Translations under genes and position numbers: made by a program | The notes under the pieces: model-generated | Seen by the model: only the letters and a program-made list of their open reading frames with translations | Databases searched by the model: none | What the model was told of the DNA's origin: nothing | Part shown: positions 1-37,099 of the stretch, piece by piece | How positions within the stretch are numbered: the stretch's first letter is position 1 | How the letters are laid out: each line of letters starts with the position of its first letter | IMG/VR virus record: IMGVR_UViG_3300021379_001110 | Span: 1-37,099 of that record | Source of the DNA: a virus | DNA: 37,099 nucleotides | Strand: one strand, 5' to 3'

Positions 1-1115
1 GTTTCTTTAACACCATCAATCCATAATTCTAAATGAGAACCCGATTTATTAAAAAGTATATGGTGTTCCGTATTATCGTTTATTGCTGTTGATGATGTTG
101 CTTCAACTGTAGTTAACCCATTTGATAGGGATATAAACACTTTACCTTTATTAGAAGGTACATTTTGATTTCCAACTTTTATATCAAACGGATAAATGCT
201 TGTAGGTAGATTTCTTCTACGAAGAACATCTCTAGTCAGAGAATCTTGTCCATAATCTTTGTATGTTCCTGATTTGGATATTAACCAATTGTAGTCACCA
301 CCGTCATCGGATTGTGAAGTTGGGAGTATTGCCCATAATGAAATTGAGTAATCGGTTGTTTCGAAGAAATTCAATTGCTTGTTGTGGTCTACTCTAATGT
401 ATGAATCTGACCCATTGAACGTTGCTTGAGTTCCCGATGATAATTGAAAATCTCCAGTAGTAGTGATACCATCTGTATATTTTATGTTCTTTCCATAAGC
501 GTTATTTAGATAACCACTTCTATCTTCAATGATGTTATCAATAGTGGCTGTACGATTAACCACCTCATCGTTAAACCCCCAATACCCAATTAAATTTCCA
601 AATGGTATATATGAACCAGTATCTAACCCATCATTAATTAGCTGCCCATGTTGTTCATCTAATTTAATATCTTTAATGATGATAGACTCCAAATTGCTTG
701 AAGTCATACTTGTATCTGTTATTTGAATTGTACCAGGACGAATACCATCACCCATTCTATTATGTGGTACTGATAGTATTGATGCTGTAGCGTATAAATC
801 TCTCTCTACTCTTGCTCTGTGTTTGTAGAACATCTGATTCAGACCTGACCAGATAATTTTCTGATGTTTTAGATTTAAGAAAGTAGTCGAGTTTGAATTA
901 GCATTATCTAACTCTTCAGTTTCTCTGTACGCTGGAATTGAGATGGATTCAGAAACGTTTATCTTTTCACCGAAATCTGGAGATATACCTTTTATAACTG
1001 AATGTAAATTAGAATCACTTCTATAATTCAAATCAGTTACAACCCACCGTTTATAGGTGTTGAATGGTCTTAATTGTATGCCACCCCCATTGATTGGTTT
1101 GTAAGCTTCTGCCAT
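1..1115 (-). CDS. LamG-like tail/baseplate structural protein (partial)
   Basis: The reading frame opens at the ATG at 1115 and stays open to the left edge, so about 371 N-terminal residues are visible and the C-terminus is missing. Residues from about 165 onward read like a LamG/concanavalin-A lectin fold (LamG_3 type): a GYWGFND strand, a DRSGYLNNA turn, then FNGSDSYIRVD, YSISLWA and HHILFNKSGSHLELWIDG, the usual order of strands in that domain. The N-terminal 160 residues are not recognised. It is the last visible gene of the virion operon, 18 bp after the stop of the preceding gene. Such folds in tail proteins commonly bind glycans, so a receptor-binding or fibre role is plausible but inferred. 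Confidence 0.75.
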   Translation of the reverse strand, partial: MAEAYKPINGGGIQLRPFNTYKRWVVTDLNYRSDSNLHSVIKGISPDFGEKINVSESISIPAYRETEELDNANSNSTTFLNLKHQKIIWSGLNQMFYKHRARVERDLYATASILSVPHNRMGDGIRPGTIQITDTSMTSSNLESIIIKDIKLDEQHGQLINDGLDTGSYIPFGNLIGYWGFNDEVVNRTATIDNIIEDRSGYLNNAYGKNIKYTDGITTTGDFQLSSGTQATFNGSDSYIRVDHNKQLNFFETTDYSISLWAILPTSQSDDGGDYNWLISKSGTYKDYGQDSLTRDVLRRRNLPTSIYPFDIKVGNQNVPSNKGKVFISLSNGLTTVEATSSTAINDNTEHHILFNKSGSHLELWIDGVKE

Positions 1116-1133
1116 TATAATTCATTATCGTTC

Positions 1134-2231
1134 TTAAAAATCTAATTTAACCTTTACTAACACCTCATTAGAGAATGATTTAAGAATCGGTTGCGATAAT
1201 TTAGCTACTGCTAACAACTCTTGTGTACTATTGTATAAACCAACAGTTGTAATATATGATTTAGGGTTGTTTGCAAATGTAGTTTGTCTAAATGAACCAT
1301 TCGAACCAGTTACATAAGATGGGTTGTTTGAGAAGTTATACTCACCATTCTTAGCTCTTACGAAATAGTATGTTGATTGTACTTTCTCTTCATTTCTCGC
1401 TGCGAATCCATTATCTGAACTAATTACCGAAGAACCACTAATTGATTGGAACAATTTGTATGCGTTATCACCATTAGTGTTTGAACCAGTCACAGTGTTG
1501 AATGATAGACCACCACTAACGCCACCGTCATCCAATTTATCTGCGTTTAATACGATAACACCCTGCTCTGGATAAACAGCACCATAATAAGTTTTTGGTG
1601 AGTAAACTCCATTCAAAATAGAACCCGATACTAAGTTATAAACTCTTCCAATCTGAGTTGCTGCTTGTTGAGTATCACCACTATCATCAATCAGTTCAAT
1701 AACTCTATTAGATGAAGATACTGCTACATTAGAACCAGTGTAAACATTGTTTGCATGTGCTCCACCATTTAGTTCTGCCAATGTCAACTCAAAGTTTCCA
1801 GGGTCTAATCTATCTTTTAACCTAGCTCTGTTAATATTGATAGCGTAAATATGTTCTGTAGATACACTATTAAATGAGAATACTCTTTGATTGTTCGGAA
1901 GTAGGATTTGTGCGTATTGTGAGTAGATGGCATTGGATGGTGAATCTTCATTCTGCCCCAATGAACCACTACCAGCATTGTGACCATATGTTACTGAAAA
2001 CTGTGGTTCAGATGTTGCTGCTGATGATACGCCATCAAAAATCTCATAGTAATATTGTTTCTGAGTAGATGATTGTGCAGATGATGTGTGGTATGTTGTT
2101 AACGTACCTACGTTACCACTCCACAAACCTCTGGTTACTTTTTCTACACCACCTTCTACAACATCTCCTACTTTAAATGCTGTATATACTCTCTTTGATG
2201 TATTAAACGAACCTGCTGGTAAAATTGCCAT
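1134..2231 (-). CDS. putative virion structural protein, 365 aa
   Basis: Not recognised at family level. The 365-residue product is rich in Ser, Asn, Gly, Tyr and Val, has no cysteine-rich or membrane segments and ends in alternating hydrophobic residues (VLVKVKLDF), typical of beta-rich tail or baseplate proteins. It starts MAILPAGSFNTSKRVY and lies in the unbroken run of tail genes, 18 bp after the stop of the 221-aa gene. Position and composition support a virion role; no enzymatic motif is visible. Translation initiation probably does not depend on a strong Shine-Dalgarno sequence, as is usual in Bacteroidota. Confidence 0.75.
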   Translation of the reverse strand: MAILPAGSFNTSKRVYTAFKVGDVVEGGVEKVTRGLWSGNVGTLTTYHTSSAQSSTQKQYYYEIFDGVSSAATSEPQFSVTYGHNAGSGSLGQNEDSPSNAIYSQYAQILLPNNQRVFSFNSVSTEHIYAININRARLKDRLDPGNFELTLAELNGGAHANNVYTGSNVAVSSSNRVIELIDDSGDTQQAATQIGRVYNLVSGSILNGVYSPKTYYGAVYPEQGVIVLNADKLDDGGVSGGLSFNTVTGSNTNGDNAYKLFQSISGSSVISSDNGFAARNEEKVQSTYYFVRAKNGEYNFSNNPSYVTGSNGSFRQTTFANNPKSYITTVGLYNSTQELLAVAKLSQPILKSFSNEVLVKVKLDF

Positions 2232-2249
2232 ATCCTATATCCTTTTAAA

Positions 2250-2915
2250 TTATCCTAATGTTGAATCTAAAGTGTTACCAACCGAAATATCTGGATTGTT
2301 TGTTACTGTCAAATCAATTTCAGAACGTCCGCCTGTTTCATTTCCAACTATAAATATCTTAGTTGAAATATCTGTGTTATCAGCCAGCACTTTAGTTGTA
2401 ATTGTGAAAGTAGAGTTAGTACTTACAGTAACACTTCTTCTATCTTCGTTTGCGCCAACCGCATCTGTGTTATTAGCGATACCGCTACCATCACCAACGA
2501 TACTTGCTGCATCTGAGTTCAATAATGTTACAGTATATCCTAATGTTTCATTACCACCATTCTTAGTAGTAAGAGTTACAGTTTGTTGCTGACCACCTTC
2601 TTCCAAACTAATTGAGCTTGGATTTGATTGAATAATTGGGATTCTGATAGTGTTCTTTGGAAGAGTCAACAACTTATATCTCAATGAATAGTTTTCATCG
2701 GTAACTGCCTCAACGATTGGCATGTTTTCAATTATGATTCCATAATAATCAGAACCTAGCGGATGTGCTGGATTCCATAGTTCGTAATCTACCTCATCAT
2801 CTGCTAACGCAAATTGACTGATTACAAAGTAATCTCTACCTTTTGCCAATAACTCTCTACCCTTTTTCGTAAGGATAGCATCTACTGTTATTGATGAATT
2901 ATCTAAATATCCCAT
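2250..2915 (-). CDS. virion protein with C-terminal Ig-like domain, 221 aa
   Basis: The N-terminal segment (MGYLDNSSITVDAILTKKGR and the following LLAKG) looks like a conserved opening seen in structural proteins of T4-like marine phages. Residues about 100-220 look like a bacterial Ig-like beta-sandwich: a Gly-Gly-rich QQQTVTLTT strand, then alternating strands such as RRSVTVSTNSTFTITTKV and EIDLTVTNNPD. The gene follows the coiled-coil gene after a 77-bp AT-rich gap that carries a candidate late-promoter element. Ig-like domains on virions usually give weak surface adhesion; that role is inferred here. Confidence 0.7.
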   Translation of the reverse strand: MGYLDNSSITVDAILTKKGRELLAKGRDYFVISQFALADDEVDYELWNPAHPLGSDYYGIIIENMPIVEAVTDENYSLRYKLLTLPKNTIRIPIIQSNPSSISLEEGGQQQTVTLTTKNGGNETLGYTVTLLNSDAASIVGDGSGIANNTDAVGANEDRRSVTVSTNSTFTITTKVLADNTDISTKIFIVGNETGGRSEIDLTVTNNPDISVGNTLDSTLG

Positions 2916-2944
2916 ATTATTGCCTTTTTACAATTTGATTCTTA

Positions 2945-2953
2945 TATAAATAT
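2945..2953 (-). promoter_or_regulatory. candidate late-promoter element ATATTTATA
   Basis: On the minus strand the gap upstream of the 221-aa gene reads TTCATATTTATATAAG, about 30 nt before its ATG. The same core occurs before other genes of the window (14377, 20357, 32697, and variants at 4064, 22626, 23393). No Bacteroidota-type promoter was found here, and a gp55-like sigma is encoded nearby, so a late promoter is a reasonable inference. The complement TATAAATA resembles the T4 late motif but would point away from the genes. Confidence 0.35.
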
Positions 2954-2992
2954 GAAGAAAAATATTTTTACATTAAATTTTAAATTTTTCTA

Positions 2993-4060
2993 TCATCTAC
3001 CAAGTTGTCTGTTTTTCTGCCTATCTTCGTTATCTAACTTTACTGCCAAATCATCATCGGTTTTCCCACCACCCAATGATTTTCTGAGTTGTTCGAGAGA
3101 ATCTCGCTTATCCTCATAATTCTCAAAAGGTACTCTATTGTTTGGCTTAATGAGTATATCCGTTGATTTAGTCATTGAGTTACTATCAAAATCAGATTCT
3201 TCACTTTCAACAAAATCTCTATGTGGAATTATTGCCCTTCCCATACGGATTTCCATTTCTTCAACTTCTTTAATCTGTTTTTGAATTGGATTCAATCCTT
3301 TTATCTCAGGATTTCTATACTCTTTTTCCTGTTTCTCTATAATTATCTCTTCTTCCAAAAAAGTAGAAATTTCACGTGGTTGTGGTTTGTTGATTACAAG
3401 TCGGTTTTCCTTTTGCTTTCTAATCTTTTCATTTTCAACTCTACCAACCATATTCAGTTTTATTGCTTGTTTGGTATCTGAGTTTTTCTTTTTCTCTACT
3501 GCTAAACTCTTTTTGGTTTGTTCTACTTCAGTATCTTTGATGAATTTCTCACCTACGATATCTGGATACTTTTCTTTCAAATACAAATCGAATTCCAACT
3601 TCATCAATTCCAATTCTTTTTGAAATGCCTTTCTACGCTCAGTTTCATCTCTAAACGCCTGTTGTAGCTCATCCCATCTTTCGTCATCCAACCTTCTACG
3701 TTCTTGCTCTTCAAAGAACATTCTACGTTGGTCTCTGATATCCAATTCGTTTTTATTTGGAACTGGTATTGGTACATCTAATGGCTTGATAACGTTTGGT
3801 TTTAAGATATCAATTACATCGGACTCAGATACTTTATCAAAATCATCGATGATTTTATTATCATCTAATGGTTTACCAGTATCAACTATTGTAGCTGGGT
3901 CTTTTATGATTTCATTAATCTTAGTCGACTCAGATATTGGTTTAGTTGGTGATGTTACTAAAGGTTTGTTAACACGTTGTTGTAGGCGTGATTGAATAAG
4001 AATGTTGAGTTCATCAACACTCTTATCAACCCCAGTATTATTTGATTTTTGTACCTTCAT
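2993..4060 (-). CDS. charged coiled-coil protein, 355 aa
   Basis: Unrecognised. The product is highly charged and mostly helical. Residues about 110-165 form a Glu/Arg/Lys-rich helix (RRMFFEEQERRRLDDERWDE onward), followed by more Lys/Glu-rich segments to about residue 280. The first 100 residues are rich in Pro, Ile, Asp and Lys and look extended or disordered. It sits between the 1481-aa baseplate-type protein and the Ig-like protein in the virion run. A linker, chaperone or scaffold for the long tail proteins would fit, but nothing in the sequence decides it. The start ATG at 4060 lies 12 bp after the stop of the upstream gene. Confidence 0.7.
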   Translation of the reverse strand: MKVQKSNNTGVDKSVDELNILIQSRLQQRVNKPLVTSPTKPISESTKINEIIKDPATIVDTGKPLDDNKIIDDFDKVSESDVIDILKPNVIKPLDVPIPVPNKNELDIRDQRRMFFEEQERRRLDDERWDELQQAFRDETERRKAFQKELELMKLEFDLYLKEKYPDIVGEKFIKDTEVEQTKKSLAVEKKKNSDTKQAIKLNMVGRVENEKIRKQKENRLVINKPQPREISTFLEEEIIIEKQEKEYRNPEIKGLNPIQKQIKEVEEMEIRMGRAIIPHRDFVESEESDFDSNSMTKSTDILIKPNNRVPFENYEDKRDSLEQLRKSLGGGKTDDDLAVKLDNEDRQKNRQLGR

Positions 4061-4063
4061 ACT

Positions 4064-4072
4064 AATAAATAT
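4064..4072 (-). promoter_or_regulatory. weak ATATTTATT element before coiled-coil gene
   Basis: Minus-strand AATATTTATTAGT lies 3 nt before the start codon of the 355-aa gene and overlaps the stop region of the 1481-aa gene. It matches the recurring ATATTTAT core but is too close to the ATG for a normal leader, so it may be chance or give a near-leaderless message. Confidence 0.2.
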
Positions 4073-7000
4073 TATCGAGTAGAACTAATTGGTAATGGTG
4101 GTGGAGGTGGAGGTGGTGCTTCTACTGTATCACCATTTTGAATAACAAATTCAGTTCTTCTTTCCAACTCTTTATCTCTTCTCTGCTTTTCAGCTTCATA
4201 TCTTGCATCAAATTCAGCAGCTCGATTATCTTCAATTTCAATCATCTTTTCAATCTTCTGTCTGAACTTTTGAACTTCAGCTTTGTACTCTTGTAACCTC
4301 TTCCAATAGATATCATCATTTACTGCTAATTCGGTTACATCTAATGTTGAAATTCCAGTAGATGTATCCACATCCAAATTACCCTCATCTGCTGTTTGTG
4401 ATGTGTAGATTAATACATTAGGGTCTGCTGTGAATATTTCAATCACAGGCCTACCATCTGGTGTATCTGGTGAATTCGTTGTAAGTGAATCGGAAGTCAT
4501 CTTACATCCCAAATATCTTAGATTTTGAACTGCCAATGGTAGTTCATCTGTAGATACTTCTGCTGGCGAATATGATGATGAGTTACTTAACCTCAATGAT
4601 GCCGATAGTGCATTTGAGTAAAACCAATTCTTTTTCTTAGCGTATTGTGATTGTCTACTACTTGTAACAGAAGTAGCTATTGGATTATAATTCCAACTAC
4701 CATTTGAACCAGTAGTCCAATTTACACCAAACCCTAAATCAGCTGATGATGAATAATTTAAGATTGTGTATCTGTATGTAGATGGTAGATACATATTTCT
4801 AATCTGTGGATTACCCAAGTTTTCTAAATCATCTCTTTGTGAGGTAATCACATATGTGTGTTGGTATTCACCTTCATACTGTGGGTTCTCACCACTTAAT
4901 GTATATGAATTAGTAATTTCAGTTTCATACTGAGTTCTTTCAGCACTAATCTCATATGGCGGTGGTACTTCAGTTTCATAGAAAATATATGATGAGGTAA
5001 CCGGCTTATCTATCGCTTCAATTGTACCATCATACATCGGTCTAGTCTGAGTTACCTTTGTTAGCGATTTAGCTTTAGGTCTTTCTAAGATATGTGGTTC
5101 AATCAATATGCCTGAGTTGTAATCAACTCTCGCTGGCATAGTTTGTCTAATTTGTTCGAATACCGACATATCGTATTTAGCAAGTATATCAATCGTATTA
5201 TTTATTAGATTCTTATTACTATACTTTTTGAATACTTCTCTACGAAGGTAATCTAATTCTTCATTTTGCTCTGTATATCCAGCCCTTTTATCAGGATTAC
5301 CAATGTAATCATCGATATCAAAATATCCAGTATGATTATAGATATCTTCATTGTACATTCTGGTGGCTGACAGATAAACACCAACTACATTTGAATCTAC
5401 AGGAGCAGAATCGTATTGTGATTTTTCCTTTTTCTCATTAGGGTCTAATATACCCGTCAATCTGTTTTGCTCAACTCTAACTTTATTGTTTAATATGTTG
5501 TTAGCCCCAGCTGATGGTATTTTTGTGTAGTACTCTTCGGTTACACCTTTTAAATCCGATGGTGTTCCATTTACAACAAGTGCTGCTGTAGCTTGTCCGC
5601 TTTCAAATTCGGTTAATTGTTGGTTTGGGTGTTGTGAATCCATCTGCTCAATGACCGATGTCCAATTTTTAATTTGAGAGTCTGGAATAATTCTTAACTT
5701 TAAATCGTAGAACGATGCGGATGGTGAATTACCATGATATGATTCTCTTGAAAGGGTATGTTCATCAATTACAATATCCTTTAATGGATTTGCCCAATAT
5801 CTAATTTCTTGAATTGAACCACTCATATTATACACACTTCCGATTGGTAGATTTGATGAAGCTTGCCCTATTCTCAACACAGGAGTTGCACCACTCCCAC
5901 TCCAAGCAGTATTATATGATGCTTCAGTTGAACCATTAATTGAAATACTTGCAGATTCACTTATAGTAATTCTATCCTTATGTGCTCTTCTGTATTGTAA
6001 TTTGTATGTGTTATCTTTTGTTGCATCATCAGTTGAGTTTTCTCTTTCAATTATCAACGTGCTCATTTTGGAATCAAAAAGAGGAACATCTGTAATGGAT
6101 GCCGATTTGTATCCATTACTACCACTTAGATAAAAATGAATATTACCCCTCGTATATGTGGCCGCTGATGATGTACTTTCATACACCACACCCCACTCAG
6201 GTCCAACTTGAAGAATTGCTGTACTACGATTGATATCTTGTTGAACTTGTAATTCTACTACATCTATACCTTTTGGTGAACCGATTAGATTGTTATCTCC
6301 ATCAACATCATCTATCTTATTCCACGGAACACTTATATAATTATTTGTAGGGCCCGTCCTCAAATGATAAACATATCTATCATGCTCCCAATATGGTCTT
6401 ACATCAGTTTCAATTACAGGCCCACCATATTCTCTGATTGATAGGAATGTTTGCGGAATACCATATGTTGAAATCAATGCCTTTACAGCTCTAGCAGAAC
6501 CTTTGGTTTTCAGTAGGTATGGAATGTTGTTAACAATTCTTCTCCAAACTTCATTGTTAATTTGTTCGTGAGGTTTAGTAGGAAGTGAACCACTATTGGG
6601 TGTATTCCCAAATTTATCAGTTCCCAATCCAAACTCCCACAAATCAGATGTATCTTTTCCGTGAGTTAATCTCCAACCCATTGTTTTTGCCACATCATAC
6701 AAAAGGTTGTTTGGCATACCATCATATGGGTGTTCTTCTCTTTCGTTAATTGAAGTTAACGCATTGATGTAACTCCACGTAATATCAAAGTGGTGTCCAA
6801 TCATATCAATAAACAAAACATACTCTTGGTTGAGTGCATCTTCTGTGATTGATGCTGGAATTGTTTTTGTTAATCTCGCATCGTTAAGTGCATCGTAAAT
6901 ACTTGCTGAATCAATCAACCCATTGTATGCTGCAATACCTTCGGATGAGGTTACACTATAATTAACATTTGGGTATGTACTACTCTTTGGCCAAGGTTCT

Positions 7001-8517
7001 AATGGATAGTTCGATGAACTATAATGAGTGTATAAAGAACCCTCTGATTCATTGTACATCCAACGTTCCCAACCATCCATACCACTAACTACGTTATCTC
7101 TACGAGTAATAGATTGTGATATGTTAGTCAGTGCTTCAGAACCACTTACGGAATTCAAATCAGAAATTCGTGCATTGTATGATTCAATCAACTCCAGTTT
7201 ATACTTAAAGTTGTTAACACGCTCTACAGCCGATGAGTACTTTACAAAGTTACCAAAGTATGTGTAATCAATATTTAAATCAGTACCACCAAATGATGAA
7301 CTTATATACTTATCTATAATTTTTTGAGATGTAGTTAGATTAGTATCCAACAACGTATTCCAACTCTTTAAATCAGTACCATTAGATTTTCCATAGTTAC
7401 CCATATCAATCTTAAAGTTTGGTGCTGAGAAGTTCTCTTGTTCTGATTTCACATCAGTATCGTATGCTAATACTCTATCTATGTATGATTCTCTGATTAT
7501 CTCATCTATAGTACATCTTCTGGATAGGAATCCATCTGGTAGTGGTTTATACAACTTAACTATGATTGATTTCATTTCATTCTGCTTGAACGCAGGTGAG
7601 TAAAATCTAACTTTACTATATTGTGTAAACCAAGATATAGCACGATTAGAAGCGTTAATAGGCGGTCTATTGTAGTACTCCGCCACAGGAACATCATACT
7701 CTCTATCTGGCTCACTTGCGTTTACTGATGTGTAATATATTGGTTCGTTTGATGAATCTTTCTCTATTTCATAGTATGGGTTACCACTATCATCCAATCT
7801 AAGATTGAATTTTGCACTCCTACCAGTTGTTTTATATACTAGGTTACCATATGCATTATTCTTCTTATTTTTATAGAATTCAATCCATTGGTTTACGTCC
7901 CTACCTTCATTAGATGGTACAAATCGTGTTTCTTCACCATTAAATTCATCTAATGGATAATATACATTCTCAACACGCTCTCCCTCTCTTGGATTGTTAT
8001 GAAAACTAACATCGGTTATTATCGATATATCATTACTACCAAAGTTTAAACCCATTTCTGATATAGTAGTATTATTTGATAGCTGTGAGTTAATTCTATC
8101 AAATAATCCCTGAAGATTATAATTTGGATTATCAACCTGTAATTCTATTTCAGTTAAATCTGAACTAACATTTACAATTCTGAGTTCTGGTGTTTTTGCT
8201 TTAACAAAGTTATAAACAACACTATAGTACCCAGCACCCAATCCTGCGGTTCGTATATCTGCTTCAGGACTAACTAATATATTTGTACCACTATCCGTTT
8301 GTTCATAGGTTAATACTTCTTGAAGAGATGCTACCAATGTATCAGCTGAATATATGTGCTTTTCTGTTATGGTTTGTGTATCATAGGAAGATTGGTTTAG
8401 TGTAAACTCTACTGGTGATAGGTTCGCTAAATCATCTATCTCATAAGTTTGTACTCTGTTAACAGGAACTTTTGAGGCGATTAGTATATCTGTATTTTGA
8501 AATCTATCTATTGCCAT
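4072..8517 (-). CDS. giant baseplate/tail protein with LamG-like domain, 1481 aa
   Basis: The largest protein of the window. Its N-terminal ~700 residues are beta-rich and unassigned. Residues about 700-940 resemble a LamG/concanavalin-A domain: an HDRYVYHLR strand, NIHFYLSGSNGYKSAS, STLIIEREN, VLRIGQASSNLPIGSVYNMS and GSIQEIRYWANPL in the usual order. Residues about 1400-1455 form a Glu/Lys/Arg coiled coil. The chain ends in eight prolines within nine residues and the tail ISSTR. It lies directly after the 306-aa protein, whose C-terminus has a similar Pro-rich STR tail. T4 places long wedge proteins (gp7, gp10) downstream of gp6, so a baseplate-wedge or peripheral tail role is likely, but direct homology to those proteins is not visible. 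Confidence 0.8.
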   Translation of the reverse strand: MAIDRFQNTDILIASKVPVNRVQTYEIDDLANLSPVEFTLNQSSYDTQTITEKHIYSADTLVASLQEVLTYEQTDSGTNILVSPEADIRTAGLGAGYYSVVYNFVKAKTPELRIVNVSSDLTEIELQVDNPNYNLQGLFDRINSQLSNNTTISEMGLNFGSNDISIITDVSFHNNPREGERVENVYYPLDEFNGEETRFVPSNEGRDVNQWIEFYKNKKNNAYGNLVYKTTGRSAKFNLRLDDSGNPYYEIEKDSSNEPIYYTSVNASEPDREYDVPVAEYYNRPPINASNRAISWFTQYSKVRFYSPAFKQNEMKSIIVKLYKPLPDGFLSRRCTIDEIIRESYIDRVLAYDTDVKSEQENFSAPNFKIDMGNYGKSNGTDLKSWNTLLDTNLTTSQKIIDKYISSSFGGTDLNIDYTYFGNFVKYSSAVERVNNFKYKLELIESYNARISDLNSVSGSEALTNISQSITRRDNVVSGMDGWERWMYNESEGSLYTHYSSSNYPLEPWPKSSTYPNVNYSVTSSEGIAAYNGLIDSASIYDALNDARLTKTIPASITEDALNQEYVLFIDMIGHHFDITWSYINALTSINEREEHPYDGMPNNLLYDVAKTMGWRLTHGKDTSDLWEFGLGTDKFGNTPNSGSLPTKPHEQINNEVWRRIVNNIPYLLKTKGSARAVKALISTYGIPQTFLSIREYGGPVIETDVRPYWEHDRYVYHLRTGPTNNYISVPWNKIDDVDGDNNLIGSPKGIDVVELQVQQDINRSTAILQVGPEWGVVYESTSSAATYTRGNIHFYLSGSNGYKSASITDVPLFDSKMSTLIIERENSTDDATKDNTYKLQYRRAHKDRITISESASISINGSTEASYNTAWSGSGATPVLRIGQASSNLPIGSVYNMSGSIQEIRYWANPLKDIVIDEHTLSRESYHGNSPSASFYDLKLRIIPDSQIKNWTSVIEQMDSQHPNQQLTEFESGQATAALVVNGTPSDLKGVTEEYYTKIPSAGANNILNNKVRVEQNRLTGILDPNEKKEKSQYDSAPVDSNVVGVYLSATRMYNEDIYNHTGYFDIDDYIGNPDKRAGYTEQNEELDYLRREVFKKYSNKNLINNTIDILAKYDMSVFEQIRQTMPARVDYNSGILIEPHILERPKAKSLTKVTQTRPMYDGTIEAIDKPVTSSYIFYETEVPPPYEISAERTQYETEITNSYTLSGENPQYEGEYQHTYVITSQRDDLENLGNPQIRNMYLPSTYRYTILNYSSSADLGFGVNWTTGSNGSWNYNPIATSVTSSRQSQYAKKKNWFYSNALSASLRLSNSSSYSPAEVSTDELPLAVQNLRYLGCKMTSDSLTTNSPDTPDGRPVIEIFTADPNVLIYTSQTADEGNLDVDTSTGISTLDVTELAVNDDIYWKRLQEYKAEVQKFRQKIEKMIEIEDNRAAEFDARYEAEKQRRDKELERRTEFVIQNGDTVEAPPPPPPPLPISSTR

Positions 8518-8533
8518 TTTTCACCTATAATCA

Positions 8534-9454
8534 TTATCGTGTTGACCCCATTGGGAATTGTGGTGGTGGTACATTTGAAAAATCATCATTACCCACATTA
8601 CCATTCGGCCCCCAGTCGGTTGCAGAGATTTCATCTCCAAATACTTCTACATTAAATACGGCTTTATCACCCCATAGGAATACACCTTGATAAGCTGTTA
8701 CTTTGGCTTGAACTTCCCATATATCATGTTCCACCATTTGGTTATTCATTAAATCATATGTTGTTTGAATGAATGGGTATTGGGGTGAACCTACTGAAAC
8801 AAATTCTTCTGATAACGTTGTTCTTACATCGTTTGGTTTTCTCTTTCGATTAAAACTTAGATGAAAGTTCTGAGAATTATTACTTTCGTTAGCTACTCCA
8901 ATCTTAACTTGGAATCTGAGGTTCTTACCACTTTCGATTAGTTCTTTAGTAATACGATATCCACCTTCTTCAAGTCCAGGACCAAACACTGCTTTATCAA
9001 ATGGAATAGTATCGTATCCCTGAAATGAGAATCCCGCTGCGCGCGTGTCTGCATTCGAAAATGTTGGATTTATTGTATGTGTATCTTTCCACCCCGTATG
9101 TGTTCGGGTTCCGTTCGTAAGTTCGTATCTACCACTAAAGATATCTTCAAACCCATCATCAACTTCGTTTGCTTGGCCATTTACATATAAGTTGGCTTCG
9201 GCAACATAATTGATTTCAATTGCTTCTAATGGTACATCCGGCAAATCAACAATTAATTCATTTGATAATGTATCAATAGCTCGAGTATAAACTTGCCTAT
9301 CATATCTCTGAGTTATACCATCTACTTTGTGTATTCCATATTCAAAATTAGAATCATCTTCAAGAGTATAAGACACTATCTGATTTGACGTGTTACGTTT
9401 GATATCACGCTTATTTACATTTTGTAAAATATTATCTGTATTCTGTTCCGGCAT
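8534..9454 (-). CDS. putative baseplate/tail protein, 306 aa
   Basis: Unrecognised beta-rich virion protein. Its start overlaps the stop of the 673-aa gene at 9454 (one shared base), which suggests coupled translation and joint assembly. The C-terminus reads NVPPPQFPMGSTR, close in style to the Pro-rich ISSTR end of its downstream neighbour; this shared tail is the most notable visible feature. Length is near T4 gp8 (334 aa) and the position downstream of gp6 is similar, but no sequence match to gp8 can be claimed from reading alone. Confidence 0.75.
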   Translation of the reverse strand: MPEQNTDNILQNVNKRDIKRNTSNQIVSYTLEDDSNFEYGIHKVDGITQRYDRQVYTRAIDTLSNELIVDLPDVPLEAIEINYVAEANLYVNGQANEVDDGFEDIFSGRYELTNGTRTHTGWKDTHTINPTFSNADTRAAGFSFQGYDTIPFDKAVFGPGLEEGGYRITKELIESGKNLRFQVKIGVANESNNSQNFHLSFNRKRKPNDVRTTLSEEFVSVGSPQYPFIQTTYDLMNNQMVEHDIWEVQAKVTAYQGVFLWGDKAVFNVEVFGDEISATDWGPNGNVGNDDFSNVPPPQFPMGSTR

Positions 9455-11475
9455 TATCTAACCACTTTAAATATGAACCCATCAAAATATTGTTTCTTAC
9501 CAGCTCTATCCACTCTGAATTCGAATTGGTAGTATCTTTCTGGCTGAAGTGTATTGAACCAAAAATCAAAGTAGTTTCCTGTTGAATCACAACTCACCTT
9601 TGTGTGGGATGTATCATAAGGAATCAACACTTGATTTGTATCAACATCTCTAACCTGGTAATAAGTAGTTTGAGGTAGATATTTAATTGTGGTGTATGGA
9701 TTAGAATCTACGAAACTTCTCTGAGGATATGTTTCTCTACCCACAACTCGTATTCTGGCTTTAGATAGTTCTTTGTATTCAGAGTTTAGATTTTTCATAT
9801 ACAGCGTTATATCATCAGCAGTTAACTCACTTAGTGAACCTGTTGAGAATGAGCTATCATCCCACCTTACCTCTAAGGTTGGTACATAGATTGTATGAGT
9901 ATCGTTTGAAAAGAATTTAGATGAACCATATCTAACTTCTCCGTTTTCTTGAGTTGTAGGTCTTTTTATAATGAAACCATTATTCGGTCTACTACCACTC
10001 ATCCAATCATTAACGTATTCGGTTACTTCAACATTTAAGTTTGAGTTGTACTTAGTAAATGTTTGAGAATACGCAGTATTATTTATGGATGATGTGTACC
10101 ACGTACCACCACCTGAGTTTTTATAGTATCCCGCTTCACTAATTTCACGAGCTTCAATTGAACCTGAGTATTCTACTTTGAAATCATCCAACGAACCCGT
10201 AGCAGCTGTTCCATCTGGATTATAGTATGTATATGCAAATATATAGTTACCATCAACTTCTGGTGTAAACTCAATTTTCTGTGTATCTGTTGATGTGAAC
10301 GATGATGTTAAATTAGTAATACCCTGTCGTGTATTTAAACCATTAGGGTCGTATAATGTAAAATCTATAGATGAAAAATCACCAGGAGTGAGTGATGCAG
10401 ATATGATGTACTTTAAAGAACTTGTCATATTCACAATGTACGATGCATCACCGCCCCCATTATTAGAATATAGGTTTAGTTTAGATTCTGAGGCAAACAT
10501 TCTAACATCCGAATCCAATGTTTCTTTTACTACATTTCTTAATTCAAATCCACCTTTGTTTGTTGTAAAAGTTTCCCATACAATAAAATCTCCTGCTTGA
10601 GTAACATATATCTCATCGAAAGAACCTGTAGTAGTATTACCATCACCACTTCCATCAAAGAATGTAAATCTTAACTCATGCACACCAGTATCTTCAGCGG
10701 ATACTTGAAAGGATTGTGTTGATGCGGTAGTAATCCTACCTACCATATTTTCATAATCTTCTTCTGTTTTCAGTACACCATTTGGGTCTTTAATTCTAAA
10801 TGCAATATCATCAAAGTCTCCAGGGTCCACTTGAAATTGTATATCGTATGATACACTAGACGACATATATGCCGGAAACACTAATGTAGTTCCTGCGTAG
10901 TTAGATGCTGATATTATTAACTTATTGTTATCTAAGTATGCGAATGGTTCGTTACCACGTATATCGTTTATAGATTCGGTTAAGTATATTGAACCAGTAT
11001 CATCTGTAAATCCTTCGTATAGTACAATTCCTTTCGTTGGAATTAAAGCGCGTCTGATACCATTAAATATTTGAGTACCACCAACACCCCATAACGTATC
11101 ATCATTTCTATATTGCCACGTTACACCATCATCCCATTTCACATGGTCATAGAACTGCCCTAAACCCTCAGTCCAACTTTGAGATATAGGATATACATTC
11201 AAATCATATTCAGCTTGAATCTCAGTCTCTTCTGTAGAAGTTAGGTTTAGATAATATTTTTTTGAACCTACTATATCACCATCAACAATAGATTGTGATA
11301 TTGGTGTTAAATCAAATTGAGTGAGTATTCTACTATTACCAATCCAACTGGTGTTGGTTAGCTCATCAAAAAATTTAGTTACCTCTAGTATCTCATCCTT
11401 GCCCGTGTTCTGTTGTTTACGAGCAGATTGTTCGTATATTGTAGAATCCTTTTGTCCGTATATTCTATAAATCAT
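9454..11475 (-). CDS. tail protein: DNRLRE-like fold with duplicated insert, 673 aa
   Basis: Residues 1-135 have the look of a DNRLRE/CBM96-type beta-sandwich: KDSTIYE, NTGKDEILEV, SRILTQFDL, then SWTEGLG and GVTWQYRNDDTLW. The rest of that pattern (VTEYVNDWMSG, NNGFIIKR, THTIYVPTLEVRWDD) resumes only near residue 480. Between them lie two related modules at about 150-294 and 297-438. They share PGDF-(D/S)(D/S)I-F-DPNG, an aromatic strand (LRFTFF or FAYTYY) and TGS(F/L)D(E/D). The remaining C-terminal part, ending FDGFIFKVVR, is unassigned. It lies 13 bp downstream of the gp6-like gene. A carbohydrate-contacting tail role is inferred from the fold. Confidence 0.75.
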   Translation of the reverse strand: MIYRIYGQKDSTIYEQSARKQQNTGKDEILEVTKFFDELTNTSWIGNSRILTQFDLTPISQSIVDGDIVGSKKYYLNLTSTEETEIQAEYDLNVYPISQSWTEGLGQFYDHVKWDDGVTWQYRNDDTLWGVGGTQIFNGIRRALIPTKGIVLYEGFTDDTGSIYLTESINDIRGNEPFAYLDNNKLIISASNYAGTTLVFPAYMSSSVSYDIQFQVDPGDFDDIAFRIKDPNGVLKTEEDYENMVGRITTASTQSFQVSAEDTGVHELRFTFFDGSGDGNTTTGSFDEIYVTQAGDFIVWETFTTNKGGFELRNVVKETLDSDVRMFASESKLNLYSNNGGGDASYIVNMTSSLKYIISASLTPGDFSSIDFTLYDPNGLNTRQGITNLTSSFTSTDTQKIEFTPEVDGNYIFAYTYYNPDGTAATGSLDDFKVEYSGSIEAREISEAGYYKNSGGGTWYTSSINNTAYSQTFTKYNSNLNVEVTEYVNDWMSGSRPNNGFIIKRPTTQENGEVRYGSSKFFSNDTHTIYVPTLEVRWDDSSFSTGSLSELTADDITLYMKNLNSEYKELSKARIRVVGRETYPQRSFVDSNPYTTIKYLPQTTYYQVRDVDTNQVLIPYDTSHTKVSCDSTGNYFDFWFNTLQPERYYQFEFRVDRAGKKQYFDGFIFKVVR
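10161..11028 (-). repeat. intragenic tandem duplication of a ~140-residue module
   Basis: Two tandem, diverged copies inside the 673-aa tail protein gene (about 10596-11028 and 10161-10587). Shared signposts in order are PGDF, DPNG, a run of aromatic strand residues, and TGSFDE or TGSLDD. Similarity is clear at protein level and weak at DNA level, so the duplication is old. Confidence 0.65.
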
Positions 11476-11488
11476 AATCTATCCTCAT

Positions 11489-13429
11489 TTAGAATGATTG
11501 TGTTACAACCTGCCCTCTAATATCTGAATTAGGGAATTTCACTTCAAAGATTGATGGGTCTTTTGGTGGGTATATAATACCATTCTTAGTAGCTGTTAAT
11601 GTGCTATATTTGTTTGGTGAATAATTACCATTAAATTTATTATATATTTGTAAACCACCATTACCATCTCTATCAGGTCTTACTACAGTTTGTACACCTT
11701 CTACCTTATCTAACTCTATATAAACATTTGATAGATTGATAGGTTCATTGATTCTCCAATTATCAATATCAAAATACTCTTTCATTCTATTGATTGCTCT
11801 TAGTAGTACTTCGTTTGAGTTGTAATCAGGTAGTACTATGATTTCAAAATCAACACCAATGTTTACAATATGTGCATCTTTTATGTTTACAGCATCTGTC
11901 AACATTCTATGATATGATATGTAGTTTTTAAGATTGTATTTTGTAGCTGGGTTTAGTGGTACTACGTTCTTATTATTATCATACCCCAATGTATATAGAT
12001 TCAACGCCAATGGGTTTGGTATTTCAGTACTGATTGGTTGCCCGTCCAATTTAGAATTTTCTAATTGGTAATCTTGTACCAAATATGCTTTTGCTACCGA
12101 ACCAAATTGTGGTGGCATAGCATAACATCTCATTACATAATCTTCTCTGGTTACAGTTCTGTTTTGTGCTCCAAAGAATGCCATTGCGTTTTGTTTAATC
12201 TCATCATTGGTTTCCGTACTCTTACCACCAATGGCTGCTTCTGGGTTTGTACACGCTAATGAACTCCTCATAAAATTAACTACATCTGTACTAAGATTGA
12301 TTTCATTTTTAAACGTAGTTGTACTGGATAGTATGTTTACCAAATCTTTAGCTGGTACATTATCTACAATACCATTACCAACCACATAAGTTACCGTAAG
12401 CGTTGTGTTCGATGGTGCTGCTCCATACGTTTTTGTGTATAAGAAGTTAGATGGGTCTAATGAAGAATCCAAATTCTGATGTTCGGTGTATAATTGAGAA
12501 CCAACATTATCTGGGTTTGGAATTATTTCCTCATCAGCATTTGCGGATACACCAGCTCCAAATTGTATAACCATAACTCCATCATCTTCGAACCGGGTTA
12601 TATATCTTTTAGGAACTCTATTTAGTTCTAATAGATATGGTGTGTTACCACTGTATTCGCTATATTGAGTTGAGTTATCTTCATTATTTTCGATTTGTTC
12701 AAACACAGTATCTTGTGCAAGATATGGTACTCGTGTCCACTTATCATCATCTGAATCGTAAATACTCTTTACTCTAATGATGTTTTCATCTACAATTTTA
12801 ATTTTATCGTATATCTTAGGTGAACCAAATGTAAATGTTTTTTCAACCTCTTTACCACTTGTTGCCTTTACTTGTTTTTTTAGTAAGTAATATACCGGCT
12901 CATTTGTGTTTTCATCAATTTGATAAACAGATACTTCGGTTGGGCTGTATGATGATGAGTATGCAAAATCAACCGTTGATAGAGTTGTGAACTCTACATC
13001 TGAAAAATCAGTAGAACCAACAACCATACCCTCACTTAAAACCATAGCATAATCATAATCGGGTTTTACATTATCACCACTACCCTTAGATGGTACTAAT
13101 TGGAAAACATCCAATGTTACTGATGCAGGTACAATATTTTTGGGTTGATATCCCAATGAACTTACAATCTGAAAAAGATTAGCATTTTCTTCAGCTGTGG
13201 TTAGTAAGGATTCTCGTAGTTGTGTATCTGTATAGAACGATAGTACATCACCCACATATGATGCCATTTCCATAAACATCATACCAGGAGATGATTCGTT
13301 GAAATCGTTGTATGTATTTGGGAAGTAATTCTTTGAGAACTCAATTAGATTTTTTCTGAATTCACCAAAGTCCCTACCCAAAAAAGATACATCCTTTTGT
13401 ACTAAATCTGATTTTACTTTTTTTGCCAT
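11489..13429 (-). CDS. baseplate wedge subunit, gp6/J-like
   Basis: A 646-residue protein of the T4 gp6 / phage P2 gpJ baseplate-wedge family. The N-terminal part is diagnostic: FLGRDFGEFRKNLIEFSKNY, then a segment with ESSPGMMFMEMASYVGDVL and FYTDTQLRESLL, followed by LGYQPKNIVPASVTL. A central region has the TREDYVMRCYAMPPQFGSVA segment typical of J-like proteins, and the C-terminal third has the NIGVDFEIIVLPDYNSNEVL and INRMKEYF elements. gp6 forms the dimeric inner ring of the wedge. It starts 9 bp after the stop of the gp25-like gene, the same neighbour order as in many contractile phages. Confidence 0.93.
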   Translation of the reverse strand: MAKKVKSDLVQKDVSFLGRDFGEFRKNLIEFSKNYFPNTYNDFNESSPGMMFMEMASYVGDVLSFYTDTQLRESLLTTAEENANLFQIVSSLGYQPKNIVPASVTLDVFQLVPSKGSGDNVKPDYDYAMVLSEGMVVGSTDFSDVEFTTLSTVDFAYSSSYSPTEVSVYQIDENTNEPVYYLLKKQVKATSGKEVEKTFTFGSPKIYDKIKIVDENIIRVKSIYDSDDDKWTRVPYLAQDTVFEQIENNEDNSTQYSEYSGNTPYLLELNRVPKRYITRFEDDGVMVIQFGAGVSANADEEIIPNPDNVGSQLYTEHQNLDSSLDPSNFLYTKTYGAAPSNTTLTVTYVVGNGIVDNVPAKDLVNILSSTTTFKNEINLSTDVVNFMRSSLACTNPEAAIGGKSTETNDEIKQNAMAFFGAQNRTVTREDYVMRCYAMPPQFGSVAKAYLVQDYQLENSKLDGQPISTEIPNPLALNLYTLGYDNNKNVVPLNPATKYNLKNYISYHRMLTDAVNIKDAHIVNIGVDFEIIVLPDYNSNEVLLRAINRMKEYFDIDNWRINEPINLSNVYIELDKVEGVQTVVRPDRDGNGGLQIYNKFNGNYSPNKYSTLTATKNGIIYPPKDPSIFEVKFPNSDIRGQVVTQSF

Positions 13430-13437
13430 AGTTTACC

Positions 13438-13875
13438 TTATTCTATTACAGCCCCTTCAGAATCAACAAAGATTATAATCTGTTGGTTAGCCCCTTGTTC
13501 TGTAACTCTGAACCTTAGTTCAATTCTAACTGAATTTCTATCTTGATTTGCTTCAACATCTATATTATCAATAACTATATATGGTAACCAAAAGTTAATA
13601 TCTCCAGTTAAGGTATCTACCATTTTACTTTCGATATTGATATCTATATTTTCAAACAGAAGAGAATATATATCCGACCCAAATTCAGGTTGAAATACCC
13701 GCTCACCTTTTCTGGTCAATAATAGATTTTTTAGATTGGATACAGCCTGCTCTTCAGTCGTATAACTTTGTGAGAATAGTCCGTTGGGTTTACCAAATGG
13801 TAATTTAACTCCGACAGCTACATCTGGTTCAAAATCTATTGGGTTGTAGAAATATTCTTTTCTCTGCTTAGCCAT
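13438..13875 (-). CDS. baseplate wedge subunit, gp25/W-like
   Basis: A 145-residue GPW/gp25 (lysozyme-like fold) protein. Diagnostic elements are NLLLTRKGERVFQPEFGSD, YSLLFENID, and a closing strand pair with VRIELRFRVTEQG and IIIFVDSEG. gp25 links the inner baseplate to the sheath initiation ring and is among the most conserved contractile-machine parts. It lies 3 bp after the 160-aa gene and 8 bp before gp6. Despite the family name it is not expected to have lysozyme activity. Confidence 0.93.
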   Translation of the reverse strand: MAKQRKEYFYNPIDFEPDVAVGVKLPFGKPNGLFSQSYTTEEQAVSNLKNLLLTRKGERVFQPEFGSDIYSLLFENIDINIESKMVDTLTGDINFWLPYIVIDNIDVEANQDRNSVRIELRFRVTEQGANQQIIIFVDSEGAVIE

Positions 13876-13878
13876 TTA

Positions 13879-14361
13879 TTATTTCCCCTTCTTAGCATTG
13901 ATGGCTTTCATCAATCCTGAGTAATCTCTTGTCAATGCATCAGCAACACCACTCGATTGTAATGTAGCCATATCAACTGGTTTACCATCAACATCTGTAG
14001 TTGGTATCACACTCTGCTCACCATATCCCAACGCAGATGCCATTTGTGCTCTATCAAATCCTTGTGCTTGATTTGATGTGTACATTGAATCCATATTACG
14101 CCACTCACCATCGTTAGCTGTTTCGTTTAGCAAATCGTTCAACATTGAATTTTTAGTAAATGTTTGTTTTTCAGTAGTTCTTTCTTCAAAGATGTGTTCT
14201 ACATCAAGAGGGTCTTTTTTAACCACTCGCTTCTTAGGTGTAGTTTCTTTAATCATCGGCTTTGATGATTTTTTCACTTCAGACAAAATGGGTTTAAGTT
14301 CCTCACGAACTACCTTACGAACGATTACTTCTAATAATTGTGCTAAATCTTTTGCTTTCAT
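13879..14361 (-). CDS. hypothetical protein next to baseplate genes, 160 aa
   Basis: Not recognised. It opens with an amphipathic helix (MKAKDLAQLLEVIVRKVVRE) and a Lys/Pro-rich linker (residues ~25-50), then a mixed segment with MLNDLLNETANDGEWRNMDS, and a Gly/Thr/Asp C-terminal part. Such short, helix-linker proteins are common beside gp25 in T4-like marine phages and may be minor virion parts or assembly factors. A candidate late-promoter element lies 16 nt upstream of the ATG. Confidence 0.7.
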   Translation of the reverse strand: MKAKDLAQLLEVIVRKVVREELKPILSEVKKSSKPMIKETTPKKRVVKKDPLDVEHIFEERTTEKQTFTKNSMLNDLLNETANDGEWRNMDSMYTSNQAQGFDRAQMASALGYGEQSVIPTTDVDGKPVDMATLQSSGVADALTRDYSGLMKAINAKKGK

Positions 14362-14376
14362 AATTTATTCTTTTTA

Positions 14377-14385
14377 TATAAATAT
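14377..14385 (-). promoter_or_regulatory. candidate late-promoter element ATATTTATA
   Basis: Minus-strand TTCGATATTTATATAAAAAG precedes the 160-aa gene by 15 nt, in the only gap (38 bp) within the gp5-gp25-gp6 cluster. It shares the TTC-N-ATATTTATATAA pattern with sites at 2945 and 32697. Confidence 0.35.
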
Positions 14386-14399
14386 CGAATTGTTTTGTT

Positions 14400-14996
14400 T
14401 TATACTACACCAACCCAAGGAAATGGTGTGGGTGTTGGTGGTGATGGTGGGGGTAATGCCCCATCATACTTTCCACTAATACTAGCTAAGTGTGCTGTGA
14501 ATGTTGTAATCATCTTTCCACATATAATATTACCCATAGGTGTACTTACAGGTGGATTGTTCCAAGCTGCAAATAATCCTGATTGAATTGTTGCGGCTAC
14601 ACCCCCATTTAAAACTTTGTTAATTTTGTTTGGAGTAGCCAACAATGTTGGATTTGGTATGAGTGGTGGTGCTACAGGAGGTGGTGCTGGACTAAACTCA
14701 ACATTACTCCAATACTTAACCAATTCGTTAGCCCAAGGTGTAAAGTGTGATGGCATTGGTTTCTTTTCCGATTTGTAAATCTTCTCCAACGCATCGGCTA
14801 TAGCATCTTCAATACCCTTTGAAGATGGTCGTTTCATTGGTATGTTTCCAGGTATTAATATTATGTTGGCAGTAGCAACAGCTTTGTGATACTCATCAGC
14901 AATCTTCTTAGCAGTTTGCTTTAAAGTTTTCTCCGTCTTAACATCATCTAAGTAAGGAGCTACGCTGGATTGGAATGCTGGCCATAGTGCGGGCAT
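14400..14996 (-). CDS. hypothetical virion-associated protein, 198 aa
   Basis: Unrecognised. The N-terminal ~100 residues are helical (WPAFQSSVAPYLDD, TLKQTAKKIADEYHKAV), the middle has a Pro-rich PAPPPVAPPLIPNPTLL linker at about 105-120, a Gly/Ala-rich segment follows, and the C-terminus is again Pro-rich (PPPSPPTPTPFPW). The start is 1 bp from the end of the gp5-like gene upstream. Position between the hub/spike protein and the wedge genes suggests a hub accessory or tail-tip component; this is inference from context. Confidence 0.7.
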   Translation of the reverse strand: MPALWPAFQSSVAPYLDDVKTEKTLKQTAKKIADEYHKAVATANIILIPGNIPMKRPSSKGIEDAIADALEKIYKSEKKPMPSHFTPWANELVKYWSNVEFSPAPPPVAPPLIPNPTLLATPNKINKVLNGGVAATIQSGLFAAWNNPPVSTPMGNIICGKMITTFTAHLASISGKYDGALPPPSPPTPTPFPWVGVV

Positions 14997-14997
14997 T

Positions 14998-15987
14998 TTA
15001 TTGTTTCATCTTTTTTAGTTCATCAAAAATCTTCTTAACCTTAGCTGCGTTTGTAGCAGGGCCTGTAGGGCCTACACCAGTTGTATATGTTGCTTTTGCT
15101 GAGGTTAAGTCTACCAACTCACTTACCAAATCTTCCATAAGGTTAAAGAACTTATCCATCTCCATAGCCCACTTTGGTGTGGAGTTGATAATATCTTTTT
15201 TAGCGGCAATAATTACTCTCTCATCTCTTGCATTTAGAAATAATCTATCTGAATTTAAGATGATGGTTGGTTCTGTGAACATAGATTGCTTCTTAACATT
15301 ATCACCTATGTTACGTTGCGCCGGTTTCAATGAAATCTTTTGTGATGATGTAAACCAAATTGATGATAAATCATCATTAACATCTTCTATAATAAATTTA
15401 TTGAAAGTACCTGACTTCTTCCTACCATTAGATATTATGGTAATTGGGTCGGCAGGTTTTGTTGCCGACCAGCTTGGCTTCTTAGAAGTTTTTCTTGGTT
15501 TGGGTGTAAACCCAAATCTCATAGAGTGTCCAAATCTACCCTGTAGTAGTACATCTCCTATAAATGGTTGTAATGATGCTACATCAGTTCGTTCAGCGAA
15601 TCCGTCGCCAAGTTCAGAATTACCCCCACCACCAATGCCAGGAACACCAACCGCAGCAGTTGCATACTTTGCAGCGGTTTTCGCTCCCTTTAATAATATG
15701 TTACCACCCGGCAACGCATTTGAATGTATATTTTTTTGTAGTGAAATTGGATTGAGATAATAGTACGTTGTACTTTGATACCTCATACCCGGATTAGAAG
15801 TAGCACTTTTACCTTGAATAAGTACCACCGATTCACCAATCAATGGTACTTTCTGTATAGATAAATCGTATGGATACGCCTTTATCTGATTGTTTACGTT
15901 TCCAGGTATATAAACCTGTATAGCGTATAAATCTAAAGGGTCTTTATCGTTTAATTCGATTTTTTTAACTGTGCCCGTTTGCAACAT
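14998..15987 (-). CDS. baseplate hub/spike protein with gp5-type OB fold
   Basis: A 329-residue protein whose N-terminal ~100 residues match the OB-fold domain of T4 gp5 and related spike proteins: VKKIELNDKDPLDLYAIQVY, IQKVPLIGESVVLIQGK and YYYLNP. Later elements (GDVLLQGRFGHSMRFG, DRLFLNARDERVIIAAK) resemble the post-OB region of gp5-like proteins that lack the lysozyme domain. No lysozyme segment is apparent, so membrane puncture without built-in muralytic activity is likely. Its start overlaps the previous stop as TAATG, implying translational coupling. Confidence 0.82.
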   Translation of the reverse strand: MLQTGTVKKIELNDKDPLDLYAIQVYIPGNVNNQIKAYPYDLSIQKVPLIGESVVLIQGKSATSNPGMRYQSTTYYYLNPISLQKNIHSNALPGGNILLKGAKTAAKYATAAVGVPGIGGGGNSELGDGFAERTDVASLQPFIGDVLLQGRFGHSMRFGFTPKPRKTSKKPSWSATKPADPITIISNGRKKSGTFNKFIIEDVNDDLSSIWFTSSQKISLKPAQRNIGDNVKKQSMFTEPTIILNSDRLFLNARDERVIIAAKKDIINSTPKWAMEMDKFFNLMEDLVSELVDLTSAKATYTTGVGPTGPATNAAKVKKIFDELKKMKQ

Positions 15988-16352
15988 TACTCATCCCCAT
16001 CTTCGTTTAAGGATTCAATCTTAGCATCAATCGCTTTTGCATTTTCCATCAGTTGTTTTTTCTCTTCTTCACTTAACAACAAACCACCATCTTCACCTGA
16101 GTTAGCATCCTTCATCATACGTTGGACGATGGCAGCGAGTTTAACAATCTGCTCATCGTTTTTAATGGATACTTCCATATACTCCTTAATCAAAGGAACA
16201 ATTACAGTGGCATCTTGTAGATTCTTTACCAATGGTTCTAATTGAGCAATAAGAAGCTTTAACTGCCTATCTTTCTTTTTAGAATTGTTGTAAACATCTG
16301 ACATGATATCTGCGAATGTTTTACCTTTGAATAATTCAGTATCCTTATCCAT
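15987..16352 (-). CDS. helical/coiled-coil protein, 121 aa
   Basis: Unrecognised, entirely helical by composition: long Leu/Ile heptad-like runs (KKKDRQLKLLIAQLEPLVKN, EQIVKLAAIVQRMM, KKQLMENAKAIDAKIESL) and an acidic C-terminal tail. It overlaps the late sigma gene by 8 bp and is joined to the gp5-like gene by TAATG. It could be a tail assembly chaperone or a sigma co-factor; nothing in the sequence decides between these. Confidence 0.7.
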   Translation of the reverse strand: MDKDTELFKGKTFADIMSDVYNNSKKKDRQLKLLIAQLEPLVKNLQDATVIVPLIKEYMEVSIKNDEQIVKLAAIVQRMMKDANSGEDGGLLLSEEEKKQLMENAKAIDAKIESLNEDGDE

Positions 16353-17067
16353 TGTTATCCTTTAGTTTATATTTGAGAGACAAATGTCCTTTTTTATTAT
16401 ACTCTGAATACAACTCTACATATATTAGTTTCAACTTACCAACTACCTTAGTTATGTATTGAGTATGTACTCCAGTTCGTTCTCTAATAAGTATGTAGAG
16501 TGCTTTCTTATTGTACGAATATAAATCATTTCTATTCTTAAACAACTCATTTATTGAATCGGCAATCGCTCTATCTCTATCTTTAAGAAAGATTTCATAT
16601 AGATGATAATCAACCCATCTGGTGTAGTGGTCTATAAAATCTGATTTAGATTCTTTTAAGTTCTGCTCTACAACTTCATTAACTATGTTTCGAGAAGTAT
16701 CAATTGCGCCTATATCTTCTCTAGCTTTCATTCTAGCGTAGTTGGCATTGTTTTCGTTAAATAGGTAGTTTCTAGCAACTACTGTAAAGTATGAGAATGC
16801 TCTCCCATTATCTCCATTGAATTTGTGAATCTTCTCATTAAGAAATGCAACCACACTCGCCTTTACATCCTCATATGGTACATCAAAGTAATAAGTTTTG
16901 TAGGTATGGATTACATTCTCAGCTAACTTATCAAATGGATAGTGAATGAATCGATTATAGATTTTATTCTTTAGATTTTGGTCCTCACAATTATTGTAAG
17001 CGTTGATTGCGATTTCCGTAATCTTTGTGAAATATCTTTTACTCCGTTTCCGTCTGCGTTTCGCCAT
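16345..17067 (-). CDS. late-transcription sigma factor, gp55-like
   Basis: A 240-residue protein that looks like the T4 gp55 type of sigma. After a basic N-terminus (MAKRRRKRSKRYFTK), residues about 75-115 match sigma region 2: a DVKASVVAFLNEKIHKFNGD segment, then GRAFSYFTVVARNYLFNENN, which parallels the sigma-70 pattern of a core-binding helix, KFN-G-AFSYF and the -10 recognition helix. There is no long region 4, as in gp55. It would direct RNA polymerase to late virion promoters, in T4 together with a sliding clamp and gp33. It overlaps the upstream membrane-anchored gene by 29 bp and sits exactly where the host-type promoters end and the virion genes begin. Confidence 0.82.
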   Translation of the reverse strand: MAKRRRKRSKRYFTKITEIAINAYNNCEDQNLKNKIYNRFIHYPFDKLAENVIHTYKTYYFDVPYEDVKASVVAFLNEKIHKFNGDNGRAFSYFTVVARNYLFNENNANYARMKAREDIGAIDTSRNIVNEVVEQNLKESKSDFIDHYTRWVDYHLYEIFLKDRDRAIADSINELFKNRNDLYSYNKKALYILIRERTGVHTQYITKVVGKLKLIYVELYSEYNKKGHLSLKYKLKDNNG

Positions 17068-17335
17068 TTAGGTTATATTCATTATTTATGTCCTCTAAGA
17101 TGGTTTTAATCTTATCAAAGATAAAACCACTTTCATCATCAGCCTCAAATGAACCCAACCTATCGACAGTTTGTAATCTCTCATATGCTTTATCAAGATT
17201 ATCAAAAATAGATACGATAAATTTATCCGATTCGTTTAAATCATCTTCTAATCGTTCGTTCTTACGCAACAAGTTATATGTTGTGTATCCGAATACTAAG
17301 GTTAAAACTGATAATATTACTACAGTTAGTATCAT
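17039..17335 (-). CDS. membrane-anchored coiled-coil protein, 98 aa
   Basis: Residues 1-20 are a single transmembrane helix (MILTVVILSVLTLVFGYTTY) followed by a basic LLRKNERLEDDL stretch and a helical, acidic cytoplasmic part ending in ETQTETE. Function unknown; small N-in or N-out anchored coiled coils of this kind are common in T4-like phages and may alter the host envelope. The end overlaps the sigma gene by 29 bp. Confidence 0.75.
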   Translation of the reverse strand: MILTVVILSVLTLVFGYTTYNLLRKNERLEDDLNESDKFIVSIFDNLDKAYERLQTVDRLGSFEADDESGFIFDKIKTILEDINNEYNLNGETQTETE

Positions 17336-17337
17336 AC

Positions 17338-18111
17338 TTATGCCTCCTCTACTTCACCAAAGATAGATTTGAAATCAATCTTCTCCGGCATCTTTACGTT
17401 TTCTAACTTTTGTTTCTTAGTTGGTCTACCACCAACATTCTTTGTTGTAACTTCACCCTGCTTCATCTTCATCCATCTTTCATTCTCATATCTAGCAGCC
17501 ATAATATCTGCCTGATGCATTACGAATGGTAATGATGTTTTGAGTGAGTTATCTTTGTTGTATGCGATATAATACTCTTTGTTGCTATCATCATACAGCC
17601 CATCAGTAAGTTTGATTCCTAAATATTCAACCTCTGAAATCTTAATTCCGAAATGGTTCAACATCCAGAAAGTTCTATCGTTTAGATTCATCCAATGCAT
17701 AGATGGGTTGGTTTTGTAGATTTTACCTTGATTCTCTACATGCCATTGTGAATCATTTGGAATATACCAACTTTCATCTGCATTACCAACCTTTCCCAAA
17801 TCGTGATGTAGTGCTGTAAAGATTACGGTTTCTCTATCGTAATCACCAATACCCATACCCATCTCTTCGTACAAATTGAATACCTTAACTGCGTTTTGAG
17901 TTACTCTCAATACGTGGTCAATGTACCCACCAGCAAATGCGTTGTGGAAATGCTCAGTAGAAGATGCGGGAGTTAGAATGATTCTATTCTCAAGATGGTC
18001 GTACATCTTATTCAGCGCATCCAACCGTTCGCCTGTAAATGTTTGGTTGATTAACTTACGAAACTTTTCGTAGTTATCTTTGATTTGGTTTTCATCTAAA
18101 ATGTGTATCAT
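17338..18111 (-). CDS. HD-domain metal-dependent phosphohydrolase
   Basis: A 257-residue HD-superfamily protein. Metal ligands are visible at His66 (GGYIDHVLRV), His103-Asp104 (TALHHDLGK) and Asp202 (HQADIMA). The GGYIDH context resembles the HD domain of the YhaM-type 3'-5' exoribonucleases, but the OB domain that precedes it in YhaM is missing. Likely substrates are therefore nucleotides, cyclic nucleotides or RNA; host RNA or nucleotide-signal breakdown would fit a lytic phage. It lies 3 bp from the next gene and 6 bp after groES, in the clpP-groES operon. The C-terminus is Lys-rich (RPTKKQKLENVK). Confidence 0.85.
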   Translation of the reverse strand: MIHILDENQIKDNYEKFRKLINQTFTGERLDALNKMYDHLENRIILTPASSTEHFHNAFAGGYIDHVLRVTQNAVKVFNLYEEMGMGIGDYDRETVIFTALHHDLGKVGNADESWYIPNDSQWHVENQGKIYKTNPSMHWMNLNDRTFWMLNHFGIKISEVEYLGIKLTDGLYDDSNKEYYIAYNKDNSLKTSLPFVMHQADIMAARYENERWMKMKQGEVTTKNVGGRPTKKQKLENVKMPEKIDFKSIFGEVEEA

Positions 18112-18117
18112 AACTTT

Positions 18118-18414
18118 TTATTTTTCACTTAATACTGATAGTAATTCACTCTCTCTGTAAATGTGGTATGTTTCTTTCCCATTTTTGTGCTTGAATCCAG
18201 TTCCTTCTAAAAGAACTGTATCACCCACCTTAACGGTCATTGGGATTGAATCTCCAGTCTGAGTAAATAATCCATTACCAACTGCAACAACTTCACCCAA
18301 CATTGTGGTATCTGAACCAGATGGTTTGTACAATCCACCTGATGTTTTCTCATCGTGTCGTTTTACAATTTTTACGACAACTCTGTCCCCTAAAGGTTTG
18401 TAACTAAATTCCAT
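18118..18414 (-). CDS. groES: GroES-like co-chaperonin
   Basis: A 98-residue Cpn10 protein. It has the family opening YKPLGDRVVVKIV, the mobile loop that touches GroEL (DEKTSGGLYKPSGSDTTM), GEVVAVGNG, VKVGDTVLL and the closing RESELLSVL. T4 encodes gp31, a co-chaperonin of unrelated sequence, to fold its capsid protein; here the phage carries a true GroES homologue that would cap host GroEL and could favour folding of large virion proteins. It lies 3 bp downstream of clpP and 6 bp upstream of the HD gene, so it is co-transcribed with them. Confidence 0.93.
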   Translation of the reverse strand: MEFSYKPLGDRVVVKIVKRHDEKTSGGLYKPSGSDTTMLGEVVAVGNGLFTQTGDSIPMTVKVGDTVLLEGTGFKHKNGKETYHIYRESELLSVLSEK

Positions 18415-18417
18415 ATC

Positions 18418-19065
18418 TTAAATTATTTTATCTATGATTCCTAATTCTAATGCATCTGTTGCTGATAAGAAGTAGTCGTTTTGTTGATTCTCTTCCCACC
18501 ATTTCTTATCTTTCTTTGTACACTCTTCCATAATAGAGTTACAATCATCTTCCAATTGTTCTGCGAACTTTGCGTTGGATTTAATATCCGATAACTTACC
18601 AGCGGTAAATGATGAAAGTTGGTGTACCATAATCTTAGAATGCTTTGATGCGGCTCTAAGACCTGTTCCTGCTGCGAGTAGTAATGCAGCTGCACTCATT
18701 GCTGAACCTCTACATACAATATTGGTTTTAATACCATCCGTATCTTTTAGGGTTCGGATATAATCAATCAATCCCAATGTTTCAACTACATCCCCACCTG
18801 GTGAGTTTAACAATATAGTAATTGAATCCATATCAGGATTAATCTTTCTCAACAATCTAACTTTGGATACGATATCGAATAGTAACCCCATACCAATTTC
18901 ATCTTGGATTAAGATTAGGTTGTTTGATATATCAAGACCATAATCAAATTCTCTAAACTCCTGAAACCACTTATCACGTTCAGAATCTGATTGTGTATTC
19001 ATTTCATAGTTTGGTTGTACATCACCTGCTGTGGTGTTACGACCATTATTGTATAAATCACTCAT
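18418..19065 (-). CDS. clpP: ClpP-like serine protease
   Basis: A 215-residue ClpP/S14 peptidase. The oxyanion-strand region LLNSPGGDVVETL, the nucleophile Ser124 (GSAMSAAALLLAAG), His148 (KIMVHQL) and Asp197 (NDYFLSATDALELGIID) form the expected triad, so it should be active. Roles in phages include prohead processing or proteolysis with host ClpX-type ATPases; no Clp ATPase is visible here. The first ~40 residues are polar and unlike the usual ClpP propeptide. A Bacteroidota-type promoter lies 42 nt upstream of the ATG, so this gene heads the clpP-groES-HD-sigma transcript. Confidence 0.93.
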   Translation of the reverse strand: MSDLYNNGRNTTAGDVQPNYEMNTQSDSERDKWFQEFREFDYGLDISNNLILIQDEIGMGLLFDIVSKVRLLRKINPDMDSITILLNSPGGDVVETLGLIDYIRTLKDTDGIKTNIVCRGSAMSAAALLLAAGTGLRAASKHSKIMVHQLSSFTAGKLSDIKSNAKFAEQLEDDCNSIMEECTKKDKKWWEENQQNDYFLSATDALELGIIDKII

Positions 19066-19106
19066 CTACTTTTACTTTATAACTTTGTTTATACTTAAAT
19101 ATTATT

Positions 19107-19138
19107 CAAATATACGAATTAATTTTGAATTATCCAAG
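19107..19138 (-). promoter_or_regulatory. Bacteroidota-type promoter for clpP operon
   Basis: The -7 box TATATTTG (19107-19114) and -33 box CTTG (19135-19138) are separated by exactly 20 nt. It is the leftmost promoter of this class found in the window; everything beyond it is virion or late genes. Confidence 0.75.
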
Positions 19139-19147
19139 CTTTTTAGA

Positions 19148-20266
19148 TTATTTCTTTTCAGAGTCAGGACCCCATTCTTTGGTAGAACCAACTCCACCAG
19201 TATATGGTTTTCTAAAACCTCTATATAGATTATCCTCTTTCTGCTTAATACCTTCTTCCACATCATCCAATTGCTTCATAAACTCTTCTTTGGTAACCTT
19301 ATCTTCTTGATGTGTTTTTTTGGTAGCAAGTATCTCTTCATTCTCTTTGATTTGAGATTCCCAATCCTTTATTTCACGTATTGCTTTATCTAAACGTTCT
19401 TTGTTTTTTTTAGAAGAAGTCAAGTATTCGGTTTCATTTACTTGACTTTCTTCCTTACCAATGTATTTGTTTACCGCAATAACCATAGCGATGGCTAGTG
19501 GGTCGAACACAAACACAATTAATAGAGTAAACCAGTTAACAATAATACTCATTGGCTTACCCGTAATCTCAGCCATATATCTAAGTGGTCCAATCTCAGC
19601 TGCAACTTCGTTGTTTGATTCTAAATCTAAAATCCGTAAATCTAATTTAGTGATTGAATCGGTTAGAGCTTCCATACGCTCGGATACGATAGTACGTTGA
19701 GATTTCATATCGTTCAATTGTTCAGTTAACACTCTGCGAGTTGATGATGATGTTGTAGTAATAATCTCACCAGTCTCAGAATCTTTGTACTGAATAACGT
19801 TATTAGATAATCCTTTAGTAAGTTCTGATATAGATTGATTAAGTTGAGTACGTTCAACCTTATACCCATCCAACTGCTCTGTGAATCGAGTACGTTTCAT
19901 ATCAATCACTTCAGTTTGTTTTTCAACAACCGTTAGTTGGTCCGCAGTAGTTTGGTATGCTGATGTTAGAAACCCATAGATACCTGCTGATGTTATAATC
20001 ATTAGGATTCCTACACCCATTGTTAGATAAACTCTAAGTAGCCCACCTATCTTTTTCCAATTGTTATGTAGGTATGATGCTACTATTAGTTTAGCAATTT
20101 CTAATGCAGATGCCATAATGATTACTTCAGTTTTAGCACCAGCGAATAATGAACTCAATCCAAACACAGAGTAGTACGCAGCGGTAGCTGCCAATGATAA
20201 GGTGGATAGTACCATCAATGTACCGAACCAGAACCTTCTTGAAAAAAATTTGTTAAAAAATTTCAT
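19148..20266 (-). CDS. multi-pass membrane protein with central coiled coil, 372 aa
   Basis: Three hydrophobic helices are evident in the first ~105 residues (around FGTLMVLSTLSLAATAAYY, VIIMASALEIAKLIVASYL and VYLTMGVGILMIITSAGIYG). A ~120-residue coiled coil follows, with heptad-rich VEKQTEVIDMKRTRF and MKSQRTIVSERMEAL, then a fourth helix near residues 240-268 (WFTLLIVFVFDPLAIAMVIA) and a long charged C-terminal helix. No enzyme motif is seen. Proteins of this layout occur in many T4-like marine phages without assigned function. It may act at the host inner membrane, for example in lysis control or superinfection exclusion; this is a guess from topology. Confidence 0.8.
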   Translation of the reverse strand: MKFFNKFFSRRFWFGTLMVLSTLSLAATAAYYSVFGLSSLFAGAKTEVIIMASALEIAKLIVASYLHNNWKKIGGLLRVYLTMGVGILMIITSAGIYGFLTSAYQTTADQLTVVEKQTEVIDMKRTRFTEQLDGYKVERTQLNQSISELTKGLSNNVIQYKDSETGEIITTTSSSTRRVLTEQLNDMKSQRTIVSERMEALTDSITKLDLRILDLESNNEVAAEIGPLRYMAEITGKPMSIIVNWFTLLIVFVFDPLAIAMVIAVNKYIGKEESQVNETEYLTSSKKNKERLDKAIREIKDWESQIKENEEILATKKTHQEDKVTKEEFMKQLDDVEEGIKQKEDNLYRGFRKPYTGGVGSTKEWGPDSEKK

Positions 20267-20326
20267 ATTTTACACTTTACTAATTTCCTGAATTGTATTT
20301 ATTACAAATTCTTTTATAAGAAGAAT

Positions 20327-20344
20327 GAGGTTGTTACCAACCCC
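20327..20344 (-). terminator. hairpin after uvsE, possible terminator
   Basis: Minus-strand GGGGTTG-GTAA-CAACCTC forms a 7-bp stem (one G-U) with a tetraloop, 64 nt after the uvsE stop. The following bases are T-rich but do not form a clean U tract, so termination is only possible. Confidence 0.4.
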
Positions 20345-20356
20345 ATAACCCCTGAA

Positions 20357-20365
20357 TATAAATAT
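20357..20365 (-). promoter_or_regulatory. ATATTTATA element upstream of membrane-protein gene
   Basis: Minus-strand TTTCAATATTTATATTCAG, about 90 nt before the ATG of the 372-aa membrane protein and just ahead of the hairpin at 20327. It shares the recurring core with 2945, 14377 and 32697. With the hairpin in between, a promoter role here is uncertain. Confidence 0.25.
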
Positions 20366-20407
20366 TGAAATATTTAGAATTAATACTAAACCAGGCCAAA
20401 CCACTTA

Positions 20408-21310
20408 TTATGTCCTAACTCTTTTGTATTCCAAAATCGTTAGTTCCTTAGCTTTGGCTTCTACCATTACATCAACATCAAGACCATAAGTATTAATTGT
20501 TTCAGAGATGTAATCTGAATGCGCTTGTGGTTTAATCGATTCGTTATTCTCATGTAGTGATTTACTCTCAGAGTAGTGAACAACTGGTTTGATATCTCCC
20601 CAAGTACTAGCAGCTAGTTTGAGAGCTTCCTCTTCAGTTAAACCACCTGTACAGAATTTGTGGTGGTGGTAATCGAACACAATTGGAATACCAATACGTT
20701 CATGTATGTACATCAAATCTTTTACTGAGTACATACTAGCCTTATCATCGTTCTCTACAGTCAAACGTGTTTGTACGGATTCAGGCAGCCTCTCAAAGTT
20801 TTTACAAAACCTATCCATAGCAGATTGTTTGTCACCATACACACCATTACAGTGGATGTTTAGTTTGTTGTAAGGAGTACGAGATAACCCCATCATATCA
20901 AACACCTCACCATGTATAGAAAGGTCTGTGATGGTATTCTTAACTACGTTTTCATTGGGTGATACTAATACATTGAATGGGCCAGGATGTGATGTGATAC
21001 GATGACCATACTTATCAACCAAGTTACCAGCACCAGCCAATAGATTCTTAATACGTTCGTAATGGGGTAATGATGATAGCGGATACTCAGATGACCAGGG
21101 GAACACATTAGAACTCATCCTAAAGAACTTAATATCGTTCTGTTCGTTCCATTTGATAATCTCAATTAAATCCCTTACGTTCTGAATACTGAGTTCAGAT
21201 GCATATGGAATACCCTTCTCTAAGAAGGTTCGTTTAATCATACTACGATTGGTGGTAATACCTTTTTTACCAAGCGTCATATTGATACAAGCGTATCCTA
21301 AATTTCCCAT
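20408..21310 (-). CDS. uvsE: UV-damage endonuclease UvsE/UVDE
   Basis: A 300-residue TIM-barrel endonuclease that nicks DNA 5' of UV photoproducts and some other lesions. Family motifs are all present: NLGYACIN at the start, FFRMSSNVFPWSSE, His108 in TSHPGPFNVL, His153 in LNIHCNGVYGDK, Glu186 in LTVENDDK, and IPIVFDYHHHKF with Asp213 and the following His cluster, then VVHYSESK. These are the expected Mn-binding residues, so the enzyme is probably active. It has its own promoter immediately downstream of a strong terminator, so it is transcribed independently of the hsp20 operon. A repair enzyme for sunlight damage fits a surface-water phage. Confidence 0.95.
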   Translation of the reverse strand: MGNLGYACINMTLGKKGITTNRSMIKRTFLEKGIPYASELSIQNVRDLIEIIKWNEQNDIKFFRMSSNVFPWSSEYPLSSLPHYERIKNLLAGAGNLVDKYGHRITSHPGPFNVLVSPNENVVKNTITDLSIHGEVFDMMGLSRTPYNKLNIHCNGVYGDKQSAMDRFCKNFERLPESVQTRLTVENDDKASMYSVKDLMYIHERIGIPIVFDYHHHKFCTGGLTEEEALKLAASTWGDIKPVVHYSESKSLHENNESIKPQAHSDYISETINTYGLDVDVMVEAKAKELTILEYKRVRT

Positions 21311-21333
21311 AATTTGTTCTTTTGTTTACTATG

Positions 21334-21365
21334 TAAATGTACGAAAAAAGGGGGACTTATACAAG
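21334..21365 (-). promoter_or_regulatory. uvsE promoter overlapping a terminator
   Basis: The -7 box TACATTTA (21334-21341) and -33 box CTTG (21362-21365) are exactly 20 nt apart. The -33 box and most of the spacer are the terminator hairpin itself. The same fused design recurs at 28620-28656. Confidence 0.65.
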
Positions 21366-21371
21366 CCCCCC
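21344..21371 (-). terminator. rho-independent terminator after hsp20 operon
   Basis: Minus-strand stem GGGGGGCTT-GTAT-AAGTCCCCC (9 bp with one G-U, tetraloop) is followed by six T. It follows the 64-aa gene by 15 bp. A near-identical terminator lies at 28630-28656. Confidence 0.88.
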
Positions 21372-21386
21372 TCTGTTAAATAATTG

Positions 21387-21581
21387 TTAATTCTCTTCTA
21401 TCGGAATTACATCCACAATCTCTTCACAAAAATAATAGTAGGGTTCTTTCTTAAAAACTTTATCCGAACACAAATGACGTCGCCATACCTCTACAACTGG
21501 ATTGTGGTCTATCCTAATTTTACGCTGTACTATCCATAACTTATCCGATACATTGAGAATCTCTTTACTGAGCACAATCAC
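21387..21581 (-). CDS. hypothetical protein, 64 aa
   Basis: Unrecognised small protein with alternating charged and hydrophobic residues (KLWIVQRKIRIDHNPVVEVW) and two cysteines. Its start overlaps the hsp20 stop by 4 bp (ATGA), so it is translationally coupled to the chaperone gene, and it ends just before a strong terminator. Confidence 0.6.
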   Translation of the reverse strand: MIVLSKEILNVSDKLWIVQRKIRIDHNPVVEVWRRHLCSDKVFKKEPYYYFCEEIVDVIPIEEN

Positions 21582-21922
21582 TTAACATCAACAGTTATCA
21601 ACTTTGCTTTCTTCTCTTCACGCTTTGGGATGGTGATGGTGAGGACTCCATCCTTAACCTTAGCTTCAATCTTAGCGATATCCCAATCCTTCTGAAGTTT
21701 GTAACTCTTAAAGAACTTACGAGTTTCAGTAGTACCATCAATAACCAATGTGGTATCTTCTACTGTAATCTTAAAATCCTTCTTAGAGAATCCTGGAACA
21801 TCGAAGTTCATAATCAAAGTATCATCTTCAATCTTCATATCAGATTTCAATTCGGGTCTTACAATTCGTTCTTGCAAATCAAATAAATCATCTAACATTG
21901 TTTTGTGTAGTTGTAAAAACAT
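21578..21922 (-). CDS. hsp20: small heat-shock protein, Hsp20/alpha-crystallin family
   Basis: A 114-residue Hsp20. The alpha-crystallin core is clear from about residue 30: DTLIMNFDVPGFSKKDFKIT, then TLVIDGTT, and the hallmark DGVLTITIPKREEKKAK. A C-terminal ITV supplies the I-x-V/I motif used for oligomer contacts. It holds unfolded proteins in an ATP-independent way; T4-like cyanophages carry similar genes thought to assist capsid or scaffold folding. A second in-frame ATG at residue 9 (MLDDLFDL) is an alternative start. Upstream lies a 108-bp gap with no clear 20-nt-spaced promoter. Confidence 0.93.
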   Translation of the reverse strand: MFLQLHKTMLDDLFDLQERIVRPELKSDMKIEDDTLIMNFDVPGFSKKDFKITVEDTTLVIDGTTETRKFFKSYKLQKDWDIAKIEAKVKDGVLTITIPKREEKKAKLITVDVK

Positions 21923-22030
21923 ATCTATCCTATTTTAATTAAACATATACAACTATACTATTACCAATCTCATACCAATTAGGTATTTCGGAAATAATGT
22001 CAGGTTAATTTAGTTTGATATGACAGATTG

Positions 22031-22432
22031 TCAGTTTACAGATATAGGATTAGCATTACCGATGAGGTCATAACTTAGTTGAACTTCCCAAGGTTCAAAT
22101 TTGGTAAACTCAACTGTACGATTCATAAGTAACATACCATTTAACATTAAATCAGTCGCTACTTTCTCTAAAACAGATAGGGTTGTTCCTGTTAAAACAA
22201 TCTTATCAGAAATCTCATCACGGACGAATTCCATTCTAACATCGATTCGATTCTCTTGGAGTTCATCTTCTGGTTCAAAATCAAATTCAAACGTACCATC
22301 CTTACCTTCGTATTCATATACGAACTCGCCAATCATCAAATCATAGATGTATAGTAACTTATCAACATCCTCCAATGTACTGAAGAAGTTGAATTCCGCT
22401 TCATCCCAATATTCAGAATTTGCCATTTTCAT
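22031..22432 (-). CDS. hypothetical acidic protein, 133 aa
   Basis: Unrecognised. It is rich in Glu/Asp (FEFDFEPEDELQENRIDVRM) with a hydrophobic-helix segment LSVLEKVATDLMLNGMLLMN and no membrane segment. A purine-rich AGGGGAG directly precedes the ATG, within the end of the upstream gene, and the start overlaps that gene's stop by 4 bp. The C-terminus overlaps a small dyad, TGACA-N3-TGTCA at 22021-22033. Confidence 0.65.
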   Translation of the reverse strand: MKMANSEYWDEAEFNFFSTLEDVDKLLYIYDLMIGEFVYEYEGKDGTFEFDFEPEDELQENRIDVRMEFVRDEISDKIVLTGTTLSVLEKVATDLMLNGMLLMNRTVEFTKFEPWEVQLSYDLIGNANPISVN

Positions 22433-22620
22433 CTCCCCTTTTTAAAATCTTTGATAATCTCTTTTGTAAGCCAAGCGGGTTCACTTGTGAAGTGTTTGAA
22501 ATAAGGTTGACTAATTAGATACACCTTTAATCTTTGATAGAGCATCTCACTATCAGCGTTATCTGATAGTATCTCCACTATCTCCGTTCTATATGGTTCA
22601 TCTATGTATTGTAAACTCAT
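22429..22620 (-). CDS. hypothetical protein, 63 aa
   Basis: Unrecognised small basic/acidic mixed helical protein (ILSDNADSEMLYQRLKVYLI, WLTKEIIKDFKKGR). It overlaps the next gene by 4 bp (ATGA). A TATTTATA variant (22626-22634) lies 5 nt upstream of its ATG. Confidence 0.6.
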   Translation of the reverse strand: MSLQYIDEPYRTEIVEILSDNADSEMLYQRLKVYLISQPYFKHFTSEPAWLTKEIIKDFKKGR

Positions 22621-22643
22621 CCTATTATAAATAGTTAACGTTA

Positions 22644-23054
22644 TTACTTTCCTTTATACAATTCGTTGAGAAATACCAAACATTCCTTTGGGAGTGCTCG
22701 CTTCTTTGTGATGATAGTGTTCTCCATTAGATTGAAGAACTCTGTTATATGTGGTGGTAGTTGATTTGTACGTTCTTTTATTTTCGAAACTCGTTCATTA
22801 AATTTAGAAATATACTCATCACCCACCACCACATCAGATGAAAGGTAACGTTCGACCATATACCTTTCGGAGAACCACTTATGTGGCTTAGCATCTTTTT
22901 CAACAATGTGTTTGTAAATCGTTTCTAAGTATTCATTCAGAGTTAGGATATCAGGAACAGTTTTAGAAAAGTGTTTGTAGTTCACCCACTCCCTAGCTTC
23001 GTTTAGTTCCTCATCACCTAAACCTAACTCTTTGAATAACTCAGATGCTTTCAT
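22644..23054 (-). CDS. hypothetical protein, 136 aa
   Basis: Unrecognised, soluble and helical, with conserved-looking aromatic patches (REWVNYKHFSKTVPDILTLN, KPHKWFSERYMVERYL) and a Lys-rich C-terminal part. It lies 11 bp after the 97-aa gene in the same run of small genes. Confidence 0.65.
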   Translation of the reverse strand: MKASELFKELGLGDEELNEAREWVNYKHFSKTVPDILTLNEYLETIYKHIVEKDAKPHKWFSERYMVERYLSSDVVVGDEYISKFNERVSKIKERTNQLPPHITEFFNLMENTIITKKRALPKECLVFLNELYKGK

Positions 23055-23065
23055 TACTTAGTTTG

Positions 23066-23359
23066 TTACTGAAACAAACCCATTTGAATTCTACGTTTGT
23101 GAATAAGTTGAGCATCAGATAAAGTTTGCATTAACTTATTACACTCAGACCAAGTCAAATCTACACTACGATTTCCAACAACCAATGTACCAATGGGCTG
23201 TGACTTATCTTTGTAGTTCGCTTCTGTAAGGTTATCACTCATCTCAAAATCAATTGAGTTGTAGTTTTTACCTAAACTTTTCAAACGTTCTCTATCTTTT
23301 TCATGGGTTGCTCCACCCATATTTACTCTACCTCTCGGCTTTCCTGAATACCTTTTCAT
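23066..23359 (-). CDS. hypothetical basic protein, 97 aa
   Basis: Unrecognised. The N-terminus is basic and Gly-rich (MKRYSGKPRGRVNMGGATHE), suggesting nucleic-acid contact. The C-terminal half has a strand-turn-helix look (TLVVGNRSVDLTWSECNKLM, then DAQLIHKRRIQMG). A 66-bp AT-rich gap upstream holds an ATATTTATT variant (23393-23401). Confidence 0.62.
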   Translation of the reverse strand: MKRYSGKPRGRVNMGGATHEKDRERLKSLGKNYNSIDFEMSDNLTEANYKDKSQPIGTLVVGNRSVDLTWSECNKLMQTLSDAQLIHKRRIQMGLFQ

Positions 23360-23425
23360 TTTAACAATAATTTATATGTTGAACTATTTGTCAATAAATA
23401 TAAAATAAAGTTTAATGAACCTATA

Positions 23426-23719
23426 TTACCGTCGGTTTCTTTGAGAAATCCTATTGAATTTTTTTTCAAAAGTTCCAATATCCATTCTATTTGGATGAGT
23501 ACGTTCGATGTTCTGATTCACACGCATCGTTTCTGCCATCCAATACCAAGCCGCAGTCACAGTTGACTGCGGTGGTATCATATACTCTTCTAACAATAGA
23601 TTGCCTGTACCATCTGAAACGAAGTACTTACCATCTGTAGTTCTCTGAGTGGATGCGGTCGGATACTTCTTTAGAACTTTATTTTTGAGTCGCTTAAACG
23701 CTTTCTTATCAAGTTCCAT
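23426..23719 (-). CDS. hypothetical protein, 97 aa
   Basis: Unrecognised. The first half is strand-rich (FKRLKNKVLKKYPTASTQRT, KYFVSDGTGNLLLEEYMIPP), the second helical (VTAAWYWMAETMRVNQNIER) with a basic C-terminus ISQRNRR. It lies 4 bp after the DUF4494-like gene. Confidence 0.62.
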   Translation of the reverse strand: MELDKKAFKRLKNKVLKKYPTASTQRTTDGKYFVSDGTGNLLLEEYMIPPQSTVTAAWYWMAETMRVNQNIERTHPNRMDIGTFEKKFNRISQRNRR

Positions 23720-23723
23720 ATCC

Positions 23724-23924
23724 TTAGTTAATGACCTTCAAAATCTTTGTTTCAATCACAGATGATACTTCGAACTCCACACCAGCGTTTTCAAATTCAG
23801 CATGAACTTTTGTTTCCGCATCTGTTACGGATACTGCGTGTACACAATATTGTTCGATGTTCTTCTTTTGGCGACCCTTATCATCGGTCATAACCACTTT
23901 TACTTTAGCAATGTAATACTTCAT
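23724..23924 (-). CDS. DUF4494-like small protein, 66 aa
   Basis: The pattern YYIAKVKVVMTDDKGRQKK, EQYCVHAVSVTDAETKV and a final hydrophobic strand resembles DUF4494, a small family common in Bacteroidota and their phages (a strand, a KK-turn, then V-A-S-TEAE helix). Function unknown. It supports the host assignment and sits between two hypotheticals at 4 and 10 bp spacing. Confidence 0.65.
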   Translation of the reverse strand: MKYYIAKVKVVMTDDKGRQKKNIEQYCVHAVSVTDAETKVHAEFENAGVEFEVSSVIETKILKVIN

Positions 23925-23934
23925 AATTTGCTTT

Positions 23935-24351
23935 TTAATTATTATAGTTAATGTTATACTTAGATTCTAATTCTTGCTCTGTAAGCAACGCATAATCCCC
24001 ATTTACCTCACCATCTTGCATATCCTCAGCAATCACATGATAGTAACTTACAAAGTTCTCACCATCATGCTGGCGCCCGGCGGGCATTACAAATACCCAA
24101 ATCGGCATGTTCCGATTCATATAGGTTTTGAATTGGCGAGGTCCAATCTCATCTGGCCCCTTACCAAATCGATTACGCATACTTTCGTAGTACGCATCAT
24201 CCATTAAATCCCATTCTTCAGGATTCTGTAGAAAATACTCTTCTGCTTCATCGATTGCTTTAACCATTGCATCTTTTTCTGCATCCGATAGTGAATTCCA
24301 GTAATCATCTGGAATTAGATTCTCATTGTTTGATTTATTATTCTCCATCAT
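23935..24351 (-). CDS. hypothetical acidic protein with GC-rich insert, 138 aa
   Basis: Unrecognised. The N-terminal half is acidic and helical (YWNSLSDAEKDAMVKAIDEA, EEYFLQNPEEWDLMDD). In the middle, residues VMPAGRQHDGEN are encoded by an abrupt GC-rich patch at about 24066-24087 containing GCCCG-C-CGGGC, unlike the surrounding AT-rich sequence. It may be a palindromic repeat taken into the gene. The start is one of two adjacent ATGs, overlapping the upstream gene by 14 bp. Confidence 0.62.
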   Translation of the reverse strand: MMENNKSNNENLIPDDYWNSLSDAEKDAMVKAIDEAEEYFLQNPEEWDLMDDAYYESMRNRFGKGPDEIGPRQFKTYMNRNMPIWVFVMPAGRQHDGENFVSYYHVIAEDMQDGEVNGDYALLTEQELESKYNINYNN

Positions 24352-24652
24352 ACTCTTTATTTAATTCATATGCAACCTCACCATCTTCTGTGGTAGTTGT
24401 TTTTATCAACCCCTTATCTACCAAATCACCCAGCGTATCATCTATATTCTCACGAATGATATCTTTAGATACCTGTTCTGCAATTGATAGTAGTTTCTGT
24501 AAACCATCAATCTCATTTTCAAACACTACATTAGCTGATGCGTTATAGAATCGTGGTCTAAATTTATTCTCATCAACCCATTCGTTATCAAAGAACCCAT
24601 CATCCTTTAGGGTTGTGATAACCATTTTACAAATTTCAGTATTGTTTTTCAT
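24338..24652 (-). CDS. hypothetical protein, 104 aa
   Basis: Unrecognised, acidic and helical (IDGLQKLLSIAEQVSKDIIR, NIDDTLGDLVDKGLIKTT), with a hint of a winged-helix-like end (GLIKTTTTEDGEVAYEL). The ATG at 24652 is preferred over an upstream in-frame TTG at 24673 because that TTG abuts the promoter -7 box and would lie at or before the transcription start. Confidence 0.65.
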   Translation of the reverse strand: MKNNTEICKMVITTLKDDGFFDNEWVDENKFRPRFYNASANVVFENEIDGLQKLLSIAEQVSKDIIRENIDDTLGDLVDKGLIKTTTTEDGEVAYELNKEYDGE

Positions 24653-24662
24653 AATTTTATTT

Positions 24663-24694
24663 TCAATATACAAATTATTTTTATTATATCCAAA
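24663..24694 (-). promoter_or_regulatory. Bacteroidota-type promoter for small-gene operon
   Basis: The -7 box TATATTGA (24663-24670) and -33 TTTG (24691-24694) are 20 nt apart, with the extended ATTTGGATATA around the -33 box seen at several other sites. It should drive the 24652 gene and those downstream. Confidence 0.7.
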
Positions 24695-24710
24695 TTTAAT
24701 GGTAAGAGAT

Positions 24711-24728
24711 TCCCCCCGTTCGGGGGGA
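24711..24728 (-). terminator. GC hairpin after AAA+ gene
   Basis: A perfect CCCCCC-GTTC-GGGGGG stem, extended by one A-T pair, lies 24 bp after the AAA+ stop and just before the next promoter. There is no U tract on either strand, so it may terminate weakly or protect the 3' end. Confidence 0.6.
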
Positions 24729-24752
24729 TACCTCAGAGATTAAACATTAAAC

Positions 24753-26021
24753 TTAGAAAGGATTCGAAATATCTACATCATTGGTATCTTCAACGTTGAA
24801 GAGATTCTCTTCTTCAGTAGAACCAACGAACTTCTGAACATACTGCTTAATGAACGTTCGTTCAGATTGAGCACCACCGGCATCATCGAAGAGAGGGTAA
24901 ATGGTGATTTCAGCAGCCTCAGCCAAAGAGAACCCATCGTAGAGGAGAGAACCAATCTCAACCGCAGTACGAGTTGAAAGGGAATTCGAAAGAGTCGGAG
25001 TTTCCTTCTTCAAATCGTTTCGGGTCATCGAAGTAATCTTAGCCACATTGGAAAGAACTCCGGCATCAACCGATGGGTACATCATCTGAAGGAGTTGGGT
25101 TTCCTCATCATCAGTCAGAGTATCCATCTCAATGATGGTGAATCGGTCAACAATCGCTCGGTCAAGTTGGCGAGTCGAAGTGTATTCGTTACCGATGTTA
25201 GCGGAAGCGATGAATGAAACACCTTCAGCCACCTTCACCACAGGCGAATCAGCCGCCTCATCCAATCGAAGGTAACGTTGTCCGGCATCCAACACCGTCA
25301 TCAGAATGTTGTGAGCCTCAGGGTGAGCCCGGCTAATCTCATCCAACACAATCACGGTGTTTGGAGTTTGAATGGCCTTCACAAACGGAGAAGGATTGAA
25401 CACCGTTCCCTGCTTCGTATCGAATTGGGTATTTCCAATCAGAGTAGCTCGGGGGTCTTGCGTTGAACCCAAATTGAAGATTTCCATATTGTAACCTTCA
25501 ATCGAATTGGCCGCCGCCTTAGCCGCCATAGTTTTACCACAACCAGCTGGTCCGGTCATCATAATGTTCTTACCACGGATGATGTTACGGATAAGGTACT
25601 TCCACTTCAAAGGATTCATAAAGAGCATCTGTGGTTTCAAACCACCGGCCTCATTGTGAATGAAGTTAAGAACGTTTTCTTCAACAGGCTTCTCAGCAAC
25701 TTCTGCCTGAGGAGTAACCTTCATCTCATATTGTTCCAAACCACCATTAGGTCGGTTGAAGTTTGTAACAGGTTCAGCCCCATTGAACTTCTCACCAGGG
25801 TTACGTCCAAACTCCACAGAACCTTCAGTAAGGTTTCCACTCACACGAGCTTTGAAACAATACTTAGTGGGGTTATTAGCGGCCGATACAGCACGCTTAT
25901 AAAGTGATGTTCCTTTTTCGTTAAGTTCAGGAACCAAGAACTTCTTTCCGGCTGAGTCAACCAAAATCAATTGGTTCTCTACACGCTCAACCTTCAAATA
26001 AACAAATCGCTGTGATTTCAT
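24753..26021 (-). CDS. MoxR/CobS-like AAA+ ATPase
   Basis: A 422-residue AAA+ protein of the MoxR/CobS/NorQ class. Walker A is GPAGCGKT (157-164), Walker B VIVLDE (223-228), sensor-1 Asn275 lies in SANIGNEY, and Arg residues in RQLDRAIVDRF (288-293) are candidate fingers. A ~110-residue N-terminal domain precedes it and is unassigned. MoxR-type ATPases act with VWA proteins to remodel or insert cofactors into targets; cyanophages widely carry a cobS-like gene. Here the VWA partner lies directly upstream. The gene has its own strong promoter and a visibly C-richer codon choice than its small neighbours, suggesting high expression. Cobalt chelation itself is unsupported. Confidence 0.9.
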   Translation of the reverse strand: MKSQRFVYLKVERVENQLILVDSAGKKFLVPELNEKGTSLYKRAVSAANNPTKYCFKARVSGNLTEGSVEFGRNPGEKFNGAEPVTNFNRPNGGLEQYEMKVTPQAEVAEKPVEENVLNFIHNEAGGLKPQMLFMNPLKWKYLIRNIIRGKNIMMTGPAGCGKTMAAKAAANSIEGYNMEIFNLGSTQDPRATLIGNTQFDTKQGTVFNPSPFVKAIQTPNTVIVLDEISRAHPEAHNILMTVLDAGQRYLRLDEAADSPVVKVAEGVSFIASANIGNEYTSTRQLDRAIVDRFTIIEMDTLTDDEETQLLQMMYPSVDAGVLSNVAKITSMTRNDLKKETPTLSNSLSTRTAVEIGSLLYDGFSLAEAAEITIYPLFDDAGGAQSERTFIKQYVQKFVGSTEEENLFNVEDTNDVDISNPF

Positions 26022-26062
26022 AATGTTTTGTTGTTTAATGTTTAACTCTCAATCTTACAGTA

Positions 26063-26094
26063 CTAAAGTACCACTTATTTTTCAATTTTCCAAA
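26063..26094 (-). promoter_or_regulatory. strong promoter for AAA+ gene (CTGTAA class)
   Basis: The -7 box TACTTTAG (26063-26070) and -33 TTTG (26091-26094) are 20 nt apart, followed on the minus strand by TACTGTAAGATTGAGAG, the initial-transcript motif shared with four other promoters (28317, 28620, 34049, 36411). Confidence 0.8.
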
Positions 26095-26122
26095 TTTCTA
26101 ATGTTACCAAATTGTTAAATGT

Positions 26123-28282
26123 TTATTGAAACAATTTGTTCAATGTTTTAGTCAGAGCCATCAGATTTGTAACATCCACTTTTTCTGCACTTTTACCGTA
26201 CATCTTTTGGAAGTTATCAATCGATGAGTACCCATAGTTACCTTCTTCAATATAGTAGGAGAGAACTTTGATACCCGCCTGTTGAATCTTTTTGACCTGA
26301 GCGGCGGTATGGTTAACAGCCTCTTCACCACCATAATCGATATCCCCATTGGAGAAACCAGGCCACCCATCTGAGAAGTTGATGAAGTAAGAATCAACAC
26401 CTTTGTTGGTGTTGGTAATCTCACTCAACACAGATTCGAAACACAATCCCTCAGGTGTAGTACCACAGGGGTTAAGGTATTTGAACAATTGTTGAATCTT
26501 AGAGAACTTATCCTTACGAGAATCGTATGCAATCAACATCAAAGGTTGAACCGATTGATGTGTCCCACCACCTTGCTGAATCGAACGATAGGAAATAACC
26601 ACATCAAGGTTGGAGGTCATTGAAGCCGCCTTAGCGATTGCCACAGCAGCCGTTTGTGAGTTACTCCACTTACCACCACCCATTGAAGAACTAGCATCGA
26701 TAGAGATGTGAACAAAGGCGGGATTATGTTTGTTAATCACAGTCTGGTCGAAGATTTGTGTATTACCCATACCCAACTCATGCAACAAGCGACCAGAGAT
26801 TCGACCATTCTTCATTCGAGGAGTAACCAGCGAACGTTCTTCGTTACGGAGCTTCAACTTCTTACCAAGAATAGTTCCCAATGTGATTCCCTTACGAACA
26901 GCCTCATCATTATTATCCACACGATAGGAATATGAACTAACCATATCAAGCAATCCGGCATCAACGAGGTTCTTACTGAAGTTACGAACAATCATTACAG
27001 GTGTCTGTTTATCGGTTTTCCAATAACGACCCGATTGGTAATCCTTACCAGCCAACTTCTCTTCAACACCAGCCTTAGTCAGAGAATCCAATTTAGATGC
27101 ATCATTCTTTGTAACTTTCTTCTTAGTGGTATCACCATTCTGAAACTTCTTTTGCTTCTCAATTGCTTTCTGAAGTTGATTCTTCTGACGGTCGGAAAGT
27201 TCTCCCTCACCACCATCCACTTTGTTATCACTAATCTGATTGTTAGAACCATCACCACCAGCGCCATTCGGATTGTAAGAAGAACGACCACTCTTCACAT
27301 CATCACCCTCTGCATCACCATTGGTATCATCCGTACCATTTGAATCCTGCTTTGATTGACCATCATTCTCAGGCCCATCGGTATTATCAGTACCATTGGT
27401 TTCGGAGTTATCACCACCACCACCGGCACCTTCACCACCTTCTTGCTGATTCTCATCGGAATCACCATCGCCATTACCATCACCTTGCTCAGGTTGTTCG
27501 GATGGTGGAAGTGAATCTTCAATCAATTGGAAGATTTCAACAGCCAAATCCAAAGACATTTGAGTCGAAGTCAATCGGTTGATGTTTCGTAAATCCATCA
27601 GATTCCATACCTCACGCAACTGAGCCAATGCATCCAAATCACGATTCTCATTGGTGATGTTGATGATACGGAACATATAAGATTCCCAATCCTCAGTACG
27701 ATACTCAGAAGATTTCAATCCCTTATCGATAATCTTAGCGTTGAAGTACTTATCGTACATCGCATGGTAGTAACCTTTGTAGCCAGGCGAAGTAGTGTAA
27801 ATGTAGTTATCGATTCGGCGGTCCTCAACCACATTGAGCAAATCCTTAACCAAACCATTTACCCAATTCTGAGTTTGAATGATATCACCACCAAAGTGCT
27901 TATCAGCCAATTGTTGGTAGTAATCGTAACTCAAACCGATATCGTTCATACGAATTTTCTGAAGAGTATTGAAGTCGGTTAACTTAATGTGAGAGCCCTC
28001 ATGCAATGCCAACCCAACGGTTGAATCGAAATCCTTATCATCCATCTTAGCGGAGATGGTTACTTCCTTACCATCGGTATAGGAATTATCACCACGCACA
28101 TCGAAGGTAACAGGAATATTATCATTGGTAACAATGTTAACAAAGTTACTAATGGCCTTCTTATAAGCCGCAAGAGCCATCAGGTTGGAATGTTTAGATT
28201 CAACCTTATCTAAGATTGTATCATCATCATCGAACAACCCATCACGGAGCCAATAGGATGAATATTTCGTTGTATCTCTCAT
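26123..28282 (-). CDS. VWA protein with HExxH motif (CobT/DUF2201-like)
   Basis: A 719-residue partner of the AAA+ protein. An HEGSH (HExxH-type) motif at about residue 94, in a LALHEGSHIKL context, resembles the putative metallopeptidase domain found before VWA domains in DUF2201/CobT-like proteins. A long low-complexity Asp/Glu/Gly/Asn/Ser linker spans about 260-345. The C-terminal VWA domain has the MIDAS DASSS near residue 527 (HISIDASSSMGGG) and NFSDGWPG later. An in-frame ATG at 28309 would give 9 extra residues, but that stretch is the promoter's conserved CTGTAAnnATTG leader, so the ATG at 28282 is preferred. Peptidase activity is possible but unproven. Confidence 0.85.
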   Translation of the reverse strand: MRDTTKYSSYWLRDGLFDDDDTILDKVESKHSNLMALAAYKKAISNFVNIVTNDNIPVTFDVRGDNSYTDGKEVTISAKMDDKDFDSTVGLALHEGSHIKLTDFNTLQKIRMNDIGLSYDYYQQLADKHFGGDIIQTQNWVNGLVKDLLNVVEDRRIDNYIYTTSPGYKGYYHAMYDKYFNAKIIDKGLKSSEYRTEDWESYMFRIINITNENRDLDALAQLREVWNLMDLRNINRLTSTQMSLDLAVEIFQLIEDSLPPSEQPEQGDGNGDGDSDENQQEGGEGAGGGGDNSETNGTDNTDGPENDGQSKQDSNGTDDTNGDAEGDDVKSGRSSYNPNGAGGDGSNNQISDNKVDGGEGELSDRQKNQLQKAIEKQKKFQNGDTTKKKVTKNDASKLDSLTKAGVEEKLAGKDYQSGRYWKTDKQTPVMIVRNFSKNLVDAGLLDMVSSYSYRVDNNDEAVRKGITLGTILGKKLKLRNEERSLVTPRMKNGRISGRLLHELGMGNTQIFDQTVINKHNPAFVHISIDASSSMGGGKWSNSQTAAVAIAKAASMTSNLDVVISYRSIQQGGGTHQSVQPLMLIAYDSRKDKFSKIQQLFKYLNPCGTTPEGLCFESVLSEITNTNKGVDSYFINFSDGWPGFSNGDIDYGGEEAVNHTAAQVKKIQQAGIKVLSYYIEEGNYGYSSIDNFQKMYGKSAEKVDVTNLMALTKTLNKLFQ

Positions 28283-28316
28283 ATGTTTCTTTTTATCTTT
28301 CCCAATCATTACAGTA

Positions 28317-28348
28317 CTAAAGTAATAAATAATTTGGATATATCCAAA
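28317..28348 (-). promoter_or_regulatory. strong promoter for VWA gene (CTGTAA class)
   Basis: The -7 box TACTTTAG (28317-28324) and -33 TTTG (28345-28348) are 20 nt apart. The leader TACTGTAATGATTGGGAAAG matches the shared motif, which argues that its ATG is leader rather than start codon. Confidence 0.8.
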
Positions 28349-28396
28349 TTCTGAATGTTAAAAAATTGTTAAACTTATCAACAAGTTATTAACAAC

Positions 28397-28594
28397 TCAA
28401 AGCAAAGCTTTGATGAGTTTGCGGTAGTCAATTGCCACAATACCCAATACACCCATCATTATTCCAATGAATGCGAATCCCATTTCATTGGCAACTCCGG
28501 CAAATGGAATCACCTTTTGAAGTTCACCCATCATCGTAGCCACGGACAATCCGATGCCACCTACTGCCATTAAAATCGCTTGGTAATTTTTCAT
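28397..28594 (-). CDS. small membrane protein, 65 aa
   Basis: Two hydrophobic helices (around ILMAVGGIGLSVATMMG and FAFIGIMMGVLGIVAI) with a short loop and a basic C-terminal tail (DYRKLIKALL). Size and topology would suit a holin or a small envelope modifier, but no lysis gene is adjacent, so it is left as a membrane protein. It has its own strong promoter directly behind a terminator. Confidence 0.7.
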   Translation of the reverse strand: MKNYQAILMAVGGIGLSVATMMGELQKVIPFAGVANEMGFAFIGIMMGVLGIVAIDYRKLIKALL

Positions 28595-28619
28595 ACTATA
28601 TCTCTCAATGATTACAGTA

Positions 28620-28651
28620 CTAAAGTAATAAAAAAAGGGGACTTATACAAG
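28620..28651 (-). promoter_or_regulatory. promoter for small membrane protein, fused to terminator
   Basis: The -7 box TACTTTAG (28620-28627) and -33 CTTG (28648-28651) are 20 nt apart; the -33 box lies in the loop-side stem of the upstream operon's terminator. The leader TACTGTAATCATTGAGAG has the shared motif. Confidence 0.75.
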
Positions 28652-28656
28652 CCCCC
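28630..28656 (-). terminator. rho-independent terminator of the mgsA-thyA operon
   Basis: Minus-strand GGGGGCTT-GTAT-AAGTCCCC (8-bp stem including G-U, tetraloop) followed by seven T. Almost identical to the terminator at 21344-21371. It lies 21 bp after the 63-aa membrane gene. Confidence 0.88.
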
Positions 28657-28677
28657 TATGTTAACAAATTGTTAAGT

Positions 28678-28869
28678 TTATCTTCCTAAGAATCCTTGTA
28701 TGAATCCCCATACAATCCAAAAGAGTATCAATGGCCAGAATACAATCCCACCGATTCGATGCCACATATTAAATCTAAAATCATCATCTTTATCTTGTAC
28801 TTCTACCACCATCCATTCAGTAAAGAACATAATACAAGCACCAATGGTCAACCACAATAACAAACTCAT
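28678..28869 (-). CDS. small two-helix membrane protein, 63 aa
   Basis: Hydrophobic helices at about residues 2-22 (LLLWLTIGACIMFFTEW) and 39-60 (IGGIVFWPLILFWIVWGFIQ) flank a charged loop (VEVQDKDDDFRFNMWHR). No homologue recognised. It is the last gene of the operon and ends just before its terminator, 3 bp after thyA. Confidence 0.7.
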   Translation of the reverse strand: MSLLLWLTIGACIMFFTEWMVVEVQDKDDDFRFNMWHRIGGIVFWPLILFWIVWGFIQGFLGR

Positions 28870-28872
28870 AAC

Positions 28873-29805
28873 TTAATTACTTAGTGGTGCCTTAATTGGT
28901 GGGTGGCATTCATAAGATAGAATACTATAATCAAACTCACCATTTAAAACATCAACATTGTTCAACATAATATCAGGAAGCTGTACAGCAGGTTCTCTAC
29001 TGAGTTGTTCCTTTGCTTGCTCTATATGATTACTATATAGATGTACATCACCTAAGTTACCAATCAGGTCGCCAGGTCGATATCCAGTCTCCTCACATAG
29101 TAGTAGGAGTAGTGTACCATATGATGCAATGTTGAATGGTAGTCCTAAGAATGTATCCACACTTCTCTGATTCCACATTAGGGATAGTTTACCTTCTGAT
29201 ACATAACATTGGAATCCATAATGACATGGTGGTAGAACCATTTCATCCATATCACCAACATTCCAAGCAGATACTAAATGTCTACGAGAATTCGGATTTG
29301 TTTTAAGGTCGTTGATAAGGTTTTCGATTTGGTCTTTAGTTCTCTCAACTATAATAGGATTACCACCATTTAATTTCTCAACATAGTATTCAGTCCAGTC
29401 TCTCCATTGTTTACCATAGATAGGTCCTAACTCACCCCACTTCTTAGCAAACTCATCATCGGTTTTGATTTTGTTGATGAATTCTTCCTTTGTTTCTTGA
29501 TGGTCATGAGGTACTGAATGCTTTAAGAAGTTCTTATATGCATCACCATTCCAAATGTTACATCCGTTATCAACCAAGTACTTAATGTTGGTATCTCCTT
29601 TTAGAAACCACTTCAATTCAGTCATCATAGTTTTGACTGCCATCTTCTTTGTGGTTAGTAGAGGAAACCCTTCTTCCATATTATGTCGAAAGGTGTAACC
29701 AAAGATAGATTTGGTACCTGTACCAGTCCTATCCGATTTATCTACACCATAATCCAAAATAGTTTGGAGTAGTGTTTGGTATTGTTTATCTAATGTGTTA
29801 CTCAT
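28873..29805 (-). CDS. thyA: thymidylate synthase
   Basis: A 310-residue ThyA that makes dTMP from dUMP using methylenetetrahydrofolate. Recognised elements are DRTGTGTKSIFG (phosphate/fold region), GPIYGKQWRDW, the catalytic Cys194 in LPPCHYGFQCYV, RRHLVSAWN, and the dUMP/folate segment RSVDTFLGLPFNIASYG, then LGDVHLYSNH. It is somewhat longer than E. coli ThyA (264 aa), with the extra residues around 95-125. Phages commonly carry it to supply dTMP for replication. Its ATG overlaps the mgsA stop (ATGA), so the two are translated in a coupled way. No dihydrofolate reductase is visible here. Confidence 0.97.
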   Translation of the reverse strand: MSNTLDKQYQTLLQTILDYGVDKSDRTGTGTKSIFGYTFRHNMEEGFPLLTTKKMAVKTMMTELKWFLKGDTNIKYLVDNGCNIWNGDAYKNFLKHSVPHDHQETKEEFINKIKTDDEFAKKWGELGPIYGKQWRDWTEYYVEKLNGGNPIIVERTKDQIENLINDLKTNPNSRRHLVSAWNVGDMDEMVLPPCHYGFQCYVSEGKLSLMWNQRSVDTFLGLPFNIASYGTLLLLLCEETGYRPGDLIGNLGDVHLYSNHIEQAKEQLSREPAVQLPDIMLNNVDVLNGEFDYSILSYECHPPIKAPLSN

Positions 29806-30173
29806 TTGTTCTCAAAATATTTAACCATAATATGTGCTGATTTGTAATTGGTAGCGAGTGGTACATCGTGTACATCACACAACCGCATCAGCATTGAGAT
29901 ATCTACATCATGTGGGTGTTTATCCAATGGGTCTCTAAAGAAGATTACGCCATCAATCTCACCTCTGGTTACCATAGCACCAATCTCAGCATCACCACCC
30001 ATTGGGCCAGATGCCACTCTTTCTACTTTTAGACCAGCATGAATAATCATAGTACCAGTTGTACCTGTACCAACTAATTGTACATCTTTACGTTTGAAGA
30101 ATGGTAATCGTTTCATTACGAACGATACCATATCTGCTTTCTTACCATCATGTGCGATTACTGCTAACTTCAT
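29802..30173 (-). CDS. mgsA: methylglyoxal synthase
   Basis: A 123-residue MgsA, which converts dihydroxyacetone phosphate to methylglyoxal and phosphate. The family signature is intact: IAHDGKK (His8), the phosphate-binding GTGTTG (35-40), SGPMGGDAEIGAM with catalytic Asp61 (E. coli Asp71), FFRDPLD with Asp81, HPHDVDISMLMRLCD with His88 and Asp91, and VPLATN. A Trp found before Asp81 in E. coli is Arg here. The protein is about 30 residues shorter than the E. coli enzyme (152 aa) and lacks the C-terminal helix carrying a phosphate-contact Arg. It overlaps thyA and the gene before it by 4 bp each. MgsA-like domains also occur in CarB and PurH, but these motifs are MgsA-specific. Confidence 0.92.
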   Translation of the reverse strand: MKLAVIAHDGKKADMVSFVMKRLPFFKRKDVQLVGTGTTGTMIIHAGLKVERVASGPMGGDAEIGAMVTRGEIDGVIFFRDPLDKHPHDVDISMLMRLCDVHDVPLATNYKSAHIMVKYFENK

Positions 30174-30400
30174 AAATCAAAATTTACACCATTCTCATAC
30201 ATTAACTCTCGTAGTTTATCTCTACACTCTTCATAGGTTCTATACCTATCCTCACTATATTCTTCATCGGGCATATATTTGTATTGTGCCCTTAACCATT
30301 GGTCCATTCCCCAAAGTACTGAATACATAATTGGCCCTTGGGCTGCAAATTGAAATTCAGTATGGTCATCTGGTAGGTTAAACTTTAATATCGCTTCCAT
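30170..30400 (-). CDS. conserved phage hypothetical protein, 76 aa
   Basis: Matches a small phage family without known function: ILKFNLPDDHTEFQFAAQG, then a WGMDQWLRAQYKY helix and a C-terminal RDKLRELMYENGVNFDL. The opening FNLP-[DE]-x-x-EF and the DQWLR element are the signature I recognise from many tailed-phage genomes. It overlaps mgsA by 4 bp. Confidence 0.75.
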   Translation of the reverse strand: MEAILKFNLPDDHTEFQFAAQGPIMYSVLWGMDQWLRAQYKYMPDEEYSEDRYRTYEECRDKLRELMYENGVNFDL

Positions 30401-30575
30401 ATTCTTTCAAACTACTTTGTGCTCTACTTAGAGAATCCAACACATCATCTATGTGTTTAGCGAATTCCTTATCTAACTTATATACACTATGACGTACAAC
30501 ATTCCCTACGATTGAATCATAGAGAATGCTGGTTCTGTCGATAGCTTGTTCTACCTCTTTAATAGATGGTTTCAT
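30378..30575 (-). CDS. hypothetical helical protein, 65 aa
   Basis: Unrecognised, helical (IKEVEQAIDRTSILYDSIVG, HIDDVLDSLSRAQSSLKEYG). It overlaps the next gene by 23 bp and the preceding one by 4 bp, typical of this compressed operon. Confidence 0.62.
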   Translation of the reverse strand: MKPSIKEVEQAIDRTSILYDSIVGNVVRHSVYKLDKEFAKHIDDVLDSLSRAQSSLKEYGSDIKV

Positions 30576-30730
30576 TTAATCCATTCATAGTATGCCTGTT
30601 GATATGCATCAACTCTACGCATCTTTGGATTCTCTTTCATAATCTCAGAAGCAGTTTGCATTACCTCTTCTCTAAGGCCATGCCCATATGCTTCAATTAG
30701 GATTTCTTCGATATCAGTTTCAGCACTCAT
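30572..30730 (-). CDS. small hypothetical protein, 52 aa
   Basis: A short frame starting MSAETDIEEILIEAYGHGLR and ending QQAYYEWIK. It is helical and acidic at the start. The case for a real gene is the packing: its ATG overlaps the upstream stop (TAATG) and its stop overlaps the downstream start (ATGA). Function unknown. Confidence 0.65.
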   Translation of the reverse strand: MSAETDIEEILIEAYGHGLREEVMQTASEIMKENPKMRRVDAYQQAYYEWIK

Positions 30731-30876
30731 TAGTACAAAAGATTTGATACGGCGGCAGCCACAATGGTTAGAATCAACCCAACAACAGCAATAATGGCGA
30801 ACGTTTCAGAATCGATTATTTGCCTTTTAGTTTTACCCTGCTGGGATTCGTTATCACTATTAGTAAACTTTTTCAT
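30730..30876 (-). CDS. single-pass membrane micro-protein, 48 aa
   Basis: A polar N-terminus (MKKFTNSDNESQQGKTKRQI) is followed by one transmembrane helix (TFAIIAVVGLILTIVAAAVS) and a short tail. The stop overlaps the next ATG (TAATG). Its ATG lies 14 nt after the second tRNA-like RNA (30891-30962), so that structure forms the immediate 5' context of this gene. Confidence 0.65.
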   Translation of the reverse strand: MKKFTNSDNESQQGKTKRQIIDSETFAIIAVVGLILTIVAAAVSNLLY

Positions 30877-30890
30877 ATTGGTTTAATTAG

Positions 30891-30962
30891 AGCGGAAGGG
30901 TGGAACTGCCCCACCATCTCCGTACTGGAAGTACGGCGAGTTTCTCTTAACTCTTCTCCCGC
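30891..30962 (-). ncRNA. tRNA-Gly-like RNA, copy B (anticodon-like UCC)
   Basis: Exactly 72 nt with tRNA segment lengths: acceptor 7 bp (GCGGGAG/CTTCCGC), 2-nt joint AA, 16-nt D-like arm (GAGTT-AAGAGA-AACTC), 1 nt, 17-nt anticodon-like arm with loop CTTCCAG, 4-nt variable segment, 17-nt T-like arm (GGTGG-GGCAGTT-CCACC), unpaired U. Glycine identity features are present: U73, G1-C72, C2-G71, C35, C36 and U33. However the T loop is GGCAGUU instead of UUCRANY and the D loop lacks the GG pair, so it is not a standard elongator tRNA. Copy A differs by compensatory changes in every stem. No CCA is encoded. It lies inside an operon, 14 nt before a start codon. Confidence 0.75.
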
Positions 30963-30967
30963 ATTTG

Positions 30968-31039
30968 AGCGAAAGGTTGGAACTGCCCCAACTCCTCCTA
31001 TCTGGTTGATAGGCGGGTTTCTCTTAACCCTTCTCTCGC
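30968..31039 (-). ncRNA. tRNA-Gly-like RNA, copy A (tandem with copy B)
   Basis: Also exactly 72 nt with the same layout: acceptor GCGAGAG/CTTTCGC, AA, D-like arm GGGTT-AAGAGA-AACCC, G, anticodon-like arm CCTAT-CAACCAG-ATAGG, variable AGGA, T-like arm GTTGG-GGCAGTT-CCAAC, U. The D and T loops are identical to copy B, while six stem pairs covary between the copies (acceptor 1, D 1, anticodon 3, T 1). The anticodon-like triplet is ACC and position 33 is A, so ordinary decoding is unlikely. Five bases separate it from copy B. The stop codon of the 85-aa gene (31024-31026) lies in its D-like arm, so ribosomes finishing that gene would disturb the fold. Confidence 0.75.
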
Positions 31040-31281
31040 AATTTATCAATCACAGAATTATCTTTTTGAGTTTTGATGTGAGTATCCCACAACTCTCTCA
31101 TATAATCCATATGATGTTTCTGTATTTCAAATCCCATATCACCACTAAAGGTGTTCAATGAACCTGTGATTAGTGCGTTTACTATGTGTAGTGATTGCTC
31201 ACCCCCATCGGTGGTGGAGTTCTCTACTACTGCTTTTAAGTAGTGAATCTTATCGGTTATATGTACACTATCCCATTTCAT
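31024..31281 (-). CDS. hypothetical protein, 85 aa, near-leaderless
   Basis: Unrecognised, helical (KIHYLKAVVENSTTDGGEQS, HHMDYMRELWDTHIKTQKDN) and ending IDKLREKG. The ATG lies only 6 nt after the promoter -7 box, so the message would have almost no leader. The 3' end encodes LREKG-stop within the first tRNA-like RNA; copy B contains a matching remnant (MREKS-stop), suggesting that the tail and RNA were duplicated together. It is the first gene of the mgsA-thyA operon. Confidence 0.68.
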   Translation of the reverse strand: MKWDSVHITDKIHYLKAVVENSTTDGGEQSLHIVNALITGSLNTFSGDMGFEIQKHHMDYMRELWDTHIKTQKDNSVIDKLREKG

Positions 31282-31287
31282 TGATTA

Positions 31288-31319
31288 CAAATATACAAAA
31301 CATTTTTCATATATCCAAA
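31288..31319 (-). promoter_or_regulatory. Bacteroidota-type promoter for the mgsA-thyA operon
   Basis: The -7 box TATATTTG (31288-31295) and -33 TTTG (31316-31319) are 20 nt apart. Nearly the whole ~45 bp, from ATTTGGATATATGAAAAAT to ATCAAT, is repeated at 35466-35503. Confidence 0.85.
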
Positions 31320-31334
31320 TAAAATCTTTGAAAA

Positions 31335-31755
31335 ATAATAAAGGAGCGTGAATCAGAATATACCAGTTCTGAAAAGTTAGTTTATGGTTAATTATACCGC
31401 ATACCAATCAACTCTTACTTTTATTCAGAGTTCACTTTAAGATGGTTAATCTCATCAGTGCGCCACAACGACTTTGATTGTACCTTATCCCCCATTATAG
31501 GATTATTCGGTCATAAAGTAAGATTTCCTTTCGGGTACTTACAATGCTCTTAGAAGAATTGGTTTAGCTTTCTTCCTAACCTACCACCTTCTTTCCTGTC
31601 GGAACTCAATTACCCATTTGAGCAATCGAACTGAATCGTGTTCAGTGTCAGGTGTACCTTATCCCCTTCTTCCGATAGGGATTGTTCGGTCATACACTCA
31701 CCATCCACACGGCCAATGCTTCAGGTGCCTTTATTATTATTTCAAAGAACTTCTA
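31335..31755 (-). ncRNA. candidate structured non-coding RNA with internal repeat
   Basis: The stretch between tRNA-Pro and the 31281 gene has no minus-strand frame of useful length (longest about 27 codons) but begins at its own promoter. Two segments (31653-31694 and 31479-31515) repeat TATGACCGAAYAATCC, then a small hairpin, then GGGGATAAGGTACA. Each is preceded by GCATTG plus another short segment, in one case a GTAAG/CTTAC hairpin. Further stems are AACTCT/AGAGTT and CACTGATG/CATC-AGTG. A TCAGAA/TTCTGA hairpin near 31350-31370 followed by T-rich sequence could end it. It does not show the conserved cores of RNase P RNA or tmRNA. Ends are approximate. Confidence 0.5.
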
Positions 31756-31787
31756 CAAATATACAAAAGTTTTTTCAAACTTCCAAA
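31756..31787 (-). promoter_or_regulatory. Bacteroidota-type promoter for the non-coding transcript
   Basis: The -7 box TATATTTG (31756-31763) and -33 TTTG (31784-31787) are 20 nt apart, 26 nt after the tRNA-Pro gene. The first transcribed bases include GTTCTTTGA, which resembles an rrn boxA core. Confidence 0.85.
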
Positions 31788-31812
31788 TATATTTCGGATT
31801 TTTTTTCTAACG

Positions 31813-31885
31813 TCGGGATAACAGGACTCGAACCTATGACCCCCTGCTCCCAAAGCAGGTGCGCTACCAACTGCGCCACATCCCG
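31813..31885 (-). tRNA. tRNA-Pro(TGG)
   Basis: 73 nt, acceptor CGGGATG/TATCCCG, anticodon loop TTTGGGA giving TGG, T loop TTCGAGT, discriminator A, no encoded CCA. Confidence 0.95.
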
Positions 31886-31915
31886 AAGGTTACCATTCTT
31901 TAATGGGTTAATTAA

Positions 31916-32179
31916 TTATTTGTTTTGGTTAATACGATTCTCAAACTTATCAAACCTGGAATCAATTGTTTTGTAAACCTCATCAACTTCGTTGTGAAGT
32001 TCTTTATTCAAATCATCTACATTATTGTAGATATCACGTTCAATATCAATCATCATTTGATTAATATTATCAAGTTGCTCTTTGAGTGATTTAACACTCA
32101 CATAATTCACAAACGTACCCACAACCATCAGTAATACGATAGCAGCACATACACCTAAAATAAATGATGTTATTTCCAT
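31916..32179 (-). CDS. membrane-anchored coiled-coil protein, 87 aa
   Basis: One N-terminal transmembrane helix (FILGVCAAIVLLMVVGTFV) followed by a ~60-residue amphipathic helix with regular Leu/Ile/Val spacing (SLKEQLDNINQMMIDIERDI, DEVYKTIDSRFDKFENR). Layout resembles the 98-aa protein next to the sigma gene. Function unknown. An AAGGAG Shine-Dalgarno-like sequence precedes the ATG, unusual in this genome. The gene sits between tRNA-Ser and tRNA-Pro. Confidence 0.72.
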   Translation of the reverse strand: MEITSFILGVCAAIVLLMVVGTFVNYVSVKSLKEQLDNINQMMIDIERDIYNNVDDLNKELHNEVDEVYKTIDSRFDKFENRINQNK

Positions 32180-32215
32180 ATTTTTCTCCTTATTAAATCA
32201 AAGAACAGTAACCTG

Positions 32216-32300
32216 CAGAGGAAGAGGGATTCGAACCCCCGGTACCGTGAAGTACGCTGGTTTTCAAGACCAGTCCATTCGACCGCTCTGGCATTCCTCT
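32216..32300 (-). tRNA. tRNA-Ser(TGA)
   Basis: 85 nt with a long variable arm; acceptor AGAGGAA/TTCCTCT, anticodon loop CTTGAAA giving TGA, T loop TTCGAAT, discriminator G. Confidence 0.95.
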
Positions 32301-32305
32301 GTATG

Positions 32306-32378
32306 AGCCACTAACCAGACTTGAACTGATGACCGGCTGATTACAAATCAGCTGCTCTACCAACTGAGCTATAGTGGC
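32306..32378 (-). tRNA. tRNA-Thr(TGT)
   Basis: 73 nt, acceptor GCCACTA/TAGTGGC, anticodon loop TTTGTAA giving TGT, T loop TTCAAGT. Only 5 nt separate it from tRNA-Ser. Confidence 0.95.
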
Positions 32379-32386
32379 TTGTGAGT

Positions 32387-32665
32387 CTAACCTTTAATTA
32401 ACTCCTTCTCTTCTCTATCAACGAGTGTTGTTGGGATATCACTACCATACTCCTTTGAGAAGTTCTTAGAAAGTGTTTCCAATTTATCCGTTGCGTTTGC
32501 GAGTTGGTCAACTAAGTTGTCAATCTCTTCAGTAAGTTGTGGGTGTTCACCGATTCCTACAGAGGATTCGAAGTAAACTGATAATCGTGCTCTCGCATCC
32601 ATTATCTCTGCTGTGTACTTTGCTTCCAAAGCTTGGTACAATCTTCTTGCGATTTTGTAATTCAT
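32387..32665 (-). CDS. hypothetical helical protein, 92 aa
   Basis: Unrecognised, entirely helical (KIARRLYQALEAKYTAEIMD, LTEEIDNLVDQLANATDKLE) with an acidic/basic C-terminus. It is embedded in the tRNA array between tRNA-Val and tRNA-Thr, with an ATATTTATA element 31 nt before its ATG. Confidence 0.65.
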   Translation of the reverse strand: MNYKIARRLYQALEAKYTAEIMDARARLSVYFESSVGIGEHPQLTEEIDNLVDQLANATDKLETLSKNFSKEYGSDIPTTLVDREEKELIKG

Positions 32666-32696
32666 AAGTTATTGTTTATTAGTATCATTACTATTA

Positions 32697-32705
32697 TATA
32701 AATAT
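32697..32705 (-). promoter_or_regulatory. candidate late-promoter element ATATTTATA
   Basis: Minus-strand TTTCAATATTTATATAATAG, 31 nt before the 92-aa gene, with the same TTC-N-ATATTTATATAA pattern as 2945 and 14377. Confidence 0.3.
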
Positions 32706-32723
32706 TGAAATTTATTTAGTGAA

Positions 32724-32800
32724 GTACATCCTGTTGGGTTCGAACCAACGACCTTCTCGGTGTAAACGAGATGCTCTGAACCAACTGAGCTAAGGATGTA
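32724..32800 (-). tRNA. tRNA-Val(TAC)
   Basis: 77 nt, acceptor TACATCC/GGATGTA, anticodon loop TTTACAC giving TAC, T loop TTCGAAC. The D loop is enlarged (AGTTGGTTCA). Confidence 0.93.
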
Positions 32801-32804
32801 TATG

Positions 32805-32884
32805 TACCGATGGAGAGACTCGAACTCTCACTCCGAAGAACTAGTGCCTAAAACTAGCGTGTCTACCAATTCCACCACATCGGC
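32805..32884 (-). tRNA. tRNA-Leu(TAG)
   Basis: 80 nt, class II with a short variable arm; acceptor GCCGATG/CATCGGT (one G-U), anticodon loop TTTAGGC giving TAG, discriminator A. Confidence 0.93.
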
Positions 32885-32887
32885 AAG

Positions 32888-32960
32888 TGACCCCTCAGGG
32901 GCTCGAACCCTGGACCCTCACATTAAAAGTGTGATGCTCTACCAACTGAGCTAAGAGGTC
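32888..32960 (-). tRNA. tRNA-Lys(TTT)
   Basis: 73 nt, acceptor GACCTCT/AGGGGTC, anticodon loop CTTTTAA giving TTT, T loop TTCGAGC, discriminator A. Confidence 0.95.
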
Positions 32961-32965
32961 GGTTG

Positions 32966-33039
32966 TAGGAATGACGGGACTTGAACCCATGACCTTGACT
33001 GTATAAGAGTCCTGCTCTAACCAACTGAGCTACATTCCC
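32966..33039 (-). tRNA. tRNA-Ile(TAT)
   Basis: 74 nt, acceptor GGGAATG/CATTCCT, anticodon loop CTTATAC giving TAT, which would read AUA directly rather than through the usual lysidine-modified CAT tRNA. The first anticodon-stem pair is a G-A mismatch. Confidence 0.92.
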
Positions 33040-33112
33040 ATGTTGAAAACACCCGCTGAATATGTAGGGGTGCAGAACTCGCAAAAAAATCCGTAAGTCA
33101 AAGAACTAAGTG

Positions 33113-33187
33113 GGTGTCTAATGAGAATCGAACTCATAACCTCTGGAACCACAATCCAGTGCTCTAACCAATTGAGCTATAAACACC
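33113..33187 (-). tRNA. tRNA-His(GTG)
   Basis: 75 nt including the extra 5' G(-1) opposite C73 that HisRS needs; anticodon loop TTGTGGT giving GTG, T loop TTCGATT. A 73-nt gap (33040-33112) separates it from tRNA-Ile and holds a small CACCC/GGGTG hairpin followed by TTTT, plus a GTTCTTTGA motif. Confidence 0.95.
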
Positions 33188-33200
33188 ATTAGTAAATTAG

Positions 33201-33274
33201 TACGCCCGACAGGATTCGAACCTGTGACCGTCTGCTTAGAAGGCAGATGCTCTATCCAGCTGAGCTACGGGCGC
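33201..33274 (-). tRNA. tRNA-Arg(TCT)
   Basis: 74 nt, acceptor GCGCCCG/CGGGCGT (G-U first pair), anticodon loop CTTCTAA giving TCT, T loop TTCGAAT, discriminator A. Confidence 0.95.
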
Positions 33275-33285
33275 ATATTGTATAT

Positions 33286-33399
33286 TTAGCTTCGTATTCG
33301 TTTTATATAAGAGTAGATAAACTTAATAACTTCATAGGCAAGAGAACCTACCATAAATCCTACAAACGCAGTTAATGTGTAACGTACAATTTCTTCCAT
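33286..33399 (-). CDS. membrane micro-protein inside tRNA array, 37 aa
   Basis: A 37-residue frame between tRNA-Leu(TAA) and tRNA-Arg. It has one transmembrane helix (YTLTAFVGFMVGSLAYEVI) and a basic C-terminus (SYIKRIRS), matching the positive-inside rule. No homologue recognised; kept because it fills the only long gap in this part of the array and its composition is not random. Confidence 0.5.
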   Translation of the reverse strand: MEEIVRYTLTAFVGFMVGSLAYEVIKFIYSYIKRIRS

Positions 33400-33414
33400 T
33401 GTTATTTTGTTTAG

Positions 33415-33500
33415 TAGCCGGGGCGGGAATCGAACCCGCACGAACATTACTGTTCAACAGATTTTAAGTCTGTCGTGTCTACCAATTCCACCACCCGGCC
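33415..33500 (-). tRNA. tRNA-Leu(TAA)
   Basis: 86 nt class II tRNA, acceptor GGCCGGG/CCCGGCT, anticodon loop CTTAAAA giving TAA, long variable arm, T loop TTCGATT, discriminator A. First tRNA of the array, 10 bp after the 97-aa gene. Confidence 0.95.
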
Positions 33501-33510
33501 ATTCGAATCA

Positions 33511-33804
33511 TTATCCAATTAGTTCAATGATAGAGTTAATCTCTTCACGCGATTGCCAACCCATTACATCATCACTACAATTAGGGAAGAAGTTTCGAGT
33601 TGCCCAACCGCCATCTGGTCCAAAGATACCAACCTCAAAAGTGGAGAACTCATTTGGTGAATTAAGATTCTCTCGTGGTGTGGAGTACATACCACTACCG
33701 GCAACTACACTAAGTACATTACCATTAGCGAACTCCATCTTCGCTTGGAGAGCACCCAATTCGTTTTGTTTAAAATTCAAATCATTAAAATTCATATCAC
33801 TCAT
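33511..33804 (-). CDS. hypothetical protein, 97 aa
   Basis: Unrecognised small soluble protein. The middle is strand-rich (AKMEFANGNVLSVVAGSGMY, FEVGIFGPDGGWATRNFFP) with one Cys and a C-terminal helix (REEINSIIELIG). Co-transcribed with the 66-aa gene 3 bp upstream, and followed by the tRNA array. Confidence 0.65.
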   Translation of the reverse strand: MSDMNFNDLNFKQNELGALQAKMEFANGNVLSVVAGSGMYSTPRENLNSPNEFSTFEVGIFGPDGGWATRNFFPNCSDDVMGWQSREEINSIIELIG

Positions 33805-33807
33805 TTT

Positions 33808-34008
33808 TTAGTTAGAACCCATCATTGCATCCTGAATCAGTTCAGAAGGAACACCTCCATCTTTCATCGGAGCATCCAACATAATCTGAGAAAGTTGAAT
33901 GGCCATTCCAATCTTACCATCATCGACCAAATCCCGAATGGATTTCAGCTTCACATCGGTTGGCCATGCCAACACCATTTTCTTAATCTGAGGGTCAACG
34001 TTCATCAT
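33808..34008 (-). CDS. hypothetical protein, 66 aa, strong-promoter gene
   Basis: Unrecognised helical protein (MVLAWPTDVKLKSIRDLVDD, MAIQLSQIMLDAPMKDGG). Codon choice is C-richer than in neighbours, like other genes behind the CTGTAA-class promoters. The start is one of two adjacent ATGs. Confidence 0.65.
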   Translation of the reverse strand: MMNVDPQIKKMVLAWPTDVKLKSIRDLVDDGKIGMAIQLSQIMLDAPMKDGGVPSELIQDAMMGSN

Positions 34009-34048
34009 CGTTTCTGGGGTTTCTTTGTTTCTCTCAATCGTTACAGTG

Positions 34049-34080
34049 TAAATATACGAAAGGAATCTTTACTATCCAAA
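34049..34080 (-). promoter_or_regulatory. strong promoter (CTGTAA class) ahead of tRNA array
   Basis: The -7 box TATATTTA (34049-34056) and -33 TTTG (34077-34080) are 20 nt apart; the leader CACTGTAACGATTGAGAG has the shared motif. No closer promoter to the first tRNAs was found, so they may be read from here. Confidence 0.78.
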
Positions 34081-34107
34081 TTTTAATGTTACGAATTTGT
34101 TAAAAGA

Positions 34108-34647
34108 TTACTCATCCCCATAATCATCCATCAGGTCACGTACTGCTTCTTCCATCAGTTCATTTTGGATGTGGTGAACGTTCTCCCACAAATCATCCAT
34201 CTGCTCATCATAATCATCAGCATCTTCATCTGGCCATTCATAGTTATCATCATAGGTAATCATCTCATTCTTATACCAACCACCACCACCAATTGGGTCA
34301 AGTGATTCATCTTCGAATGTGTATTGAAGTACCACATCGTTATCAATCTCAAATAGGATTTCACCCAAACGTTCAATTGCGTTCTCAATGTAATACCATG
34401 CGGAGCAGGTACTCATTTGGAATGCTTCATCATATGCTTCTACATTCTCAATGTATGCCCACTTAGCACCAATCTTATCGGTATAATCTCCTCTATCATA
34501 TTCACTACTTCCATACAACGCGTTGTATAGGAACATAGTATCCTGTAGAGTTTGCCAATCGTGTCCATCGAACATCTCTTTCAGTTTCTCAAACACTTTA
34601 GGTTCATCAGATAGAACCTCAACAAATGTCATTACGTGATTTGCCAT
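34108..34647 (-). CDS. very acidic protein, possibly Api92/YubB ferredoxin-like, 179 aa
   Basis: The opening MANHVMTFVEV with a following DEPKVFEKLKEMF helix, and GAKWAYIENVEAYD in the middle, recall the ferredoxin-like domain of Api92/YubB-type proteins carried by plasmids and phages; the match is only suggestive. The C-terminal third is extremely acidic (WPDEDADDYDEQMDDLWENV), a composition seen in DNA-mimic or inhibitor proteins. It starts 3 bp after the 97-aa gene. Confidence 0.65.
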   Translation of the reverse strand: MANHVMTFVEVLSDEPKVFEKLKEMFDGHDWQTLQDTMFLYNALYGSSEYDRGDYTDKIGAKWAYIENVEAYDEAFQMSTCSAWYYIENAIERLGEILFEIDNDVVLQYTFEDESLDPIGGGGWYKNEMITYDDNYEWPDEDADDYDEQMDDLWENVHHIQNELMEEAVRDLMDDYGDE

Positions 34648-34650
34648 AAA

Positions 34651-34944
34651 TTATTTTTTATTTAGAGTTTCACTTCCCAACATATAATTAGCAGTTTGTT
34701 CAGGTACTCCCATACCAACAATACTTTCCAACTTCGTTACAGCATCTGTGATATCCATAGCGATAATGTTTACGTTACGGGATGCACCGCTATCAACGTA
34801 CTTACATTCATATATCTGATATCCCTTCATCTTTGAAGTTTCTACCATAGTAATCTGAGTGATGAATGTTTTAGTACCACTCTTAATCATAGAATCAATA
34901 AGTTCTGATTCTTTCCTTTTGTATTTAGATTTTAACTTTGCCAT
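34651..34944 (-). CDS. hypothetical basic protein, 97 aa
   Basis: Unrecognised. A Lys-rich N-terminus (MAKLKSKYKRKESELIDSMI) precedes a strand-rich core (FITQITMVETSKMKGYQIYE, NVNIIAMDITDAVTKLESIV). The neighbours on both sides are acidic and lie 2-3 bp away. Confidence 0.63.
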   Translation of the reverse strand: MAKLKSKYKRKESELIDSMIKSGTKTFITQITMVETSKMKGYQIYECKYVDSGASRNVNIIAMDITDAVTKLESIVGMGVPEQTANYMLGSETLNKK

Positions 34945-34946
34945 AA

Positions 34947-35306
34947 TTACTCATCGTTATAGATTGATTCGAATCCGTTATACTTACGCCATTCGGGGTT
35001 AATCTTACCACCCTCAACAACAATCTCTTCACTCTTCTCACGCGAATCAAACATCAGTTCGCCTGGGTACTCTACAAAGGTATCGTAAAGCTCATTTGCC
35101 AAATCACCCAACACTTCTTCGTTCGTATCGATGAACTCTTCAGCTTCCCAACTACTTAGGTTCTCCTGAATGAACCAATAAAAATCTTCTTCCGTTTCTC
35201 CTTGAAAAGCGGGAGTGGTATTACGGAATACTTCGGCATCCAATGTGATTGGACTAGATACAAACGTTTGCCAAAACGATGTACGTGTTCTAAAATCTAA
35301 CTTCAT
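34947..35306 (-). CDS. hypothetical acidic protein, 119 aa
   Basis: Unrecognised. Aromatic and acidic throughout (AFQGETEEDFYWFIQENLSS, EEFIDTNEEVLGDLANELYD). Its ATG overlaps the stop of the 52-aa gene upstream (ATGA). Confidence 0.63.
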   Translation of the reverse strand: MKLDFRTRTSFWQTFVSSPITLDAEVFRNTTPAFQGETEEDFYWFIQENLSSWEAEEFIDTNEEVLGDLANELYDTFVEYPGELMFDSREKSEEIVVEGGKINPEWRKYNGFESIYNDE

Positions 35307-35461
35307 TTTTTATGATGTTTACTTAATACTTCATTGATGTGTTTGATGCTATCACTACTACCTATCAGTATCTCCACATTGCGATATCGTTTCACAATCT
35401 GTTCTTCACTCCACTTCAGTAGTTCATCATAATCAGGTACGAATGCTTTTATATTTGTCAT
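35303..35461 (-). CDS. small hypothetical protein, 52 aa, near-leaderless
   Basis: A 52-residue frame (starts MTNIKAFVPDYDELLKWSEE, ends VLSKHHKK) placed between a promoter and a gene whose start overlaps its stop. Its ATG is 9 nt after the -7 box, so the leader is minimal. Function unknown. Confidence 0.68.
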   Translation of the reverse strand: MTNIKAFVPDYDELLKWSEEQIVKRYRNVEILIGSSDSIKHINEVLSKHHKK

Positions 35462-35470
35462 AATTGATAA

Positions 35471-35502
35471 CAAATATACAAAATATTTTTCATATATCCA
35501 AA
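35471..35502 (-). promoter_or_regulatory. Bacteroidota-type promoter, twin of 31288
   Basis: The -7 box TATATTTG (35471-35478) and -33 TTTG (35499-35502) are 20 nt apart; spacer and flanks are nearly identical to the promoter at 31288-31319. Confidence 0.85.
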
Positions 35503-35503
35503 T

Positions 35504-35695
35504 TTAATTTCCGATTTCGTTAACTAATTCAGATAGTGGTAGGTACTTTGTTTCGTAGATACCTTTAAACATAATATCTGCCATTGTACCATCGATATGG
35601 AAAATCTCACCATACCCAAAATCAGTATGTAGGACAGTATCGCCTACTTTGTAGTTGAGAACTGCTTGGAGTTCCCCCTCATTTGTAATGTTCAT
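35504..35695 (-). CDS. stand-alone Tudor-like protein (UvrD-CTD/CarD type), 63 aa
   Basis: Residues 15-58 read as a small SH3/Tudor barrel: YKVGDTVLHTDFGYGEIFHI, a turn DGTMADIMFKG, then YETKYLPLSEL. The VGD-V-H-FG-G-I pattern is that of the C-terminal Tudor domain of UvrD/PcrA and of CarD-type RNA polymerase-interacting domains. Here it is the whole protein. Binding to host RNA polymerase or repair helicase is therefore possible, but fold similarity alone does not prove it. It is the third gene of the operon starting at 36384. Confidence 0.65.
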   Translation of the reverse strand: MNITNEGELQAVLNYKVGDTVLHTDFGYGEIFHIDGTMADIMFKGIYETKYLPLSELVNEIGN

Positions 35696-35706
35696 ATTTA
35701 GTTTAT

Positions 35707-36033
35707 TTAATAACCAATAAATTCAATCTTAACACAATCGTTAACAATACCTTTCTTAACAGCATACTCCCACTCATCGTTCAACCAATAGTTGGGTACG
35801 TTCTGTACTTCGTTAACACATCCTTCGTAGAGGTCATCGATATCGAACCCACTACCATAACGAACACCACCACATAAGGTCATCAGTTCGTTTAGCGTAT
35901 CCCACTCCTTACGTTTGTAGGCGTTCTCAATCTGAACTTTGATTTCCCCCTTCATCAACGAAGCTACGAAATCATTCCACTCATACATTTCTTTTGACCA
36001 AGGTTTAGTCACTTTTGGTTTCTCTATATTCAT
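35707..36033 (-). CDS. hypothetical protein, 108 aa
   Basis: Unrecognised. Helical N-terminal half (WSKEMYEWNDFVASLMKGEI, NAYKRKEWDTLNELMTLCGG) and an aromatic, acidic C-terminal half (DIDDLYEGCVNEVQNVPNYW). It lies 18 bp after the 110-aa gene. Confidence 0.65.
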   Translation of the reverse strand: MNIEKPKVTKPWSKEMYEWNDFVASLMKGEIKVQIENAYKRKEWDTLNELMTLCGGVRYGSGFDIDDLYEGCVNEVQNVPNYWLNDEWEYAVKKGIVNDCVKIEFIGY

Positions 36034-36051
36034 ATCTTAACAATTTTATTC

Positions 36052-36384
36052 TTAACAAAGATAGGTTGGACCATACGCTCCGTATTGAGCCGTTCCATCA
36101 ATCACATTTCCACGAGGATGTTTAGCGGCAGTAGCCCATCCGGCTGGCTTCATCAAATCACCCTTCTTCAATTGAACACCTTTGTGAACGAACGGAATTC
36201 GAGCGATGAAACCCCAAACAGAAGTTCCAACAATAATCTTATAGAACTTATGACCCTTTGTGATTTCTATGTTTGGTATCGTTAGGGTTGGGTAGTTAGT
36301 TTGCCAATACTCAGTAATTTGGTTAATCAACTGAGTTTCGAACTCTTCAATCGTTTGAACGGGTTTTACGTTTTGAAATAACAT
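36052..36384 (-). CDS. hypothetical protein, 110 aa, strong-promoter gene
   Basis: Unrecognised. An N-terminal helix (QTIEEFETQLINQITEYWQT) precedes a strand-rich domain with aromatic and Gly residues (GHKFYKIIVGTSVWGFIARI, KGDLMKPAGWATAAKHPRGN), ending YGPTYLC. Codon choice is C-richer than in neighbours. It is the first gene behind a CTGTAA-class promoter. Confidence 0.68.
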   Translation of the reverse strand: MLFQNVKPVQTIEEFETQLINQITEYWQTNYPTLTIPNIEITKGHKFYKIIVGTSVWGFIARIPFVHKGVQLKKGDLMKPAGWATAAKHPRGNVIDGTAQYGAYGPTYLC

Positions 36385-36410
36385 ATCTTCTATCTCTTAA
36401 TCTTACAGTA

Positions 36411-36442
36411 CTAATGTAAGGAAAATCGTTGGAAGTTCCAAA
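36411..36442 (-). promoter_or_regulatory. strong promoter (CTGTAA class)
   Basis: The -7 box TACATTAG (36411-36418) and -33 TTTG (36439-36442) are 20 nt apart; leader TACTGTAAGATTAAGAG. Drives the 36384-35504 genes. Confidence 0.78.
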
Positions 36443-36515
36443 CAAAGTATGTTAAGATAAGGTTAAGTTTTCAACGGTGTGAACTTTAGAAAAATTTTGA
36501 TAAAATTTATTCTAT

Positions 36516-36851
36516 CTAATCGAACCATTGTGAGCGATGAGTCTTTACATTATCAACTCTCTTATCTGGTTCTTCCCAACCCTTCTCAATCATCTTATCG
36601 ATAATCTTTTGTTGGTTCTCCTTATCCCCTTCCTTACCAATCTTCTTAGCAGATTGATATTCGGCATCGGTTAACTTCCTACCCTGCGATTCGGCAGTAG
36701 CAGCAGCGAATCGTTTGGCGTGATACTCACCCAATGGTTTGGTGAATTGTTTTAGATACTCTGCTTTGGTATCTAAGTATTCAAAGAACTCATCTTCGGA
36801 TAAGGCTTCCATTTGCTCATCCGTTAACTCATTGTTCGGGTCGTACTTCAT
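36516..36851 (-). CDS. hypothetical charged protein, 111 aa
   Basis: Unrecognised, helical and strongly charged (ELTDEQMEALSEDEFFEYLD, KKIGKEGDKENQQKIIDKMI), ending HRSQWFD. The ATG overlaps the stop of the 39-aa gene (ATGA). Confidence 0.63.
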   Translation of the reverse strand: MKYDPNNELTDEQMEALSEDEFFEYLDTKAEYLKQFTKPLGEYHAKRFAAATAESQGRKLTDAEYQSAKKIGKEGDKENQQKIIDKMIEKGWEEPDKRVDNVKTHRSQWFD

Positions 36852-36967
36852 TTCTTAGGTTCTTTAACGTTACCTTTCTTAGTAATTCTCAATTCACCAT
36901 TGTTGACCTTTATTAGAGTTCGGTGCATGTTTCCAATTCGTTTAATCCAATTAAGTATCTTTTTCAT
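36848..36967 (-). CDS. small basic protein, 39 aa
   Basis: A 39-residue, Lys/Arg-rich frame (MKKILNWIKRIGNMHRTLIK then ending VKEPKK). Both ends overlap neighbours as ATGA, which argues for a real, coupled gene. Function unknown. Confidence 0.55.
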   Translation of the reverse strand: MKKILNWIKRIGNMHRTLIKVNNGELRITKKGNVKEPKK

Positions 36968-37099
36968 CTCTCTTTGGTGTTAAAGGTTTCTAATATATGC
37001 AGAGCAAAGTCTGCCATCATATCATAATGGTAGTGAGAGTATATTTCTCCATCCTTTCTATTAGACTGAATAAAGTCATCAGTCATAGATAAAATTTTG
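36964..37099 (-). CDS. hypothetical protein, 5' end possibly beyond window
   Basis: The frame ends ETFNTKER and overlaps the next gene by 4 bp. An ATG at 37086 would give 40 residues (MTDDFIQSNRKDGEIYSHYH onward), but the frame stays open to the right edge, so the true start may lie outside. Confidence 0.5.
   Translation of the reverse strand, partial: KILSMTDDFIQSNRKDGEIYSHYHYDMMADFALHILETFNTKER

What the first reader, a model, noticed from the sequence alone, without database searches (positions are those of the whole stretch)
30891..31039. Tandem pair of tRNA-Gly-like RNAs with non-canonical D and T loops inside an mRNA
Two 72-nt units, 5 nt apart, each fit the tRNA plan exactly (7/2/16/1/17/4/17/7/1). 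Six stem pairs covary between the copies across all four stems: acceptor A-U to G-C, D-arm G-C to A-U, three anticodon-stem pairs, T-arm U-A to G-C. The D loop (AAGAGA) and T loop (GGCAGUU) are identical in both copies yet differ from all ten normal tRNAs in this window. Glycine identity features (U73, C35, C36, G1-C72, C2-G71) are kept. They lie within a polycistronic message, overlapping the stop of one gene and ending 14 nt before the next start. Staphylococcal non-proteinogenic tRNA-Gly also lose canonical D/T-loop bases, so charging without decoding is one idea; others are a GlyRS-sensing switch, an RNase P/Z processing site, or a translation-coupled regulator of mgsA-thyA.
Basis: partly seen in the sequence, partly recalled or inferred. 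Interest (0 to 1): 0.9.

Follow-up and report, generated by a model that had tools for sequence, protein, structure and literature searches.

The report
Paired phage RNAs mimicking glycine tRNA
Phages that probably infect Bacteroidota carry a previously uncatalogued family of small RNAs, usually two per phage, that keep every feature the glycine-charging enzyme needs but have lost features needed to read messages on the ribosome, so the virus seems to make glycine-tRNA look-alikes for some job other than ordinary decoding.

Summary
Two 72-nt cloverleaves lie in tandem on the minus strand (30968-31039, then 30891-30962). ARAGORN and the Rfam tRNA model miss both. They belong to an RNA family that I found in 47 IMG/VR viral records counting this one, but not in 84,980 bacterial and archaeal species genomes or in a phage reference collection searched with the window pair. 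Across 53 distinct copies, 99.7% of stem cells pair and 15 of 22 pairs show compensatory change. The odd loops are conserved (T loop GGCRG). All 50 core copies keep U73, G1-C72, C2-G71, C35, C36, A37, G10-Y25 and G45 (G3-C70 in 48): the published bacterial glycine identity set. Decoding features are gone: U33 is kept in 21 of 50, position 34 drifts (UCC or ACC), and a C32-G38 pair closes the anticodon loop (49/50; 0 of 124 ordinary tRNAs from the same loci). Two phages carry a canonical tRNA-Gly(UCC) as well. The 5' and 3' copies form two paralogue classes. Many other-lineage copies have their own Bacteroidota-type promoter, and a second, pseudoknot-like RNA lies between the pair. Best reading: processed RNAs recognised by host GlyRS but silent in translation, most likely a decoy or sink. 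Charging and function are untested.

The parts
31288..31319 (-). Bacteroidota-type promoter TTTG (31319-31316) - N20 - TATATTTG (31295-31288), 6 nt before the upstream ORF; presumed promoter of the transcript that holds the ORF and both RNAs
   Evidence: Read directly from the sequence; consensus from general knowledge of Bacteroidota promoters; no transcript data
31024..31281 (-). 85-aa ORF of unknown function; its last codons and UAA stop lie inside the 5' RNA unit
   Evidence: ORF list, translation; 16 relatives in IMG/VR, six of them without the RNA; no Pfam or PHROG match
30968..31039 (-). 5' tRNA-Gly-like RNA unit (class with U50-A64; anticodon loop CAACCAG, i.e. ACC with A33)
   Evidence: Fold z -4.15; CM R1 93.7 bits; covariation
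30963..30967 (-). 5-nt spacer between the units (CAAAT on the minus strand); in many relatives it is replaced by a pseudoknot-like RNA
   Evidence: Sequence; spacers of relatives
30891..30962 (-). 3' tRNA-Gly-like RNA unit (class with G50-C64; anticodon loop CUUCCAG, i.e. UCC with U33)
   Evidence: Fold z -4.12; CM R1 101.3 bits; covariation
30730..30876 (-). 48-aa ORF starting 14 nt after the 3' unit; the gene in this place differs between relatives
   Evidence: Read from the sequence; relatives

Best explanation
The element encodes two discrete tRNA-derived RNAs rather than a cis-acting signal. In the window they would be cut from a polycistronic transcript; in other lineages they appear to have their own promoter. 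Shown by sequence comparison: a conserved four-arm fold; an invariant but non-canonical elbow (D loop N-A/C-R-A-G-A, T loop GGCRG); a complete bacterial glycine identity set; and loss of U33, of an open 32-38 pair and of U54-U55-A58. Inferred: host RNase P, RNase Z and the CCA-adding enzyme mature them (G19-C56 of the elbow could still pair), and host glycyl-tRNA synthetase binds and glycylates them. They then take little or no part in decoding, because the anticodon loop is closed by C32-G38, U33 is often missing and the T stem lacks the strong EF-Tu pair G49-U65. Most likely use, inferred from patchy presence among close relatives and from the lack of a FemAB-type glycyl transferase in the phage records: a decoy or sink in the phage-host conflict that engages GlyRS, or a host factor that attacks Gly-tRNA, without feeding translation. 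My split: discrete trans-acting RNA about 0.9; recognised by GlyRS about 0.65; not decoding about 0.85; decoy or sink rather than glycine donor about 0.55.
For: Covariation: 53 distinct copies, 99.7% of cells paired, 15 of 22 pairs changed on both sides; shuffled mean 80.8%, slid structures about 45-56% (seed set). Identity set: in 50 core copies U73, G1-C72, C2-G71, C35, C36, A37, G10-Y25 and G45 are 50/50 and G3-C70 48/50, against the published bacterial set U73, G1-C72, C2-G71, G3-C70, C35, C36 and consensus G10-Y25:G45 (PMC9976931). Not decoding: position 33 is A 27, U 21, C 1, G 1; position 34 is U 40, A 10; C32-G38 in 49/50, the other being a compensatory U-A. In 124 distinct ordinary tRNAs of the same loci U33 is 124/124 and C32-G38 0/124. 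A34 would make tRNA-Gly(ACC), reported as universally missing, phages included (PMC8007984). Watson-Crick 32-38 pairs are described as antagonising the codon-anticodon conformation (PMC6720975). Phages L083 and L084 carry a unit and a canonical tRNA-Gly(UCC). A 252-kb record (G028) has a unit and no Rfam tRNA. T stem: 49-65 is G-C in 50/50 units, but G-U in the five canonical phage tRNA-Gly(GCC) sequences examined. RNA gene: exact TAnnTTTG 10-11 nt before the first unit in 9 of 31 loci, 0.7 expected. Exactly two copies in most records, as two paralogue classes: 50-64 is U-A in 19 of 20 distinct 5' copies and 2 of 18 distinct 3' copies. Patchy: 6 relatives with the same upstream gene lack it. 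No FemAB or Acetyltransf_6 in 24 records.
Against: No expression, processing, charging or EF-Tu data exist. 21 of 50 core copies, including the window 3' copy, do have U33, so some could still decode. [quoted passage not shown] Glycine identity could be kept partly by descent, although acceptor pairs 4-7 and the anticodon stems vary freely. The decoy role is the least supported step: no host target is known, and hosts are inferred only from promoter style and distant protein similarity to Flavobacterium phages. Many records are fragments, so 'exactly two' and 'no FemAB' are limited. The homologues are related, so counts of sequences are not independent events.
Confidence: 0.5

Rival explanations
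1. The units are working tRNA-Gly(UCC) genes with an eccentric body: they decode GGA/GGG and were remodelled, perhaps to escape host tRNA-cutting defences.
For: In the window lineage and most others no canonical tRNA-Gly(UCC) is present, while most other phage tRNAs have UNN anticodons, so the units fill a gap. 38 of 50 core copies have loops CATCCAG or CTTCCAG, i.e. anticodon UCC. Phage tRNAs are reported to evade nucleases through anticodon-loop mutations (PMC10264068, abstract).
Against: A33 in 27 of 50 and anticodon ACC in 10 of 50 core copies; an invariant closed 32-38 pair; two paralogues kept together; L083 and L084 carry a canonical tRNA-Gly(UCC) besides the unit; a unit kept in a 252-kb record with no Rfam tRNA; GGA is only 22% of glycine codons in the window, GGT 64%.
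Confidence: 0.15
2. The units are glycylated donors for a non-ribosomal glycine transfer, as the staphylococcal non-proteinogenic tRNA-Gly are for the pentaglycine bridge; the enzyme is a host one or an unrecognised phage one.
For: Glycine identity kept, elbow and EF-Tu-relevant T-stem pairs changed, the same logic as in Staphylococcus (PMC4052509). A FemAB-family protein is found in a Bacteroides control genome, so a host enzyme is possible.
Against: No FemAB or Acetyltransf_6 protein in 24 phage records, though many are fragments. Bacteroidota peptidoglycan is not known to me to carry glycine bridges (own knowledge). No neighbouring gene is tied to aminoacyl-tRNA.
Confidence: 0.15
3. A cis element of the mRNA: a GlyRS-sensing operator, or processing signals that let RNase P and RNase Z cut the polycistronic message between genes.
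For: In the window lineage the 5' unit overlaps the stop of the upstream ORF and the 3' unit ends 14 nt before the next start. Cutting at the 5' end of the 5' unit would remove that ORF's stop codon, which could couple processing and translation (inference).
Against: Downstream genes differ between relatives; six relatives lack the element with the flanking gene intact; other lineages have the RNAs in tRNA clusters directly behind a promoter, and L008 has a promoter-like sequence between that ORF and the units. Processing alone does not need C35-C36-A37.
Confidence: 0.12
4. Decaying pseudo-tRNAs that hitch-hike in phage tRNA clusters.
For: Near-canonical intermediates exist in L008, L011 and L055, so descent from a tRNA-Gly is likely.
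Against: Nearly every stem cell pairs with abundant compensatory change, and the odd loops are invariant across divergent phages: purifying selection, not decay.
Confidence: 0.02

Closest known systems
Staphylococcal non-proteinogenic tRNA-Gly (pentaglycine synthesis; PMC4052509, PMC8007984)
   Same: tRNA-Gly type, low score with tRNA finders, charged by GlyRS (there; only predicted here), D-loop G18-G19 altered, T-stem pairs relevant for EF-Tu altered, UCC anticodons common
   Different: Chromosomal genes of a Gram-positive host. There G18-G19 become UU or CU and the T stem has A49-U65/A51-U63; here A18-G19, T loop GGCRG and G49-C65/U51-A63, with a closed anticodon loop, paired paralogues, phage-only distribution and no FemAB found
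Canonical phage-encoded tRNA-Gly (GCC or UCC)
   Same: Acceptor stem, discriminator U73, C35-C36, four-arm plan; lies in the same clusters, often directly downstream (L029, L031, L038, L044, L059, L061)
   Different: Canonical ones keep U8, A14, G18-G19, U33, TTCRA and are found by ARAGORN and Rfam; the units lose these and are found by neither
Bacillus cereus tRNA-Other (pseudo-tRNA; PMC3399842)
   Same: A tRNA-like RNA that does not function in translation but has a cellular effect
   Different: A bacterial genomic-island gene; only its abstract was seen here and no sequence relationship was tested
Phage tRNAs that evade tRNA-targeting defences by anticodon-loop mutations (PMC10264068)
   Same: Phage tRNA-like genes with altered anticodon loops in a host-conflict setting
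   Different: Those are decoding tRNAs; here decoding features and the elbow are changed throughout, and no attacking nuclease is known

Membership tests
Canonical elongator tRNA (Rfam RF00005) | Cloverleaf with acceptor, D, anticodon and T stems supported by covariation | tested here: met
   99.7% of cells paired, 15 of 22 pairs changed on both sides
Canonical elongator tRNA (Rfam RF00005) | Match to the Rfam tRNA model or ARAGORN | tested here: not met
   No RF00005 match at E<=10; not listed by ARAGORN; none of the core units listed among RF00005 matches in 24 records
Canonical elongator tRNA (Rfam RF00005) | U8-A14, G18-G19, T54-U55-C56-R57-A58 | tested here: not met
   A8-U14 in 44 of 46; A18-G19; G54-G55-C56-R57-G58 in 46 of 46; 121-123 of 124 ordinary tRNAs of the same loci have the canonical bases tested
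Canonical elongator tRNA (Rfam RF00005) | U33 and a standard anticodon | tested here: not met
   U33 in 21 of 50; anticodon ACC in 10 of 50
Substrate of bacterial GlyRS | Identity set U73, G1-C72, C2-G71, G3-C70, C35, C36 | tested here: met
   50/50 for all except G3-C70 48/50; set from PMC9976931
Substrate of bacterial GlyRS | Actual glycylation by the host enzyme | not testable with these tools
   Needs an aminoacylation assay
Staphylococcal-type non-proteinogenic tRNA-Gly | G18-G19 replaced by UU or CU | tested here: not met
   G18 replaced (A18) but G19 kept in all; staphylococcal rule from PMC4052509
Staphylococcal-type non-proteinogenic tRNA-Gly | A49-U65 and A51-U63 in the T stem | tested here: not met
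   G49-C65 and U51-A63 in 50/50
Staphylococcal-type non-proteinogenic tRNA-Gly | Partner FemAB-type transferase | tested here: inconclusive
   No PF02388 or PF13480 in 24 phage records, but records may be fragments and a host enzyme is possible
Known Rfam family | Match to any Rfam 15 model | tested here: not met
   No match above gathering score; at E<=10 only two chance-like plus-strand hits

The most novel reading that the evidence does not exclude
A virus-only family of paired, translation-silent glycine-tRNA mimics with a rewired elbow, which occupy or are charged by the host glycyl-tRNA synthetase, or are hit by a host factor that attacks Gly-tRNA, to tilt the phage-host conflict: an RNA counter-defence or metabolic sink built from a tRNA.
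Probability: 0.35. Interest if true: 0.92.

Novelty: new variant of a known kind. Interest (0 to 1): 0.8.

Why it matters
It shows that phages keep tRNA-derived RNAs under strong selection for a synthetase identity set while giving up decoding, so not every phage tRNA-like gene serves translation. It offers a natural set of glycine identity elements on a non-standard body, a testable candidate for RNA-based counter-defence or host takeover in phages of Bacteroidota, and a family that tRNA finders miss and that has therefore probably been overlooked in phage annotation. The pseudoknot-like RNA found beside it may be a second unclassified family.

Tried and rejected
Simple duplication or coding-sequence artefact: rejected, because homologues covary and the 3' unit is not in a conserved ORF. 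Complementary-strand RNA: weaker fold, and promoter and genes are on the minus strand. Known Rfam family: none. Bacterial origin or host copy: none in 84,980 species genomes with two patterns. INPHARED phages: no match to the window pair; a query with the array of L031 listed matches in the canonical tRNA-Gly part of the query. Regulator of mgsA-thyA: rejected by variable context. FemAB-type partner: not found. A neighbouring gene that explains the RNA: flanking ORFs gave shared phage genes (a CobT/peptidase-like protein, thioesterase, kinase) but none tied to aminoacyl-tRNA. L009, L048, L054 and L056 are chance or doubtful pattern hits. Literature searches found no description of these RNAs.

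Full report
WHAT IS THERE. Folded alone they reach -28.5 and -32.0 kcal/mol with z-scores of about -4.1 and no shuffle as good; the plus strand is weaker. Folded as a pair, z = -4.4. ARAGORN finds ten ordinary tRNAs in the window but not these, and Rfam's tRNA model does not match them even at E <= 10. The six compensatory differences between the copies are real. The 5' copy contains the last codons and the UAA stop of an 85-aa ORF (31281-31024), and a Bacteroidota-type promoter (TTTG-N20-TATATTTG, 31319-31288) lies just before that ORF. A 48-aa ORF starts 14 nt after the 3' copy, and mgsA-like and thyA genes follow further on.

HOMOLOGUES. Pattern scans of IMG/VR found the same RNA in other viral contigs. 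A covariance model built from 16 distinct copies recovered it in 41 of 47 records tested, the window's included, and a later scan added six further records, L078-L080 and L082-L084, so 47 records in all. Two patterns over 84,980 bacterial and archaeal species genomes gave nothing, and the phage reference collection gave no match to the window pair. So the family looks confined to uncultivated phages at the sensitivity used. Contigs reach 252 kb. Relatives of the window encode MoxR-like, CobT-like and baseplate proteins and show distant similarity to Flavobacterium phages; together with the promoter style this suggests Bacteroidota hosts (inference).

STRUCTURE IS UNDER SELECTION. In the 16-sequence seed, 99.7% of cells pair and 10 of 22 pairs are changed on both sides. 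In 53 distinct sequences aligned to the model, 99.7% pair and 15 of 22 pairs are changed on both sides; shuffles give 80.8% and slid versions 45-56%. The second alignment was fitted to the structure, so the first, gap-free one is the cleaner test; both agree. The 8-14 tertiary partner is A-U in 44 core copies and U-A in 2.

THE ELBOW IS CHANGED, NOT DECAYED. The D loop is N-A/C-R-A-G-A and the T loop GGCRG followed by two freer bases. A18, G19, A20, A21, G54, G55, C56 and G58 are invariant in 46 core copies, and the four further distinct copies carry the same loops. Ordinary tRNAs of the same loci keep U8 (123/124), a GG in the D loop (122/124) and the TTCRA T loop (121/124). The canonical contact G19-C56 could still form; G18-U55 and U54-A58 cannot. 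This is a different, conserved elbow (inference from sequence).

GLYCINE IDENTITY IS KEPT, DECODING IS NOT. The published bacterial glycine determinants are U73, G1-C72, C2-G71, G3-C70, C35 and C36, with a consensus G10-Y25:G45 triple (PMC9976931). In 50 distinct core copies these are 50/50, except G3-C70 48/50; A37 is also 50/50. In contrast, position 33 is A in 27, U in 21, C in 1 and G in 1; position 34 is U in 40 and A in 10; and 32-38 is C-G in 49 and U-A in 1. None of 124 ordinary tRNAs from the same loci has C32-G38 and all have U33; 20 of them do have a U-A pair there. tRNA-Gly(ACC) is reported as missing from all organisms examined and from phage tRNA sets (PMC8007984), yet 10 of 50 copies, including the window 5' copy, would be ACC. 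Watson-Crick 32-38 pairs are said to antagonise the codon-anticodon conformation, though they also occur with GC-rich anticodons (PMC6720975). In the T stem every unit has G49-C65 and U51-A63, whereas the five canonical phage tRNA-Gly(GCC) sequences examined have G49-U65, one of the strong EF-Tu pairs whose loss goes with escape from translation in staphylococcal tRNA-Gly (PMC4052509).

NOT SIMPLY THE PHAGE'S GGA DECODER. No canonical tRNA-Gly(UCC) occurs in the loci, so the units might be thought to fill that gap. But L083 and L084 carry a unit and a canonical tRNA-Gly(UCC), and a 252-kb record carries a unit with no Rfam tRNA at all.

A TWO-COMPONENT MODULE. Most records have exactly two units. 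The two are not interchangeable: 19 of 20 distinct 5' copies have U-A at 50-64 and 16 of 18 distinct 3' copies do not (the sequences are related, so the P value is not to be taken at face value). In several lineages the array is: promoter, 5' unit, a second structured RNA, 3' unit, canonical tRNA-Gly(GCC). The exact -7 box TAnnTTTG lies 10-11 nt before the first unit in 9 of 31 loci against 0.7 expected, and several more have near variants. The second RNA has a 10-bp outer stem (98.5% of cells paired, 7 of 10 pairs changed on both sides) and an invariant CCG/CGG pairing that would make a pseudoknot; its inner hairpin is less certain (68% of cells). Near-canonical intermediates in L008, L011 and L055, some with 8-nt anticodon loops, point to descent from a tRNA-Gly(UCC).

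PRESENCE AND ABSENCE. Six relatives keep the upstream 85-aa gene but go straight on to the next gene with no trace of the RNA. The element is therefore dispensable for that gene and is gained or lost as a cassette.

HOW IT PROBABLY WORKS. Shown: a conserved, covarying, tRNA-shaped RNA with full glycine identity and lost decoding features. Inferred: maturation by host enzymes, binding and charging by host GlyRS, and poor use by EF-Tu and the ribosome. Least certain: the purpose. With no FemAB-type enzyme in 24 phage records and a patchy, phage-only distribution, I favour a decoy or sink acting on GlyRS or on a host factor that attacks Gly-tRNA over a glycine donor. Rivals are an eccentric decoding tRNA, a donor for non-ribosomal transfer, and a cis element; a pseudogene is excluded by the conservation.

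VERDICT. On sequence grounds it works like a non-proteinogenic tRNA-Gly, but it fails two defining features of the staphylococcal class, so membership is not claimed. Interest 0.8.

Noticed in passing
L031:10082-10176 (minus strand); also L008, L010, L011, L029, L037, L038, L044, L046, L051, L059, L061, L066: A second structured RNA next to the units: 10-bp outer stem, TTRAAG, inner hairpin with loop ATAARRCCG, then ACCGG that can pair with the loop CCG (pseudoknot). No Rfam match for the L031 copy at permissive threshold, nor for L008, L010 and L011 at gathering threshold. Not found in the window.
   Followed up: partly
L011:5445-5516, L008:4964-5035, L055:1478-1551: Near-canonical tRNA-Gly-like genes beside or among the units; L011 and L055 have an 8-nt anticodon loop CATTCCAG and normal-looking T loops. 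They look like evolutionary intermediates, or four-base readers.
   Followed up: partly
window 32965-33039: tRNA-Ile with anticodon UAU (ARAGORN), also in L003; PMC8007984 states that UAU is missing in prokaryotes.
   Followed up: no
window 24753-28309: MoxR-type AAA ATPase next to a 728-aa CobT/peptidase-like protein; a relative of the latter lies near the RNA units in 22 loci.
   Followed up: no
L043:12418-12590, L044:6399-6580: A small lipoprotein-like ORF (signal and cysteine) followed by another conserved stretch (GAGTCTAGCC) and tRNA-Thr, sitting between the 5' unit and the pseudoknot RNA.
   Followed up: no
L045:1909-1980, L063:4019-4090: A divergent lineage of the units with the canonical orientation U8-A14 restored and A3-U70, just upstream of an ATG.
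   Followed up: no
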